A DNA stretch of 64,000 nucleotides, taken from NCBI RefSeq assembly GCF_015711015.1, contig NZ_CP064653.1, positions 3,596,001 through 3,660,000 of the forward strand, read 5' to 3'. Source of the stretch: Methylomonas sp. LL1 (GTDB taxonomy: Bacteria > Pseudomonadota > Gammaproteobacteria > Methylococcales > Methylomonadaceae). Position numbers and translations under genes: made by a program. Position 1 is the stretch's first letter. Every line of letters begins with the position of its first letter. Shown here piece after piece: positions 1 to 64,000 of the stretch. A model generated the notes under the pieces. That model was not told the origin of the DNA. It searched no databases and worked only from the letters and a program-made list of their open reading frames with translations.

Positions 1-808
1 GGATTATCGCTACCAAGTAAAGCGTTTCGATGCGGATCATCTGCGCATCTTCGAAAAAGCCATCCGCAAGATTCCGGCGTTTTTACGCGAAAGTATCAGC
101 AAGGCCAAGCCAACCGACAAGCTGGAACAGGAAATCGCCGACAAGCCGACGGTCATGCAGGAGTTGATCCGCGACGCTTTTCCGGAGGATTACAAAATCA
201 GCATCTGGCAGGATTACACCCATCCGCTAACGCTGGTGCCGGGTGTCGGTTTTCGCTCGCAGACCGTGGCCCAGGTGTTCAGCGGCCAGAATTTGATCGT
301 ATTTACCGTTAAGGAATTCGACAAGGCCAAGGAAGAATCGACTTATCGCGACATCGAGGTGCAATATTTGGTGGATTTTCGCCTGCCCATCGTCGTGCAT
401 GAAATCGCCCATACCATCGATAATTTCCATTTCTGGAACGGCGAGGACGATCTGTATTTTTTCTATAAATACCACAAGATTTCCAACGACGAACAGATCA
501 TGAAAATCATCGCCGAGGCCAAGTTGGCCTTGTGGCCATCTAAATGGTTCGAAGCCTTCGAATTTCTTGCCGAAGTCAATGAGGGCCGTTACGACGGCAA
601 TACCCAGGAAAAGCTGGCCGAGCTGGTCGCGCAATACATTTTGATTCCGGAACGTCTGCGGCAAAGCGCGCCGGCGGCTTATCAATGGCTGCGCAACGAG
701 GTGTTTCGGGGTATCGAATACCAAGGCTACGATCGCTGTCCGACTCCGATTACCCGGCCGCTGACCTGGTGGCAAAAGCATGCCAGCGGTAAACTGTTGG
801 GACATTAA
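1..808 (+). CDS. Partial HExxH-containing protein, possible zinc metallopeptidase-like
   Basis: The frame is open from base 2 to the stop at 808, so the 5' end lies outside the window; the ATG at 155 is internal. The protein carries the metal-binding motif HEIAHTID (His codons at 398-400 and 410-412), preceded by a hydrophobic strand (residues FRLPIVV), as in gluzincin-type metalloproteases. No signal peptide or membrane segment is visible in the part present. The family was not recognised beyond the motif, so substrate and role are unknown. It is followed by 45 bases and then by a Uma2-like stub. Confidence is high that it is coding and moderate for the metal-binding role. Confidence 0.7.
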   Translation, partial: DYRYQVKRFDADHLRIFEKAIRKIPAFLRESISKAKPTDKLEQEIADKPTVMQELIRDAFPEDYKISIWQDYTHPLTLVPGVGFRSQTVAQVFSGQNLIVFTVKEFDKAKEESTYRDIEVQYLVDFRLPIVVHEIAHTIDNFHFWNGEDDLYFFYKYHKISNDEQIMKIIAEAKLALWPSKWFEAFEFLAEVNEGRYDGNTQEKLAELVAQYILIPERLRQSAPAAYQWLRNEVFRGIEYQGYDRCPTPITRPLTWWQKHASGKLLGH

Positions 809-853
809 AGCCTATGTTATGCTTGCTTAAACAATGAATTTCTAGGCTGTGTC

Positions 854-925
854 ATGGCTTTTACATTGGAACAAGGCAAGCATTACACCTCTCGCGATTA
901 TCTGACCTGGCCTACAGGATGTTGA
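854..925 (+). pseudogene. Stub of a Uma2-family (DUF820) nuclease gene
   Basis: A 24-codon frame starts with ATG at 854 and stops at 923-925. Its peptide MAFTLEQGKHYTSRDYLTWP resembles the conserved N-terminus of Uma2-family PD-(D/E)XK proteins, which are typically about 190 residues long. Nothing of the catalytic core follows; the DUF2058 gene starts 30 bases later. It is read as the remnant left by a deletion. The identification rests on the N-terminal signature alone. Confidence 0.55.
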
Positions 926-955
926 CGCCTTATTTAATCAACGACGACTGAAAAC

Positions 956-1510
956 ATGAAAAAACCGCAAACCATATCGCTACAGGAACAGCTGTTGAAA
1001 TCCGGCCTAGCCAGCGATGCCAAGGCCAAACAAGTCAAGGCCGAAAAACGCAAGCAGACCAAGCTGCAGCGCAATACCGGCGTGGAAATGGTCGATGACA
1101 TCAAACTCAGCGCGGAACAGGCGCGCCAGCAGCAAATCGAGCGGGATCGGGAATTGAACCGGCTACGCAAACTGGCCGACGAACAAAAAGCCCTTGCCGC
1201 GCAGATCAGGCAAATCACCCAATTGAACCGTATAGCGCAGGATGTCAACGGCATCGCCTATCATTTCAATCACGACAACAAGGTCAAACAGGTCTATGTG
1301 GCGGACAGCGTGCGTGAAGCCCTGATCAATGGCCGCGCCGGCATCGTCAGGCTGGAACAGGGCTATGAAGTGGTGCCGGCTGAAATCGCGCGCAAAATCC
1401 AGGCGAGGAACGCCGACAGCGTGGTGGTGCTCAACCAGCCGACACAGGATGTTGCCGAAGCCGACGATCCGTATGCCGCCTATCAGATTCCGGACGATTT
1501 GATGTGGTGA
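956..1510 (+). CDS. DUF2058 family protein (YaiL-like)
   Basis: The 184-residue protein begins with a short amphipathic stretch (SLQEQLLKSGLASDAKAKQV). A basic and glutamine-rich coiled-coil-like region follows (about residues 20-85), then a compact domain with AYHFNHDNKVKQVYV and an acidic tail. This order is typical of DUF2058, a family sometimes called nucleoprotein or polymerase accessory protein without firm functional proof. The charged N-terminal half suggests a cytoplasmic, possibly nucleic-acid-associated protein. It ends 31 bases before the convergent hydrogenase operon. Confidence 0.8.
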   Translation: MKKPQTISLQEQLLKSGLASDAKAKQVKAEKRKQTKLQRNTGVEMVDDIKLSAEQARQQQIERDRELNRLRKLADEQKALAAQIRQITQLNRIAQDVNGIAYHFNHDNKVKQVYVADSVREALINGRAGIVRLEQGYEVVPAEIARKIQARNADSVVVLNQPTQDVAEADDPYAAYQIPDDLMW

Positions 1511-1540
1511 TGCGGTATTAAAGCAGTGTTAACCGGCATA

Positions 1541-2020
1541 TTATGGAGCAGTCTGTGTCTGAAGTATTTCACCGAGCGGGCGGGCCAACAGGTTTTCTGC
1601 AAACCGGCAAGCCTGGCGCAGATTTTCGGCAGTAGCTTGGCAGACAGCTTCGCCCAGCTCGAAAGATTCGGCTTTGATACTTAACAAGAAGCTGGGCGGA
1701 GTGGGCTGGCCGGTCACGGTTTCAAACACTTGCAGCAATGCCGCCGGACTCATCGCATGGCTGGTATAGCTGTTGTCGCGGCAGGGCTTGAGTTTGCTAA
1801 ATACAAAAGCATCGTTGCCCGTTACCGAAGCGTCCACAAACACCACCAGGTCGCGATCCTGTAAATCCAGCGCATGTTCGATTTGTAATTGAAAGTCGGT
1901 CAGCAATTCAACTTGCGTCAGATCGGCCCGCTGTTCCAGGTATTCCAACAATAGTGGGCCGACGGCGTCGTCGCCACGGCTGAGATTGCCGTAGCCAAAT
2001 ACCAGAATAGGCTTTTTCAT
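1541..2020 (-). CDS. hoxW: Hydrogenase maturation endopeptidase (HoxW-type)
   Basis: This nickel-dependent protease removes the C-terminal tail of the hydrogenase large subunit after NiFe centre insertion. The 159-residue protein opens with KKPILVFGYGNLSRGDDAVG, the GxGN and (R)GDD signature of the HycI/HoxW family; the Asp is a nickel-recognition ligand. A second conserved Asp lies in DLVVFVDASVTG. The start at 2020 is chosen because the longer open frame runs into hoxH and lacks homology there. It is the last gene of the hox operon, eight bases after the hoxH stop, so it probably acts on that subunit. Confidence 0.88.
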   Translation of the reverse strand: MKKPILVFGYGNLSRGDDAVGPLLLEYLEQRADLTQVELLTDFQLQIEHALDLQDRDLVVFVDASVTGNDAFVFSKLKPCRDNSYTSHAMSPAALLQVFETVTGQPTPPSFLLSIKAESFELGEAVCQATAENLRQACRFAENLLARPLGEILQTQTAP

Positions 2021-2028
2021 TCGGCCTG

Positions 2029-3519
2029 TCAGCGTTCGAAGCTGCCGTCGCCGTGACGAACTAGACGGTCGACCATGGCTCCCTGGGCATCGACCAACTC
2101 CAGTTGCAGCGGCATCTTGCCGACCGCGTGGGTAGCGCAGGACAGACACGGGTCGTAGGCTCGGATCGCAACTTCCAGATTATTCAACAAGGGTTCGGTC
2201 AACTCTCGGCCGGACAGGTACTCCGCGGCAACCTGCCGCACCGATTCGTTCATGCCCATGTTGTTGCTGGTGGTCGATACGATCAGGTTGGCCTTGGTAA
2301 CGATGTCGTTTTCGTCGACCTGATAATGATGAAACAGCGTACCTCGCGGCGCTTCGATCACGCCAATGCCCTCGTAGCGTTTTTCGCCCTTGGCCACCAG
2401 ATCGTTACTCATCACATCAGGATCGTGCAGCAGAGTTTTGATGCTTTCCGCGCAATGCAGCAGTTCGATCAACCGTGCCCAATGGAAGGCCAAGGTACTA
2501 TGCACCATGGCTTCGCCGCCGTGTTGCTTGAATTCGACTCGCGCGGCTTCCGCCAGTGGCGTATCGATGAAGTCGCAGTTATTGACCCGTGCCAACGGCC
2601 CGACCCGGTACCAGCCCATTTCTTTACCCAACGAAGTCAGATAAGGGAATTTCATGTAGCTCCAGGAGCGTACTTCTTCGTGTATCAGATCGTTGTAATG
2701 GCAATAATCGAAATGGTCGACCAGGGTTTCGCCACGGTCGTTTTTAGCCCTGATGCCGCCATGGTAGAGTTCCAGCGCGCCGTTAGGTTTGATCAAGCCC
2801 AGATAATTGCTACGGATGGTGGCGAACTCGTCGTAAAACGGCAGATTGGTGGTGTGGACTTTTTTGATCAGTGCCACCGAAGCGTCGGCCCAGGCGATAA
2901 TTTGATCGATGTCCTGCAATAGGTAATCGCGTTCTTCCTTGCTCAGGGCCTTATTCATGCCGCCGGCAATCGCGCCGGTACCGTGCACCCGCTTGCCGGA
3001 CACCATGCGGATCACTTCCTGGCCGTATTTACGCAGCTTGACGCCTTGCAGGCCGATATCGGGATAATCGGCTAACACGGCAATCACATTGCGTTTGCCG
3101 ATGTCGCTCTCGAAGCCGAACAGTAAATCCGGGCTGGACAGGTGGAAAAAGTGTAAGGCATGCGATTGCAATACTTGACCGAAATGCAGCAGGCGGCGCA
3201 GTTTGTCGGCGGCCGGCGGCAGATCGGCTGGATCGATGCCAACCAGCTGATCGATGGCCTTGGCGGCGGCCAGGTGATGGCTGACCGGACAAATACCGCA
3301 CAGCCGTTGTACAAGAACCGGCAATTCCCAATACGGGCGGCCCTGGATGAATTTTTCAAAGCCGCGGAATTCGACGATATGCAGCCGTGCCTGTTGAACC
3401 TTGTTATTTTCGTCGAGCAACAGCGTGACTTTGCCATGGCCTTCGACGCGGGAAACGGGGTCGACCACGACCCGTTTCAACTGGGCAGGGTTTTGGGCGG
3501 TTTCGAGATGTTCGTACAT
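2029..3519 (-). CDS. hoxH: NAD-reducing [NiFe] hydrogenase large subunit HoxH
   Basis: HoxH carries the NiFe active site of the bidirectional NAD-linked hydrogenase (H2 + NAD+ to NADH + H+). The N-terminal cysteine pair is in [11 protein letters not shown] (about residues 60-70) and the C-terminal pair in DPCLSCATH (near residue 460), the four nickel ligands. Beyond the C-terminal motif lies an extension of about 30 residues, normally the part cleaved by the endopeptidase encoded next. The length of 496 residues fits group 3 enzymes. It starts 13 bases after hoxY. No hyp maturation genes lie in the window. Confidence 0.93.
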
Positions 3520-3531
3520 AAGGGTTCCTTA

Positions 3532-4068
3532 TTAGTCGTAATGGACTAATTCATAAGGTAAAGCCGGTTCGCGGCCTTCCAGTAAGTCGGTCAGGAAAGT
3601 CCAGAACACGTCCGCCGACGGTGGGCAGCCCGGTAGGAAATAGTCGATCTTGACGATTTCGTGGATCGGATGGACTTTATCCAGCAGCAAAGGTAATTCA
3701 GGGTCGTTGGGAATTTGGGCGTTTTCGACGCCTATGCCGTCGCGATAGGCTTCCAACAGACAGGCTTCCAACGAAATAGGATTACGTAGCGCGGGCAGTC
3801 CGCCGTTGATGGCGCAGGCACCGACCGCTACCAGGATTTTGCAGTTTTTACGAAACTCTCGCAGGACATGCACGTTTTCGGAATTACAGACGCCACCTTC
3901 GATCAGGCCAATGTCGCAAGGGCCGCAATGTTCGATGTCGGTGATCGGCGAGCGGTCGAATTCGGCGACTTCGGCCAGAGTCACCAGCCGTTCATCCAGA
4001 TCGAGGAATGACATGTGGCAGCCAAAGCAACCGGCCAGCGAGGTGGTGGCAACTTTAATCTTGGCCAT
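3532..4068 (-). CDS. hoxY: NAD-reducing hydrogenase small subunit HoxY
   Basis: HoxY is the small subunit holding the [4Fe-4S] cluster proximal to the NiFe site. Cluster ligands are visible in LAGCFGCHMSFLDLDERL near the N-terminus, EHCGPCDIGLIEGGVC in the middle and FLPGCPPSADVFW near the C-terminus. The start at 4068 (MAKIKVATTS) is preferred over the ATG at 4074 because an AGGAG sits seven bases upstream of it. With that start it overlaps the end of hoxU by 14 bases, indicating coupled translation. No Tat signal is present, consistent with a soluble cytoplasmic enzyme. Confidence 0.92.
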   Translation of the reverse strand: MAKIKVATTSLAGCFGCHMSFLDLDERLVTLAEVAEFDRSPITDIEHCGPCDIGLIEGGVCNSENVHVLREFRKNCKILVAVGACAINGGLPALRNPISLEACLLEAYRDGIGVENAQIPNDPELPLLLDKVHPIHEIVKIDYFLPGCPPSADVFWTFLTDLLEGREPALPYELVHYD

Positions 4069-4774
4069 GAGCATTCTCCTGGGCTAATGCCACTTCGCTG
4101 ATGTGTTTGTGGTCGTAAATGCGTTGTCCGATCGGCACCTGATAACCGGTACGCTTGATCAGAATTGCGCCGGTCGGGCAAATATGAACGGCACAGTCGT
4201 TAACGTCAACGTCGCTGTCCTTCAATTGCCCGCTAGGGGAATTGATGATCAGGCGTTTGTTGATGCCGCGTCCGGCAATGGCGAATACGTTCTTGCCGTC
4301 CTTCTCCTTGCTGGCGCGCACGCACAGGTTGCAGAAAATGCAGCGGTTGTGGTCAATCAAGATGTCCGGATGCGAGGCATCCATTTCCCGTTGAGGGTAA
4401 AAATGCGGGTAATGGTTGTCGAGCATATTCAGATGATAGGCCACCCCTTGCAACTGGCAGTTGCCGGATTTTTCGCAGGATGGGCAGAGATGGTTGCCTT
4501 CCACGAACAGCATCTGGGTGATGCGGCGCCGGTCTTGTTCCAATTCCTCGTTGTTGCTGATCACGCTTTGGCCGTTCACGGCCGGAAAGGTGCAGGCCGA
4601 ACAATTGCGGCCGTTGACTTTTACGGTGCATAGTTTGCAGCTGCCGTGCGGCGTGTAGCCGGGCTTGTGGCATAGATGCGGAATGTAGACGCCCGCCGCG
4701 GTAGCGGCTTCGATAATGGTTTGGCCGTCCTCGAATGGAATGGTTTGGCCGTCGAGATTGATGGTGCCTGTCAT
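4055..4774 (-). CDS. hoxU: Hydrogenase diaphorase electron-transfer subunit HoxU
   Basis: HoxU wires the hydrogenase module to the diaphorase. The 239-residue protein resembles the N-terminal part of complex I NuoG. A [2Fe-2S] ferredoxin domain has cysteines in CHKPGYTPHGSCKLC and NCSACTFP. A His/Cys cluster motif (HLCPSCEKSGNC) follows, then a 4Fe-4S motif (NRCIFCNLCVRA) with a final cysteine in AVHICPTGAI. It starts two bases after the hoxF stop and overlaps hoxY. Its role is electron transfer between NADH/FMN in HoxF and the cluster in HoxY. Confidence 0.92.
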   Translation of the reverse strand: MTGTINLDGQTIPFEDGQTIIEAATAAGVYIPHLCHKPGYTPHGSCKLCTVKVNGRNCSACTFPAVNGQSVISNNEELEQDRRRITQMLFVEGNHLCPSCEKSGNCQLQGVAYHLNMLDNHYPHFYPQREMDASHPDILIDHNRCIFCNLCVRASKEKDGKNVFAIAGRGINKRLIINSPSGQLKDSDVDVNDCAVHICPTGAILIKRTGYQVPIGQRIYDHKHISEVALAQENAHGQD

Positions 4775-4776
4775 GA

Positions 4777-6573
4777 TTAATCCTCCACTTGCGACAAATG
4801 CGCGGCGGCATCGTCGCGATGCGCCATGCGGCGGGCGACTTCCAGCGCCCCGTCCAGATCAAAACCGGGTTCGTAGCTGATGTCCTTCAACTGCCTCTCG
4901 TACAAATCCGGATAGCGTTGCAAGGTCGATAAGATCGGGTTGGCGGCGGTTTGTCCCAGGCCGCAATGGCTGTTGTTTTTTACCAATTGGCACAAGCTTT
5001 CCAGCTCGACCACATCGCCGGCCGAACCGTGGCCATCGACGATTTTATCCAGCTGTTTTTTCAATAGCGAAGTGCCGACACGGCAAGGCGTGCAAAAGCC
5101 GCAGCTTTCATGGGCGAAGAAGTGGATGAAGTTCTGCGTGATCTCGAAAATATTACGGCTGTTGTTAAACACGATGAACGAACCGCCGGTGGCCAAATCT
5201 TCGAATGCCAGCTGGCGGTCGAATTCGCGGTTGGAAATAAAGGTGCCGGAAGGGCCGCCGATTTGCACGCCCAGCACGTCTTCTGCGCCACAATCGTGCA
5301 AGATCTGGCGGATGCTGATACCGAACGGATACTCATAAATACCGGGTTCGGCGCAATCGCCGCAAATGCTCAAGATTTTGCTGCCCGCCGATTTCTCGGT
5401 GCCGAATCCGGAGAACCAGGCACCGCCATGCACAGCAATTTTACCGGCCGCCAGGAAGGTTTCGACGTTGTTGACCACGGTCGGTTTATTCAAATAGCCG
5501 CTGGTCACCGGATAGGGTGGCCGATTGCGCGGTATGCCCGGTTTGCCTTCGAGGGATTCGATCAGCGCCGATTCCTCTCCGCAGATATAGGCGCCCGCGC
5601 CTAGGCAAATTTCGATATCGAAATCCAGGCCCAGTTCCAGAATGTTGTTGCCAAGCAAGCCTTCAGAGCGGCGTTGTTGCAAAATGGCTTGTAATTTTGA
5701 ATACAGGTGTTGATATTCGCCGCGTAGGTATAAAAAGCCTTGTTTGGCGCCGATGATTGCCGCTGCCAGAGTCATGCCTTCGAAAACTTGGTCGGCGTAA
5801 CTGTTTAGCAGTACCCGATCCTTGAAGGTACCTGGTTCGCCTTCGTCGGCGTTACAGACCACGTAATGGACGTCGGATTTTTCGTCGGCGCAGAAACGCC
5901 ATTTCATTGCGGTTTTAAATCCGGCACCGCCGCGTCCGCGCAGGCCGGAACGATCAATTTCATCCAGTGTGGCGGCAATTCCACGGTTATATGCGGCTTT
6001 GATTGCCGCGCCTTTATCTGTAGGTAGGTTCAGTAGCAATCCGGCCTTATGGATATTGTCGCTGACCTCGAATAAATGGGCCGGCCATTCGCCCAACGGC
6101 TTTTGCTGGTCGATCAGCGCGGCGATTTCGTCGATTTTGGGTCTGTCCAGCCGGGTTAAAGCCAGGCCGTTGACCAAACCGGCCGGCCCTTGATCGCACA
6201 TGCCGGTACAGGACGTATTGTTCAGGCTAACCAGGCCATCGCCGCGCACTTCGCCGACTTTCACTTTCAACACACTGGATAGATAACTGAGTAGATTTTC
6301 CTTGTCGAGCATGCGGTCGGTAATCGAATCGCTGATCAGAATGTCGTAGCTGCCTTGTGGTGTTAGGTGTAGAAAACTGTAGAATTCCACCACCGAGATG
6401 ATCTGCGTGCGGGGAATGTGTAGGGCCTCGGCCAATAGGGTTATGGCTTCGGCCGGAATATGCCGATATTGCGCTTGAACTTCCCTGAGTATGGTTAACA
6501 GCCTAACCGGTTGGTAGTCTGCTTGTGCGAGAACTGTCTCTAAAAACGTTTTCATCGTATTGTTACCGGTCAT
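4777..6573 (-). CDS. hoxF: Hydrogenase diaphorase subunit HoxF (NuoE-like plus NuoF-like fusion)
   Basis: HoxF is the NAD(H)- and FMN-binding flavoprotein of the bidirectional hydrogenase. Residues 1 to about 160 form a NuoE-like domain in which only the second cysteine pair (SCTGMC) is evident; the first is missing. The rest is NuoF-like: GRGGAGFKTAMKW (NADH), CNADEGEPGTFKDR (FMN), GAGAYICGEESALIESLEG, and 4Fe-4S ligands in ESCGFCTPC and NSHCGLG. The length of 598 fits known HoxF proteins. The start could instead be the ATG at 6555 (MKTFLETV); neither start has a convincing ribosome site. It is divergent from dciA with only 19 bases between. Confidence 0.92.
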   Translation of the reverse strand: MTGNNTMKTFLETVLAQADYQPVRLLTILREVQAQYRHIPAEAITLLAEALHIPRTQIISVVEFYSFLHLTPQGSYDILISDSITDRMLDKENLLSYLSSVLKVKVGEVRGDGLVSLNNTSCTGMCDQGPAGLVNGLALTRLDRPKIDEIAALIDQQKPLGEWPAHLFEVSDNIHKAGLLLNLPTDKGAAIKAAYNRGIAATLDEIDRSGLRGRGGAGFKTAMKWRFCADEKSDVHYVVCNADEGEPGTFKDRVLLNSYADQVFEGMTLAAAIIGAKQGFLYLRGEYQHLYSKLQAILQQRRSEGLLGNNILELGLDFDIEICLGAGAYICGEESALIESLEGKPGIPRNRPPYPVTSGYLNKPTVVNNVETFLAAGKIAVHGGAWFSGFGTEKSAGSKILSICGDCAEPGIYEYPFGISIRQILHDCGAEDVLGVQIGGPSGTFISNREFDRQLAFEDLATGGSFIVFNNSRNIFEITQNFIHFFAHESCGFCTPCRVGTSLLKKQLDKIVDGHGSAGDVVELESLCQLVKNNSHCGLGQTAANPILSTLQRYPDLYERQLKDISYEPGFDLDGALEVARRMAHRDDAAAHLSQVED

Positions 6574-6592
6574 TTAAGTTGCTTGGAAGGTT

Positions 6593-7048
6593 ATGAATCA
6601 CTCAAAAAAACCTGTGTTTAAATCAGCCTTGGATTTCGATGGCGGGCCGCTGGCGCTGTGTCTGGAAAAAATCGCCGAGCAAAAGGTGTTGTTGCGCGTC
6701 GTGCAAGCCGCCATGCCGGCGCCGATAGCCGAACATGCCTTGCATTGCCTGCTAAACGGCTCGCGCTTGCTGATTTATACCGACTCGGCTGCCTGGGCCT
6801 CGCAAATTCGTTTTTTCCGTGAGTCAATACTAAACAAAATGCAACAGTCTGGACAGCGAAAAATTACCAATATCCAGGTAAAAATTTTGCTGACATCAAG
6901 GGAGATGCAATCCGACAGGACCGCGAACTTACCCTCGACCGAAACTGTACAGGCAATTCTGAGACAGGTTGATCAGAAAAGCAATGATGTTTTGGATTTG
7001 GCTCTGTCCCGATTAGCCAAGACACTGCGGAAACGATTGGAAGATTGA
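6593..7048 (+). CDS. dciA: DUF721/DciA family replicative helicase-loading protein
   Basis: DciA proteins interact with the replicative helicase DnaB and stand in for DnaC-type loaders in most bacteria. The 151-residue protein has the family's N-terminal KH-like region, including LHCLLNGSRLLIYTDSAAWASQ, where the family's conserved Leu-x-Val/Ile-x-Thr-(D/S)-S-x-W-A pattern is clear. The C-terminal half is basic and helical. A GGAAGG precedes the ATG. It sits convergent to lpxC, a common neighbour of this family in gammaproteobacteria, and shares a very short upstream region with hoxF. Confidence 0.82.
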   Translation: MNHSKKPVFKSALDFDGGPLALCLEKIAEQKVLLRVVQAAMPAPIAEHALHCLLNGSRLLIYTDSAAWASQIRFFRESILNKMQQSGQRKITNIQVKILLTSREMQSDRTANLPSTETVQAILRQVDQKSNDVLDLALSRLAKTLRKRLED

Positions 7049-7076
7049 AGCCTCTGTTCGCTGGAACAGCCGGCTT
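7048..7076. terminator. Possible bidirectional hairpin between dciA and lpxC
   Basis: Arms AAGCCTCTGTTC and GAACAGCCGGCTT pair around a short loop with small internal mismatches, in the 56-base convergent gap between dciA and lpxC. There is no T-tract on either side, so terminator function is only suggested by the position. Confidence 0.35.
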
Positions 7077-7104
7077 CAAGGTCGATGAGGAAAGGATTGG
7101 GCGA

Positions 7105-8031
7105 TTAGCGGGCGGCGGGGATAGGCGTTTGCGCCGAACGCATAAAGGAGATGGGTGCTTCGTCCGCATTGTCGAAAGTGACCATTTCCCAGGCGTCCTT
7201 GTCTTCAAGCAATGTCAGCAGCAGTTTGTTATTCAGTGCGTGACCGGATTTGAAGCCTTTGTACTCGCCAATCAGGCTGTGTCCCAATAAATACAGATCG
7301 CCTATCGCGTCGAGGATTTTATGTTTTACAAATTCATCGGCATAACGCAAGCCATCTTCGTTCAATACTCTATCGTCATCCACGACAATGGCGTTGTCCA
7401 GGCTGCCGCCTAGGGCCAGATTGTTTTCGCGCAAAAATTCGATGTCGCGCATAAAGCCAAAAGTCCGGGCGCGGCTGACTTCCTTGACGAAAGTGGTGGA
7501 TGAGAAATCCATCACGGCGGTTTTCAGATGCTCGGAAAAAGCCGGGTGTTCAAAATCGATGGTAAAAGTGACTTTAAAGCCGTCAAACGGTTCGAACGCC
7601 GCCCATTTATCGCCCTCTTCCACTCGGATCGGTTTTTTGATACGGATGTATTGCTTGGGCGAATCCTGTTCGACCACGCCGGCCGATTGCAGCAAAAATA
7701 CAAAAGGTCCGGCACTGCCGTCCATGATCGGTACTTCGGGGGCGCTGACATCGACGATGGCATTGTCGATACCCAGGCCAGCCATGGCCGACAACAGATG
7801 CTCGACCGTTGAGACCTTGATGTTGTCGCGTACCAATGTCGTGGATAATTTGGTTTCGCCCACGTTTTCGGGGCGGGCTTCTATCATGACAGGTATTTCC
7901 AGATCGGTGCGGCGAAAACGTATACCGGTATCCGCCTCGGCGGGGTGCAGGGTCAGATAGACCTTATCCCCGGTGTGTAAGCCAACGCCAGTGGCTCGTA
8001 TCGTGTTTTTGAGTGTGCGTTGTTTGATCAT
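7105..8031 (-). CDS. lpxC: UDP-3-O-acyl-N-acetylglucosamine deacetylase LpxC
   Basis: LpxC catalyses the committed step of lipid A synthesis, removing acetate from UDP-3-O-acyl-GlcNAc with a catalytic zinc. The zinc site is visible as [12 protein letters not shown] (Glu-His near residue 80) and [20 protein letters not shown] (His and Asp near 240). The length of 308 is normal. It is the last gene of the dcw cluster, 83 bases after ftsZ, the usual gammaproteobacterial position, and is probably co-transcribed with it. The N-terminus [19 protein letters not shown] matches the family start. Confidence 0.97.
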
Positions 8032-8114
8032 GAAATGCCGACAAAATAATTAAAACAAAGCGGGGGAGTCTATCATAAATTAGCCGATAGCTCCCCTTGG
8101 ACTCGCAATGGTTT

Positions 8115-9272
8115 TTAATCCGCCTGACGTCGTAGGAAGGCCGGTACATCCAGATATTCCAGATCTCCATCGGTTCTGGGTTGCGCGCCGAAACGGGTCT
8201 CGCGGGTAGACTCCGATCTTTGTTGGCGTATCACGGTGGGTTTTTCCAGTTGGTCGTAATTGACTTCGCCGGCCGCGACTTTTTGTACCAGTTTGATCGG
8301 GGCGCTGGCCTTGACCTTTTCACCCATGCCGGTGGCGACCACGGTGACTTTGACTTCGTTGCCCATGGATGGGTTGACCGCCATACCAATTTTGATGTCG
8401 GCATCTTCGGAAGCGAAAGCATGCATGATGCTGCCGATTTCGTCGAATTCGTTCAAGCCCAAGTCGCCGTTGGAGGTGACGTTGACCAGAATGCCGCGCG
8501 CGCCATGCAGATTGATGTCTTCCAACAACGGGCAGGCAATGGCTTTTTCCGCCGCCAGACGGGCGCGATTTTCGCCATTGGCAACACCGGTGCCCATGAT
8601 CGCGCTGCCCATGTTGGTCATTACGGTTCTGACGTCGGCAAAGTCGACGTTCATCAAACCTGGATGGGTAATCAGTTCGGTGATGCCTTGCACCGCATCC
8701 AGCAACACGTCATTGGCGACCCGGAACGAGTCGACCAGAGAACGGTTATTGCCCAAGGTCGGCAATAATTTTTGGTTGGGGATGATGATCAGAGAATCGA
8801 CCAGTTTTTCCAGCTCGCGTAGACCGGTTTCGGCTACCGCTTTTTTCTTGGTGCCTTCGAAGTCGAACGGTTTTGACACCACGGCCACGGTCAGTATGCC
8901 GAGTTCCTTTGCCACTTCGCCAAATATCGCGATGGCGCCGGTACCGGTACCGCCGCCCATGCCGGCGGTTAAAAACACCATGTCTGCGCCTTCAAGCACT
9001 TCCCTGATGCGTTCACGGTTTTCTTCCGCGGCCGCGCGGCCGACTTCGGGACGAGTGCCGGCACCCAGACCCTTAGTCAGTTCGACACCCAATTGTACGA
9101 TGGTGTCGACGTTCATTTGCCGTAAAGCTTGCGCATCGGTATTCGCGCAAATAAATTGGACGCCGTCGATGCCGGCGTTAACCATATGATTAACGGCATT
9201 ACCGCCGCCGCCGCCCACGCCTATAACTTTGATAACGGCATTGCCACTGTTATCCATTAATTCATATTTCAT
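8115..9272 (-). CDS. ftsZ: Cell division GTPase FtsZ
   Basis: FtsZ is the tubulin-like GTPase that forms the division ring. The GTP-binding signature GMGGGTGTGA is present, as are the N-terminal VIGVGGGGGNAVNHM loop and the conserved C-terminal peptide YLDVPAFLRRQ that binds FtsA/ZipA. Between them lies a typical variable linker. The start at 9272 (MKYELMDNSG) is chosen because a GGAGG lies about eight bases upstream; the frame is open 21 bases further. Length is 385 residues. It lies 22 bases downstream of ftsA. Confidence 0.97.
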   Translation of the reverse strand: MKYELMDNSGNAVIKVIGVGGGGGNAVNHMVNAGIDGVQFICANTDAQALRQMNVDTIVQLGVELTKGLGAGTRPEVGRAAAEENRERIREVLEGADMVFLTAGMGGGTGTGAIAIFGEVAKELGILTVAVVSKPFDFEGTKKKAVAETGLRELEKLVDSLIIIPNQKLLPTLGNNRSLVDSFRVANDVLLDAVQGITELITHPGLMNVDFADVRTVMTNMGSAIMGTGVANGENRARLAAEKAIACPLLEDINLHGARGILVNVTSNGDLGLNEFDEIGSIMHAFASEDADIKIGMAVNPSMGNEVKVTVVATGMGEKVKASAPIKLVQKVAAGEVNYDQLEKPTVIRQQRSESTRETRFGAQPRTDGDLEYLDVPAFLRRQAD

Positions 9273-9294
9273 TTTCACACCCTCCACACACAAA

Positions 9295-10521
9295 TTAAAA
9301 ATTACCTTGAAACCAGTTTTTGATTGTTGACCATAGACTTGCTCCGTCGTCGTTCAAACCTAATGCTCGGCCATGATGGTCCTTGCCATAAATCAGCAAA
9401 CCCACTGCAGTCGAATAAATCGGATTTTGCGCTACATCGGTCAATCCGGACACATGCAGCGGTGTCCCCATTCGAACCGGCATATGGAAAATTTCCTCCG
9501 CCAATTCGGTCAATCCTCGTACTTGCGAACTGCCGCCGGTAATCACCATCCCGGCCGCAATCAAATCTTCGTAACCACTGCGTCTTAACTCAGCCTGCAC
9601 CAGCAGCATCAATTCCTCGTAGCGCGGCTCGACTATCTCCGCCAGATTCTGCGCGGAGATTTTGCGCGGTTCGCGGTCGCCGATACTGGGTACGTCAATC
9701 ATCTGCTGAGGATCGGCCAATTGCGTCAATGCACAAGCATGTTTACGCTTGATGTCCTCGGCATTTTTGGTCGGCGTGCGCAAGGCCACGGCGATGTCGT
9801 TGGTGACTTGGTCGCCGGCAATCGGGATTACCGCCGTGTGTTTGATAGCGCCTTCGGAAAAGATCGCCAGGTCGGTGGTGCCGCCGCCAATGTCGATCAA
9901 GCAAACCCCTAGCTCTTTTTCGTCGTCGGTCAGGACGGCGGAGCAAGAGGCTAGTTGTTCCAGCACGATGTCGTCGACATCCAGTCCGCATTTGCGGATG
10001 CATTTGACGATATTTTGCTCGGCGCTGACGCTGCTGGTGACCATATGAACCTTGGCTTCCAGCCGTATGCCGGACATGCCGATCGGCTCCTTGATGCCTT
10101 CCTGCTGGTCGATTACGAACTCTTGAGGCAGGATATGCAGAATTTTCTGATCGGCCGGAATCGCGACCGCCCGTGCCGAATCGATCACTCGGTCGATGTC
10201 GTGTTGGGTGACTTCCTTTTCCTTGATCGCGACAATGCCGTGCGAATTCAAGCTTTTGATATGGCTGCCGGCGATACCGGCAAACACCGATTTAATCTGG
10301 CAACCGGCCATCAGCTCGGCTTCCTCTATCGCGCGCTGAATTGAATGCACGGTCGATTCCAGATTGACGACGATGCCTTTTTTCAAGCCTTTGGACGGTG
10401 CGGTGCCGATGCCGATGACTTCGATTTCGTCACCGCCTCGGAACTCGCCGACAATAGCAGCCACCTTAGACGTGCCTATGTCCAACCCCACTAATAAATT
10501 TCGATCTGTCTTTTTGGCCAT
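9295..10521 (-). CDS. ftsA: Cell division protein FtsA
   Basis: FtsA is the actin-like ATPase that anchors FtsZ to the inner membrane and recruits later divisome proteins. Phosphate-binding loops are visible as VGLDIGTSKVAAIVG near the N-terminus and CLIDIGGGTTDLAIF near residue 210. The C-terminus SLWSTIKNWFQGNF is the amphipathic membrane-targeting helix. Length 408 is typical. It lies between ftsQ and ftsZ as in other proteobacteria. Confidence 0.97.
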   Translation of the reverse strand: MAKKTDRNLLVGLDIGTSKVAAIVGEFRGGDEIEVIGIGTAPSKGLKKGIVVNLESTVHSIQRAIEEAELMAGCQIKSVFAGIAGSHIKSLNSHGIVAIKEKEVTQHDIDRVIDSARAVAIPADQKILHILPQEFVIDQQEGIKEPIGMSGIRLEAKVHMVTSSVSAEQNIVKCIRKCGLDVDDIVLEQLASCSAVLTDDEKELGVCLIDIGGGTTDLAIFSEGAIKHTAVIPIAGDQVTNDIAVALRTPTKNAEDIKRKHACALTQLADPQQMIDVPSIGDREPRKISAQNLAEIVEPRYEELMLLVQAELRRSGYEDLIAAGMVITGGSSQVRGLTELAEEIFHMPVRMGTPLHVSGLTDVAQNPIYSTAVGLLIYGKDHHGRALGLNDDGASLWSTIKNWFQGNF

Positions 10522-10545
10522 TTTTTTGCTCGATAAGCGTTTAAT

Positions 10546-11283
10546 TCAGGTTTTATTTTTTTGCGCGATTGCTTTCCAATCGATTTCTGTTACTTCCGGT
10601 TTCCAGGTCACCGCATAGCCGTTGGGATAACGGGTATCGACGCTGGCTATCATGGCCAGCTGTTCCTCACCCAGTAAATCCATGGTTTGTAGGAAGCGCT
10701 GCATATTTTCCAGCGGCGCCTTTCTGCCCAGTTGCATCTCCAGGCCATTGGCCAGTTTAATTCGCCACGCCCGCCGGTCGTTGACGTGGAATTCGGCCAA
10801 TTGCAACGATTTATCCTTTAAGACGATGTAAACGCCCTTCATGATTTCCAGCAGTTTCTTTTCCTGACCCTCCGGCCCGGTGATCCATGGCAGATTTTTA
10901 AAATCGGCTATGTCATCCGGAATCAATATATCGCCCTGTTTATTCAGCAGAGCATTTTTTCCCCAGCGTACGATCGGTTTTTGTTCGGTAATCGTGATAT
11001 GCACCGCATCCGGCCATACCCGTTTCACGTCCACTTTTTCCACCAGCGGTAAACTGCTGATCAGATGATGGATGGTATCCATATCGGCGTGGTAAAAACC
11101 CCGCTTCATCTCGGGCGTCAGTGCCTGTTTTAACTTGTCCTTGTTGGTGTACTGAAATGCCCCTTCAATCTTGACATAACGTATCGGTTTGCTGATGGCA
11201 TCCTGGGTATGCAGCTGTCTCCAGCCATACCAGCCGCCTGTCAGAATCAGCAAGCCGAACATGATGACTCTTAATCTCGACAC
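10546..11283 (-). CDS. ftsQ: Cell division protein FtsQ
   Basis: FtsQ is a bitopic inner-membrane protein linking early and late divisome components. One membrane span (about residues 5-20, VIMFGLLILTGGWYGW) follows a very short cytoplasmic tail. The periplasmic POTRA domain begins near IRYVKIEGAFQYTNKDKLKQ, and the FtsQ/DivIB domain includes VEKVDVKRVWPDAVHITITE. Length 245 is normal. It starts one base after the ddl stop, indicating coupling. Confidence 0.93.
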   Translation of the reverse strand: MSRLRVIMFGLLILTGGWYGWRQLHTQDAISKPIRYVKIEGAFQYTNKDKLKQALTPEMKRGFYHADMDTIHHLISSLPLVEKVDVKRVWPDAVHITITEQKPIVRWGKNALLNKQGDILIPDDIADFKNLPWITGPEGQEKKLLEIMKGVYIVLKDKSLQLAEFHVNDRRAWRIKLANGLEMQLGRKAPLENMQRFLQTMDLLGEEQLAMIASVDTRYPNGYAVTWKPEVTEIDWKAIAQKNKT

Positions 11284-11284
11284 C

Positions 11285-12220
11285 TTAACCCGCCATGCTG
11301 GTTTCCAGGATGCGCCAGACCAGTTCGCCGAAATCCACGCCCACGGCTTTGGCCGCCATCGGTACCAGACTATGATCGGTCATGCCGGGCACGGTATTCA
11401 CCTCGATCAATTGCGGGCAATCTTTATCGTCGATAAACACATCCACCCTAGCCCAGCCTTTCACATCCAGACCTTGGCAAGCTTTTAGCGCCAGTGCCCG
11501 CAATTGTTGCTCGCGCTCGGCGCTCAAGCCGCATGGGCAATGATACTGGGTGGTGTTGGCGCGGTATTTGGCGTCGAAATCGTAAAACGTATTTGGCGTT
11601 TCCAGCCGGATTGCCGGCAAGGCCTCGCCGTTTAGAATACCTACCGTGTATTCCTTACCCCGCACCCACTGCTCGGCATAGACGTCGCAACGATATTGCT
11701 TGGCCAGTTGCAACGCGGCCAGCAGTTGGTCGCGGTTATCGGCCTTGCTCATGCCGATGCTGGAGCCTTCCTGAGCCGGTTTGACGATGACCGGAAAATC
11801 TAAGTTTGCAATGCAGGCGTCGATATCTTGTTCGCTTTGCAGCACGAACCATTTGGGGGTGGAAAGCCCCATGCCTTGCCAGCACAGCTTGGTGCGCAGC
11901 TTGTCCATGCTCAGTGCAGAAGCCATTACGCCGGAACCGGTATAAGGCAATCCGAGTACCTCCAACACGGCCTGCAGCACACCGTCCTCGCCGCCACGGC
12001 CATGAATAATGTTGAATACCCGATCGACCTTGACATTGGCCAGAGCGGCTATCGGACTGCCGGTCACATCGATCGCAATCGCATCAATGCCTTGGTTTAT
12101 AAGGGCTTGATAAACCTGATTACCGCTATTCAACGAGATTTCGCGTTCGGCGGCGGAGCCTCCCATCAGAACGGCGACTTTACCGAAATCAGCCGCATTT
12201 TTTATTGTCAATGGTTTCAT
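11285..12220 (-). CDS. ddl: D-alanine--D-alanine ligase
   Basis: This ATP-grasp ligase makes the D-Ala-D-Ala dipeptide of peptidoglycan precursors. Visible signatures are VAVLMGGSAAEREISLNSG at the N-terminus, HGRGGEDGVLQAVLEVLGLPYTGSG with the DdlB-type motif, the ATP-binding FPVIVKPAQEGSSIGMSK, and the magnesium site LIEVNTVPGMTDHSLVPMAA. Length 311 fits DdlB. It overlaps murB by four bases and sits in the dcw cluster between murB and ftsQ, the usual DdlB position. Confidence 0.96.
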   Translation of the reverse strand: MKPLTIKNAADFGKVAVLMGGSAAEREISLNSGNQVYQALINQGIDAIAIDVTGSPIAALANVKVDRVFNIIHGRGGEDGVLQAVLEVLGLPYTGSGVMASALSMDKLRTKLCWQGMGLSTPKWFVLQSEQDIDACIANLDFPVIVKPAQEGSSIGMSKADNRDQLLAALQLAKQYRCDVYAEQWVRGKEYTVGILNGEALPAIRLETPNTFYDFDAKYRANTTQYHCPCGLSAEREQQLRALALKACQGLDVKGWARVDVFIDDKDCPQLIEVNTVPGMTDHSLVPMAAKAVGVDFGELVWRILETSMAG

Positions 12221-13107
12221 GCTTTTTCACCTACGCGGCAGACTTCGGTTTGCAGGCTGATGCCAAATTGAGTCCGCACCTGAGTTTGAATATGTTCGAT
12301 CAAGGTTTCGATGTCGGCGGCCGTGGCGCTACCCCGGTTTTCGATAAAATTGGCGTGTTTTTCCGATACCACCGCTCCGCCCACGGCAAAGCCTTTCAAG
12401 CCGCAAGCCTCGATCAGTCGGGCCGCATAATCGCCGGGTGGATTTTTAAATACCGAGCCGCAGGTCGGTTTATTGGTGGGCTGGCTGGTGTTGCGTTTTT
12501 CCAGCAAGGCCTTGATATGTTGCTGGCTGGCTTCGCTGTCGCCCTTTTTTAAGGTCAGTTGCGCCGACAAAAACCATTCGTTATCCAGGCCTTTCACCGA
12601 ACGGTAAGCGACGTCGAACTCCTGCTTACCGCGCAAAATCACTTCGCCGCTTTGGTTGATCATCTCCACCCGGTCGACGATGCTCCAGGTTTCGCCGCCG
12701 AAGGCGCCGGCGTTCATTTTCAGCGCGCCGCCCATGGTGCCGGGGATGCCGGCTAAAAACTCGGCGCCGGTCAGCCCCAAATCGCTGCAAAACCTTGCCA
12801 CATGGGCGCAGGGTACGCCGGCTTCGACATAGACTCGTTCGGAGTCGATCAGACGCATATCTTTCAGCCGGCCACGGGTGTTGATGACTATGCCGCGGAT
12901 GCCGCCGTCGCGAACCAATAAATTGCTGCCTAGCCCTATCCAGAACAATGATTGGTCTTCCGGCAAGCTTGCGATGAATTCGATTAAATCGGCTTTGTCG
13001 TCGGGGATATACATCTGTTGCGCGGGGCCGCCAACCCGCCAGCTGGTGTATTTCGCCAACGGTTCGTTGTTCAACAAGGTGCCTTTCAATGCAATCTCGG
13101 CCATCAT
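12217..13107 (-). CDS. murB: UDP-N-acetylenolpyruvoylglucosamine reductase MurB
   Basis: MurB reduces the enolpyruvyl group to make UDP-MurNAc, using FAD and NADPH. FAD-binding segments include the [15 protein letters not shown] region and [38 protein letters not shown] and [19 protein letters not shown] carry the catalytic-site residues, including the serine in CGSVFKNP. Length 296 fits the shorter type of MurB. Both ends overlap neighbours by four bases (murC upstream, ddl downstream). Confidence 0.96.
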
Positions 13108-14534
13108 GCCAAAGCCTCCGTCAGTTTTTGCGGTAATTCGGCGGCGATTTGGCCGACATTGCCGGCGCCCATGGTCAGAATCACATCGTCCTTATGCACG
13201 ATGCCGGCCAGGATAGTCGGCAGGTCTTCGCGATTTTGTACAAATACCGGATCGACCTGGCCGCGGATTCGGATCGAGCGGCTCAAGGCTTTGCCGTCGG
13301 CGCCGGTAATCGGTGCTTCGCCGGCGGAGTACACATCCAATAAGATCAGCACATCGACGCCGGATAATACTTCGACGAAATCCTCGAATAAGTCGCGGGT
13401 TCGGGTGTAGCGGTGCGGTTGAAATACCACCACTTTGCGCCTATCGGGCCAGGCCTGGCGCAGGGCTTCCAGCGTCGCCGCCAGTTCCCGCGGATGGTGG
13501 CCGTAATCGTCGACCAGGGTCAATTGGCCGCCATCGAAATTGAGATCGCCGTTGATCTGGAACCGCCGGCCCACGCCCTTGAATTCGTTCAAGCTTTTGA
13601 CGATGGCCGCATCATCAACCCCCAAGGTGGTGGCGATGGTAATCGCCGCCAGCGCATTCAGCATGTTGTGCCAACCCGGCAGATTCAGCGTGACTTTCAA
13701 GGGTGGTAGATCGCCCCAGCGCAGCACCGTGAAATGGGTGCGCAGACCGTCCTGCTTGATGTCGACCGCGCGAACATCGGCGTAACTGCTGACACCATAG
13801 GTTTTGATCGGCTTGGATACGTTGGGCAGTACATCGCAAACGCCAGGATCGTCGATGCACATCACCGCCAGCCCGTAAAACGGCAATTGATGCAGGAATT
13901 TGAGGAAGGTATCCTTCAAGCGGTCGTAGCTGCCGCCATAGGTTTCCATGTGATCCTGGTCGATGTTGGTGACGATGGCCATCATCGGTTGCAGAAAAAG
14001 AAACGACGCATCGCTCTCGTCGGCCTCGGCCACCAGATATTTGCCCAAGCCCAGTTTGGCATTGGCGCCGGCGCTGTTCAGGCGTCCGCCGATCACGAAG
14101 GTCGGATCCAGGCCGCCCTCGGCCAGCATCATCGTGGTCAGACTGGTGGTCGTGGTTTTGCCGTGGGTTCCGGCAACGGCGATGCCGAAGCGGAAGCGCA
14201 TCAGTTCGGCCAGCATTTCGGCGCGTGGGATTACCGGAATACGGTTTTCATAGGCCGTGGTAATTTCGGGGTTGGTGCGATCGACGGCGGTGGAGGTGAC
14301 CACCACGTCGACATTGGCCACATTTTCGGCTTTGTGGTCGAAATAAACTTTGACCCCCATGCCTTCCAGCCTATCGGTAACGGAGGAAGCCTTGATGTCC
14401 GAGCCGGATACGCTATAGCCGAGGTTGGATAGAACTTCGGCAATCCCACTCATGCCGGTGCCGCCGATGCCGACGAAATGGATTTTATCGATGCTGCCGA
14501 GTGCCTGGGCAGGGTGAGTTAGCGGGCGGTTCAT
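13104..14534 (-). CDS. murC: UDP-N-acetylmuramate--L-alanine ligase MurC
   Basis: MurC adds L-alanine to UDP-MurNAc. The N-terminal Rossmann motif [17 protein letters not shown] and the ATP-binding loop [12 protein letters not shown] are present, followed by the EADESDASF and DDYGHHPRE motifs of Mur ligases. The start at 14534 ([10 protein letters not shown]) is preferred; it overlaps the murG stop by four bases, whereas the longer frame extends into murG without homology. Length is about 476 residues. Confidence 0.96.
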
Positions 14535-15595
14535 GGCTTGGCCTCCGCGATGCAAAGGTCGGCAACGGTTTCGGTGGCCGTTAATCGAGCTAGGTTTTTG
14601 GCGGCCCGGCTCATGGATGTCAATGATGTCATGGTATGTTCTATGGCCTTGCGCAAATTTTCGGCATTCAATTGGGGTTGCGGTAATAACAGGGCGGCTC
14701 CGGCTTCACTCAAGTAACGGGCGTTAGCGGTTTGATGGTCGTCAATTGCGTGTAATAGAGGCACAAAAATCGCAGGTAAGCCGCAAGCGGCTACTTCACT
14801 GACGGTCATCGCTCCAGCCCTGCATATAATTAAATCGGCCCATTGATAGACTTCCGCCATATGTTCGATGAAGGCCAAAACCTCGGCTTTCAGCCCCAGA
14901 GCTTGATAGCGTTCGGCGACCTCCGGCCGCATTTCGGTGCCGGTCTGGTGTTTGATGTCCAAATTTTTCAGGCCGGCCAAGGCTTCCGGTACGTTATCGT
15001 TCAATACTTTGGCGCCCTGGCTGCCGCCCAGCACCAGAATCCTCAAGTTGCGCTCCGAATCGGGCCGCCATTCGGATTTTTCCGGCAGTCCGATAAAGGC
15101 TTTGCGCAACGGATTGCCGGTACGGATCGCGTTGAATGATACCGGGAAACTGTCCGGAAAGGCTTCCAGCACCTTACTAGCGGCCAGTTTTACCAGCCAT
15201 CGGTTGGTGGTGCCGGGGATACGGTTTTGTTCATGCACCACCAGCGGTATACCCAGCCATTTGGCCATCAATCCGCCTGGGCCGGCGACGAAACCGCCCA
15301 TGCCCAGCACGACATTCGGTTGGCGGCGGCGCAAAATCCCATGCGCCTGGATGCAGGCCTGCAGTAAACGTAATACCGAGGATAGTTTCGACAGCAGGCC
15401 CTTGCCGCGCATACCCTCCACCGCCAGCCAGTCGATTTCGAATCCGTTAGCGGGTACCACCCGGCTTTCAAGGCCCTTACGGGTGCCCAGCCAGCTGACT
15501 TGCCAGCCGCGCGCGCGAAGTTCCTCGGCCACCGCCAGAGCAGGAAATACATGCCCACCGGTGCCGCCAGCCATAATCACTATACGCCCACTCAT
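14531..15595 (-). CDS. murG: UDP-GlcNAc:lipid I GlcNAc transferase MurG
   Basis: MurG transfers GlcNAc onto lipid I to make lipid II on the cytoplasmic membrane face. The glycine-rich [20 protein letters not shown] loop marks the GT-B fold N-terminus. The C-terminal donor site includes [14 protein letters not shown] and [20 protein letters not shown]. Length 354 is typical. It overlaps ftsW and murC by four bases each. Confidence 0.96.
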
Positions 15596-16761
15596 CGCTG
15601 TACGCCCTTGACGTTGCTTTTATGCAGTTCGGTCACTTCGTAATGAATCCGAAACAGTACCGCCATTGCGCCGCACATAATGATCATGCTGCCGCCGCCG
15701 TAACTCATCAGCGGTAGGGTCAACCCCTTGGTGGGTAGGATGCCCATGTTGACGCCCATGTTGACGAAGGATTGAAAGCCGAACCAGATCGACAATCCAT
15801 AAGCCACTAGCGCGGAAAACCTTTCCCCGGCTTGTTCGGCTTGTTCGCCGATGGCAAAGCCTCTGACGACCAGCGCGGTGAACAGGCCGATCACCAGTAC
15901 CACGCCGATCAGCCCCAGTTCTTCGCCGAGTACCGAAAACAGAAAGTCGGTGTGGGCTTCGGGCAGATAAAACAGTTTTTGCAGGCCATTGCCCAAACCG
16001 ACGCCGGAAAATTCGCCACGGCCGAACGAAATCAAGGCCTGGGTTAGCTGATAGCCGCTATCCTTGGCGTGTTCCCACGGATCGATGAAGCCGGTTATGC
16101 GCTTCAGACGGTAGGGCGAGGTATAGGCCAGTATCGCCGCGGCACTTGAAACCAAGCTTACCAACACCACGAACGGCGATAAACGCGCTCCGCCCAGGAA
16201 CATCATGCCCATGGCGATGATCAAAATTACCACTGCCGAACCGAAATCAGGCTCCAGCAGCAGCAGGATGCAGGCTACTGAAAACAACATCAACGGACGC
16301 ATCAAACCGAAGATGGAATAGCGGACATGATCGCTATGGCGGGTGATGTAGCCGGCCATGTAAATCACCGAGATAAATTTCATCACTTCCGAAACCTGAA
16401 TCCGCATGCCCAGTAGCGATAGCCAACGGGTGCTGCCGTTGACCTTGACGCCGACGCCGGGGAGTAGCACCACCAACAGTAACACCAAGCCGGCGATGAA
16501 TAATGGTTGTCCGATCCGGTGCCAATGTTTCATTGGGATAGCCAGAATCGCGGCGGCAAACATCAGTCCCAGGATAATATGTACCAGTTGCTTGAACGGG
16601 TAGTAGGATACGTCGTCGGCCATTTTTACCCCCAAGTGCATGGAGGATGAAGCCACCATCACAAAGCCTATGCCGAGAAGGCACAGACAGGTGGTCAGCA
16701 AGGCTTGATCGATATGAAACCGATGGCTTGGCCGGGATTTGGCGGGTGCTGTTGACGCCAT
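15592..16761 (-). CDS. ftsW: Septal peptidoglycan glycosyltransferase FtsW (SEDS family)
   Basis: FtsW is the SEDS-family polymerase of septal peptidoglycan, working with FtsI. About ten membrane segments are evident across 389 residues. Conserved stretches include LGMRIQVSEVMKFISVIYMA, DFGSAVVILIIAMGMMFLGG and the late GILPTKGLTLPLMSYGGGS. The N-terminal cytoplasmic tail is about 20 residues. Its start overlaps the last base of the murD stop. Confidence 0.96.
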   Translation of the reverse strand: MASTAPAKSRPSHRFHIDQALLTTCLCLLGIGFVMVASSSMHLGVKMADDVSYYPFKQLVHIILGLMFAAAILAIPMKHWHRIGQPLFIAGLVLLLVVLLPGVGVKVNGSTRWLSLLGMRIQVSEVMKFISVIYMAGYITRHSDHVRYSIFGLMRPLMLFSVACILLLLEPDFGSAVVILIIAMGMMFLGGARLSPFVVLVSLVSSAAAILAYTSPYRLKRITGFIDPWEHAKDSGYQLTQALISFGRGEFSGVGLGNGLQKLFYLPEAHTDFLFSVLGEELGLIGVVLVIGLFTALVVRGFAIGEQAEQAGERFSALVAYGLSIWFGFQSFVNMGVNMGILPTKGLTLPLMSYGGGSMIIMCGAMAVLFRIHYEVTELHKSNVKGVQR

Positions 16762-18128
16762 CAGATCAGCTCCAATACGGCTTCGGCAAATTTATTGCCT
16801 CTATCCGCGTAACTCTTATATTGATCGAGGCTGGCGCAGGCGGGCGACAGCAGAACGCTATCACCCGTCGCGGCTAAACCGGCGGCCATTTTTACCGCTT
16901 CTTTCATGTTGCCGGCAAAATGGGTAGGCACGCAATTATTCAAGGCTTGATCGATCAGGGGCGCATCCTTGCCCATCAAAATGACGGCCTTGGTTTTGTC
17001 CTTGATGATGGGGGCCAGTTCGGCCATATCGGCGCCCTTGCCGTCGCCGCCCGCTATCAGGATGACTTTTCGGCTATAGCCCTGTAATGCCGCAATGCAG
17101 GCGCCGATATTGGTGGCCTTGGAATCGTTGACCCAGCGCACGCCAGCAATTTCCGCTACTTTTTGCATGCGGTGCGGCAATCCCTTGAATTTTTTCAGAG
17201 CCCGGCACATGGCGTTCATGTCCATGCCGGCCGCATGCCCCAGCGCCAGCGCAGCCAGGGCATTGGCGATGTTATGGCTACCTTCCAGATTCAACTCGTC
17301 GGCGTTCATCAACACGGCATTACCCATCATCAGTTGCTCGACTTCGCCGCCGCATTTCAGATAAAAATCGGCTGTTTGTTGTACCGAAAAGCTAAAGCAG
17401 GTTCTGTGGTTGTCCCGCATGGCCATGACCGCCGGATCGTCGGCGTTCAGTATCATCGCGCCGTCGCCTCGGAATATGCGCTGCTTTTCGTGCGCGTAAC
17501 CGGCCATGCCATCGTGGCGATCCAGATGATCGGCGCTTAAATTTAATACCGTGGCGGCCTTGGCATTCAGCGCCGTGGTGCGTTCCAGTTGGAAGCTGGA
17601 CAGTTCCAACACGTATAAGTCGGCTTCCTGTTGCAGCAAATCCAGCGCCGGAGTGCCGAGATTGCCGCCGATGGCGGTTTTGATGCCGGCCGCATTGCCC
17701 ATGTCGCCCAGCATGGTGGTTACCGTGCTTTTGCCGTTGGAACCGGTGATGGCGATAATCGGTTTGTCGGTGGCGCAAGCGAACAGATCAATGTCGCTCA
17801 ATACGGTGACACCGGCTTGCATGGCCTTGTGTATGGCTTTTTCGTTCAGCGAAACGCCCGGACTAACCAATAAATGAGTGGCGACATCAAAGGCCGATTG
17901 GTCGAAACCGCCGGAAAACACCGGCACATCCGGCATTTGTTCGCGCAGGCTATCGATTCGCGGCGGATTTCTGCGGCTGTCGATCACGGCGAATTTGATC
18001 GGCGTGTTTTGTAAAAATTGAGCGGCCGAATATCCGGTCGCGCCCAGGCCGACGATCAGCAGCCGGGCATTGGCTGGCTCCAGCTTGAAATGGGTTTGCA
18101 GATTGCCGAGTAGCGCGCTGGTATCCAT
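16761..18128 (-). CDS. murD: UDP-N-acetylmuramoylalanine--D-glutamate ligase MurD
   Basis: MurD adds D-glutamate to UDP-MurNAc-L-Ala. The ATP-binding loop ITGSNGKSTVTTMLGDM and the Mur-ligase motif WVNDSKATN are present, along with ADHLDRHDGMAGYAHEKQRI. The start at 18128 (MDTSALLGNLQT) is chosen; the longer open frame runs into mraY. With that start the gene lies two bases after the mraY stop. Length is 455 residues, typical of the family. Confidence 0.96.
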   Translation of the reverse strand: MDTSALLGNLQTHFKLEPANARLLIVGLGATGYSAAQFLQNTPIKFAVIDSRRNPPRIDSLREQMPDVPVFSGGFDQSAFDVATHLLVSPGVSLNEKAIHKAMQAGVTVLSDIDLFACATDKPIIAITGSNGKSTVTTMLGDMGNAAGIKTAIGGNLGTPALDLLQQEADLYVLELSSFQLERTTALNAKAATVLNLSADHLDRHDGMAGYAHEKQRIFRGDGAMILNADDPAVMAMRDNHRTCFSFSVQQTADFYLKCGGEVEQLMMGNAVLMNADELNLEGSHNIANALAALALGHAAGMDMNAMCRALKKFKGLPHRMQKVAEIAGVRWVNDSKATNIGACIAALQGYSRKVILIAGGDGKGADMAELAPIIKDKTKAVILMGKDAPLIDQALNNCVPTHFAGNMKEAVKMAAGLAATGDSVLLSPACASLDQYKSYADRGNKFAEAVLELI

Positions 18129-18130
18129 GA

Positions 18131-19213
18131 CTATCTCAGTTTTAAGGTGGCCAGGCCGATTAACACCAGGATTACTGAAATGATCCAGAAGCGGACGATA
18201 ATGCGCGGTTCCGGCCAACCTTTCAATTCGTAGTGGTGGTGGATGGGTGCCATCAGGAATACCCGTTTCTTGCGGGTCTTGTAGGAGCCGACCTGGATGA
18301 TCACCGATATGGTTTCCATCACAAAAATACCACCCATGATCACCAGCACCACTTCTTGTCTGACTAGAACCGCCACGATGCCGAGCGCGGCACCTAAAGC
18401 CAGAGCGCCGACGTCGCCCATGAATACCATGGCCGGATAGGCGTTAAACCATAAAAAACCCAGGCCGGAACCGACCAATGCTCCGCAAAAGACTACCAGT
18501 TCGCCGGCTTTCGGGATATGCGGGATGGCCAGGTATTGCGAGAAATTAACGTGGCCGGACAGGTAGGCAAAAATCGCCAGCGCTGCGGCGATCATCACGG
18601 TCGGCATGATCGCCAAACCGTCCAGGCCGTCGGTTAGGTTAACGGCGTTGCTGGAACCGACGATGACAAAGTAAGTCAGCACCACATAGCCCCAACCCAT
18701 ATTCAAAATAACGTTTTTGAAAAACGGTACGATAAATTGAGTTTCGGCCGCGACTTGCGCGGTTTTATATAGATAAATTGCGGCACCCAGGGCTACGACC
18801 GATTGCCAGAAATATTTGGCCTTGGCCGAAAGGCCGTCGCTGTTACCGAGCAGGACTTTTTTGTAATCGTCGATAAAGCCGATCACGCCATGGGCCAGAG
18901 TCACCAGTAACACCACCCATATATAGCGGTTGCTTAAATCCGCGCATAACAAGGTGCTGATGGCGACCGCAAACAGTATCATCGTACCGCCCATGGTAGG
19001 CGTGCCGGATTTGGATAAATGGCTTTGCGGACCGTCGTCGCGCACGCTTTGGCCGATTTTTTGACGGGTCAACTTGTCGATCATGATCGGGCCGATGACG
19101 AACGAAATGATCAGTGCGGTCAAAATGCCTAAGATGGCGCGAAAGGTCAGGTAATTCAATACCCTGAAGCCACTGTCCAGGCTGATTAAAAAGTCTGCGA
19201 GTAAAAGTAACAT
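18131..19213 (-). CDS. mraY: Phospho-N-acetylmuramoyl-pentapeptide transferase MraY
   Basis: MraY makes lipid I from UDP-MurNAc-pentapeptide and undecaprenyl phosphate in the inner membrane. About ten membrane segments are visible in 360 residues. Active-site motifs are [30 protein letters not shown] and the triple-histidine loop [13 protein letters not shown]. It overlaps the murF stop by one base. Confidence 0.97.
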
Positions 19214-20580
19214 TATGCCGCTCTGAAGTTGTCTACTAGCGCCGCCACTACATTTTCCATTTTTTGGGCGCGCGAGCCCTTAACCAAAATAATTTCCTGG
19301 CCGGTAATCGCCTGGTTCAAGGTGTTGATTAACTGTTCCTGAGTGTCGAAAAATTGGCCATTGTCGCCAAAATTATTCACGGTGTATCGCGCCAACTCGC
19401 CGGTGGCGAACAGGCGTTGTACCGGAATGGCTTTGATCATATCGCCCATCTGGGCGTGGATGGCCGGGCTGTCGTTACCGAGTTCACCGAAGGCTCCTAG
19501 TGCCAGCCAAATCGGCTGTTGGCAATGGCTGACGGCTGTCAGGGCGGCTTTTAACGAAGCCGGATTAGCGTTATAGGTGTCGTCGATGACGAGATTATTT
19601 TTACGGCCTTGCAGGGCTTGCATGCGGCCGGTGACCGGTTTCATTTGTTCCAATCCGCGTTTTATGTCAGCTAACCCGATGCCGAATTGCATGGCTACCG
19701 CCGCCGCCGCCAACGCATTTTTTACGTTGTGTTCGCCGGCCAGGTTCAATTGAATGCCCAGGCTCTCGGTTTTGGTTTTTAAATCGAATCGGGTGGTAAA
19801 GCCTTGTTGATCCAGTTGCGCGATGATGTTTTCGGCACGGACGTCCGCCGCTGCGTCAAAGCCGAAGCTGGCGTGTTTACGCTGGCCGACTTTTTCCTCC
19901 AGCCAAAAATCGTAGAACGGATCGTCGCGGTTTAATACCGCCGTACCCTCGGGACTCAGGCTTTCGATGATTTCGGCCTTGGTGTTGGCGACGCCGCTAA
20001 TGTCGCCAAAGCCTTCGATATGTGCCTGGCCGACATTGGTAATTACGCAGACATCGGCTTGCGCGTAGCGGCTGGTGTAGGCAATTTCGCCTGGGTGGTT
20101 GGCGCCCATTTCAATGACGGCATATCCGTGGCTTTGGTCCAGGCGCAGCAAAGTCAGGGGGACACCGATGTCGTTATTTAAATTACCCTGGGTAAATAAG
20201 GTGTTGCCCTGGGTGGCAAATATGGCCGCAATCATTTCCTTGACGCTGGTCTTGCCGTTGCTGCCCGTGACGCCGGCGATTTTCACCGCTAACCGTTTAC
20301 GCCAGTAACCGGCCAATTCCGCTAACGCAAGATGGGTGTCCTTGACTCGAATTTGCGGCAACGGGCTGGATAAAGGCTGGCTGACTAGAATCGCCGCCGC
20401 TCCGGCTTGCTCGGCTTTGCCGACAAAGTCGTGACCATCGAAATGTTGGCCTTTGATCGCGATGTACAAATCGCCGCTGTTCAGCGTGCGCGTATCGATA
20501 CCCACTCCGGTTACGGTCAGGTCGTTGCCGATCAGGGTGCCTTGCACGGCTTGGGCAATGTCGCTGAGTTGCAATTTCAT
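19213..20580 (-). CDS. murF: UDP-MurNAc-tripeptide--D-alanyl-D-alanine ligase MurF
   Basis: MurF adds the D-Ala-D-Ala dipeptide to the muramyl tripeptide. The ATP loop is [20 protein letters not shown], with the later Mur motif [12 protein letters not shown] and [16 protein letters not shown]. The start at 20580 ([10 protein letters not shown]) gives a four-base overlap with the murE stop and matches the family N-terminus; an ATG 15 bases further upstream is in frame but less likely. Length is 455 residues. Confidence 0.96.
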
Positions 20581-22040
20581 GGCTTGGGTCTCCATGCGGC
20601 TAATGCCTGTTGCACCACGGCCTGGTCACTGAACGGAATTTTGACACCTTTGATCTCCTGGTAATTTTCATGGCCCTTGCCGGCGATCACCACGCGATCG
20701 TCTTGGCCTGCTTGTTGTATCACTGTCGTTATTGCCGTGTTTCTGTCGTTAATAATGCTGACTTTATTACTCTGGCAGCCCGCTAAAATGTCGTTAATAA
20801 TGTCAGCCGAAGCTTCGCTGCGTGGATTGTCGTCGGTAACAATCACATGGTCCGCATAGGTTTCGGCGATTCGGCCCATCTGTGGCCGTTTGCCTTTGTC
20901 CCGATCGCCGCCGCAACCGAATACCGTCCATAACTTGCCGGTGCCTCTGGCCGCTAAAAGAACTTTTTCCAAGGCGTCCGGGGTGTGAGCATAATCAACC
21001 ACCACCGAAGGCTTGCCTTGTCCGCCGAATGTTTCCATGCGGCCAGTCACGGCTTTTAGTCGCGCCAATTGCGCCACGGCTTGGTCAAATGGCCAGCCCA
21101 TCGCTAGCAATACGCACAAAACCGTCAATACATTCAGTAAATTGAATGCGCCCACCACCGAGGTGCTTGCGCGAAGCGTCTGTCCCGACCAGTGCACGTC
21201 GAAGCAAATGCCGCCGCTGTTGTGTTGCACGTTATCGGCTACTACGCATTCCACGTCATCGGCTCTCCGGCCGCTGGTGCTGAATCCCCAACAGTTGACG
21301 TTTTCATCCAAAGCCGAAAGCACTTCTTCGCTGTTGGGATCGTCCAGATTGATCACGGCAAACTGTAAGGCCGGATTGGTGAACAAGCCCAGTTTGGCGC
21401 GCAGATACTCCCGCATGGTGCCGTGATAATCCAGGTGATCACGGCTCAAATTGGTAAATACGGCGCCTTTAAAGTCAACAGCATTCACCCTGCCTTGCTG
21501 TAAACCGTGGGATGACACTTCCATCGCCACTATCCGTTTGCCTTGTTTATCCAAGGTATGCAGCATGTGCTGCACGGCTAGCGCGTCCGGGGTCGTATTG
21601 GCCGTCGTTTGTAATTGTCCTGGTTCGCCCCAGCCCAGCGTGCCGATCACGCCGCAATCGGCTGCCGCTTGAGCGATTAACTGGCTGCAAGTGGTCTTGC
21701 CATTGGTGCCGGTTATGCCGATTACATCAAGCCGTTTTGAGGGGTGACTGTAAAAACGGGCCGCTATCTGGCCTAAATGCCGGCTCAAGTCAATGATCGC
21801 AACCGCCGGAACACCCGTGGTTTTTGGTTGCGGATCGGCTATCCCCTCGGGATCGTAAATCACCGCAACGGCACCGTTGTCTATCGCTTGTTCTGCATGA
21901 TTAAGTCCATGCCGCAATGCGCCATTCAGTGCGATAAACAGTTCGCCCGCTTTGACCGATCTGCTGTCCAGACACAAGCCGCTGATTTCAAGATCGGTGT
22001 TAATCTCGGCGATGCCGAGCAATAACTGGCTTAATTTCAT
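20577..22040 (-). CDS. murE: UDP-MurNAc-L-Ala-D-Glu--meso-diaminopimelate ligase MurE
   Basis: MurE adds the third amino acid of the stem peptide. The ATP loop is GITGTNGKTTCSQL. The DNPRSE motif (in VTDDNPRSEASADII) is the signature of the meso-diaminopimelate-adding type rather than the lysine type. Length 487 is normal. It overlaps ftsI by four bases and murF by four bases. Confidence 0.96.
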   Translation of the reverse strand: MKLSQLLLGIAEINTDLEISGLCLDSRSVKAGELFIALNGALRHGLNHAEQAIDNGAVAVIYDPEGIADPQPKTTGVPAVAIIDLSRHLGQIAARFYSHPSKRLDVIGITGTNGKTTCSQLIAQAAADCGVIGTLGWGEPGQLQTTANTTPDALAVQHMLHTLDKQGKRIVAMEVSSHGLQQGRVNAVDFKGAVFTNLSRDHLDYHGTMREYLRAKLGLFTNPALQFAVINLDDPNSEEVLSALDENVNCWGFSTSGRRADDVECVVADNVQHNSGGICFDVHWSGQTLRASTSVVGAFNLLNVLTVLCVLLAMGWPFDQAVAQLARLKAVTGRMETFGGQGKPSVVVDYAHTPDALEKVLLAARGTGKLWTVFGCGGDRDKGKRPQMGRIAETYADHVIVTDDNPRSEASADIINDILAGCQSNKVSIINDRNTAITTVIQQAGQDDRVVIAGKGHENYQEIKGVKIPFSDQAVVQQALAAWRPKP

Positions 22041-23761
22041 TGTCTGGTCAGCAATAATGGCATGGTGTCCATCCCGTCCGGTTCCACGCCGTAAATTCTC
22101 AATAGGCCCGACATCACGCCGGAAAATGCCGGCGCCGCAACCAGTCCACCATAATATTGGCCGGTGGTCGGTTCGTCGACGACCACCGCAATCACAAAGC
22201 GTGGATTGCTGGCGGGCGCCATTCCCACGAATACCGATAAGTATTTGTCGTGGGTGTAACCGCCTTCAGCGGAGGCTTTCTTTACGGTGCCGGTTTTGCC
22301 GGCTACCCGATAGCCTTCGACTCTGGCTTGATAAGCGGTGCCCTCTTTGCTGATCACATGTTCCAGCATATCTCTAACCTTGCGCGCGGTTTCCGGTTTG
22401 AATATGCGTCTGGCGTCCGGATCTTCGTCGCGCTTCAACAACGAAACAGAATGCACGATGCCGTCATCGGCGATGGCCGTATAAGCTCTTGCCAGTTGCA
22501 ATATCGAGGTCGAAACGCCATAACCGAACGACAAAATGGCTTGGTCGAACTCATGCCAGCCTTGGTAATCCAATAAAGAACCGCTGGCCTCTCCCGGAAA
22601 GCCGACGCCGGCGGAGTTGCCGAAACCCAAATTGCTGTATACGCTCCAGAAATATTCCGGCGGCATGCTCATCGCAATCTTAGTTACCGCGATGTTGCTG
22701 GACTTTTGCAACACCAGGGTCAAATCCATCGTGCCGTAGTTATGAATGTCTTTCACCACATTGCGGCCGACGTGATAGACCCCATGCGTTTCAATCATGG
22801 CATTGGGATCGACATAGCCGCCGTCCAGCGCCGCCGCGACCACGAACGGTTTCACGGTCGAGCCCGGCTCGAAACTGTCGACCATAGCGCGATTGCGGTA
22901 ACGGTCGCTACGCAGTTCCCGCCGGTTGTTCGGATTAAAAGCCGGCTGGCTGACCGATGCCAATACGTCGCCGTTATTTGCATCCAAAACCACTAGCGAC
23001 GCCGAGTGGGCCTTATGTTTCAGTACGGCGGTCTGCAATTCCCGATAAGCCAGATACTGTATTCTTTCGTCTATGGTTAACACCAGGTCTTGGCCGGGTA
23101 TGGCTTCCTGAATGTTTTCCACGTCCTTGATGATATGGCCCTTGCCATCCTTGATCACACGTTTCTTGCCGGGTTTGCCGCGCAGGATGTGCTCATAACC
23201 GTGTTCCATGCCTTCCTGGCCGGCATCGTCGATATTGGTAAAGCCGAGCAAATGCCCGGACGTGGCGCCGGCCGGATAATAGCGTTTGAAAGCCTTCTCA
23301 AAATACACCCCGGTAATTTCCAGCGCCTTTACTTTTTCCGCCAGATCCGGATTGATTTGCCGTTTGACGTAGACAAAGCGTTTATTGGCTTCCTTTTTTA
23401 AGAATGCCCGCCAGTCCTTATCGGCAATTCCCAGGATCTTGGCCATTTGTTCGACTTTTCCCCGATCGCCATCCTTGATCTGGCGCATGTTCATCCAGAT
23501 CGACTGCACTGGTGTACTGATGGCCAGGGGTTCGCCGTTTCTATCTTTAATCTGCCCGCGATAGGCGGGAACGTCGACGATACCCACATGTTGTAAATCG
23601 CCTTTATCCTGTAAAAACTCTTTATCAAGCACTTGCAAATACACCGCGCGCCCGGTCAATGTCATCATCGCTGTCAATATGACGCCCAATAACAGCTTGC
23701 GCCGGATCGGAAAGTCCATGGCTGACGAGGTTGCCGATCGGGCTCCTGTGGAAATTCGCAT
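22037..23761 (-). CDS. ftsI: Septal peptidoglycan transpeptidase FtsI (PBP3)
   Basis: FtsI cross-links septal peptidoglycan with FtsW. A single N-terminal membrane anchor (about residues 24-45) is followed by the non-penicillin-binding domain and the transpeptidase domain. The active-site serine lies in FEPGSTVKPF, with KSSNIAV as the SxN motif and AGKTGTVKK as the KTG motif. Length 574 is typical. It ends in a four-base overlap with murE and begins one base before the ftsL stop region. Confidence 0.96.
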   Translation of the reverse strand: MRISTGARSATSSAMDFPIRRKLLLGVILTAMMTLTGRAVYLQVLDKEFLQDKGDLQHVGIVDVPAYRGQIKDRNGEPLAISTPVQSIWMNMRQIKDGDRGKVEQMAKILGIADKDWRAFLKKEANKRFVYVKRQINPDLAEKVKALEITGVYFEKAFKRYYPAGATSGHLLGFTNIDDAGQEGMEHGYEHILRGKPGKKRVIKDGKGHIIKDVENIQEAIPGQDLVLTIDERIQYLAYRELQTAVLKHKAHSASLVVLDANNGDVLASVSQPAFNPNNRRELRSDRYRNRAMVDSFEPGSTVKPFVVAAALDGGYVDPNAMIETHGVYHVGRNVVKDIHNYGTMDLTLVLQKSSNIAVTKIAMSMPPEYFWSVYSNLGFGNSAGVGFPGEASGSLLDYQGWHEFDQAILSFGYGVSTSILQLARAYTAIADDGIVHSVSLLKRDEDPDARRIFKPETARKVRDMLEHVISKEGTAYQARVEGYRVAGKTGTVKKASAEGGYTHDKYLSVFVGMAPASNPRFVIAVVVDEPTTGQYYGGLVAAPAFSGVMSGLLRIYGVEPDGMDTMPLLLTRQ

Positions 23762-24037
23762 TTAAGGCTTGATATAAACAATTTTATTTTGGGCCGGCAA
23801 AGTCAGTAAAAGGCGGTTTCTGGCTTCGATTTCAACCCGGTTTTCTTCTGTAAGCGTGGTCAGTTCCAATTGCAAGCGCCCCCACTCGACTTCGAAGTCA
23901 TCCAGTTGTTTTTCCTTTTTCTGGATTTCAATAAACAACAGTCTGGACTGGTATTTGCTGTAAATGACCGCGATTGCCGATAACATCAGCATCGCAACCA
24001 AAATGCTCAGCAAAATATTTTTTATGGCGGCCATCAA
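23762..24037 (-). CDS. ftsL: Cell division protein FtsL
   Basis: FtsL is a small bitopic protein that forms a complex with FtsB and FtsQ. The 91-residue protein has a membrane span (about residues 6-24, ILLSILVAMLMLSAIAVIY) and a periplasmic leucine-zipper-like coiled coil (residues 35-70). The sequence ends in the LPAQNKIVYIKP stretch common in FtsL. It overlaps rsmH by four bases and abuts ftsI. Confidence 0.9.
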   Translation of the reverse strand: MMAAIKNILLSILVAMLMLSAIAVIYSKYQSRLLFIEIQKKEKQLDDFEVEWGRLQLELTTLTEENRVEIEARNRLLLTLPAQNKIVYIKP

Positions 24038-24972
24038 ATCTTCTCCGCCACGCGCATGATGGCGCTACGCGCTCTAGGGTTGCGTTCTAATTCTTGTTGC
24101 TCGGCGCGTATCGATTTACCTATTTTTTTAAGCTGACCTCTTGCGATGTCCTGTTCTTTAATCGGCAAACGTCCGGGATTGTTTTTAAGTCCGGATTCTT
24201 CGCGGATAAAGCGTTTTACAATGCGATCCTCCAGCGAATGAAAAGCAATGACGACCAGCCGTCCCCTTGGCGCCAATACCTGAACCGATTGGGTCAGCGC
24301 GGTTTTGATCTGCTCCAGCTCTTGGTTGATTTCAATTCGAATCGCCTGAAAGGTGCGCGTGGCGGGATGTTTGTGTTTATCCCGAAACGGCACGCATTCT
24401 TCAATCAATTTGGCCAGTTGCAACGTGGTTTCCAGCGGTTTATGCAGCCGCTGCTGAACGATTGCCTTGGCAATGCGCCGAGCAAAACGTTCTTCGCCGT
24501 ACTCAAACAATACCTTGGTCAAGTCTTGTTCATCGACCTGGGCGAGATACTGTGCGGCGGTCAAACCGTCGTGGGTATTCATCCGCATATCCAGCGGGCC
24601 GTCGCGTAGAAAGCTGAAACCGCGATCGGCGCTATCCAGTTGTGGCGACGACACGCCTAAATCCATCAGAATGCCATTTACTTGGCCGCTGTAACCAAGC
24701 CGGGCCACCGTGGCGGCCAAATCGGCAAAGCAACCGTGGTGTAGACTAAAACGGTTGTCGGTCAATAATTGTTTGGCCTCATCGCTATTGATGGCCTCTA
24801 TGTCCCGATCAAATGCCAGTAATTTTCCTGAATCATCTAGAGCTTGCAATATCCCCGAGCTGTGTCCGCCTCGGCCAAATGTGCAATCGACATAGACCCC
24901 GCCCGCGATGAGGTTGAGGCTTTCTAGTGCCTCGCTATATAAAACGGCTTGATGCGGGGGCATGGTTGTCAA
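24034..24972 (-). CDS. rsmH: 16S rRNA (cytosine-1402-N4)-methyltransferase RsmH
   Basis: RsmH methylates N4 of C1402 in 16S rRNA. The SAM-binding motif is GGVYVDCTFGRGGHSSGIL, with MDLGVSSPQLDSADRGFSF and the C-terminal VVIAFHSLEDRIVKRFIRE as family hallmarks. Length 312 is typical. It overlaps mraZ by four bases and ftsL by four bases. Confidence 0.97.
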   Translation of the reverse strand: MTTMPPHQAVLYSEALESLNLIAGGVYVDCTFGRGGHSSGILQALDDSGKLLAFDRDIEAINSDEAKQLLTDNRFSLHHGCFADLAATVARLGYSGQVNGILMDLGVSSPQLDSADRGFSFLRDGPLDMRMNTHDGLTAAQYLAQVDEQDLTKVLFEYGEERFARRIAKAIVQQRLHKPLETTLQLAKLIEECVPFRDKHKHPATRTFQAIRIEINQELEQIKTALTQSVQVLAPRGRLVVIAFHSLEDRIVKRFIREESGLKNNPGRLPIKEQDIARGQLKKIGKSIRAEQQELERNPRARSAIMRVAEKI

Positions 24973-25448
24973 AATGACAAAGCGCCGAGCTCTTCAAGGC
25001 CCTCAGTGTCGCTGCCGTCCAGCCATTCTTGTTCTTTTGCCTGCCAGGCGCTGTCGCTCCATATTTCAAATTTATTTAACTGGCCCACCAGAAAAATATG
25101 CTTATCCATGGCTGCAAATGCGCGCAATTTTTCCGGAAGCAACAAGCGGCCCTGGGTGTCCATTTCGCATTCCGTGGCATTGCCGATCACAAAACGGCGA
25201 AGTTTGCCGGCCATTTTGTTGAGGGTAGGCAGCTTGCTGATGGTTTGCTCGAGTTTTTCCCATTCCGGTAATGGGTAAAGCCATAGGCAGCCGGGTTCAC
25301 CGACGCATTTATCATCAACGGCAACCGTTACAACCAATTGACGCTCGCAGCATTCCTGTAACTCCTCCCGATAGCGGGTAGGAATCGCAATGCGCCCTTT
25401 CGCATCCAAATTGATTGAACTTATGCCTCGAAACAAGATGAGCCTCAA
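24969..25448 (-). CDS. mraZ: Transcriptional regulator MraZ
   Basis: MraZ is a DNA-binding repressor with tandem AbrB-like domains that controls the division and cell wall cluster it heads. The first repeat has FRGISSINLDAKGRIAIPTR and the second ATECEMDTQGRLLLPEKLR, the two conserved D-x-(K/Q)-G-R motifs. The ATG at 25448 gives 159 residues; a TTG four codons in (LFRGISS) is an alternative because many homologues begin at the residue before FRG. Confidence 0.95.
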   Translation of the reverse strand: MRLILFRGISSINLDAKGRIAIPTRYREELQECCERQLVVTVAVDDKCVGEPGCLWLYPLPEWEKLEQTISKLPTLNKMAGKLRRFVIGNATECEMDTQGRLLLPEKLRAFAAMDKHIFLVGQLNKFEIWSDSAWQAKEQEWLDGSDTEGLEELGALSF

Positions 25449-25782
25449 CTAATCGAAAAAATCCCTTTTTAACCACTTTACATCATTTTTGCACCACTAT
25501 AGTTTTCAATAGAAGCTTAGTCAAGTGAGATTCTGATTAAATTCTTTCTTTTTCTACAATGACTTACGGGTTATTTGTTCATAATGAAAGGGTTTCGCCG
25601 GACAAAAAAATAAAGTTTATTTTTATCAGATGCTTAATATATTTTATTGATGTTGAATATGACTAAGTCGCTCGGGCAATATGCCGAGTTATCGGTAATA
25701 GTGGGATGCGGGCAGGTGTTTTGAGGCGAGGAGTTCGCGGGATTTATTCTTGACGTGTTAGGAGCGAAAAGCCCAATCAATT
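25449..25782. other. Intergenic region between mraZ and gpsA
   Basis: This 334-base, AT-rich stretch contains no convincing reading frame. It must hold the main promoter of the dcw cluster on the minus strand (with the G-rich repeats described separately) and the downstream end of the gpsA transcript. No clear terminator hairpin was found. Confidence 0.5.
25455..25497 (-). promoter_or_regulatory. Candidate MraZ-binding repeats upstream of mraZ
   Basis: On the minus strand just before mraZ, G-rich pentamers occur at roughly ten-base spacing (GTGGTTAAAAAGGGATTTTT, with another GTGGTG about 20 bases further upstream). MraZ operators in other bacteria are tandem G-rich repeats spaced by about one helical turn, so this is the expected place and form. 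The match is imperfect. Confidence 0.35.
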
Positions 25783-26781
25783 TTAGATTTCAGGCTTTTG
25801 ATCCCTTGTAAGCAGGTTTTGCACGGCTAATTTGGGGTCGAGATCATGAAATAGCACGTTGTAGACTTGTTCGGTGATCGGCATTTCGATGTGGTGTTTT
25901 TGCGCGAGAAGGTGGGCTTCGCGCGCGGCCGATATGCCTTCGACGGATTGATCGATTTCCTGGATTGCTTGTGCTCGGCTTTTCCCTTGACCTAATGCTA
26001 GGCCGAATCTCCGGTTTCTTGATTGATTGTCGGTACAAGTCAAAATCAAATCGCCTAAGCCCGCCAAGCCCATGAAGGTGTCGGGTTGGCCGCCTAATTT
26101 GATTCCCAGGCGCATGATTTCAGTTAGGCCGCGAGTGATTAGAGCCGCCCGAGTATTGGCGCCAAAGCCCAAGCCATCGGCTATGCCGGCGGCTATAGCC
26201 AGAACATTCTTGCAGGCACCGCCGGCCTGCACGCCGATGATGTCGTTGCTGGTGTAGGTTCTAAAGCGATGGTTATGGAAGATGGCGGCAACTTGAGCTG
26301 CAAATTGATGGGAGGCGGAGGCTACTGTGATGGCCGTGGGTAGGCCATCGGCGACTTCCTTGGCAAAAGTGGGGCCGGAAAGCGCGGCGGTTAATACATT
26401 TTTACCGAGTACCTCCATAACCACATTGCTTAATAGCGCGCCGCTGTCGCTGTCAAAGCCCTTGGTTGCCCAGGCGATTTGCGGTTGTGGCCCTAAAAAA
26501 GGTTTAATATTTTGCAGCGTGGTTCTGAAGGCATGGCTGGGTACCGAAATCAGTATCAGGCCGCTAAATTGTACGCACTCTTTTAGGTCGGCGGTTACAC
26601 TAAGATTGTCGGGGAACGGAGTCCCCGGAAGGTAGCGTTGATTTTCGCCGGCCAGCTTCAGTGCGCTTATGCTTTGCCAGCTATGCCCCCATAACATGGT
26701 GTTGCAACCATTTCGAGCAGATTGAATAGCCAGGGCGGTGCCCCAGGAGCCGGCGCCCAGTACGCTAAGGGATGGGGGCAT
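25783..26781 (-). CDS. gpsA: NAD(P)-dependent glycerol-3-phosphate dehydrogenase GpsA
   Basis: GpsA reduces dihydroxyacetone phosphate to sn-glycerol-3-phosphate for phospholipid synthesis. The nucleotide-binding motif LGAGSWGTALAIQ is at the N-terminus. The catalytic region contains GPTFAKEVADGLPTAI and the substrate-binding block GACKNVLAIAAGIADGLGFG followed by NTRAALITRGLTEI. Length 332 is normal. It lies seven bases downstream of secB, the classic gammaproteobacterial pairing. Confidence 0.97.
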   Translation of the reverse strand: MPPSLSVLGAGSWGTALAIQSARNGCNTMLWGHSWQSISALKLAGENQRYLPGTPFPDNLSVTADLKECVQFSGLILISVPSHAFRTTLQNIKPFLGPQPQIAWATKGFDSDSGALLSNVVMEVLGKNVLTAALSGPTFAKEVADGLPTAITVASASHQFAAQVAAIFHNHRFRTYTSNDIIGVQAGGACKNVLAIAAGIADGLGFGANTRAALITRGLTEIMRLGIKLGGQPDTFMGLAGLGDLILTCTDNQSRNRRFGLALGQGKSRAQAIQEIDQSVEGISAAREAHLLAQKHHIEMPITEQVYNVLFHDLDPKLAVQNLLTRDQKPEI

Positions 26782-26788
26782 GGATTAC

Positions 26789-27256
26789 TCAATTTAATGT
26801 TTTTGCTTCGGAGTTTTGTTGGCTCTGTTGTAAATGTTGCATATACAGGGCATCAAAGTTGACCGGGGCCAAAATTAATTGAGGAAATCCGCCCTTGTTG
26901 ACGAGGTCGGATATGGCTTCTCGAGCATAGGGAAACAAAACGTTAGGGCAAAAACTGCCTAGCATCGGCCCCATTTCCTGTTCGTTAAAGCCTGCGATGG
27001 TAAAGATGCCGGCCTGATTGATTTCAACCAGGTAGGCAGTGGTATCGGCTATTTTTACGGTGACCGTGATGGTCAGCGATACTTCGTACATCGAATTTTC
27101 AAGGTTTTCGACATGAGTGCCCAGATTCAGGTCAAGTGCCGGTTCCCATTTTAAGGTAAACACTTTAGGTGAGTTAGGGGTTTCAAAAGAAATATCCTTG
27201 GTATAGATCTTCTGGATGGCGAATTGCTTTTCGCCGGCTGTGGTGGTTTCTGCCAT
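26789..27256 (-). CDS. secB: Protein-export chaperone SecB
   Basis: SecB keeps preproteins unfolded and hands them to SecA. The 155-residue acidic protein has the conserved [19 protein letters not shown] opening, the LTITVTVK strand and the [20 protein letters not shown] block. It sits between a rhodanese gene and gpsA. In E. coli a glutaredoxin gene (grxC) lies between yibN and secB; here that gene is missing and only 24 bases separate the two. Confidence 0.97.
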
Positions 27257-27280
27257 GATTCAGTGCCAGGTTGGTTGATG

Positions 27281-27721
27281 TTAGTTGTTGGTTTTATTGC
27301 TGATTTTGATCGGTAGTTTGTTTTCTTCCCAGGATTGCATGCCGCCCAGCATGTTGAATACTTGGCCGAACTCCGCTTTGGTCAGGGTTTTGCATGCCGG
27401 TACCGAACGGGCGCCGGTTTGGCAAACGACGATAATCGGCTGGCTTTTGTACTTTTCCAGGGAGGGCAATTTTTCCTCTATTTTGCCCAGCGGAATGTTG
27501 ATGGCATTCTCGATGTGGCTTTTTAGAAATTCATTCGGTTCTCTGACGTCGATCACCACGGTTTTATCGTTGTTCATTTTGGTTACGGCAATCAGTGGTG
27601 AAATACTTTCGTAACCGTTGAATGAATTAGAGACTAAATCCTGGATCAGCAGAAAAATAACGCAGACCAGCGAAAATGAAAGCAGATAATGGTTGGAAAT
27701 AAATTCAATATATTGGTCCAT
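27281..27721 (-). CDS. Membrane-anchored rhodanese-like protein (YibN type)
   Basis: A single N-terminal membrane span (about residues 12-27, YLLSFSLVCVIFLLIQ) precedes a rhodanese domain with VVIDVREPNEFLKSHIENAI and the active-site loop VCQTGARS, whose cysteine would carry the persulfide. The 146-residue length and position next to secB-gpsA match E. coli yibN. It probably transfers sulfur or handles thiols at the inner membrane. It follows an ArsR-type gene by 34 bases on the same strand and may be under its control. Confidence 0.9.
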   Translation of the reverse strand: MDQYIEFISNHYLLSFSLVCVIFLLIQDLVSNSFNGYESISPLIAVTKMNNDKTVVIDVREPNEFLKSHIENAINIPLGKIEEKLPSLEKYKSQPIIVVCQTGARSVPACKTLTKAEFGQVFNMLGGMQSWEENKLPIKISNKTNN

Positions 27722-27755
27722 CGCGGATTTGAAGTGGTTGATTGGAGGAATAAGG

Positions 27756-28079
27756 TTAGGTTTCGCAAAAAACCTTGCGCATCATTTCGATCAGATTTAT
27801 CACGCGCTTATCATCGATATAATAAAAAACTCGATTGGCATCCTTCTTGAAATCGAGGATACCCTTGTCTCTTAATATGGCCAAATGTTGTGATATGTTG
27901 CTTTGACTGGTGCCAACCTGGTCGACGATGTCCTGGACGCTGATCGATTTATCGCCAAGCACGCAAAGTATCTTAAGGCGTAAAGGGTGTGACATGGCTT
28001 TTAGGCAGCGAGAGGCGCGATTAATATCGTGGTCGTCGTAGAGTATGTGATCGTCGATGTCTTCCATAGGGGTCGTCAT
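27756..28079 (-). CDS. ArsR/SmtB-family regulator with a candidate persulfide-sensing cysteine pair
   Basis: The 107-residue winged-helix protein has the ArsR signature LKAMSHPLRLKILCVLGDK, a recognition helix in VGTSQSNISQHLAILRDKG, and the wing DANRVFYYI. The metal-site motif of SmtB/ArsR (CVC in the recognition region) is absent. Instead cysteines lie at residues 39 and 105 (also 25). A spacing of 66 equals that of the redox pair Cys41/Cys107 in the persulfide sensor SqrR of the BigR/SqrR subgroup (recalled from the literature). With a rhodanese gene directly downstream, a sulfide- or persulfide-responsive role is plausible but unproven. Confidence 0.85.
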   Translation of the reverse strand: MTTPMEDIDDHILYDDHDINRASRCLKAMSHPLRLKILCVLGDKSISVQDIVDQVGTSQSNISQHLAILRDKGILDFKKDANRVFYYIDDKRVINLIEMMRKVFCET

Positions 28080-28229
28080 AAGATTTTCAATGTGCCCTCA
28101 TTAGCGCGTTTTTCACGCTACGTCAGTATACGCCTGCTGTATAATGATGGCTAAATCAGCGAACTTAGCGCTTGAGTTGCTGCAAAAGGCTAGCAAATCT
28201 AACAGAGTGAGCGCCAATGTTCAATAGCT

Positions 28230-28569
28230 GGGGTTCGATCCGGCATTGAAGCAATATGTCGGCTGAATCCGCTGGACGCCGGCAACAGAATCCACGCAAC
28301 GTTTGGAGTTACTAAACAATGGGGAATCGACCGAAACCCTTGGTGTTATTGATCGTCGATTACGGCAATATCGAGCAAATGACCGATGAAATCAGTGGTC
28401 GGCAAATACCGCGCGCACGATGAGTCTTGTCGCCCTGGTCAATGTTGGTGACGGCAAGTCGCTACTGTCCGGTGGGAATCCGGGGGATTTGGCGCCTATC
28501 ATATTAGCGATTTTAGGCGCGCAACATTATTCGTCGGCAATGATGGATCGGTTCTTGAGCGGGCAATAA
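28230..28569 (+). pseudogene. gpmI: Decayed 3' remnant of gpmI (cofactor-independent phosphoglycerate mutase)
   Basis: In two frames, peptides match the C-terminal part of iPGM. One frame, from about 28343, gives LLIVDYGNIEQMTDEISG (family consensus LLITADHGNAEQM plus TG). After a one-base frameshift, a second frame gives NTARTM then NPGDLAPIILAILGAQ, ending at TAA 28567-28569, which overlaps the envC start codon. The conserved His of ADHGN is Tyr here. The first two thirds of the gene (family length about 510 residues) are absent. The order gpmI-envC-ctpA next to secB-yibN is standard in gammaproteobacteria, which supports the reading. Confidence 0.75.
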
Positions 28570-29810
28570 TGAAAGCGAGAGTTTGTTTTTGGCTTATTTG
28601 CGCCGGTGTCAGCCCTGTCTTGTTGGCCGAGGCCGATGTCGCTAGACAGCGTGAATTGTCCGACATACAGACCAGGATCCAGCGGGTAGGCGCGGACGTT
28701 AAAATGCTGGCGGCCGAAAAATCCACCGAGATTGAGCAGTTGAGGCGATTGGAGAAGCAATACGGTGAACAAATCAACGCATTGAATCAGATCAAGTCTG
28801 AAATCAAGCAGCAAGAGCAGGCGCTAGAGGAAGTAAGAAATAAAGTAGCCGTTACCCAGAAAGATGTACAAACCCAGCGGCGTGGGCTCGAGGGTTTAGT
28901 CAAGTCGGCTTATGCCATCGGCGACAAGGAAGGCTTGAACGTGCTATTGAATCAGCGAGATCCTGCCCTGTCGGGCCGCATGCTGATTTACTATGATTAC
29001 ATCGGCAAGGCTCGCGTGCAAAAGTTGGCGGCGATAGAAAGCGATATTAAAACCTTGCGGCAGTTGGAAGCGCAAAAAGATACCGAATCGCAATTGTTGC
29101 AAGTGGCGCTGGATAAGAAACAGCAGGAAACCGATGCATTGCAGGCGCTTAGAGATCAGCGCGAAAAATTGTTGACCGAAGTCAGTCGCAACTATGCATC
29201 AAAACAGGAACAGTTGGTCAGTTTGATCCATGACGAGAAAAAACTGGAAGCCTTGGTGGCGTCATTGCCTAAAACTGATGATAATGCACCAGAATCACCT
29301 CCACCCGAACCGGTAGTTGAAAAAAAACCACCCATTCTCAAGCAACGGGCGGAGCAAGCTCAATCCAATAAAACCGAGGAGCGTCAACCGGTTGTTCTGC
29401 CCGGAAAAGCCTTTGCCGAGTTGCAGGGCCAATTGCCTTGGCCTGTTCAGGGGGCGATTGTCGAACGTTTCGGTAGCCGGCGCTTTGAAACCACTTGGGA
29501 TGGAACGGTGATTGGAGCGCGTGAAGGGGCCGACATTCATGCGGTGGCGGCTGGGCGTGTAGTCTATGCCGATTGGCTGCGCGGATACGGTTTGATGATC
29601 ATTGTCGATCATGGGAAAGGCTATATGAGTCTATATGCTTTTAACCAGAATTTGCATAAAAGCGTGGGTGATCACGTTAGAGCGGGTGAAACCGTGGCAT
29701 CGGTAGGGCGTAGCGGCGGTCGTTCCAGCGCGGCGCTTTATTTTGGTATACGTCAGAAAGGTAAGGCGGTAAATCCCGAAAAATGGTGTCGCAAGCCGGG
29801 AAAGGGTTAA
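28569..29810 (+). CDS. envC: Murein hydrolase activator EnvC
   Basis: EnvC is a periplasmic activator of the AmiA/AmiB amidases during septum splitting. A signal peptide (residues 1 to about 18, VCFWLICAGVSPVLLA) precedes a long coiled coil (about 22-240), a proline-rich linker, and a C-terminal LytM/M23 domain starting near GREGADIHAVAAGRVVYADW. The catalytic zinc ligands of true M23 peptidases are not all kept (SLYAFNQNL in place of an HxH segment), as expected for the inactive LytM of EnvC. Length 413 matches. Its start overlaps the end of the gpmI relic. Confidence 0.92.
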   Translation: MKARVCFWLICAGVSPVLLAEADVARQRELSDIQTRIQRVGADVKMLAAEKSTEIEQLRRLEKQYGEQINALNQIKSEIKQQEQALEEVRNKVAVTQKDVQTQRRGLEGLVKSAYAIGDKEGLNVLLNQRDPALSGRMLIYYDYIGKARVQKLAAIESDIKTLRQLEAQKDTESQLLQVALDKKQQETDALQALRDQREKLLTEVSRNYASKQEQLVSLIHDEKKLEALVASLPKTDDNAPESPPPEPVVEKKPPILKQRAEQAQSNKTEERQPVVLPGKAFAELQGQLPWPVQGAIVERFGSRRFETTWDGTVIGAREGADIHAVAAGRVVYADWLRGYGLMIIVDHGKGYMSLYAFNQNLHKSVGDHVRAGETVASVGRSGGRSSAALYFGIRQKGKAVNPEKWCRKPGKG

Positions 29811-29847
29811 TTTTAATAGGAAACAGGTTGTTGGAGTTTTAAAACAG

Positions 29848-31215
29848 ATGCGGAAAAAAACAAATATTTTGATTCTTTTGGTCGGGTTTATTCTGGGCGC
29901 CACGGTCAGCGTATGTAGTAGCGTGGTTGCTCAGAAAGAGTCGCCCGTTACTCCGTCCGCCGAAGAGGTACAAACCCTGCCGTTTGATGAGCTGAGGACA
30001 TTTACCGAAATCTTTGGACGCATCAAGCAGGATTATGTCGAGCAGGTTTCCGATAAAAAATTGTTGGAAGATGCGATTCGAGGCATGTTGTCCGGTTTGG
30101 ACCCTCATTCCGCCTATCTGGCCAGCGAAGAATATAAAGAATTACAGGAAGGCACTACGGGCCAATTCGGCGGCTTGGGTATCGAAGTGGGGATGGAAAA
30201 TGGTTTTGTCAAAGTCGTTTCGCCTATTGACGATACGCCGGCGCAAAAAGCGGGTATCAAGGCCGGCGATTTGATTGTGCGCCTGGATGATAAACCCGTG
30301 AAAGGCATGACACTGGCTGAAGCGGTAAAACTTATGCGCGGCGAGCCAGGCAGCCAAATCGTCTTAACGGTTATTAGGGAAGGAGCCGAAGCGCCGTTAA
30401 AGTTCGAGCTGACGCGTGACATCATCAAAGTCAAAAGCGTTAAAAGCCGGATGTTGGAGAAAAACTACGGTTATTTAAGGATCAGCAGTTTCCAATCCGG
30501 AACCGGTGAAAGCCTGCTTGAAGCGATATCCGAATTGAAAAAAGAAAATGAAGGCCCGCTGAAAGGCGTGGTGCTGGATTTGCGGAATAATCCGGGTGGC
30601 GTGCTGAATGCGGCGGTCGATGTCAGCGATGCCTTTATTGAGTCCGGCTTGATAGTGTACACCGAGGGACGAATCAAAAACTCCGAAATGCGCTTTAATG
30701 CAACTCCGGACGATGTGATCAACGGCGCGCCGATTGTGGTGTTGATCAACGGTGGTTCGGCCTCGGCTTCGGAAATCGTCGCCGGTGCATTGCAGGATCA
30801 TAAGCGTGCCATCATCATGGGTGAGAAATCGTTCGGCAAGGGCTCCGTACAGACTATATTGCCGACCAGCAATGGCGCGGCGGTTAAATTGACTACCGCG
30901 CGCTATTTCACGCCTTCGGGCCGATCCATCCAAGCGGAAGGTATCGAGCCGGATGTTTCCCTGGCGCGGGTTAAGTTGGAAGCCTTGGAAAAGGCCAAGA
31001 TTGACTCCATCAAGGAAGCCGATTTGTCGGGTCATCTGACCAATGGTAATAAGCCCGAGAAAAAGTCGGATGACAATGAAAAAATCGACGATAAGGACGG
31101 TCAGGAGAAAGATGTGGACGGCACCGATAATTCGGATACCGAAGGTGTACGTGACTATCCGCTGCATGAGGCTTTGAATTTACTGAAAGGCGTCAGTATT
31201 TGGAAAAATAAGTAG
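29848..31215 (+). CDS. ctpA: S41 family C-terminal processing protease (CtpA-like)
   Basis: This is a periplasmic serine protease with a Ser-Lys dyad. A signal-peptide-like N-terminus (ILILLVGFILGATVSVCSS) is followed by a PDZ domain (about 95-180, FGGLGIEVGMENGFVKVVSP) and the S41 core. The catalytic serine lies in GGSASASEIVAGALQDHKR and the lysine in EKSFGKGSVQT. A long acidic, lysine-rich tail (about 375-435) precedes the conserved end. It follows envC by 37 bases, with a TTGGAG ribosome site, and ends at a strong terminator. Confidence 0.93.
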   Translation: MRKKTNILILLVGFILGATVSVCSSVVAQKESPVTPSAEEVQTLPFDELRTFTEIFGRIKQDYVEQVSDKKLLEDAIRGMLSGLDPHSAYLASEEYKELQEGTTGQFGGLGIEVGMENGFVKVVSPIDDTPAQKAGIKAGDLIVRLDDKPVKGMTLAEAVKLMRGEPGSQIVLTVIREGAEAPLKFELTRDIIKVKSVKSRMLEKNYGYLRISSFQSGTGESLLEAISELKKENEGPLKGVVLDLRNNPGGVLNAAVDVSDAFIESGLIVYTEGRIKNSEMRFNATPDDVINGAPIVVLINGGSASASEIVAGALQDHKRAIIMGEKSFGKGSVQTILPTSNGAAVKLTTARYFTPSGRSIQAEGIEPDVSLARVKLEALEKAKIDSIKEADLSGHLTNGNKPEKKSDDNEKIDDKDGQEKDVDGTDNSDTEGVRDYPLHEALNLLKGVSIWKNK

Positions 31216-31225
31216 CCGACTATGA

Positions 31226-31267
31226 AAAACCGGCTGGCGGTGAACACTGCCAGCCGGTTTTTTTATG
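31226..31267 (+). terminator. Rho-independent terminator after ctpA
   Basis: Arms AACCGGCTGGC and GCCAGCCGGTT form an 11-base perfect stem around a short loop (GGTGAACACT region), followed directly by a run of T. It lies ten bases after the ctpA stop and closes the envC-ctpA transcript. Confidence 0.92.
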
Positions 31268-31572
31268 CCCGATAGCTGTAGCAACCTGTAATCAAAAACC
31301 ACAAACTAGCAATCAGCGCATTTTTCGAGCGAAATTAAATGCAATTGACGGTCGCCCAAACCGAGTTTATTTACAATTGAAATTATGTCATTGACCCTCG
31401 GCAGTAGTCGGCAAAAATTCTGCCGTCCAAAGGTGCTTGGCAAGGCTGGTTTATGTCAGAACTATTCACTGCCAAAGCCTAACCGGCTGCGCTAAGATAA
31501 GCATGGCCCGCCCGCTACGCATCGGCTTTGTTATTCCAAGATACAGTCGGCTTTCATGGCACCGAGATGGCC
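31268..31572. other. Intergenic spacer between ctpA and the RND operon end
   Basis: About 305 bases without a supported gene. A small hairpin (CGGCA at 31409-31413 with TGCCG at 31421-31425) is the only structure noticed. The two flanking genes converge here. Confidence 0.4.
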
Positions 31573-34500
31573 CTATTCCCCTAGGCTGTGTTGCCACTCG
31601 CCGCCGCTTTTTCCAAACCGAGCCCAAGCAACGATACGGCGGCCAAGACTCAAAATGTCGTCGATAGCGGTGTAGGCCACCGGAATCACCACCAGGCTCA
31701 GCGCGGTCGAAGTCAGCAAGCCGCCGATCACGGTAATCGCCATCGGCGCCCGAAAACTCGGGTCGGCGCCCAAGCCTAGCGCAATCGGCAGCATGCCGGC
31801 ACCCATCGCAATCGTCGTCATCAATATCGGTTGCACCCGCTTGCGGCAACTGTCGATCACCGCGTCCAGCTGGCTCAGGCCGCGCTCGTGGCGGGCTATC
31901 ATCGCGTATTCGACCAGCAGTATCGAGTTTTTGGTGACCACGCCCATCAGCATCAACAACCCGATTACGCTGGGCATCGCGAAACTGCCGCCGGTCATCA
32001 GCAAGGCCAAGAAGGCCCCGCCCAGCGACAAGGGCAGCGCGCCGAGTATCGTCACCGGCTGACTGAAGTCGCCGAACAACAGCACCAACACCAGGTAAAT
32101 GCACAACACGCCAATCGCCATCGCCCCGCCGAAACTCCCGAACAACTCGTTCATCCGTTGCGCATCGCCCGATTCTATCGTGCGCACCCCGGCCGGCAGG
32201 TTTTGCAGGGTTGGCAATTGCATGGCCTCTGCCAACACGTCGCCGACCGCCCGCTCGCCCAACTCGATGTCGAACGTGGTATTGCGCATCCGGTCCAGCC
32301 TGTCGATCTGCTGCAAGCCGCCGGCCAAACGAATGTCGGCCAGGGTGGCCAAACTCACACTGCCGCCGCGTCCGGCCACCCGCAGTTGGCCGATTTCGTC
32401 CAAGCTGTGGCGCACCGACTCGGCCAGCCGGACTCGAATCGGAATTTGCCGTTGCGGCAGATTCAGCTTGGCCATCACGTTGGAGTAATCGCCGTAGCTG
32501 GCGACCCTGACCACGTCGGCCAAAGCCTCGACCGTGACGCCCAATTCGGCGGCCTTGCCGAAATCCGGGGTAATCTGTATTTCCGGACGTTGCAGGCTGG
32601 CGCTGGAGGTAATATTCCCGAGACCGCGCAGTTGGCGCAACTCAAGCTCGACCGCATCGGCGGCCCGGCGCAAGGATTGCGGATCGTCGCTCGCCAGGGT
32701 CAATTGCAGTTTTTCGCCGCTGCCGCCGGTACCGACGGCCACCCGCACGCCCGGCAGATCGGCCAGTTTCTCGCGTATCGTCGCTTCGACCGCCGCTTGT
32801 TTATACGGGCGTTCGGCGCGGTCGCGCAGACTCAAGGTCAAGGTCGCCTTGCGCACTTCGTAGTTGGTGGTCGCGGCATCCGCACCGCCACCGCCGCTAC
32901 TGGAGACGCCGCCCGCCGCGAACACTTGGGTGACGTCGGGCAATTCGCGCAAGCGGCGTTCGGCTTCGGCGGCGATATGGCGGGTTTGCGCCAGCGTGCT
33001 GCCGGGCGGCAATTCCAACGCCACCTTGGTTTGACTATTGTCCGCCGCCGGCACGAAGCCAGTGGACAACAAGGGCATCAAACTCAGCGAACCGGCCACG
33101 AACACCACCACGCCGACGCCGACCGCCAAGCGATGGCTCAGACACCAGTCCACCGCCTTCAGATACGCGCGCATCATCGCGCTGTCGCCGCTATCGCGTT
33201 CCGGATGCGGCTTCAGCAGATAGGCCGCCATCATCGGCGTCAGCAAACGCGCCACCAACAACGAGGCCAATACCGCCGCTGCGGCGGTCACGCCAAATTG
33301 CCGAAAGAATTTGCCCGCTACGCCGCCCATGAACGCGGTCGGCAAGAACACCGCCACCAGCGTAAAAGTGGTGGCGATCACCGCGAAGCCGATTTCGTCG
33401 GCGGCGTCCATCGCCGCTTGCAGCGGCGTCTTACCCATCCGTAAATGCCGGACGATATTTTCGATTTCGACGATGGCGTCGTCCACCAAAATCCCCACCA
33501 CCAAGGCCAGGGCCAGCAACGAGATGATGTTCAAGCTGAAGCCGAAATACCACATTGCCGCGAAAGTCGGCAGAATGGACAAGGGCAAGGCAACCGCCGC
33601 AACCAGCGTCGCCCGCCAATCCCGCAAAAACCACCAGACTACAATGACGGCCAGGAAAGCGCCTTCGTAGAGCAAATGCATGGAGCCGGTGAAGTTGTCT
33701 TCGACCGGCTGAACGGTGTCGAAGGCTTCGCGGATTCGCACTTGCGGATTGGCGGCGGCAAACTTGGCCAGCGCCGCGCGCACCGCTTCGGCCACGGTCA
33801 CTTCGCTGGTGCCTTTGTTGCGGACGATGTCGAAACCGATGACCGGCCGGCCGTCCAAGGTCGCGTAGGTGGAACGTTCGGCGATGGTGTCGGTAACGCT
33901 GGCAATTTGGTCCAGTTTGATGTGGCTGCCGTTGGCCAGCGGAATATCCAGGTTGCGCAGCTCGCCGGCTGTCGCTACTCGTCCCAGGGTGCGTACCGAT
34001 TGCACGCCGCCGCCGATGTCGCCGCGTCCGCCGGACGCGTCTTGCTGTACTTTTTTCAGTTGCGTCGCCACCTCGCTGACCAACGCGCCCAAGCCCGCCA
34101 TCCGCACCGGGTCCAGATCGACGTGCACCTCGCGATCGACGCCGCCGGTGCGGGTCACCTTGCCGACGCCGGTCACCGCCAACAGCCGCTTGCTGATGTC
34201 GTTATCGATGAACCACGACAAAGCCGCTTCGTCCATGTTTTCGGCGCTGACCACGTAGGTCAGAATCGCGCCGCCGGCCGTAGTGGTCTTGGACACAATC
34301 GGCGCGGCCATCGCCGACGGCAATTCCGAGCGGGCGCCGTCCACCGCGTTGCGCACCTGATTCAGCGCCTCCTCGGAGTTTTTGTCGATGTTGAACTCGA
34401 CCTTGATCGAAACCGAGCCGTCGGTGATCGTGGTCCGCACGTGCTCGACGCCGCCGATCGCGGCGATTTTGTCTTCGATCTTGCGCGCCACTTCGGTTTC

Positions 34501-34677
34501 CAACTGCGCCGGCGCCGCGCCTTCCAAGGTTGCGGCGACGGTGATGGTCGGCACTTCGATGTCCGGAAAATTTTGTTTGCCCAATTGCTTAAGGCCCATG
34601 CCGCCCAGGATGGACAGCACCGCGAACAACAATAGACTGGGTACCGGCTTGCGGATGGCCCATGCGGAAAAGTTCAT
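31573..34677 (-). CDS. RND-family efflux pump permease (HAE1-like)
   Basis: This is the inner-membrane, proton-driven component of a tripartite exporter. The start at 34677 (MNFSAWAIRKPVPSLLL) is chosen; the frame is open 81 codons further but without homology. That gives 1034 residues, the RND norm. The protein shows the twelve-helix, two-large-loop layout: LGKQNFPDIEVPTITV after TM1, GILVDDAIVEIENI carrying the proton-relay aspartates in TM4, and a repeat of the layout in the second half ending with GADPSFRAPMAITVIGGL. It is the last gene of the tetR-OMF-MFP-RND operon, 137 bases after the fusion protein gene. Substrate cannot be told from sequence. Confidence 0.94.
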   Translation of the reverse strand: MNFSAWAIRKPVPSLLLFAVLSILGGMGLKQLGKQNFPDIEVPTITVAATLEGAAPAQLETEVARKIEDKIAAIGGVEHVRTTITDGSVSIKVEFNIDKNSEEALNQVRNAVDGARSELPSAMAAPIVSKTTTAGGAILTYVVSAENMDEAALSWFIDNDISKRLLAVTGVGKVTRTGGVDREVHVDLDPVRMAGLGALVSEVATQLKKVQQDASGGRGDIGGGVQSVRTLGRVATAGELRNLDIPLANGSHIKLDQIASVTDTIAERSTYATLDGRPVIGFDIVRNKGTSEVTVAEAVRAALAKFAAANPQVRIREAFDTVQPVEDNFTGSMHLLYEGAFLAVIVVWWFLRDWRATLVAAVALPLSILPTFAAMWYFGFSLNIISLLALALVVGILVDDAIVEIENIVRHLRMGKTPLQAAMDAADEIGFAVIATTFTLVAVFLPTAFMGGVAGKFFRQFGVTAAAAVLASLLVARLLTPMMAAYLLKPHPERDSGDSAMMRAYLKAVDWCLSHRLAVGVGVVVFVAGSLSLMPLLSTGFVPAADNSQTKVALELPPGSTLAQTRHIAAEAERRLRELPDVTQVFAAGGVSSSGGGGADAATTNYEVRKATLTLSLRDRAERPYKQAAVEATIREKLADLPGVRVAVGTGGSGEKLQLTLASDDPQSLRRAADAVELELRQLRGLGNITSSASLQRPEIQITPDFGKAAELGVTVEALADVVRVASYGDYSNVMAKLNLPQRQIPIRVRLAESVRHSLDEIGQLRVAGRGGSVSLATLADIRLAGGLQQIDRLDRMRNTTFDIELGERAVGDVLAEAMQLPTLQNLPAGVRTIESGDAQRMNELFGSFGGAMAIGVLCIYLVLVLLFGDFSQPVTILGALPLSLGGAFLALLMTGGSFAMPSVIGLLMLMGVVTKNSILLVEYAMIARHERGLSQLDAVIDSCRKRVQPILMTTIAMGAGMLPIALGLGADPSFRAPMAITVIGGLLTSTALSLVVIPVAYTAIDDILSLGRRIVAWARFGKSGGEWQHSLGE

Positions 34678-34814
34678 GATTTTGCTCCCGCGCCCAAGAC
34701 CGCGATGTGGTGCTTGGGCGCTGATAAATGGTGATGCGTTCGGCATCGTGGTTGAAAAGCCGCCGTTGGCAGGCTCCCGCGGGCGCTCTACCGGGTGGAT
34801 TGCTTCGACGCGGT

Positions 34815-35945
34815 TCAGATCTTGGGCGTTACGCTGACGATGTCGCCATCCTTCAAAAACGCCCCGCCGCCGGCAACCAAACTGGCATCGCTGGCGATGC
34901 CCTCGCGAATTTCCACCCAATCGCCGACCCGGCGGCCGGTGACGACGCTACGTTGAATTACCGACTTGGCGCCGGGGGCGGCCGAGCCGGAAGAGTCGAC
35001 GATTTCAAACAAATAATCGCGACCGTCGCGCAAGACTAACGCGGTCTGCGGCACGACCAAGGCCGCTTGCGCGCCGACGGCGATGCTGCCTTGCAAATAC
35101 ATACCCGGCTTGACCGCGGCGTTGGGAATATCGACGTAAACCAGCGCGTTGCGGGTGGTGTCGTCCACGGTCGGCGCGGTCATCCGCACAGTGCCGGTCA
35201 CGCTGCCGCCGTCCGGCAAGCTCAATGCCACCGCTTGGCCGGTGCGGATTTGCGCGAGCTGCTGGGCGTTGACCTCGGCCCGCCACTCGACCCGCCCCTG
35301 GCGCACCAGCCGGAACAACTCGGTCCCCGCCGCCACGACATCGCCCAAGCCGGCGCTACGCGCCGAAACGACGCCGTCGTCCGGCGCGACGATATGGGTC
35401 TGGCTCAAGCGGATCCTCTGGTTTTCCAACTCCGCTTGTGCCAAGGCCAGGTCGGCGCGCGCGGTTTGTTCGTCGATTAAATATTCGTCGATTTTCTGCG
35501 ACGACAAGGCCCCGCTGTCTTCAATTTCGCGGGCGCGGGCGGCGTCGGCCTGGGCCTTGGCCAGATTGGCCCGGCTTTTATCGACGCTGGCTTGTTGCTT
35601 GTGCAGTTCGGCAACGACGGTTTCGTCGGCCAACACCGCCAAATCCTGGCCGCGTTTGACCCGGCTGCCGACGTCGACCAGTATCTGCTTGATCCGCAAA
35701 CTGCCGATTTCGGCGCCGATTTTGGCTTCCTGCCAGGCCGCTACCGCGCCGTTGACCTTGATCGTCACCGGCCAATCCTGTCGGGTCGGCGCTACCGTTT
35801 CGACCGCCAGCACCGCCTTGGATTTAACGGCAACAGCCGCCGGCGCCGGTTTACCGGCGAATACCAGCAAACCGATGCCGAGGCCAGTCAGGGTCACGCC
35901 GACCAGCCAAGTTCGTAAAGTAAACTTTCGCCCGATGATGTTCAT
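34815..35945 (-). CDS. RND efflux periplasmic adaptor (membrane fusion protein)
   Basis: This protein bridges pump and outer-membrane channel. The start at 35945 (MNIIGRKFTLRTWL) has GGAGC seven bases upstream. An N-terminal membrane anchor (about residues 12-30) precedes a lipoyl half-motif, an alpha-hairpin rich in Ala/Gln (about 100-170) and a second lipoyl half (SQTHIVAPDDGVVSARSAGL). Beta-barrel and membrane-proximal domains follow. Length is 376 residues. It overlaps the outer-membrane factor stop by four bases (ATGA), showing translational coupling. Confidence 0.92.
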   Translation of the reverse strand: MNIIGRKFTLRTWLVGVTLTGLGIGLLVFAGKPAPAAVAVKSKAVLAVETVAPTRQDWPVTIKVNGAVAAWQEAKIGAEIGSLRIKQILVDVGSRVKRGQDLAVLADETVVAELHKQQASVDKSRANLAKAQADAARAREIEDSGALSSQKIDEYLIDEQTARADLALAQAELENQRIRLSQTHIVAPDDGVVSARSAGLGDVVAAGTELFRLVRQGRVEWRAEVNAQQLAQIRTGQAVALSLPDGGSVTGTVRMTAPTVDDTTRNALVYVDIPNAAVKPGMYLQGSIAVGAQAALVVPQTALVLRDGRDYLFEIVDSSGSAAPGAKSVIQRSVVTGRRVGDWVEIREGIASDASLVAGGGAFLKDGDIVSVTPKI

Positions 35946-37429
35946 AGTTGCTCCTCGCTTCGGCGGTTGCCGTCGCTCAATGGGGTGCCGGCGTTCAATT
36001 GCGTATCCTGGGCGCGCCAACCGCCGCCCAGCGCCTTGTAAAGCGCGATCCAGTACTGCACGCGATTTTGTTGTTGAGTAATGTGGCTGATTTCCTGCGC
36101 GATCATCTGGCCGCGCGCATCCTCCAGCGACAGCAGACTCAGACCGCCGGCCCGCCAGTTGATCTCGGCCGCCCGAAAATACTGGCGATATTGCTCGGCG
36201 CTGCGGCCTTCGGCGATTTCCCGTTGCTCGGCGCCGTTCAGATTGACCAAGGCTTGTTCGACTTCCTTGATCGCGGCGCGAATGTCGTTCCGGTAACTGG
36301 CCCACGCGCTGGCATAAGCGGCTTCGGCGCTATCGACCTTGGAGCGCAATTCGCCGCCGTCGAAGATCGGCAAAGTGACGGTCGGGCCGATCGACCAGGT
36401 GTTGCTGCTCAGAGTCAAGCCGGTGGTCTCGGTTTTGCGCTTGCCGATCGAACCGGTCAGGCTGACGCTGGGATAGCGCTTGGCGACCGCGTTGCCGATG
36501 TCGGCGCTGGCCGCCGCCAGCTTGCGCTCGTCGGCGGCCAAGTCCGGACGCTGGGTCAGCAGGTCGGCCGGCACGCTATCCACTTGAAATTGCGCGGGTG
36601 TCGGTATGCCGCCGCCCGCTGCTAACCAGGCGCGCAAATCGGCTTCGGCGAGACCGGTCAATGCCACCAAGGCCTTGACGGTGTTGTCGCACTCGACGCG
36701 TTGGGCGATCAGACTGGATTCGCTGGCGTGCAAGCTGGCCTCGGCCAAGACCGCGTCAGCCGGCGACGAAAAACCCGCGCCGGCCAGGACGCCGGTCAAG
36801 CGCGCGGTATCTTGCTTCGAAGCGATCGCGTTTTGATAGGCCGCCACCGTCAGTTGGCAGGCCCGGTAACTGACATACTGGCTCGCCACTTCCGCCGCCA
36901 AGCTGATCTTGGCATTCTGCCAAGTCAATTCCGCAGCTGTCAGGCGGGCTTGCTCGGCCTGCCGGCCGAAGGCGAATTTGCCGAATAAATCCAGCTCCCA
37001 ACTGGCATCCAGACTGCCGGACAGGATTTGGGTAATGCCGCTACTGAAGCCCGTGCCACTGCCGGTAGCGGTTTGCGAGTTCGCCCCGGACGTGCCGCCG
37101 CCCTTGGAGCGGCTAAAAGCCCCGCTACCGGTCAAGCTGGGCATGCCCCCGGCTTCCGCGCCGGCCAGACTGGCGCGCGCCGAGGCAATACTGGCCACGG
37201 CTTGCTCCAGCGTCGGGTTATCTTGTTCGGCGGCCTGCTGCAAGCGCGTCAATACCAGGTCGTCGAATTGACGCCACCAATCGGTGAATTCAGTCGCGCC
37301 GCCGGCGTCCTTCCGTTGCGCTTGCCATTGCGCCGGGGTGTCGATCGCCGGCCTGACGTAGTCGGGAAACACGCTGCAACCGGCCAAAACGCCGCTACCG
37401 GTCAGAATTGCCAACATTGCCGCTTTCAC
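35942..37429 (-). CDS. Outer-membrane efflux lipoprotein (TolC/NodT family)
   Basis: This is the outer-membrane channel of the pump. The GTG at 37429 is chosen as the start: a GGAG lies seven bases upstream, and the product opens with a lipoprotein signal ending in the lipobox LAGC at about residue 18. The mature part has two OEP repeats (about 50-240 and 260-470) with NodT-type features (SVFPDYVRPAIDTP, PADLLTQRPDLAADERKLAA). The start overlaps the tetR stop (GTGA). Length is about 495 residues. Confidence 0.9.
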   Translation of the reverse strand: MKAAMLAILTGSGVLAGCSVFPDYVRPAIDTPAQWQAQRKDAGGATEFTDWWRQFDDLVLTRLQQAAEQDNPTLEQAVASIASARASLAGAEAGGMPSLTGSGAFSRSKGGGTSGANSQTATGSGTGFSSGITQILSGSLDASWELDLFGKFAFGRQAEQARLTAAELTWQNAKISLAAEVASQYVSYRACQLTVAAYQNAIASKQDTARLTGVLAGAGFSSPADAVLAEASLHASESSLIAQRVECDNTVKALVALTGLAEADLRAWLAAGGGIPTPAQFQVDSVPADLLTQRPDLAADERKLAAASADIGNAVAKRYPSVSLTGSIGKRKTETTGLTLSSNTWSIGPTVTLPIFDGGELRSKVDSAEAAYASAWASYRNDIRAAIKEVEQALVNLNGAEQREIAEGRSAEQYRQYFRAAEINWRAGGLSLLSLEDARGQMIAQEISHITQQQNRVQYWIALYKALGGGWRAQDTQLNAGTPLSDGNRRSEEQL

Positions 37430-38079
37430 GACAGTCTCCGGGCGGTGACACCGTCTAAAAACACCTGAACGACAAATAAGACATGGGCGCGAGCGTCCCA
37501 GTTCGCTTCCAGGCAACCGAACAAGGCTTTGTTTCTCGGTTCGGCAAACAGCATTTCCAAAAACAAGGCCGCCGCGCGTTCGACGTCGTGTGCCGGCAAA
37601 CCGTTCGCCGCGCCGTGTCGACGCAGGTAATCGGCAATCACATTTTGAATGCGCTTGGGTCCGGTGGTTTCCATCCGTTCGCTCAGTTTCGGAAAGTGCA
37701 GCGCTTCGGCGACGCCCATCCGGTAGAACGAGATCATGTCGGGCTGCATGACCTTTGCAAGCATGTTTTCGCCAAGCGCGATCAAGCCGTCGCGGCATGA
37801 CATTTGCGCTAGGTTCTCGATACTTTGCAATTGGGAAATATCGGATTCCACCAGGCGCTCGACCGAGGCCAACATCAATTCGGCCTTGTTTTTATAGCGC
37901 TCGTAGATGGTTCGGGTGGAAACTCCGGCCGCCGCGGCAACCTTGGCAATGCTGGTGTTGGCATAACCCTCGCGCATGAACAGTGCCAGAGCATGATCCA
38001 GCAAACTGTCGTTGCGCTCGGTTTCGGTACCGGCTTTCGGCCGTCCCACTTTGGGTTTGTTCGGCGTTTCCGCTGTCAT
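37426..38079 (-). CDS. TetR-family repressor of the RND efflux operon
   Basis: The 217-residue protein (start 38079, MTAETPNKPK) has a basic N-terminal arm and a TetR helix-turn-helix, TSIAKVAAAAGVSTRTIYER, followed by the YKNKAELM signature. The C-terminal ligand domain resembles TetR_C with no identified ligand. The longer open frame to 38181 would include the candidate operator and is unlikely. It is the first gene of the operon and overlaps the next gene, so it probably represses its own transcription and that of the pump. Confidence 0.9.
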   Translation of the reverse strand: MTAETPNKPKVGRPKAGTETERNDSLLDHALALFMREGYANTSIAKVAAAAGVSTRTIYERYKNKAELMLASVERLVESDISQLQSIENLAQMSCRDGLIALGENMLAKVMQPDMISFYRMGVAEALHFPKLSERMETTGPKRIQNVIADYLRRHGAANGLPAHDVERAAALFLEMLFAEPRNKALFGCLEANWDARAHVLFVVQVFLDGVTARRLS

Positions 38080-38099
38080 CGTCTGCCCCGGGAAAATAA

Positions 38100-38124
38100 A
38101 AATAAAACGTTTCGTTTTTATTAT
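38100..38124. promoter_or_regulatory. Candidate TetR operator upstream of the efflux operon
   Basis: A palindrome AAAACG-TTT-CGTTTT (38104-38118), extended with near-symmetric AT flanks, lies 21 bases upstream of the tetR start codon on the operon side. Its place and dyad symmetry fit autoregulation by the TetR protein. Confidence 0.55.
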
Positions 38125-38507
38125 TCCCGAAGAATAGCTTTTAGGCAAGTAGCGAACAACAAAATTTGTGGCGCTATGCAAAATACAGGGGGTAACTAAA
38201 CTTCAGCATTCCGCGGAGGAAGAAAATCCTAACGATGAAGTGATTGATATTGCGATACCCAGTTGTTCGCCGCTTGACGAGTTAAACCTTGCTAATGATC
38301 CCTTCCGGAATGCTGTTGGTAATCCGAGATTCCACAAAATGCACAATGCCAGACCAGTGAGCGCGCACCGTATGGGCAATTTTAGTGACTAAGCGATTTC
38401 AAGGGGCGGTAGAAGGGGGGAATCAACGTGCATCATCGGCGATAAAACCTCGATCGAGCTTGTGTTTGTTTACCGATTTGCCGCGCTTTGCCAAGGGTGT
38501 CCGATAG
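38125..38507. other. Non-coding or decayed stretch upstream of the ISAs1 relic
   Basis: About 380 bases without a supported gene. The part from about 38420 probably belongs to the decayed transposase gene, but no recognisable peptide was found there. Nothing else stands out. Confidence 0.35.
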
Positions 38508-38729
38508 CGTTGGGCGATTGAAAACTCACGGCCCTGGGTGCTGGATGTGCAATTTGGCGAAGACGCCAATCGAGCCAGAAATGATCATCTGGTATTGATG
38601 TGATGGATGGCCTTGAATCTGCTCAGGAACAACGGTCCAATTAAGGATGGCTTGACGCGCCGTAAACTGCGGGCTTGTTTCAACGACAACTATCGCTTCA
38701 AGTTAATTTTCGGAACAGAAGCTACATAG
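38508..38729 (+). pseudogene. C-terminal relic of an ISAs1-family transposase
   Basis: In one frame the 74 codons read RWAIENSRPWVLDVQFGEDA, then after some residues an in-frame TGA, then WMALNLLRNNGPIKDGLTRR and FNDNYRFKLIF, ending at TAG 38727-38729. This matches the ISAs1 (H-repeat) transposase end, consensus HWxIENSLHWVLDVxFxED followed by ALNLL and DDxY. A TAG sits just before the first arginine. The 5' two thirds and both inverted repeats were not found, so the element is dead. Confidence 0.8.
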
Positions 38730-38919
38730 AGCGATTGCCCTGTGGCTCAAGAGGTGTTGTTTTGCGCCGCTAGCCGAACGGGTGTCAAATAGTCGGAAAT
38801 GTCATTTCCGCTGTGCATGTATTGAGTGGTGCTTTATTGATGGGGGGATATTAGCGGAATGTGTGCTGGGTTAGCAAAGCGTAACCCAACACAGGTCATG
38901 GCAGGACTAGTAAAAGCCC

Positions 38920-39372
38920 TTAATTGCTGGAGGCTTGGTATTTGACCGAGAAATCGTTTAATGCCGCCAGCGCTAGCTCAATATCTCTGGGTTGATTGAT
39001 ATCAAAAGCATCGACGCCGACGCGCCGCAGATAAAATACCTGGTCTGTCAGGAAGTTTCCGACCGCGCGGATTTCGCCTTGATAACCAAAACGGTCTCGG
39101 AGTAAGCGAGCTTGAGAAAAGCTTCTTCCATCGGTAAATACCGGAAACTCCAGTTCAACTAGGCTGATGCTTGATAGGTCGTCGGCAAGCAGTTCCACCG
39201 ATTCGTTGGGGGCGAGTCTGACTCCGATCGCGCCGGCATGTTCTAACAATTGATCCTTGTTTTCCGTCCAGCGTTTTAGCGAGACTGTGATATCGCCGCT
39301 GGTTAACGGACTCTCATCGGCAACAAATGTCCATGTGTTTTCGGATATTTGCTGGTTTTTAATGATTGGCAT
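38920..39372 (-). CDS. DUF934 protein, partner of the sulfite reductase hemoprotein
   Basis: The start at 39372 (MPIIKNQQISENTW) is chosen over an upstream in-frame ATG at 39462, which lies inside the preceding gene. The 150-residue protein shows the DUF934 pattern: NESVELLADDLSSISLVELEFPVFTDGRSFSQARLLRDRFGY (given here in parts: FPVFTDGRSFSQARLL is the hallmark). Proteins of this family are commonly encoded beside cysI-type reductases and presumed to serve cysteine synthesis. It overlaps that gene by 14 bases. Confidence 0.88.
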   Translation of the reverse strand: MPIIKNQQISENTWTFVADESPLTSGDITVSLKRWTENKDQLLEHAGAIGVRLAPNESVELLADDLSSISLVELEFPVFTDGRSFSQARLLRDRFGYQGEIRAVGNFLTDQVFYLRRVGVDAFDINQPRDIELALAALNDFSVKYQASSN

Positions 39373-41011
39373 AGACTTTTTCTCTAAAAGGTTCGAGGCC
39401 GACGCGATTGACGGTTTGCAAAAAGGCCTCGTCTTCAAGGCGTTGTTGAACATAAACGTCAAGAATACTGGTAATGGCGGATGTGATTTGATCCTTGGCG
39501 ACCGAAGGGCCTAAACGATCGCCGATGGCGGCTTCGTTTTCGGAAGAGCCGCCCAGGGTGATTTGATACCATTCCTCGCCTTTTTTATCGACACCTAAAA
39601 TACCGATGTGACCGACGCTTTGGTGGGCGCAGCCGTTCATGCAGCCGGACATGTTGATTTTGATGTCGCCGATGTCGTGGATGTAATCCATGTCATCCAA
39701 GGCAGCATTGATTTCCTTGGCGATACCGATTGAGCCTGCGTTGGCCAGGGAGCAAAAATCCAGGCCCGGGCAGCAGATCATGTCGGTGACCGTGCCGATG
39801 TTAGGCGTTGCCAGTTTTAATGCGTCCAGTTTTTGCCAAAGCGCGTAAAGATCAGCGAATTTGATGTCCGCCAATACTAGGTTTTGCCTATGGGTGCTTC
39901 TAATTTCACCGAAACTGTATTGATCGGCTATGTCGGCCAAGGCATCCAATTGATCGGCCGTAATGTCGCCGGGAGGTGAGTCGGGTGCTTTCAGGGAAAC
40001 AAAAACCGCGCGATAGCCCGCTACTTTATGTTCCACGGTGTTGTATTTGACCCACTTGCTAAAACTTTCGTCGGCAGCCAAATGCCCGGCAAAGCTGGTG
40101 TCGCTCGCGGCGGAGGGATCGTAATTCGGCGGCGTGAAATGGGCTTTCATCGATTGAATGCGGTCTTCATCTAGTAGCATATTGTCGCGGATGCGCAGCC
40201 ACTCTTCTTCCACCAGCGCGGTGAATTTCTCCAGGCCGGTTTCCTTGACCAGGATTTTGATCCGGGCTTTGTATTTGTTGTCGCGCCTGCCAAGCAAATT
40301 GTAAACCCGCAGTATCGCTTCCAAATAAGACAGTAAATGCTTTTTCTCCAGGAAGGGTTTTACCGTCTGGCCAATGATGGGGGTTCGGCCCAAGCCGCCG
40401 CCGGCCAATACTCTAAAGCCGATTTCACCGCTTGCGTTTTTAACCAGATAGACACCGATGTCATGCAGTTGGACCGCGGCACGATCATGCTCCGAGCCGC
40501 TGACGGCTATTTTGAATTTGCGCGGCAGGAAGGCGAATTCAGGGTGTAAGGTTGTCCATTGGCGGATTATTTCACAGTACGGTCTGGGGTCTTCGATTTC
40601 ATCGACACAAATGCCTGCCAGATGGTCCGATGTGGTGTTGCGCAAACAATTGCCGCTGGTTTGAATAGCGTGCATCTGTACGGTGGCCAGCTCGGAAAGC
40701 AGATCGGGCACTGTTTCCAGCGCGGGCCAGTTGTATTGAACGTTTTGGCGGGTCGTGAAGTGGCAGTAACCCTTGTCATAATCGCGAGCGACCTTGGCTA
40801 ACATCCGAAGTTGCTTGGATGCGAGCAGTCCATAGGGTACCGCCACCCGTAACATGGGGGCGTGAGTCTGAACGTAAAGACCGTTCATCAGACGTAGAGA
40901 TCTGAACTCGTCGGGGCCGAGTTCGCCATTCAGAAAACGCTGCGTTTGTCCCCGGAACTGAGTGACGCGCTCTTCAATAAGCGTTTGATCTTGCTCGTTA
41001 TATTGATACAT
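39359..41011 (-). CDS. cysI: Sulfite/nitrite reductase hemoprotein beta-component (CysI/NirA-like)
   Basis: This siroheme- and [4Fe-4S]-dependent reductase performs the six-electron reduction of sulfite to sulfide (or nitrite to ammonia). Two ferredoxin-like half-domains are followed by siroheme-binding domains; the N-terminal one contains GYCHFTTRQNVQYNWP. The cluster and siroheme ligands are in MICCPGLDFCSLA and MSGCMNGCAHQSVG. Length 550 is in the family range. The DUF934 partner favours sulfite as substrate. The promoter would be shared with the divergent nhaD region. Confidence 0.88.
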   Translation of the reverse strand: MYQYNEQDQTLIEERVTQFRGQTQRFLNGELGPDEFRSLRLMNGLYVQTHAPMLRVAVPYGLLASKQLRMLAKVARDYDKGYCHFTTRQNVQYNWPALETVPDLLSELATVQMHAIQTSGNCLRNTTSDHLAGICVDEIEDPRPYCEIIRQWTTLHPEFAFLPRKFKIAVSGSEHDRAAVQLHDIGVYLVKNASGEIGFRVLAGGGLGRTPIIGQTVKPFLEKKHLLSYLEAILRVYNLLGRRDNKYKARIKILVKETGLEKFTALVEEEWLRIRDNMLLDEDRIQSMKAHFTPPNYDPSAASDTSFAGHLAADESFSKWVKYNTVEHKVAGYRAVFVSLKAPDSPPGDITADQLDALADIADQYSFGEIRSTHRQNLVLADIKFADLYALWQKLDALKLATPNIGTVTDMICCPGLDFCSLANAGSIGIAKEINAALDDMDYIHDIGDIKINMSGCMNGCAHQSVGHIGILGVDKKGEEWYQITLGGSSENEAAIGDRLGPSVAKDQITSAITSILDVYVQQRLEDEAFLQTVNRVGLEPFREKVYANH

Positions 41012-41168
41012 TTAGAAGTGCTTTTTGCTTTGCAGACAAGTATGACAAGGCAGGAAATAATATACCGACAGGCATTAAATGACAAAGAATATTGTATGGT
41101 GATAACATGCCCAGTTGATTTTTCCACTGTTAATAATGACTAAAACTTAGAGGGTAAAGGGGGTTATC

Positions 41169-42527
41169 TTGTTGCGCTTACTGTTGATTTTGGCCGGCTT
41201 GCTATTTTTGCCGGAAATAGCCATGGCCGAAGAATTTAAAAATCTGGGGCTAACCGGAACGGAGCGGGGGATTTATACCGTTTTGATTTTCATAGTCGCC
41301 TATGGTTTTGTGATGGCGGAGGAGTTTACGCATCTACGTAAATCCAAGCCGGTCATTTTTGCCGCGGCAGTCATCTGGGCGCATGTGGCTATTTTGGCTC
41401 AGGAAGCCGGCGTACCCGGGGAAGAGTTGCATAAGGCGTTCGAGCATGATTTAAAAGAATATGCCGAACTAATGCTGTTCTTGTTGGTGGCTATGACTTA
41501 CATCAACGCGATGGCTGAACGAAATGTATTCGAAGCCTTACGCTCCTGGATGATCAGAAAACAGTTTGGTTACAAACAACTGTTCTGGATCACCGGTATT
41601 ATTACCTTCTTTTTGTCGGCCGTTGCGGATAATCTGACCTCTGCATTATTAGTAGGGGCGGTGGTTTTGGCCGTGGGCGCCGATAATGAAAAGTTCGTGT
41701 CCATAGGCTTTGTCAATCTGGTGATTGCCGCCAATGCCGGTGGCGCGTTTTGTCCGTTTGGCGACATTACGACGCTGATGGTTTGGCAGGCTGGTTATGC
41801 GGAGTTCTTCGACTTCTTCAAGCTGTTTATTCCATCAATTGTCAATTATGTAGTGCCGGCGTTTTTCATGTGGCAGGCAATACCGGATGAACGGCCTCAA
41901 GCCACCAACGAAGCCGCGGTGGAGCTTAAGCCTGGAGCGCTTCAGGTTTGTGGTTTGTTCTTGTTAACCATCATGTCGGCGGTCAGTTTTAAACAGTTTC
42001 TGCATTTGCCGCCTTTCATGGGCATGATGTTGGGCTTGTCGGTATTGATGTTATATGGCTATAGCTTGAAAGTGCGCTACAGTGTTGAAGGTAGTCGTTT
42101 TGATATTTTCAATAAAGTCAAAGAGGCCGAATGGGATACTTTGCTGTTCTTCTTCGGCGTGGTATTCGCCGTGGGCGGTCTGGGTTATATCGGTTATCTC
42201 GAATTGTTGTCGGCTGGCATGTACGATGGCTTGGGAGCAACAACCGCCAATATTCTGGTGGGTTTGATCTCGGCGGTGGTTGACAATATCCCGGTGATGT
42301 TCGCCGTGTTGAATATGCATCTGGATATGGATTTGTATCAATGGTTGCTGGTGACGCTGACTGCCGGCGTGGGTGGTTCGTTGTTCTCCGTCGGATCGGC
42401 CGCCGGTGTGGCGTTGATGGGGCAATCCAATCATAAATATACCTTTTTCAGCCATTTAAAATGGACCCCCGTGATTGCGGCGGGCTACGCGGCCAGCATC
42501 GCGACGCATTATCTAATTAATGGTTAA
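41169..42527 (+). CDS. nhaD: Sodium:proton antiporter NhaD
   Basis: The gene starts with TTG (41169, or the next TTG at 41172), behind a GGGGG. The 452-residue protein has an N-terminal signal-like span ending in AMA-EEF and about eleven further membrane helices. ADNLTSALLVGAVVLAVGAD and GGAFCPFGDITTLMVWQAGY are conserved ion-transporter-superfamily motifs, and VVDNIPVMFAVLNM repeats the DN motif in the second half. It should expel Na+ in exchange for protons at the inner membrane. It is divergent from the sulfite reductase gene. Confidence 0.9.
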   Translation: MLRLLLILAGLLFLPEIAMAEEFKNLGLTGTERGIYTVLIFIVAYGFVMAEEFTHLRKSKPVIFAAAVIWAHVAILAQEAGVPGEELHKAFEHDLKEYAELMLFLLVAMTYINAMAERNVFEALRSWMIRKQFGYKQLFWITGIITFFLSAVADNLTSALLVGAVVLAVGADNEKFVSIGFVNLVIAANAGGAFCPFGDITTLMVWQAGYAEFFDFFKLFIPSIVNYVVPAFFMWQAIPDERPQATNEAAVELKPGALQVCGLFLLTIMSAVSFKQFLHLPPFMGMMLGLSVLMLYGYSLKVRYSVEGSRFDIFNKVKEAEWDTLLFFFGVVFAVGGLGYIGYLELLSAGMYDGLGATTANILVGLISAVVDNIPVMFAVLNMHLDMDLYQWLLVTLTAGVGGSLFSVGSAAGVALMGQSNHKYTFFSHLKWTPVIAAGYAASIATHYLING

Positions 42528-42572
42528 GTTGCTGTTTTTTAGATCTTCGTAATCGATAAAGGGAGGAAGCGT

Positions 42573-43940
42573 TTGGCAAAAGCTAAGCAAAGTTGGCGCC
42601 ACGCTTTCTCCGTTTATACCCAGCCAGCAGTTCTGGGTATGATTTTTCTGGGTTTTTCCGCCGGTCTTCCTTTTATATTGGTTTCTTCGACCTTGTCTGC
42701 CTGGTTGGCGGATGAGAGTGTCAGTCTGTCCGTCATCGGCTATTTCAGTCTGGTTGGTGTCGCTTATTCCATCAAGGTATTTTGGGCACCGGTTGTCGAC
42801 CGTTTGCCGCTACCTTTTATTACCCGGGTTTTTGGTAGGCGGCGCGGCTGGATGCTGCTCTCGCAGTTTGGTATCGCCGCTGGTTTATGGGGCATGAGTC
42901 AAATGCCTGTTGCTACACATCTGCAACAATTGGCCTGGTTGTCCGTTTGGGTGGCATTTTGTTCCGCGACCCAGGACATCGTTATCGATGCCTATCGTAT
43001 CGAAGTCGTTGCCGTGAAATTTCAAGGGGCGATGGCGGCCATGTATGTGTTTGGCTATCGCTTGGCCTTGCTGGTAGCCGGGGCCGGGGCCTTATACATA
43101 GCCGAATTCATCAATTGGCAAATCGCCTATCAGGTGATGGCAGGTTTAATGTTGATAGGGATTATTTCGACGTTGCTGATTGACGAGCCTAGGCATGATG
43201 TCGATCAGTTTACCCAAACCATTGAAAAGAATGTGGGGCAAACCTTCAATATTGAGCCCGATGCCGGGCCGATAACCGGATTGCTTAGATGGTTCGCCGA
43301 TGCGGTCATCAGTCCTTTTGTCGAGTTTTTTCAGCGTAATGGCCGTGCCGGTTTTTTGATACTGGCTTTGATCGCGCTGTATAAAATGAGCGATATTGCG
43401 ATGGGGGTGATGGCGAATCCGTTTTATCTGGATTTGGGGTTTACGAAAAAAGAAATCGCCGATGTCACTAAGGTGTTCGGTTTTTTCATGACCATACTCG
43501 GCACCTCGTTGGGTGGGGTATTTGTTTTGCGTTATGGCATTATGCGGCCGTTGTTATTGGGCGCGATCATTGTAGCGTTGACGAATCTGTTATTCGCGGT
43601 CTTGGCCGTTGTTCAGCCGAATTTGTATTTGTTGGCCGCCGTGGTCAGCGCCGATAATCTATGTGGCGGTATTGCCGCGTCGGTATTTATTGCCTATTTA
43701 TCCAGTTTAACCAATAGCACTTATACGGCTACACAATATGCCTTGTTTAGCTCGTTGATGACGCTGCCCGCAAAGTTGATTGGCGGGTTTTCCGGTGCGA
43801 TTGTGTCCGGTTATGGATACGCTGGATTTTTTATATATGCGTCATTAATTGGCATTCCGGCAATCATTCTAGTGGTTTTAGTGATCAGAAAAAAGGCTAT
43901 TAACGTTGATGATGGGTTGAAAGCTAAGGTAGCGGAATAG
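42573..43940 (+). CDS. ampG: AmpG-like MFS permease
   Basis: AmpG imports anhydromuropeptides for cell wall recycling. The TTG start at 42573 follows GGGAGG by six bases. The 455-residue protein has about twelve membrane segments; FLGFSAGLPFILVSSTLSAW is the AmpG N-terminal signature and KVFWAPVVDRLPLPF the following conserved loop. ATQDIVIDAYRIE carries conserved acidic residues. The gene lies 45 bases after nhaD on the same strand. AmpG is the closest characterised family; the substrate is inferred from that. Confidence 0.85.
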   Translation: MAKAKQSWRHAFSVYTQPAVLGMIFLGFSAGLPFILVSSTLSAWLADESVSLSVIGYFSLVGVAYSIKVFWAPVVDRLPLPFITRVFGRRRGWMLLSQFGIAAGLWGMSQMPVATHLQQLAWLSVWVAFCSATQDIVIDAYRIEVVAVKFQGAMAAMYVFGYRLALLVAGAGALYIAEFINWQIAYQVMAGLMLIGIISTLLIDEPRHDVDQFTQTIEKNVGQTFNIEPDAGPITGLLRWFADAVISPFVEFFQRNGRAGFLILALIALYKMSDIAMGVMANPFYLDLGFTKKEIADVTKVFGFFMTILGTSLGGVFVLRYGIMRPLLLGAIIVALTNLLFAVLAVVQPNLYLLAAVVSADNLCGGIAASVFIAYLSSLTNSTYTATQYALFSSLMTLPAKLIGGFSGAIVSGYGYAGFFIYASLIGIPAIILVVLVIRKKAINVDDGLKAKVAE

Positions 43941-44034
43941 GCGCGGCTGTAGTTTTTTATTGCAGTTAAATGGAGTAGGTCGTATCATAAGCAGTTCTCT
44001 ATTATGATGTAGCCCAAACGGGTATGTGAGCAAT

Positions 44035-44235
44035 ATGAAACCAGAAATTCATCCTGAATATAAACAGATTACTGTCACTTGCGGCTGCGGTAATACTTTC
44101 GAAACAGGTTCGGTCCTGTCAAAAGACTTGCATATAGAGGTTTGCTCGTCTTGCCACCCTTTTTATACCGGCAAGCAACGGGTAGTCGATACCTCCGGAC
44201 GTGTGGATAAATTCCGTAAAAAATTCGGTAAATAA
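44035..44235 (+). CDS. rpmE: Ribosomal protein L31 (zinc-binding type)
   Basis: L31 sits in the large-subunit central protuberance. The start at 44035 ([11 protein letters not shown]) matches the family; the GTG three codons upstream is in frame but not needed. Cysteines in CGCG and CSSC form the zinc-ribbon, marking the C+ paralogue. Length is 66 residues, ending in [12 protein letters not shown] hairpin follows the gene. Confidence 0.95.
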
Positions 44236-44254
44236 GTATTTTTGCACGTCATTT

Positions 44255-44280
44255 ATAGCCGCCGTTGTAGAGGCGGCTAT
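44255..44280 (+). terminator. Hairpin between rpmE and mrcA
   Basis: Arms ATAGCCGCC (44255-44263) and GGCGGCTAT (44272-44280) form a perfect nine-base stem in the short convergent gap. There is no T-tract, so it may act as a weak or bidirectional terminator. Confidence 0.5.
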
Positions 44281-44304
44281 CGCATCTGATTCTCGGATAT
44301 TGTC

Positions 44305-46677
44305 TTAGAACAGCGCTTCTTGATACCATTCTCCATCAAGTTCAAATTCGGGTTGTTTCGGGGCTGAATATACCTTCGGTACCGTTTCCTCGGCAAAATA
44401 TTCCCATAGCCCATTTTTGTTATCTTGAGCTAGTAATAATCCATCCCTAGGATTGATATAGGCTTGAACAATGCCGGTCGGCGGGATCAATTGTGTTTCC
44501 GGGATGTTTTCGAGCGCGGTTTTCATGAATTCTATCCACATAGGCAAGGCAGCCTTACCGCCCGTCTCCCCTTTTCCCAATGAATGTGAATTGTCGAAGC
44601 CCAGCCAGGCCGAGGCGGCGATATTATGGGTATAACCATTAAACCAGGCGTCGCGTTGCTCATTGGTAGTCCCTGTTTTACCGGCAAGATCACTACGGTT
44701 CAGCACTTGTTTAGCCTGGGTGGCCGTGCCGCGCTCAACCACGTCACGCAGCAGGCTATTCATCAAGAAATGAGTTTTTTCCGAAATGACCCGTGGCGCG
44801 GGCTTGCGAAGGGATTGATTGTCGTCCTGGCAATCCAGGCATGCCGTTTCCGGATTGGCCTGAAATAACACGCTGCCGGTATGGTCCTCAATGCGATCGA
44901 TTAAATAGGGTTTCACTAAAAAACCACCGTTAGCAAACACGGCATAAGCGGCAGCCATTTTTAAAGGAGGCGCATTACCGCTGCCCAGCGCCAGTGATAA
45001 GGTTGTGGGAAGTTGTTCGCGGGAGAAGCCAAATCGCATGGAAGTCTCCAACGCATATGGAATACCGACGTCCTGCAATAACCGGATAGAGACGAGATTG
45101 ATGGATTGGCGCAACGCAACCCTTAATGCGGTAGGGCCTAGATATTTGCGGGTGTAGTTTTCCGGACGCCAATCGTTTTCAAGCGAAGGATCTTCGATCA
45201 CGATCGGAGCGTCATTAATGATGCTGGCCGGAGTGAAGCCTTTCTCCAGGGCTGCCGTGTATATGAAGGGCTTGAAGCCCGAGCCAGGTTGGCGTCGGGA
45301 TTGCGTGGCGCGATTGAAACTGCTGCGATTGAAATCAAAGCTGCCGGAAATGGCTAAGATGGCGCCATTAACGGGGTTGAGCGCGGCAAACGCCCCTTCG
45401 GCCGCTGGTATTTGGCTTAAGGCCCAGGACTGATCGGCTAGTTGTCTGACCCAAATTATATCGTTGGGCTGAATGAAGGAAAATTTGTTGTCTTGATATC
45501 GGGTTTTATTGATAACTAAATTTTCCCAAGGAATGTTTTGCCAAGGTAGTGATGCAGTTGAATCGTCCGGCAATTTAATCGTAATTCCGGTGGCCGACAG
45601 CGAAGTAACTACAGCCTGCCGGCAATCGCCCAAGGTTTGTAGGGCAGGCAGCATATTGCCCGGCTTAAACTTTTTATGCGGCAGGCCTCGGTAGTGGTGG
45701 CGTTCGTCGTATTGATGCAAGGCGCTTTGTACGGCACGGTCCGAGGCTGTTTGCAAACGGGATGGAACCGTGGTGTAGACTTTGAGGCCGAGGGTATAGG
45801 CATCGTCGCCATATTTGTCCACCAGTTCCTGTCTGGCCATTTCGGCAACGAAGGGCGCGTTGAATTGGATATTGGTCGGCTGGATGGTAGCGTCATCGGC
45901 TGTGTTGAGTGCCTGATTGTATTCGTTGTATTTGATGTAATTCAATTCCAGCATGCGGCGTAATACATAGTTACGTCTTTCCAGTGCTCTGTCTGCGTTA
46001 ACGATAGGATTATAAACCGATGGGGCTTTGGGCAGGCCGGCAATCATGGCCTGCTGATAGAGTTTTAGTTCGTTCAGGTTTTTTCCGTAATAGGTTTGCG
46101 CGGCGGCGGCCAGGCCATAAGCGCGTTGGCCCATGTAGATTTTGTTCAGGTAAAGCTCGAGAATTTGATCTTTTGAATAACGCTGTTCGATTTGCAGAGC
46201 CAACAGGATTTCTTTTAATTTACGTAAAAAAGTCTTTTCTTTGCTCAGTAAGAAATTACGCGCGACTTGCATGGTAATGGTGCTGCCGCCCTGCCGTTTT
46301 TTGCCGGTTGCAATAAGCTGATTAGCCGCCCGCAGTAATCCTTTATAGTCCACCCCCGGATGAGTGTAGAAGCGTTCATCTTCGGCGGCCAGAAAAGCAC
46401 GGATTTGCAGTTGTGGCACTTCGCCGATTGCAATGGGTATACGGCGTTTTTCGCCAAATTGCCCGATCAGCAATCCGTCCTGGCTGTACACGCTCAAGGG
46501 GGTTTGGTATTGGACATTTTCAAGCTGACCGATGTCGGGCAGTTCCTTGCTCAACTCAAGAATGAAAAAATAGCAGGCAATTATCAAACCAAGGGCAAAC
46601 GTGAAAAAAATAAAGGCAAGCCACTTAAACAGCGTTTTGATCAACCGTCTGGGTTTGGACTCTTTCCTAATTGGCAC
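44305..46677 (-). CDS. mrcA: Penicillin-binding protein 1A (class A PBP)
   Basis: This bifunctional enzyme polymerises and cross-links peptidoglycan. A membrane anchor (about residues 14-36) is followed by the GT51 glycosyltransferase domain with AAEDERFYTHPGVDYKGLLR, GGSTITMQVARN and LYLNKIYMGQRAYGLAAAA. After an inserted OB-like domain (about 320-420), the transpeptidase domain has SGFKPFIYTAAL (active-site Ser), RQSINLVSIRLL and AGKTGTTNEQRDAWFNGYT. Length 790 is typical. It is divergent from pilMNOPQ, the usual arrangement in gammaproteobacteria. Confidence 0.96.
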   Translation of the reverse strand: MPIRKESKPRRLIKTLFKWLAFIFFTFALGLIIACYFFILELSKELPDIGQLENVQYQTPLSVYSQDGLLIGQFGEKRRIPIAIGEVPQLQIRAFLAAEDERFYTHPGVDYKGLLRAANQLIATGKKRQGGSTITMQVARNFLLSKEKTFLRKLKEILLALQIEQRYSKDQILELYLNKIYMGQRAYGLAAAAQTYYGKNLNELKLYQQAMIAGLPKAPSVYNPIVNADRALERRNYVLRRMLELNYIKYNEYNQALNTADDATIQPTNIQFNAPFVAEMARQELVDKYGDDAYTLGLKVYTTVPSRLQTASDRAVQSALHQYDERHHYRGLPHKKFKPGNMLPALQTLGDCRQAVVTSLSATGITIKLPDDSTASLPWQNIPWENLVINKTRYQDNKFSFIQPNDIIWVRQLADQSWALSQIPAAEGAFAALNPVNGAILAISGSFDFNRSSFNRATQSRRQPGSGFKPFIYTAALEKGFTPASIINDAPIVIEDPSLENDWRPENYTRKYLGPTALRVALRQSINLVSIRLLQDVGIPYALETSMRFGFSREQLPTTLSLALGSGNAPPLKMAAAYAVFANGGFLVKPYLIDRIEDHTGSVLFQANPETACLDCQDDNQSLRKPAPRVISEKTHFLMNSLLRDVVERGTATQAKQVLNRSDLAGKTGTTNEQRDAWFNGYTHNIAASAWLGFDNSHSLGKGETGGKAALPMWIEFMKTALENIPETQLIPPTGIVQAYINPRDGLLLAQDNKNGLWEYFAEETVPKVYSAPKQPEFELDGEWYQEALF

Positions 46678-46885
46678 AGGGTTCGGGTTTAAAGTTGGTT
46701 TACGTATTGCTAGCCAAAATACCTGCTTTTGTTAGCGGGAACAACTTAAAGTTTGTATTTAAAAAATGCTTGGGCTGTGAAAATTACAAAATCTAACTAT
46801 ACTTCCCACCTAGCTGGAATCCGCAGGCTTGGTTGAATGCGCCGCGGACCCATTTTAAGTTTTCACGATTCAATAGGTTTCATTC

Positions 46886-47947
46886 ATGAGCTGGTTTAAC
46901 AGGAATCAGTCCGCTTTGCTCGGTATCGATATCAGTACGGCAGCGGTTAAATTATTGGAGTTAAGTCAAACCGGCGCCCGCTTCAAAGTCGAAAGCTATG
47001 CGGTAGCGCCGCTTCCGCAGGATGCGATTATCGACAAAAACATTACCAATGTTGAGTTAATCGGTAATGCGATAAAAGCCGCAGTCAAACAATCCGGTAC
47101 TCGTGCCAAACGCGCCTGCGTGGCTGTCGCGGGTTCGTCGGTCATGACCAAAATAATCTCCATGCCGGCATCCTTGAATGATGCCGAGATGGAAGAGCAG
47201 ATCATGGTCGAGGCAGATCAATACATTCCGTATTCACTGGATGAAGTAAATCTTGATTTTGAGGTGCAAGGGGTTTCAAAAAACAATCCGGAGATGCTGG
47301 ACGTGTTGTTGGCCGCATCTCGGCGTGAAAATATCGAAGACCGGGTTGAGGCGCTGGCGCATGCCGGCTTGAAAGCCGCCATCGTCGATGTGGAGGCCTT
47401 TGCCATGGAAAATGCTTTTACCTTGCTTGCCGACCAATTGCCTGAAAAAGTCGAAAATAAAACCGTCGCCATTGCCGACATTGGCGCAACCATGACCGCG
47501 TTGAATATTTTGTACGAAGGCAAAACCATTTACACGCGTGAACAAGGATTTGGCGGCAAACAGCTTACCGAAGAAATTCAACGCCGCTATGGGCTTTCCT
47601 ATGAAGAAGCGGGATTGGCAAAGCGTCACGGTGGGTTGCCCGATAATTATATTCCCGATGTGTTGGAACCTTTCAAAAGGGCCATGCTGCAACAAATCGC
47701 CCGCTCGCTTCAGTTTTTTGTGTCTTCGAGCGCCAATCGCGGGGTAGATGCCTTGATTTTGGCGGGAGGCTGTGCCTCTATCCCCGGTTTGGACAAGTTG
47801 GTCGAACGTGATCTCGGCATTCCTTCGTATATCGCCAATCCGTTTATCAATATGGCGCTATCCAATCGAGTCAAGCCCCAGAGTTTAAGTAACGATACGC
47901 CTGCCATGATGATTGCTTGCGGTTTAGCGTTAAGGAGTTTTGATTAA
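46886..47947 (+). CDS. pilM: Type IV pilus assembly protein PilM
   Basis: PilM is the actin-like cytoplasmic ATPase of the type IV pilus alignment complex; it binds the PilN N-terminus. LLGIDISTAAVKLLELSQTG is the first phosphate-binding loop, AIADIGATMTALNILYEGKT the second, and LILAGGCASIPGLDKLVE the adenosine loop. Length 353 is standard. It heads the pilMNOPQ operon and overlaps pilN by one base. Confidence 0.96.
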   Translation: MSWFNRNQSALLGIDISTAAVKLLELSQTGARFKVESYAVAPLPQDAIIDKNITNVELIGNAIKAAVKQSGTRAKRACVAVAGSSVMTKIISMPASLNDAEMEEQIMVEADQYIPYSLDEVNLDFEVQGVSKNNPEMLDVLLAASRRENIEDRVEALAHAGLKAAIVDVEAFAMENAFTLLADQLPEKVENKTVAIADIGATMTALNILYEGKTIYTREQGFGGKQLTEEIQRRYGLSYEEAGLAKRHGGLPDNYIPDVLEPFKRAMLQQIARSLQFFVSSSANRGVDALILAGGCASIPGLDKLVERDLGIPSYIANPFINMALSNRVKPQSLSNDTPAMMIACGLALRSFD

Positions 47948-48519
47948 TGGCAAAAATTAACTTACTTCCTTGGCGTGAAGAACTGCGTAAAAAAAGGCAA
48001 CAAGATTTTGTAACCGGTATTGGTGCGGGCGTTTTGGGTACTGCCTTAATTTTGGTTCTGGTTTATCTGTTTATAGAAGGGATGAAAGAGCACCAAGATC
48101 ACAGAAACTCAATGTTGAAGAGTGAAATTGCCGTTCTTGATAAGAAAATCGCGGAAATTAAGGATATAGAAGATAAAAAAAATAGGCTGCTTACTAAAAT
48201 CGATGTCATTCAAAAGTTGCAGGAGAGTCGGCCGGAAATTGTGCACTTGTTTGACGAGTTGGCCAAATCGACTCCCGAAGGGGTTTATCTGACAAAATTT
48301 ACTCAGATCGATACCGCGTTAACGATGGATGGTAAGGCTGAGTCGAATGCCAGGGTTTCTGCATTAATGCGGGCCATCGACAATTCACCTTGGCTTAACA
48401 GTCCGGTTTTGGGCGTTATAAAAGGCCAAGGCAAAAAGAGTGGTGAAATGAATGATTTTTCAATGACGGCCAAACAGGGGAAAAAGGCCGTTAATGATCA
48501 GAAGGGGGCGGCGCAATGA
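47947..48519 (+). CDS. pilN: Type IV pilus assembly protein PilN
   Basis: PilN is a bitopic inner-membrane protein of the alignment complex. The N-terminal INLLPWREELRKKRQ is the conserved PilM-binding peptide. One membrane helix (about residues 25-43) is followed by a periplasmic coiled coil and a small ferredoxin-like domain. Length 190 is normal. It overlaps pilO by four bases. Confidence 0.95.
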   Translation: MAKINLLPWREELRKKRQQDFVTGIGAGVLGTALILVLVYLFIEGMKEHQDHRNSMLKSEIAVLDKKIAEIKDIEDKKNRLLTKIDVIQKLQESRPEIVHLFDELAKSTPEGVYLTKFTQIDTALTMDGKAESNARVSALMRAIDNSPWLNSPVLGVIKGQGKKSGEMNDFSMTAKQGKKAVNDQKGAAQ

Positions 48520-49169
48520 ACCTATCTGAAGTGAATTGGGATATCAATTCCGCGGGCAGCTGGCCTACTCCGATAAAAATCGCGGCCGGATTGATTGTGT
48601 CGCTTTTGGTTGTGGCGGCAAATGTGTATTACATAACCATCCCCCAGCTTGATCAGCTTGAAGTGTTGGAAAAGGAAGAAAGCACGCTAAAAACCTCCTT
48701 TGAAACCAAACAAAAAAAGGCCATCAATCTACAGGATTATCGTGACCAATTGGCTTTGATCGAGTCTTCATTGGGTGAAATGTTGAAGCAAATGCCTACC
48801 AAGGCCGAGGTGGCCAACTTATTGGTCGATATCTCTCAGACCGGTTTAGCCAGTGGATTGGAATTTAAGTTGTTTCAACCCAGCGCGGAAATTCGTAAAG
48901 AGTTTTATTCGGAGCTACCGATTAACATACAGGTGGTTGGCAAGTATGAAGAATTGGGCCTGTTTGTCAGCGGTTTGGCTTCTCTGCCGCGTATCGTTAC
49001 CGTGCATAATGTCAATATTGCTCCGCCTAAAGGCGATAAAACAAGTGCTTCAGATAAATCAGGTATTTTGACCATGTCCGCCGTTATAAAAACCTATAAC
49101 GAAGGCGACCAGGAAAATGTCCCGAAAAAGAAAGAAACGGGTAAGCCGAGAAAAAAGGGAGGTAAGTGA
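48516..49169 (+). CDS. pilO: Type IV pilus assembly protein PilO
   Basis: PilO pairs with PilN in the inner-membrane alignment complex. The 217-residue protein has the short cytoplasmic LSEVNWDINSAGSWPTPIKI segment, one membrane span (about 24-42), a coiled coil (about 50-90) and a periplasmic domain with TGLASGLEFKLFQP. The C-terminus is strongly basic. It overlaps pilN and pilP by four bases each. Confidence 0.95.
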   Translation: MNLSEVNWDINSAGSWPTPIKIAAGLIVSLLVVAANVYYITIPQLDQLEVLEKEESTLKTSFETKQKKAINLQDYRDQLALIESSLGEMLKQMPTKAEVANLLVDISQTGLASGLEFKLFQPSAEIRKEFYSELPINIQVVGKYEELGLFVSGLASLPRIVTVHNVNIAPPKGDKTSASDKSGILTMSAVIKTYNEGDQENVPKKKETGKPRKKGGK

Positions 49170-49723
49170 TGTTAATTCAGTACAGCTCATGGACTCCTAA
49201 TCAAGCGTTGACTATTGTATGCGTTGTTATGCTGAGCGTGATGAGTGGCTGCGGTGGTGATGACGTCAGTGATTTGACTAAATACATTCAAGATGTCAAA
49301 GCTCGCCCGAAGGGTGCCATTGAACCCCTGCCGGAAAATAAAATTGTCGAAACCTTTGTTTTTAAGCCCGAGGGTTTACGGGATCCTTTTAAGCCGACGG
49401 AGCTAAACGCCGATGAAGCCAATCCGGACGTTTCCGGGGTTACCGGCATCAGGCCCGATACCGAGCGCAGAAAGGAAGAATTGGAAGCTTTTTCGCTCGA
49501 TACGCTCAGAATGGTTGGAACCCTGAAAGATCAACAGGGATTATGGGGCTTGGTTAAGGCCAAGGACGGTACCATTCATAGCGTCCGGGTAGGCAACCAT
49601 ATGGGGCAGAATTACGGCAAGATCATCCGCATACTCGAAGATAAAATTGAATTGATGGAAATCGTACCGGATAAGCCGGGAACCTGGCGCGAACAACAAG
49701 CAACATTAGCATTGGTTGAGTAA
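49166..49723 (+). CDS. pilP: Type IV pilus lipoprotein PilP
   Basis: PilP links the PilN/PilO complex to the secretin PilQ. The signal sequence ends in a lipobox (VMSGC, cysteine near residue 29). A linker with LTKYIQDVKARPKGAIEPLP and the compact C-terminal beta domain (TLRMVGTLKDQQGLWGLVKA) are typical. Length is 185 residues. The start at 49166 overlaps pilO; an ATG one codon later is equally possible. Confidence 0.95.
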   Translation: MMLIQYSSWTPNQALTIVCVVMLSVMSGCGGDDVSDLTKYIQDVKARPKGAIEPLPENKIVETFVFKPEGLRDPFKPTELNADEANPDVSGVTGIRPDTERRKEELEAFSLDTLRMVGTLKDQQGLWGLVKAKDGTIHSVRVGNHMGQNYGKIIRILEDKIELMEIVPDKPGTWREQQATLALVE

Positions 49724-49737
49724 AAAAGGTTATAGAC

Positions 49738-52035
49738 ATGAGTACTAAGCAAAACAAAATGATGATGAACTTACGAGACCATTTTTCTCTCCGATGGCTG
49801 TTAATGTTGATGTTAACTTTACAGGTGTTCTCGGTGGCTGCGGAGGAAGCGACGATCAATAATCTGGAGTTTTCCAGCCTGGCCGGGAATCAATTACAGA
49901 TCCAATTGGAAATGAGTGGTCCCGTTACCGAGCCAAAAGTATTTCAGACCGACAATCCATCCAGAATTGCCCTGGATTTCGAGGGTGTAAAAAGCAATCT
50001 GGCAAAAAAAAGTTTTCCGATTAATCAGGGGGCGGCAAATACGGTTTATGTGGTAGAGGCATCGGGACGGACCAGGGTAGTGATTAACCTGACTGAAAAA
50101 GTGCCTTACGAAACTAAGCTCGACGGTAACAAATATTATGTTGTATTGAAGTCCGCCGGAGCGGTTGCCGCAGTCAATAAAATTGTGCAAACCAGTGCCG
50201 CAAAGGAAACATCACTGAGTCGGTTTCTACCGGAACAAGCTATCAAAAGTATTGATTTTAGACGCGGACCTAACGGAGAAGGTCGTTTGTTGTTAGGTTT
50301 ATCAACCCCCAATACCGTGGTTGATGCCAAACAAAGTGCCGGAAAAGTAGTCTTGAACTTTCTGAATACCAAAATTCCGGAATCCTTGGTGAAAAGTTTC
50401 GATGTTTCTGACTTCGCTACGCCTGTTCAAAGCATTGAAGCGGTACCCAGGGGCGAAAGCGTTAATATCACGATTACGCCCGGTAACCCGAATTATGAGT
50501 ATTCTTCATACCAGTCGGATAACTTGTTAACCGTCGAATTTAGGCCGTTGACTCCGGCGGAAAAAGAAGCCCAACTCAGGGAAAAGCAACCTTATATAGG
50601 TAGCAAATTATCGCTGAATTTTCAGGAAATCGACGTCAAAGCGGTGTTGATGATTCTTGCCGACCACATCAAAACCCAGGAAGGCAAGGAAGTAAATATC
50701 ATCACGACAGATTCGGTGACGGGTTCCATTGCGTTGCATGTTAATGACGTGCCATGGGATCAGGTGTTGGATGTGGTGATGAAGTTACGCGGTCTTTCCA
50801 AAAGAGAAAACGGCAACGTGATTTTGGTCGGTCCGACCGAAGAAATTAAAGTTCTGGAAGAGAAAGAACTGGAAGCTAGACGAATTTATGAGCAGTTGGA
50901 GCCGTTAAAAACCGAAAACATCCAGATAAACTATGCTCGCGCCACCGACATCTGTAATGTGTTGGTCGGTAAAGGTAACTTTAATCAGGGTGGCGGTCCA
51001 TTAACTCAATCGACTAAGGGGGGCTCGGGCGGCTCTGGTGGTAGTTCAGGTGGTTGTGGAGGCACATCTAGCGGGAGTACATTGAGTAGTCAGCAACTGC
51101 AGGGTGGTTCCGGGGTTCAAGCCAGCGATTTAAGATTGATTTCTCCCAGAGGCGCAGTGATTGTCGATGCCAGAACCAACACCTTGATTGTGAAGGATAC
51201 GGCAAAACAATTGGAAGAAATCCATAAAATGATTGCCAAGCTGGATGTTGCGGTCAGGCAGGTTTTAATCGAATCCCGAATTGTGATTGCCACGACTTCT
51301 TTCGCACAAGATATTGGTACCAAGTTTGGAGTCATTAAGCGTGGGGATGCGCTTTTAATGCGGGGAAAAGGGCTTTCGGATACGCCGGATAATACATACG
51401 GCCAAGGTCTTGAAGACGGCTCTGATACATCAAGAATCTTGCAGGACTTGGGAACGGCATTGGCGGCTTCCAGCGGCGGATCTCTGGCCTTGACTCTGGC
51501 CCGAGGCGCCGATTATTTGCTGAACCTTGAAATCAGCGCTCTTCAGGATGATGGCAAGGGTGAGTTGGTATCCAATCCAAGAGTTATGACCCAAGATAGG
51601 GTGCCTGCTACCATCAAGCAAGGTATAGAAATTCCCTATACCACAGTCAGTCAAAACGGAACTCAAACTGAATTTAAGGAGGCAGTGCTTGAGTTGAAAG
51701 TGATACCCCAAATCACGCCGACCGGCAGTGTGATCATGTCGCTGAATATCAAAAGGGATTCGCAAGGCCAAGCCGTTACGACTGGTGGTCAAAACACTAC
51801 GGCCATTGATAAGCGCGAGGTTGAGACCATGGTGCAGGTTGAAGATGGTGAAACAGTGGTTCTAGGTGGGGTTTATGAATCGGACGCTGTTACCTCTGTC
51901 AGTACTATTCCTTGGGTGTCCGATTTGCCGATTGTAGGCTGGATGTTCAAAAAGACCGTCAAGGATGAGGCGAAGCGTGAACTGTTGGTGTTCATTACCC
52001 CAAAAGTGATTAAGGATAGTTTGACCACCAACTAA
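49738..52035 (+). CDS. pilQ: Type IV pilus secretin PilQ
   Basis: PilQ forms the outer-membrane pore for the pilus. A signal peptide (about 1-33) is followed by two AMIN domains (about 40-150 and 165-270), a secretin STN/N0 domain (LSLNFQEIDVKAVLMILADH), an N1 domain, and the secretin core (VLIESRIVIATTSFAQDIG; the late VEDGETVVLGGVYES). A Gly/Ser-rich insertion at about residues 428-455 interrupts the N1 region. Length 765 is within the family range. Confidence 0.96.
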   Translation: MSTKQNKMMMNLRDHFSLRWLLMLMLTLQVFSVAAEEATINNLEFSSLAGNQLQIQLEMSGPVTEPKVFQTDNPSRIALDFEGVKSNLAKKSFPINQGAANTVYVVEASGRTRVVINLTEKVPYETKLDGNKYYVVLKSAGAVAAVNKIVQTSAAKETSLSRFLPEQAIKSIDFRRGPNGEGRLLLGLSTPNTVVDAKQSAGKVVLNFLNTKIPESLVKSFDVSDFATPVQSIEAVPRGESVNITITPGNPNYEYSSYQSDNLLTVEFRPLTPAEKEAQLREKQPYIGSKLSLNFQEIDVKAVLMILADHIKTQEGKEVNIITTDSVTGSIALHVNDVPWDQVLDVVMKLRGLSKRENGNVILVGPTEEIKVLEEKELEARRIYEQLEPLKTENIQINYARATDICNVLVGKGNFNQGGGPLTQSTKGGSGGSGGSSGGCGGTSSGSTLSSQQLQGGSGVQASDLRLISPRGAVIVDARTNTLIVKDTAKQLEEIHKMIAKLDVAVRQVLIESRIVIATTSFAQDIGTKFGVIKRGDALLMRGKGLSDTPDNTYGQGLEDGSDTSRILQDLGTALAASSGGSLALTLARGADYLLNLEISALQDDGKGELVSNPRVMTQDRVPATIKQGIEIPYTTVSQNGTQTEFKEAVLELKVIPQITPTGSVIMSLNIKRDSQGQAVTTGGQNTTAIDKREVETMVQVEDGETVVLGGVYESDAVTSVSTIPWVSDLPIVGWMFKKTVKDEAKRELLVFITPKVIKDSLTTN

Positions 52036-52055
52036 TTTTCGAAGCAAAGTATTGG

Positions 52056-52537
52056 CTACCGGGTTCGGTCTAGTTTCCGGTAGCTGATGGCTTCGCTAAG
52101 GTGGTGGATTTCGATGGTTTTCGAGTCGGCCAGGTCGGCAATGGTGCGGGCCAGTTTTAGAATACGGTGATAGGCGCGATGAGATAGGCCGAATCGATCA
52201 AGAGCCTGTTCCAGCAGTTGATGACCGGCTTCGGACAACGTGCAAAATAGTTTTATTTCTTTAGCGCTTAACAAGGCATTGGTTTTACCTTGGCGTTGAT
52301 AAGCAATTCCTCGGGCGGCGATCACGCGACAGCGGATCTCGCTACTATTTTCCTCCCCTTGCAGCGAACCCTTGCGTAACACTTCCAAGGGTACTCGCGG
52401 TACTTCCAGATGCATGTCGATCCGGTCCAACAAAGGTCCCGAGATGCGTGCGCGGTAGCGTGAGACCTGTTCCGATGTGCAATGACAGCGTCCGGACGCG
52501 TCGCCCAGGTAACCGCATGGACAAGGATTCATCGCGA
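52056..52537 (-). pseudogene. comM: C-terminal fragment of comM (YifB Mg-chelatase-like ATPase)
   Basis: ComM is a hexameric helicase that promotes branch migration in natural transformation; the intact protein is about 500 residues. Only the last 160 or so are present, from AMNPCPCGYLGD on, including ISGPLLDRIDMHLEVP and GLSHRAYHRILKLARTIADL. Residues upstream of that alanine (the frame runs on to an ATG at 52589) have no similarity to ComM. The N-terminal domain and Walker motifs are lost, so the gene is inactive. The break at about 52537 marks the edge of the accessory region. Confidence 0.85.
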
Positions 52538-52559
52538 ATATACTTTTACGAAAAATCCC

Positions 52560-53438
52560 AAAAAATGAACTTAGCAAAGTGCTTGTCAAAGTCTATCTAA
52601 ATAAAGCAAATTAAAAAAATATAATTTGTTGTGATTTGTGCGCGGAGCGCGTCTTTAAATGGCTTGGATGTTATCTCCCAAGGTTGTGGTCAGGCGGTGG
52701 ATTAGTGTGTAGAAGGGGTGGGTAACGCGCTTTTTGCGTTATCCATGCCTTCTGCACACGTCCCGTAAGGGAATCCACGGGCTGTCCACATCCTTGGGCG
52801 AGACAGGCTCTTAAATCAGGTTTTTAAAAATATTTGAAAGCGAAAGTAACCTCGTGAGCCCTATTATCGGTCGGCTATCGTGAGTCGAAGGCATCCTGGA
52901 TGAATGAGTTACTGGATTTACAGACTCGTAATTTGTTGGCCTTTTCCGACTTTTCAGCTGAACACTCGATTCATATCCGCACGCCCAACCCAATCGAATC
53001 GAATCGAATCTAGTTTTTCTACGATTCGCCTTTAGTAAAACTCGCATCAAAACTCGTGTGGCGCAATACCTGATGAGCTTGGTGTCCAATTGGTGATCAC
53101 CAAAGAGAAAAGTTGGCGTAAGAAATGAGGTTTAAAACGACACCGTATCTGATTGATGGAATTCATTTTCAAGATAGCATTGCCGTCATTTCGATTCGGA
53201 TAAAACAGACAACATACGGCAGATCTCTTCGCATACACCTAAATTGACTATTTCTTAAATTATTAAGTGTATTGACTGTGTTATATCAAAATACCGCCAA
53301 TGTAAGTTGCACAAACTAAGATTAGTATTTATTCTGATTTCTTTTAGATGAAATTCGGTTTTTGATAGTTTAGTTTCTTATCATTATATAGTGTTCCGCC
53401 TATAATAATAATTATCTTTATTCTGCCAATAATTAGTC
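52560..53438. other. Non-coding AT-rich junction region with palindrome
   Basis: Nearly 900 bases without a supported gene follow the comM break. They hold the 122-base palindrome at 52677-52798, a short tandem repeat of AATCG (52992-53010, almost four units), and the very AT-rich leader of the ankyrin gene. No transposase end or attachment site could be identified. Confidence 0.4.
52677..52798. repeat. 122-base imperfect palindrome (MITE- or REP-like)
   Basis: The two ends read CCCAAGGTTGTGGTCAGGCG and, reverse-complemented, CCCAAGGATGTGGACAGCCC. The inner arms GTAGAAGGGGTGGGTAACGC and GCAGAAGGCATGGATAACGC flank a short CGCTTTTT loop near 52730-52736. Most positions pair over about 50 bases per arm, with one asymmetric interruption. 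No protein is encoded. Confidence 0.8.
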
Positions 53439-54374
53439 ATGCATAAAACTTCATTAGTTTCGGCAATCCTTGCCTTCAACATCACTGAAATTGAATCGCT
53501 CATCAACTCAGGCGAAAACATAAACCAATCTTGGGATGGTTTTACCCCCATTCAATATGCAATATATCTCAAAAAAGTTAAAATCGCCAAACTTCTGATT
53601 GCAAATAACGCCGACTTACGGATCTATGATTGCGAAAACGAATCCCCGCTTGAACACATATTCAAGAAATTCAAAGAGCCAACAGCGCTGTCGATCTTAA
53701 AATCTCTCCCCGACATCCATATCGCGGACAATTACGAACGAAACACTGCGCTTCATTACGCCTCGCGCCGCAACTATACCAAATGCATTGATTACCTTAT
53801 TGATAAAGGAGCAAACCCGAATGCCCTAAACAGACATGGGCAATCAGCGATATTCTTCGCTGCTAAAAGCGACGCTTGGCAAAGCATAGATTTGCTGGCC
53901 AGCAGAGGTGCTGATGTTGATTTGCGTGACAAAGTTGATAAAAAGTTTTGGAGCCCAATCTTTTACGCAATATGCAAATCACATGCTGAATGTGTCTCAG
54001 CACTAATCAAGCACGGCGCTTATGTCAATCTTGTCGATAGTGATGGATCAACGCCGATTTTTTATGCGTTTCACGATATCCAGCTTGTGAGCTTATTGGT
54101 CATGAACGGCGCTAATCTTGAAGTTGAAGATAAGTATGGGCGAACACCGCTATTCCATGCAGTGTTCAGCGGAAATGCTCAAATTGTGGAGCTACTGATG
54201 AGGTATGGTTCCAAAGTTGATCATCGTGACTATCAGGACCGGTCATCAATGCAATATGCGATACAGCGAGGTGATGATCGGATTGTTCAGATTTTGATGA
54301 ATCGCTGTAACAGTGTTGAGTATTTGGGCAACACGAAAAATTGTGCGGTTGAGCTGGCCACCGATATTGGATAA
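53439..54374 (+). CDS. Ankyrin-repeat protein
   Basis: The 311-residue protein is made almost entirely of ankyrin repeats, six or seven in number. Clear ones include NTALHYASRRNYTKCIDYLI, then SAIFFAAKSDAWQSIDLLAS, SPIFYAICKSHAECVSALIK and TPLFHAVFSGNAQIVELLMR. No signal peptide, membrane span or catalytic domain is visible. Ankyrin repeats mediate protein-protein binding; the partner is unknown. It stands alone on its strand and faces the zinc-ribbon gene at 54409 tail to tail. Confidence 0.85.
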   Translation: MHKTSLVSAILAFNITEIESLINSGENINQSWDGFTPIQYAIYLKKVKIAKLLIANNADLRIYDCENESPLEHIFKKFKEPTALSILKSLPDIHIADNYERNTALHYASRRNYTKCIDYLIDKGANPNALNRHGQSAIFFAAKSDAWQSIDLLASRGADVDLRDKVDKKFWSPIFYAICKSHAECVSALIKHGAYVNLVDSDGSTPIFYAFHDIQLVSLLVMNGANLEVEDKYGRTPLFHAVFSGNAQIVELLMRYGSKVDHRDYQDRSSMQYAIQRGDDRIVQILMNRCNSVEYLGNTKNCAVELATDIG

Positions 54375-54408
54375 CGTGATTTACTTAAATGAATGCGACG
54401 GCCTTTTA

Positions 54409-55575
54409 TTAGTTTATTGTTTTGAACTTATTTTGTATCTTATCAAGAGTGTCGGTGAAGCCATCGATGTCCGGTATAAAATAATTATATAAAACATGAC
54501 TTAATACGCTACGAGGTAATGAGCTGATTCTTTCTTTGTTCGGAATCGCTATGTTACTTGATTTTGATTCTTTCCCTAAGTTTTTGCAATGGTTTAACAT
54601 GTACTCGGCGGCCGATGAAGAGTTGCTGCCTGTTATGACAAAATAATCAGATGCCGCTTTTGCGCCTTCGCTAATTATATATTGGCATTGTGATACAGAA
54701 TAGTCATTAAGTAATGTAGTTATCATCCCTGTTACTGATAGCCGTGCAGATGCAGTAAATTTCCTTTGCTTAGAACTCCATTCGTAAAACGCCAAGCATT
54801 CTGCTATCGCTATAGTATGCGCAATATTATATATTTGGCACACCCAGCGGTCTGGAAGGTTCTCTTCTTCAATGTGCCTCAGTATAGAATCTGTAAGTTC
54901 TTGACGTTGTTTTGTTGGCATGTTCCACGAAAAGGTATTGGATAGTTGGTTAATAAGACTAGTGCCATCCAGCGAAAATAAATTTTCGTGTTTATGATAT
55001 CTAACAATTAAATTAGTTCTCAATAACTCTTTAATGAGATTAGCGCCATATACCTCATCCGGCGCAAAAGGTATTTTAATTCTGCGTCTGTCTTCTATTG
55101 AAATTCCATCTGATTTTTCTTGGCATGTGCAAATCGCGAGCGCAAGAACTGTCACTACTTGATCGAGAGTCAAATCGTGCGGATGAAATGGATAATCGAG
55201 CGAATATCTTTTGCATACAGTTTCCGGTGCGATTGTCAGGCGCAATTCACGATCCTGGCAGGAATCGCAAGAACAATCACGATCATCTATATGGTTACAT
55301 TCCGTGCATCTCCAGGCTGTTGATTTTCTTGCATGCGTACCAATGAAATGATTTCTTGATGGCCTAGGCTTTGTCATTGCAGCGCCGCAGTTCGGGCATG
55401 GATCAGAATCTCGTATTAATGGCGGAAGCAGGCGGTAAAGATTGTTAGTTGCACAGTCGAGTTTAAATAACTTTTTTAGATCTGTAATCTTAGTGCCAGC
55501 GTCGTACTGCTTCGTTAGTTCGTTGATCTCAAGCTTGGTTAGATGCGATAGACATGGGTGTGCGTTTGATTTCAT
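54409..55575 (-). CDS. Hypothetical protein with zinc ribbons
   Basis: Not recognised as a named family. The 388-residue protein has an N-terminal helical region (LEINELTKQYDAGTKITDL) that may be a helix-turn-helix. A zinc-binding segment (about 60-110) follows with CPNCG, CTEC and a CSCDSC cluster. The rest is helical with no membrane span. It is divergent from an XRE regulator over a 130-base gap that contains a perfect 14-base palindrome, so the two are likely regulated together. Confidence 0.7.
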   Translation of the reverse strand: MKSNAHPCLSHLTKLEINELTKQYDAGTKITDLKKLFKLDCATNNLYRLLPPLIRDSDPCPNCGAAMTKPRPSRNHFIGTHARKSTAWRCTECNHIDDRDCSCDSCQDRELRLTIAPETVCKRYSLDYPFHPHDLTLDQVVTVLALAICTCQEKSDGISIEDRRRIKIPFAPDEVYGANLIKELLRTNLIVRYHKHENLFSLDGTSLINQLSNTFSWNMPTKQRQELTDSILRHIEEENLPDRWVCQIYNIAHTIAIAECLAFYEWSSKQRKFTASARLSVTGMITTLLNDYSVSQCQYIISEGAKAASDYFVITGSNSSSAAEYMLNHCKNLGKESKSSNIAIPNKERISSLPRSVLSHVLYNYFIPDIDGFTDTLDKIQNKFKTIN

Positions 55576-55637
55576 GATTTGCTACCAAGGTAAGTTCACA
55601 AGCCAACAGCTGCAAATTGACTGTAACTTGTGCGCAA

Positions 55638-55651
55638 TCGAAAATTTTCGA
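55638..55651. promoter_or_regulatory. 14-base palindrome between the zinc-ribbon gene and the XRE gene
   Basis: TCGAAAATTTTCGA is perfectly self-complementary and lies midway in the divergent gap; a looser dyad (AACTTATAG ... TATAAAGTT) lies at about 55658-55685. It is the natural candidate operator for the adjacent XRE protein. Confidence 0.5.
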
Positions 55652-55705
55652 AATTATAACTTATAGTCTATGACATTATAAAGTTCGGGTTTGTATCATT
55701 AAAAG

Positions 55706-55939
55706 ATGCATAACAACCCTGAGCCTGACGATTGCGTTCTATTTGGACGTCGTCTCACTAAAATTCGCAAAGAGAGAGGTTTCTCTCAGGAACAGCTGTC
55801 CCGAAATTGTGGCATTGCGCAGTCCTATCTAAGTAATGTGGAGCAGGGTAAAAGAAATATTTCTCTGCGCAATATTTGTCTGCTCGCTAGAGTTCTAGCT
55901 ATCGCACCGTCTGAATTGCTTATGTTTGATACTGAATGA
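55706..55939 (+). CDS. XRE-family transcriptional regulator
   Basis: The 77-residue protein is a single Cro/C1-type helix-turn-helix: FGRRLTKIRKERGFSQEQLS, then GIAQSYLSNVEQGKRNISLR and LARVLAIAPSELLMF. No extra domain is present. It resembles small regulators of restriction-modification and mobile elements. It is divergent from the zinc-ribbon gene; nothing co-directional follows it closely. Confidence 0.88.
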   Translation: MHNNPEPDDCVLFGRRLTKIRKERGFSQEQLSRNCGIAQSYLSNVEQGKRNISLRNICLLARVLAIAPSELLMFDTE

Positions 55940-56459
55940 GCTGATGAATTGCATTGTTTCAATAGATTGGCACAACACCAATTTACTAAGGCTTTGGTTA
56001 TTTTGATTTTTTGTTGTTGACTATCTCTGGTGAGTAAGTTCTTTTAGGGTAAGCGAGCAACTTATTGACTAGGGCAGCCGTTTGAAAAGACATGGTGGCC
56101 AGCAGGAAGTCGCTGATCTAATGCAAAATTCCAATTGAAACAGTTGGTTTTTTGAATTCGGAATTCCTTATGAGGTTGACGTTGGAATCAATGACGGTTG
56201 CGATCGGATCATCGCGTGATTGAAAATACATCAGGCAGTAAGTGGGAAGGTTGGGTTTGTAAAACTTGGTGTCGGCTAACACATCACCTAATTTTTTTAA
56301 AAGCCAAAGGCTGCCGATTCGTCTTTGGGGTATTCTCTTCGAAGCGCTGCGATCTGTAGATAAATGGATCCGTTAGGACAATGTTGTAGTCTTGATGGGA
56401 GCCGGCCGTTGCTTTGGAACAATAGCGACTTAATGCATTTTTTTGCTGGTAATTACCGG
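55940..56459. other. Gene-poor stretch containing repeat copy A
   Basis: About 520 bases without a supported gene. It contains the first copy of the degenerate direct repeat (56286-56399). An open frame on the minus strand crosses the repeat but overlaps the end of the DUF6794 gene and has no recognisable domain. Confidence 0.4.
56286..56399. repeat. Degenerate direct repeat, copy A
   Basis: About 114 bases are roughly 75-80 percent identical by eye to 58274-58389, in the same orientation. Shared blocks include CCTAATTTTT, CTTTGGGG/CCTTGGGG, TCTGTAGA, GGATCCGTTA/GAATCCGTTA and CTTGATGG. Function is unknown; a decayed duplicated gene end is one possibility. Confidence 0.65.
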
Positions 56460-56759
56460 CTAAGCATTCATTTGGTTTAACCTGTTCCACAGTTCGACGA
56501 TTATCATATGAGATGCATCGTCGGGATCAACAAATCCGCAAGCGGCCAGCAAAGGGTTGCCAGGTTCATACAATCCAAAAGCATTGCGGATCGACAAGCC
56601 AAGCGTAAAGTGCAAATCTATCAGATCGCCTTGCTGCATGCCGGCGATTGCCAGTCGATCTTCGTATGTTAGAATCAATAAAAGACGATCAACGGCTTCA
56701 TCTATGGTTGCGGGTGGCTTTAGGATGGCTAGATTTTCTGTTGACCAATTTTTGTACAA
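56460..56759 (-). CDS. DUF6794-like small protein
   Basis: The 99-residue protein has PATIDEAVDRLLLILTYEDR, then DLIDLHFTLGLSIRNAFGLY and DDASHMIIVELWNRL. This resembles the DUF6794 pattern (EAVDxL, LIDLHFxLGxxIRNxFGL, DDAS, LW). It is cytoplasmic by sequence. The function of the family is not established. The gene stands alone. Confidence 0.7.
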   Translation of the reverse strand: MYKNWSTENLAILKPPATIDEAVDRLLLILTYEDRLAIAGMQQGDLIDLHFTLGLSIRNAFGLYEPGNPLLAACGFVDPDDASHMIIVELWNRLNQMNA

Positions 56760-56820
56760 TTTAAGAATTCCTGATGTGCAGCGATAACTTACAGGTGGCT
56801 GTCACTGCTTTGTCACAAAG

Positions 56821-56843
56821 TTATCCACAAGAAGTGGGGATAA
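56821..56843. promoter_or_regulatory. Inverted pair of DnaA-box-like sites
   Basis: TTATCCACA at 56821-56829 is the strict DnaA-box consensus. Seven bases later TGGGGATAA (56835-56843) reads TTATCCCCA on the other strand. Together they form a 23-base dyad about 30 bases before the start of the gene at 56874. Confidence 0.5.
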
Positions 56844-56873
56844 CATGCGCGTTTGGGTAGAATATTGAATACC

Positions 56874-57407
56874 ATGAGAAATCTTTCGCCTGACATCCTT
56901 GACCTGATAAGCACTGATAATTTTGTCATTGCTATACCTACATTTGATGCACTAGTGTCGTTAACCAAAAATGAAAATTTTAAGCTATGGTTAACCAAAA
57001 AACCGACTATCCAGATCGTCATTATTGATGTTGTCCAGATGTTTTTGGTGCAAATAAAATTGAATCCTGCTGAATTACAAATAATCGACGATTTTCTGGC
57101 AAACTTTGCTGATCGGATTGTGTTTCAAAAAACTGAGTACGGCATGCTTATCGAAACGGCGGTGGATGATCCTGATTTTGAGTTTCCGCCGGAAACGTGG
57201 GATTTGTCAATTATTAGTTATTGTAAGTTCGTGACCGGCAATCCCTTTGAAAAGCCAGTTCTAGGACTAATTGAAGACGAATGGTTTGTGATGCATGCCG
57301 GTATCGATATCGATGCGCTCAGGCTTATTCCAGTTAGTAATTTTTTAGCAGAACTGGGTAATATTGCTGTGTTTGGGAAGCAAGATCAAAGCACGTATCA
57401 GAGGTAA
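56874..57407 (+). CDS. Hypothetical protein
   Basis: Not recognised. The start at 56874 (MRNLSPDILDLIST) is preferred over upstream TTG codons. The 177-residue acidic protein alternates hydrophobic strands and helices (TIQIVIIDVVQMFLVQIKLN, then ADRIVFQKTEYGML), suggesting a compact alpha/beta fold, with no signal peptide or membrane span. Its last ten bases overlap the convergent integrase-like fragment. A DnaA-box-like dyad precedes it. Confidence 0.6.
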   Translation: MRNLSPDILDLISTDNFVIAIPTFDALVSLTKNENFKLWLTKKPTIQIVIIDVVQMFLVQIKLNPAELQIIDDFLANFADRIVFQKTEYGMLIETAVDDPDFEFPPETWDLSIISYCKFVTGNPFEKPVLGLIEDEWFVMHAGIDIDALRLIPVSNFLAELGNIAVFGKQDQSTYQR

Positions 57408-57883
57408 TATTTCGAAAAATTTTTATGATCTAGAGATTTGAAGAATTCTAATATAGCTGTTGAATTTAGGTCCTCGCAGTTTTTCAAGGTCGCTTCTGCA
57501 TAAGACTTTCGATACTTGCTAAAATCAATTCGGAGTTCAGGCTCAGAATTGCATCTATTCAGATAGTTTCTTACTAGATTTTCTGAATATAGCTCTCGTA
57601 GTCGATTAATTGCTTTTTGCGCTAGAGGTACAAGAGCATCTGGTATAAAAATAATATTCTCATCGGCATTCATTCGAATTTTTGAAGGTTTATAACGCCA
57701 GCAATAATGCCGTGTACCATCATGCATAGTTCGCCAAATTTCGACGGTTTCGGGAGTGATGCTCAGCATTTCATTCTTACGCAGCGATGGCGCACAATGA
57801 AGCATAATGATTAAGCAATCTCTATAAGCCTTTAACTTGTCAACGGGTTCTTTGCTTATTAATGCATCTAAGTCTATCGTCAT
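57398..57883 (-). CDS. Truncated tyrosine-recombinase-like protein
   Basis: The start at 57883 (MTIDLDALISK) has AGGAG in front; the frame to 57997 is less likely. The 161-residue product carries KLKAYRDCLIIMLHCAPSLR and NEMLSITPETVEIWR, resembling the beginning of an integrase catalytic domain, where the first catalytic arginine lies in the R-x-x-E stretch. The later H-x-x-R and Tyr motifs are absent. It is probably a fragment of an integrase and inactive as a recombinase. The assignment rests on that one block. Confidence 0.5.
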   Translation of the reverse strand: MTIDLDALISKEPVDKLKAYRDCLIIMLHCAPSLRKNEMLSITPETVEIWRTMHDGTRHYCWRYKPSKIRMNADENIIFIPDALVPLAQKAINRLRELYSENLVRNYLNRCNSEPELRIDFSKYRKSYAEATLKNCEDLNSTAILEFFKSLDHKNFSKYYL

Positions 57884-57997
57884 AAAATTTTCTCCTAGAA
57901 AGCGCTCAAAATTAAGCCGAAACAGGTTTGATTCTAGAGCAGGCAAGACGGCAATGCAACATGAAAACTTTTGTAAGCTATTGATTTGTGAAAACAT

Positions 57998-58521
57998 TTA
58001 TATGAAATCACATGCGAAGCTGAGCTTTCATGTTCGATGCATCAAGAAGTTACGAGCGTGCATCGATCGATAGGAAATATCATCTTGTTTGTATGCGGTT
58101 GTAATGGTAGGTAGGAGCTCTCGGTATTTGGCGCAGGCGCCAGGCAAATTGCTATCTGGAAGAGCGAGAAAAACCGCAGGATTGCGATCTTGGCTTTGTG
58201 TCCCACATTACTGTAAGGTTTGATTTTCCTTGTAATCGCTAATGGTAGAACCTGGCATCGGGTTACTTAAACGCCCTAATTTTTCTTCAACGCCAACGCT
58301 ACCGATCCGTCCTTGGGGCGTTCACTTTGAAATGCTGCGGTCTGTAGAAGAATGAATCCGTTAAAACAATGCGCTAGATCCTTGATGGATAGAACAGAAC
58401 CAGTTCAATCAAGATTTTTAAACATCAAAAACTTAACCCTAACAAGCCTTAATCGCTGTTAAGCGATAAATTTTTATCGCTTATGGCCGGCAATCCATAA
58501 GCAATAGGCTATACGAATAAA
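57998..58521. other. Gene-poor stretch containing repeat copy B
   Basis: About 520 bases with no supported gene. The second copy of the degenerate repeat lies at 58274-58389, and a run of short TTTATCGC/GCGATAAA inverted elements lies near 58458-58482. Confidence 0.4.
58274..58389. repeat. Degenerate direct repeat, copy B
   Basis: This is the partner of 56286-56399, same orientation, about 2 kb apart. On the minus strand one frame reads ERPKDGSVALALKKN before a stop; copy A gives a related but diverged sequence (EYPKDESAAFGF then stop), which hints at a common coding ancestor. Confidence 0.65.
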
Positions 58522-58716
58522 TCAACGCTGACTTAAAAGCTCAACAAGTAAGTTCGCATGTTTTTCAAGTTCGTCATCGGGTAAAGTGAATAATGGTAAA
58601 TCTGCCTCACCCATGGCAACCAACAGTTCCGCATAGTCACGTAAGCCGAGCTTTTCAATGGCTTGTTCTTTGGTTATCAGGCCTTGCGAAAATAAGACTA
58701 AAGAATTTTGCTGCAT
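58522..58716 (-). CDS. Small hypothetical protein (UPF0175-like?)
   Basis: The start at 58716 (MQQNSLVLFSQGLI) has AGGTGA six bases upstream. The 64-residue protein reads as a short helical module (GLITKEQAIEKLGLRDYAEL) followed by DLPLFTLPDDELEKH. The layout is reminiscent of UPF0175-type antitoxin-like proteins, but the match is weak. It lies 17 bases after the SpoIIAA-like gene and is probably co-transcribed with it. Confidence 0.6.
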   Translation of the reverse strand: MQQNSLVLFSQGLITKEQAIEKLGLRDYAELLVAMGEADLPLFTLPDDELEKHANLLVELLSQR

Positions 58717-58733
58717 ATGATCACCTAAACCAG

Positions 58734-59102
58734 TCATTCCGTGCTTTGCAACCACTCCAAAGCACGTTGTTTATCGCCGTATACAAAATGCCGCACTTGA
58801 GCATGAACAAAATGACCTACAATGCTGGGCATAATTGTCAGAAACCCACTGTCTGTTACCGCCGCGATTTTGGCAACATGTTGGTGATGGTCTTTGACGA
58901 ATTTCATGTGCGCTAATAATGCGGCAAAATCTGACCAGCCTGGAAATTTTTCAGTATAGATAAGCAGGCCATGCAGTTCACCTTGAGTCTCGATAAATGG
59001 ATCAACGATTTCGGCTAAAGTCTCGAAATCCGATTGTTGAAGAGGGCCTTCGGGTGTAATGATTAGGATACCCCGATCGCGCAGCAGTTCTGAATGAATC
59101 AT
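58734..59102 (-). CDS. SpoIIAA-like (STAS/SEC14-type) protein
   Basis: The 122-residue protein has ILIITPEGPLQQSDFETLAE at the N-terminus, the LHGLLIYTEKFPGWSDFAAL block, and KIAAVTDSGFLTIMPSIVGH then RHFVYGDKQRALEWLQ at the end. This is the pattern of SpoIIAA-like domain proteins, a family of small alpha/beta proteins of unclear role. No phosphorylatable STAS serine can be assigned. It is followed by the 64-residue gene. Confidence 0.8.
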   Translation of the reverse strand: MIHSELLRDRGILIITPEGPLQQSDFETLAEIVDPFIETQGELHGLLIYTEKFPGWSDFAALLAHMKFVKDHHQHVAKIAAVTDSGFLTIMPSIVGHFVHAQVRHFVYGDKQRALEWLQSTE

Positions 59103-59641
59103 GGTGTGTCTCCAGTATTGTGCAAATCAATAGATTTGTACGCCGCAGAAAGGTAGTTGTAAATAGAATTGGCCGCTGTCAACAATAGGTTACAAGGTTC
59201 ATGTGAGCCATTCGTCATATCAGTTCAGCCTTGACGTGTTTTGTCTCCATTATTTAGCATGCCGTTCGGGATTCAATATCTCAACTTAGCAATAACAGCA
59301 TTGGCATGGATTGGGCAGGCTATTGTGAGTTCCGATTCTGCGGTTGTTGCGCGGGGTGGGAATCGGGGGAAGAAATAGATTGGTAACTAGGCCTTGGGTA
59401 AATAACCAGCTAGGGATTTTCAAATGCTGAAAATTTTGAAACGTTTTTAATGCATTCCAGGGTATTGTTAGGTATTGTTTCTGCCAGTTGAAAACCATCA
59501 ATCCTTCTTGGCTCTATTGTTGACCCAGATGATGAGAACTGCTACCTCGACTCGAACAGCAGGCACCGAACCGTTGGGCAACCTATCTATCTGATTCCAA
59601 TGGCTGCAACTTGACCATATCCACGGATATTTCGGATAAAA
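59103..59641. other. Gene-poor stretch
   Basis: About 540 bases without a supported gene or clear repeat. It precedes the DUF262 stub and follows the 5' side of the SpoIIAA-like gene, whose promoter must lie here. Confidence 0.4.
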
Positions 59642-59749
59642 ATGAGTAACACTCCACGTGGAATGAGTGTCCAAGAAGTATATCGCCTGTTTCGAGACAA
59701 TCGATTAATCGTAAATCGAAGGTATCAAAGGAAACTTGTTTGGACCTTA
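59642..59749 (+). pseudogene. 5' stub of a DUF262 (GmrSD-type) gene
   Basis: The first 36 codons give SVQEVYRLFRDNRLIVNRRY followed by QRKLVWTL, resembling the opening of DUF262 proteins, where the Y-Q-R-x-x-V-W segment is the conserved nucleotide-site region. After 59749 the frame continues to 59941 in unrelated sequence (KISHHCSYSINKIF). DUF262 proteins are usually several hundred residues long, so the gene has lost nearly everything. Confidence 0.7.
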
Positions 59750-59915
59750 TACAAGATATCGCATCATTGTTCCTACTCGATCAATAAAATATTTCTACGT
59801 CAGGTTACCCAAAAATCATTTGGGAGAGCGATGCAAAAACTATTAAGTGTTGCGATTGGCGCTGGCAATCGGCATATAATTGGATTTGTTAGGGCCTCAA
59901 CCACAATATCATCTA

Positions 59916-60314
59916 ATGGACAGTTACCTCAATATAGTTAGTCTGGCACTTGCAATAGCAGCGCTTGTACCTGTTCTTCTGCCTAGTTCCCGTGTGCGAT
60001 TTTGGACAATTACAGCGGCACTGATTTCAGGACTTATCCTTATAACCACCTACCAGATGTATAAAAACTATGAAATGCAAAAGGAAGTTGTTGCTGTAGA
60101 AGAAGAAATTTGGTCACTGCTTACAGATCACGAGAAAGGATTGACCTTTGAGCAAATATATAATGGTCTGTATCATCGGTCATTAACTGCGGCAAACCAG
60201 GCCATTGACACAATGGTAAAGAATAAGAAAATTTTTCAAGAAATGTCCGAGGTTTCTGATCCAACTGGAAACAAATATGTTTTACGGAAATTCTTCCGGC
60301 GCTTTGGGGATTGA
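59916..60314 (+). CDS. Small membrane protein with a winged-helix-like C-terminus
   Basis: Not recognised as a family. The start at 59916 (MDSYLNIVSLAL) is preferred over the TTG at 59880. Two membrane spans (about residues 5-23 and 28-47) are followed by a cytoplasmic part of about 80 residues with LTFEQIYNGLYHRSLTAANQ and a basic tail (YVLRKFFRRFGD), which looks like a winged helix. A membrane-tethered DNA-binding or sensing role is possible but speculative. Confidence 0.65.
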   Translation: MDSYLNIVSLALAIAALVPVLLPSSRVRFWTITAALISGLILITTYQMYKNYEMQKEVVAVEEEIWSLLTDHEKGLTFEQIYNGLYHRSLTAANQAIDTMVKNKKIFQEMSEVSDPTGNKYVLRKFFRRFGD

Positions 60315-60373
60315 GGTGTCTACAATTAGTTAAATAGCGTATAAGAGGAACTGTATATGGAATTGGGATCTAA

Positions 60374-61612
60374 TCAAAAAAGCAGACCCTGAAAAAATGT
60401 CAAAATTTCGGGATATTTGTAAAATAATAAAATGATCACAATGAGGAAAGGAGTCAAGCTAAGCCAGTTCAGTCTTTCCAAATCTCTGTCAATGGATTCT
60501 GATCTTTTGATCAAATTATTTTGTTTATCATTAACAAATTGAGCTGCACTTTCTTCTCTATTTTCAAACTTTTCAAAAACCTCATTCAACGCCAATTTAA
60601 TGTCTTTTAATCTGTCTCGATGTTGTTTAATTAATCTGCACATAAAGACGGATATCAGTAAAACAGAAAAACTTATTACCAGGCCATTAATTAATTCTTT
60701 TTCTTTGATTAATGCTGCTATAGTTGCTATTGATATTGGTATTGAAAAGCCTTTATTTAAGACATCATTTAATGTGTTTTCTATTTTATGCGCGAATTCC
60801 TCATGTTTTTCTATGACTTCTTTTTTGAAGTCCTTTAATGAGAATCCATTAATATATGTTTCATAATTATCTTGATAAAGCTGTTTAAATACTTCAAACT
60901 CAGAGAGAATATCGCCGAGACGTTGATTTATGGTCGGTCGTTTAGAAAGGAGTTCTTCCAAAGCATTACGAACGACAGCAAGCCTTTCATGGCTGTGTAA
61001 GTCTTCGTTTGTCAGCATTTCCTCAAAATACTCTAAACCATCAAGATTTTGTAATTCATGAAAAGTAAAGCGCGATTCTATTAGATGTTTTTTAAACCCC
61101 TTGCTTTCTTTGTCTTCAGTTAAAAGGACAAAGAGGTAGGAATCTCTTTTTTCTTCTGTGTGAGGCAGCGCTTGCTTTAAAAAGACAATCCATCGGCAAA
61201 CTTTTCTTAACTGTTGGAGTTTTTCAGGTTCGTCAACCTCACCAGTTAGGTAATCATTTTCGATCAGATAAAATTCGTCAGGTAACAATCCTTTTTTTAC
61301 GCCAGTATGGTGTGATATTAAATCATCTACATTTAAAAAGAACCGTTTAAATCCACTTATAATCGGGAAATTTAATGTAAATTTTAATTTTGGGTTATTT
61401 TGAGTTTCTGGTATAGGCAAGCTTTGGGCGCTTTCGTTGCAGCTAACCAATTCTAAAATATCATCTTTTTGCTGATAAATTTTATTGATAAGTAATCTTA
61501 CTTCTTCGTCATATAATATCTCACAATTAACAGAAGAGTTGCCATTAAAATCAGGCTTGCCACATAGCCTGTATAGCTTTACAACATTGCTTAATAATGA
61601 CAGACTACCCAT
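60374..61612 (-). CDS. Three-helix membrane protein encoded with an NdpA-like protein
   Basis: No named family recognised. Residues 1 to about 285 are cytoplasmic and charged, with helical parts (ALEELLSKRPTINQRLGDIL). A hairpin of two membrane helices follows at about 289-303 (FSIPISIATIAALI) and 309-328 (GLVISFSVLLISVFMCRLI). A charged coiled-coil-like segment (about 330-385) leads to a third helix near 386-402. The start codon lies within the end of the upstream gene, an eight-base overlap (ATGGGTAG), so the two are translationally coupled. The base composition is much more AT-rich than in the housekeeping region. Confidence 0.8.
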   Translation of the reverse strand: MGSLSLLSNVVKLYRLCGKPDFNGNSSVNCEILYDEEVRLLINKIYQQKDDILELVSCNESAQSLPIPETQNNPKLKFTLNFPIISGFKRFFLNVDDLISHHTGVKKGLLPDEFYLIENDYLTGEVDEPEKLQQLRKVCRWIVFLKQALPHTEEKRDSYLFVLLTEDKESKGFKKHLIESRFTFHELQNLDGLEYFEEMLTNEDLHSHERLAVVRNALEELLSKRPTINQRLGDILSEFEVFKQLYQDNYETYINGFSLKDFKKEVIEKHEEFAHKIENTLNDVLNKGFSIPISIATIAALIKEKELINGLVISFSVLLISVFMCRLIKQHRDRLKDIKLALNEVFEKFENREESAAQFVNDKQNNLIKRSESIDRDLERLNWLSLTPFLIVIILLFYKYPEILTFFQGLLF

Positions 61613-62654
61613 TTATTTCAGCTATTACATTGCCTAACTCATCTATCAATTTTTGAGGTAGGTTATTTATAGTTAACGATTTTTCTTCAAAATCAAAAAT
61701 AATTTCAGCTTGGGAATCTGGAGTTCCTAAGGAGTTCTTGTCAAAAGACAAATCCCATGTGGCCGATTTATAAGAAACGCGCTTATATTTTTTTAATGCG
61801 GTTATATTCGGAACAAACTCTTGGCTAATTCTAAACTCTTCAGAATTAGCTTTTTCAATAAAATTATCGTGAAACTCAATTGGCAAGTGGGCGTTAAGCT
61901 TTGCTGCAATTTCTTCTAACATAACACTTTTGGGATGTCTTTCCTTAAGAAAATCATGAATTTCGGCTCTAATAGATTTCTTGTCTAAGATATCGGCATC
62001 TGAACAGATTGCCTCTATCAAATGAAAAACATTATCTGTTGCGAGATTTGAAGGAATTAAATCAGTACAACCCAATGCCTTAGTAAAATATCCAGTAATA
62101 TCCTTTTTCTGATCTCCCTTAAGAAAACTTAAATAAGCTTCTTCTGCATTTTCAAGGCGATTTAAATCTATGCGAGCAGCTTGGTGAAGTTTATCCAAAT
62201 CTATTTGATGTACATCAGTTAAGTCCATGTCTGAAGTAAAGGTCAGGCCACCTTTATCTTTGATCATAACAACTAGGTAATATGGTCCATTGTTGTTGAT
62301 GTAATGAGCAAAAACAAGGTATCCACCTGTTGCAAAGTTTTCCTTTTCAATCTCAATTTTGAGTCTATTTACTGCTTTACGCGATAACTCAATAAACACT
62401 TCTTTTGAATAGTCATCTTTGTTTATTTCTTTGACCCATGACTGAAATGGGTGATTGTTAACATCCCTATTAAATGACCCAAATGTTTTTCCTGTTTTAT
62501 AAATTTTTAAAATAGATTCTATTAATGTTATTACTTTTTGGTTTTCGGAATCAAAGATATCGTCTCGATATTGAATTACTGCTTCAACTTGTGGTTTGCC
62601 ACTTTCTTGCTTGTCCTTAATAATTTTATGCGCAATTGCATTGATGATTTCCAT
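61605..62654 (-). CDS. NdpA/YejK-family nucleoid-associated protein
   Basis: The 349-residue protein resembles E. coli YejK (37-kDa nucleoid-associated protein): YKTGKTFGSFNRDVNNHPFQ, then FATGGYLVFAHYINNNGPYY, DLDKLHQAARIDLNRLENAE and YLSFLKGDQKKDITGYFTKA (family pattern YLTFLKGR-x-x-x-x-ADFF). These proteins bind DNA and their exact role is poorly known. A GGGGAG lies about nine bases upstream of the start. It is the first gene of a two-gene operon with the membrane protein and is divergent in context from typical chromosomal yejK, which sits alone. Confidence 0.85.
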   Translation of the reverse strand: MEIINAIAHKIIKDKQESGKPQVEAVIQYRDDIFDSENQKVITLIESILKIYKTGKTFGSFNRDVNNHPFQSWVKEINKDDYSKEVFIELSRKAVNRLKIEIEKENFATGGYLVFAHYINNNGPYYLVVMIKDKGGLTFTSDMDLTDVHQIDLDKLHQAARIDLNRLENAEEAYLSFLKGDQKKDITGYFTKALGCTDLIPSNLATDNVFHLIEAICSDADILDKKSIRAEIHDFLKERHPKSVMLEEIAAKLNAHLPIEFHDNFIEKANSEEFRISQEFVPNITALKKYKRVSYKSATWDLSFDKNSLGTPDSQAEIIFDFEEKSLTINNLPQKLIDELGNVIAEING

Positions 62655-63032
62655 TTAGTAAAGCTCCCCGTCTATTTTCAACAATTCACAAATTTGGTTG
62701 CATGGTAGCCACAATCATCTAGTTAGTCTAGGCGACCCGTCAAAAAGTAACGTTTTACTGCGAAGACCGGCATAGTGTGCTGAGTGCGGCTCATGCCATT
62801 TAATAAAAGCAACCATCTCAACTGATAAACTGTGTTGTGATCAGCTGCTAGCCAGAAGGTCCGACACATGGTGTGATGGACCGCTTTCAACTTGGTCTGA
62901 AACATATCGCTGACTGCGTTTGCTCGCATCCGATATAGGTCTCGAATTTTAATCTCACCAAAACGCAGCCGCTGTTAATAAGCCCTTCTTCACATAGGAT
63001 TTGGGTAAACAATCATTGATGAAAGATTGCGG
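62655..63032. other. Gene-poor gap upstream of the NdpA operon
   Basis: About 380 bases with no supported gene. It holds the promoter region of the NdpA operon and the 3' end of the helicase gene transcript, both on the minus strand. A minus-strand open frame (62723-62929) shows no recognisable domain. Confidence 0.4.
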
Positions 63033-64000
63033 TTAGATGCTATCCTGAAGCCTAATACGCTCGTTTTTGGCTTTGTATTTCTCGACTTTATTTTTTCTAA
63101 TCAAAGATCCGAGTGCTTTTGATACTTTCTTTTCAAACTCAACCCGTGGTTTACCTCGGGTAATTATTTCGAGTTGTTTGAGCACCCTAGTGCCAATTGA
63201 CTCGATTGTGCATGACTGATTCGGGCAATTTGCAAGTACGGTGAGAATTGCTTCTTGAATTTCAGACAATTCAATGATGTCTAGCTTTCGATGTTCAGCA
63301 GACTCAATAGCGTCTTCAATGATATTGTCAGCAAAGAGATCTTCATTTTGGGGAGTAATTTGACGTTTTGTTTCAACGCTATCTTCCTTGACCTCAAACG
63401 CTAATTCTTCTGATTCATCCTCTTCAACAACATTGATGACTTGGTATGGATCGACAACTTTCGAGCAAACCCATTGGGAATTATCAACAGATTCCGAACC
63501 CAATGGATCAATTCCCATTTTGTAGAGAGTATTCAATAAATCATCGAATACTTCTTGTCTACGCATGACGAAACTGGACGCAAAGCATCGCCAGAAAGTC
63601 CAGCCGGCCCGTTCAAGAACACGCTGCCTGGTCATGTCATTCATCCATTGGCCTGGGCCATGGAATTTATCACCATCACATTCAACAGCCAGTCTTCGAC
63701 CTTCCGAACCTTCAACGACAAAATCAATGCGATATGCGCCACAGCGAACCTGTGGTTTGACTCGATAATTTCGCTCGACCAATAGATCAAAAATTTCGCG
63801 CTCAAAATCCGATTCACACAATTCTCGTAGCGACGATACCTGTTTGGCGTCTTGAATGAATGGTTGTTTAAAATGGCGAAAAACCTTGGCAGTTAAACTA
63901 TCAGGCTTCAACTCATTTTCATCGATCGAACGAAACAGATACATACGATCGCGAGCACGCGAAAGCGCAACGTTAAACCGCTGCTCAATTTCCAGGCGAT
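63033..64000 (-). CDS. SF1 helicase with C-terminal restriction-endonuclease-like domain (partial)
   Basis: The frame stays open from the stop at 63033 to the window edge, so the N-terminal part is outside; the ATG at 63944 is internal. The last upstream residues read QRFNVALSRARDRMYLF, helicase motif VI of UvrD/Upf1-type SF1 enzymes. A PD-(D/E)XK (MTES_1575/DUF559-like) domain follows: SDFEREIFDLLVERNYRV, YRIDFVVEG and LAVECDGDKFHGPGQWMND. The C-terminal part (about 160 residues) is an acidic linker and a small helical domain. Such large helicase-nucleases are common in defence and mobile regions. Confidence 0.85.
   Translation of the reverse strand, partial: RLEIEQRFNVALSRARDRMYLFRSIDENELKPDSLTAKVFRHFKQPFIQDAKQVSSLRELCESDFEREIFDLLVERNYRVKPQVRCGAYRIDFVVEGSEGRRLAVECDGDKFHGPGQWMNDMTRQRVLERAGWTFWRCFASSFVMRRQEVFDDLLNTLYKMGIDPLGSESVDNSQWVCSKVVDPYQVINVVEEDESEELAFEVKEDSVETKRQITPQNEDLFADNIIEDAIESAEHRKLDIIELSEIQEAILTVLANCPNQSCTIESIGTRVLKQLEIITRGKPRVEFEKKVSKALGSLIRKNKVEKYKAKNERIRLQDSI

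Follow-up and report, generated by a model that had tools for sequence, protein, structure and literature searches.

The window, i.e. the whole stretch of 64,000 nucleotides of Methylomonas sp. LL1 DNA that was analysed, carries two overlapping genes on its minus strand. The first gene (61605..62654, minus strand) encodes P0002, a DS1_1-like nucleoid-associated protein of the NA37/YejK (NdpA) type with 349 amino acids. The second gene (60374..61612, minus strand) encodes P0001, a membrane protein of 412 amino acids, which was characterized as DS1_2-like by its NCBIfam and phrog_5023 matches, an AlphaFold2 model and hydropathy. According to the ORF coordinates the genes share 8 bases (61605..61612, minus strand), which suggests translational coupling. 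An earlier sequence-only reading had described an eight-base stop/start overlap, an NdpA-type protein and a partner with a C-terminal set of three membrane helices; the overlap and both ORFs were recovered on the minus strand and the two proteins agreed with their descriptions, the helices as predictions from hydropathy and from the AlphaFold2 model.

P0002 matches the Pfam NA37 domain (PF04245) over profile positions 1-324 of 325 (E 9.1e-57; 193.3 bits against a cut-off of 24.6), so that the whole domain is present, together with the YejK fold as in the YejK/NdpA structure 9be2. YejK/NdpA proteins bind DNA, and P0002 is a putative DNA-binding protein. P0001 gave no match to any Pfam family up to E 0.1. 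It was found to belong by match to the family phrog_5023 of PHROGs (E 2.4e-40, positions 6-398 of 412), as do all 19 members of alignment A5, and PHROGs assigns this family no function. Kyte-Doolittle analysis with a 19-residue window placed membrane segments at residues 284-302 (60707..60763; 1.62), 307-325 (60638..60694; 2.37) and 381-399 (60416..60472; 1.76), all encoded on the minus strand. The AlphaFold2 model of P0001, built with 38 homologues (mean pLDDT 85.5, pTM 0.66), has an N-terminal alpha/beta part up to about residue 237, followed by helices at 239-300, 307-352 and 354-399. The three hydrophobic segments sit in these three helices, the first overshooting its helix by two residues. 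On comparing the model with the PDB and with viral models (Foldseek, E <= 0.001), no fold match was obtained, and hence no pore or channel fold backs an action by membrane damage.

The pair lies in AT-rich DNA beside a helicase-nuclease, as the same reading had noted from the letters: the 2-kb windows that start at 60001 and 61001 have a GC content of 0.336 and 0.350, while it is 0.45-0.64 in those that end no later than 53000, and the neighbouring gene encodes AAA_11/AAA_12 domains and the restriction endonuclease domain MTES_1575. The 3' part of this gene, which lies outside the module, falls in the window (63033..63998, minus strand; Pfam MTES_1575), and the whole gene (L004:4033-8880) encodes 1615 amino acids with PADLOC matches to PDC-S37 (E 2.2e-69) and Hhe (E 6.9e-32). 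Type I HsdR (E 1.5e-43) and HsdS (E 8.4e-98) and a protein resembling MkoB of Mokosh (E 1.2e-97) also adjoin the pair. The helicase-nuclease, the type I restriction-modification genes and the MkoB-like protein together mark the surroundings as a defence island.

The left border of the island is taken to be the C-terminal piece (52056..52589, minus strand; PF01078 positions 153-204) of a gene probably of the comM/yifB type. Its N-terminal part, also on this strand, lies at a distance of about 63 kb (G000:C2:3711747-3712808) and matches PF01078 over 1-185, with internal stops, and PF13541 over 1-118. Since the two pieces are separated in this way, the pair appears to lie within an AT-rich island of about 63 kb that splits the comM-type gene. 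Near the far end of the island, a XerD-type tyrosine recombinase (L133:6494-7735, E 1e-11) and a RecD2-like helicase (E 1.2e-76) are encoded. At its left end, an ankyrin-repeat protein (window positions 53439-54374) matches PADLOC PDC-M72A (E 3.3e-33). Elsewhere in the same island (L132:14441-17025), a gene for an AAA ATPase adjoins one for a UvrD-like helicase; the arrangement is Gabija-like by eye, with weak NCBIfam matches.

Further loci were gathered through the membrane protein only, and not through NA37. Searches with P0001 gave matches in 4 of 72,556 plasmid records, all four with an annotated nucleoid-associated protein directly upstream, in 5 of 50,697 phage records, of which 4 were examined, and in 3 of 369 genomes of the host class, the Methylomonas genome included. 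A profile of the P0001 family matched 10 of 398 genomes of the host phylum, again counting the genome itself. Scans with conserved stretches yielded 26 and 2 viral contigs and 20 genome contigs; scanning the viral contigs with P0001 alone gave no match. The resulting set holds 68 loci, the window's included, from phages, plasmids and chromosomes; they form 50 clusters at 90% identity, and duplicates are present (e.g. L023/L062). Where annotation was read, the carriers were plasmids, phages, one E. coli prophage and the island in the window. At one locus (L002:916-3465) the pair adjoins a gene whose product looks, by eye, like a tail protein of the P2 gpD type, a position that resembles the accessory sites of P2-like prophages.

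An NA37 ORF stands beside the membrane gene on the same strand in 66 of the 68 loci, and in 63 it lies at most 60 nt away. The genes overlap in 53 of the 66 paired loci, including the window, which is an upper estimate because the most upstream start codon was used. As for the two loci with no NA37 ORF, one (L057) is cut by a contig end, so that its sequence begins within the membrane gene, and the other (L030) is a remnant near a contig end in which unrelated sequence precedes the last third of the membrane gene (the C-terminal one), all that is left of it. In L065, L073 and L078 the membrane gene stands beside a short or fragmented NA37 ORF, and the apparent gap of 365 nt in L063/L024 is due to a broken membrane gene. 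Homologues of the membrane protein found mostly without NdpA partners would have spoken against a pair, according to the earlier reading, and the count came out the other way. The membrane proteins are very diverged, with a mean identity of about 24% among 38. A mirror-tree comparison of 38 pairs gave a correlation of 0.959 (r) between the distance matrices, which was reached by none of 2000 permutations; this shows that the two proteins travel together, as co-inheritance and not as contact. NA37 and the membrane protein thus form a conserved module with near-obligate pairing.

The reverse does not hold. NA37 was found in 12 of 229 genomes with 15 matches, and partners were sought in the flanking 1.5 kb or so to either side of each. 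The matches comprised two DS-1-type pairs (the window and G077), one NA37 with a partner of a second type, represented by the protein P0003, one with a RelA/SpoT-domain partner, ten that were full-length and had no partner of these kinds (here called solitary), and one fragment. NA37 alone is therefore no predictor of the module, while the membrane protein does predict NA37. Two of the ten solitary genes (L092:1-1298 and L093:2562-2960) have other membrane ORFs shortly downstream on the same strand. NA37 is common on plasmids, P0002 matching 209 of 72,556 plasmid records. A tree built from 58 NA37 proteins did not split the DS-1-type rows from the solitary YejK-type rows (ten, all from one search) by one branch, and hence NA37 alone is no marker of defence.

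The P0003-type partner occurs in the same genome, where an NA37 protein, P0004 (gene at L084:9236-10309; Pfam NA37, E 3.5e-16), is followed by P0003 (pair at L084:7778-10309, equal to G000:C2:2667777-2670308). P0003 has 483 amino acids and hydrophobic segments at 351-369, 382-400 and 451-469, and the pair adjoins an EcoAI-type hsdR gene of a type I restriction-modification system. The arrangement is like that in the window: the NA37 gene is followed by one for a large protein with three hydrophobic segments towards its C-terminus, and type I restriction-modification genes are nearby. Comparison of profiles nevertheless detected no homology between the P0003 and P0001 families (probability 0.8%), whereas the NA37 proteins of the two types are homologous (probability 98.7%, E 3.7e-16, with a profile that also includes RelA/SpoT-type NA37s). 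P0004 matches 13 plasmid records, six of which were examined. Five of them show the P0003/P0004 arrangement, as annotated in L087, L106, L108 and L109 and by ORF in L107; at a hydropathy threshold of 1.45, three C-terminal segments were counted in L087 and L109 and two in L106, L107 and L108. The sixth record, a plasmid of Clostridioides that also carries phage-like genes, has no long partner gene next to its NA37 gene (L110:3995-4999). P0003 itself is scarce, being found in its own genome only of 274 and in 4 of 72,556 plasmid records, with no match among phage records.

In a third arrangement, NA37 is directly followed by a gene for a RelA/SpoT-domain protein, both in a genome (L099:1468-3542; PF04607, E 6.3e-13) and, as annotated, on two plasmids from different genera (L104:3001-5081 and L105:3001-5084); L111 and L112 look the same by eye only. 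NA37 of this type was found in 2 of 274 genomes, one match being weak, and in 5 of 72,556 plasmid records. The RelA/SpoT-domain class has toxic members in defence. The tree of 58 proteins unites all six P0003-type rows in one group (support 100/99) and all four RelA/SpoT-type rows in another (support 89/42), the joining of which was flagged as a possible long-branch effect. The partner types cluster in this tree, with the four labels needing 5 changes, where shuffling gave a mean of 19.0.

The relation of the pair to named anti-phage proteins was established with NCBIfam release 20.0 (June 2026), in which NF053868 (DS1_1) is a "nucleoid-associated anti-phage protein" and NF053869 (DS1_2) an "anti-phage protein". 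P0002 matches DS1_1 with 128.5 bits (E 3e-37, positions 30-367 of 369), as do 16 of the 18 members of alignment A6, and residues 75-396 of P0001 match DS1_2 with 124.8 bits (E 4.1e-36, positions 17-335 of 337), as do 18 of the 19 members of alignment A5. The curated equivalog cut-offs, 330 and 315 bits respectively, lie far above these scores, and the pair is therefore filed as DS-1-like and not as an NCBIfam equivalog. P0002 scores higher on the YejK model NF001557 (156.2 bits, cut-off 341). The statement of the sequence-only reading that no system of this composition had been described thus no longer holds as of 2026, given DS-1 (NF053868 and NF053869).

With a pair from a Klebsiella phage (L019:3821-6182) as query, matches with a DNA identity of 60-80% were found in 39 of 5,426 E. 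coli genomes, and no match covered 80% or more of the query. One of these 39 copies was examined, a prophage pair (L130:6981-9352) that lies between an antiterminator Q gene and the lysis gene essD; towards essD it is flanked by a small gene and one for a DNA methyltransferase. Its scores of 98.7 and 99.8 bits also fall under both DS1 cut-offs, which indicates that the DS1 models are narrow.

On this basis, a DS-1-like defence role is predicted for the pair with high confidence. The proposal had been a sensor-effector defence pair acting by membrane damage. Its first part has gained ground, in that a two-gene defence module is backed by the near-obligate pairing, the mobile and defence-island settings and the anti-phage names in NCBIfam; the part on an effector that damages membranes stays conjectural. 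A mechanism leading from sensor to membrane effector has about an even chance of being correct. In it, P0002 would bind DNA and act as a sensor or regulator that controls the co-translated P0001. P0001, with its alpha/beta domain, long helix and three membrane helices, would be the effector and would most likely disturb the membrane, upon which the infected cell would halt phage production. We infer that the NA37 protein senses phage DNA, that P0001 and P0002 touch and that toxicity comes from the membrane part; the side of the membrane on which the domain lies is likewise presumed. The replacement of the membrane protein by a RelA/SpoT-domain protein favours the second gene as the effector, and the partners with this domain, together with the unrelated C-terminal-TM partner, fit a constant NA37 and a variable effector. 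The rarity of these other partner kinds weighs against it.

The main rival to this mechanism reverses the roles. The membrane protein would be both sensor and anchor at the inner membrane, and NA37 a DNA-binding effector that clamps the incoming phage DNA, so that replication or transcription is blocked with no cell killing. That such a reversal can occur is seen in Kiwa (KwaA/KwaB), which like the window pair consists of two genes for a membrane protein and a DNA-binding protein, and in which sensing falls to the membrane protein and the action to the DNA-binding protein (PMC12904381). P0002 gave no Pfam match to KwaB (PF16162/DUF4868) up to E 0.1, comparison of the KwaB and NA37 profiles gave probabilities of 0.1-0.2%, so that KwaB has no detected sequence homology to NA37, and P0001 matched no Kiwa model of Pfam or PADLOC up to E 0.1. 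In L113, the gene that precedes KwaB and is KwaA by position only encodes 193 amino acids, against 412 for P0001. A Kiwa-like division of labour is considered rather unlikely, yet it is the strongest of the alternatives.

The tight overlap of the genes, the first from a DNA-binding family and the second possibly toxic, would also suit a toxin-antitoxin-like pair, in which NA37 restrains the membrane protein and represses the operon until takeover by the phage frees the membrane protein; the NA37-RelA/SpoT pairs resemble toxin-antitoxin pairs as well. This reading is improbable. The three loci that retain the membrane gene beside a short or fragmented NA37 ORF do not fit an essential antitoxin, with the reservation that these membrane genes may be silent and the breaks may be sequencing errors. 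It is more doubtful still, and indeed very improbable, that the pair has no part in defence, with NA37 regulating the mobile element and its membrane partner serving to maintain or transfer the element, a role that has been suggested for NdpA2 in the ICE PAPI-1. The frequency of NA37 proteins on plasmids given above agrees with such a role, as does the accessible part of a paper on NdpA2 and PAPI-1 transfer (PMC8565334); the unrelated carriers (prophage, phages, plasmids and a chromosomal island) and the anti-phage names given to both families by NCBIfam argue against it.

Among these results, the swappable partner is the part worth following. The NA37/YejK protein of mobile DNA may supply the constant, DNA-sensing component in a broader class of two-gene defence systems in which the second gene is swapped between a three-helix protein of the DS1_2 type, an unrelated protein of about 480 amino acids with C-terminal TM segments and a RelA/SpoT-domain enzyme, a tentative generalization to which we give somewhat less than an even chance. 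If it is true, the housekeeping YejK would be a relative of an immune sensor. The changing partners of NA37 offer a testable rule, the same sensor with different effectors, for YejK-type proteins on mobile elements.

Among known proteins, YejK/NdpA is the nearest to P0002 by domain and fold, but most of the NA37 proteins sampled, unlike P0002, stand without any of the three kinds of partner. Among known systems, DS-1 has in common with the window pair its composition of a YejK/NA37 anti-phage protein and a second anti-phage protein, and differs from it in that the window proteins score well under the equivalog cut-offs of both families. The accessible part of the DefensePredictor paper reports that 42 of 94 cloned units were protective and lists the YejK nucleoid-associated domain among the validated domains new to defence (PMC13092281). 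From name and domain, DS1 of NCBIfam is presumably the DS-1 of that paper, the accessible part of which names DS-1 with no mechanistic explanation. By sequence comparison, the window pair is a clearly homologous, divergent relative of DS-1, and the DS-1-like family to which it is assigned is broad, very diverged and carried by temperate phages and plasmids.
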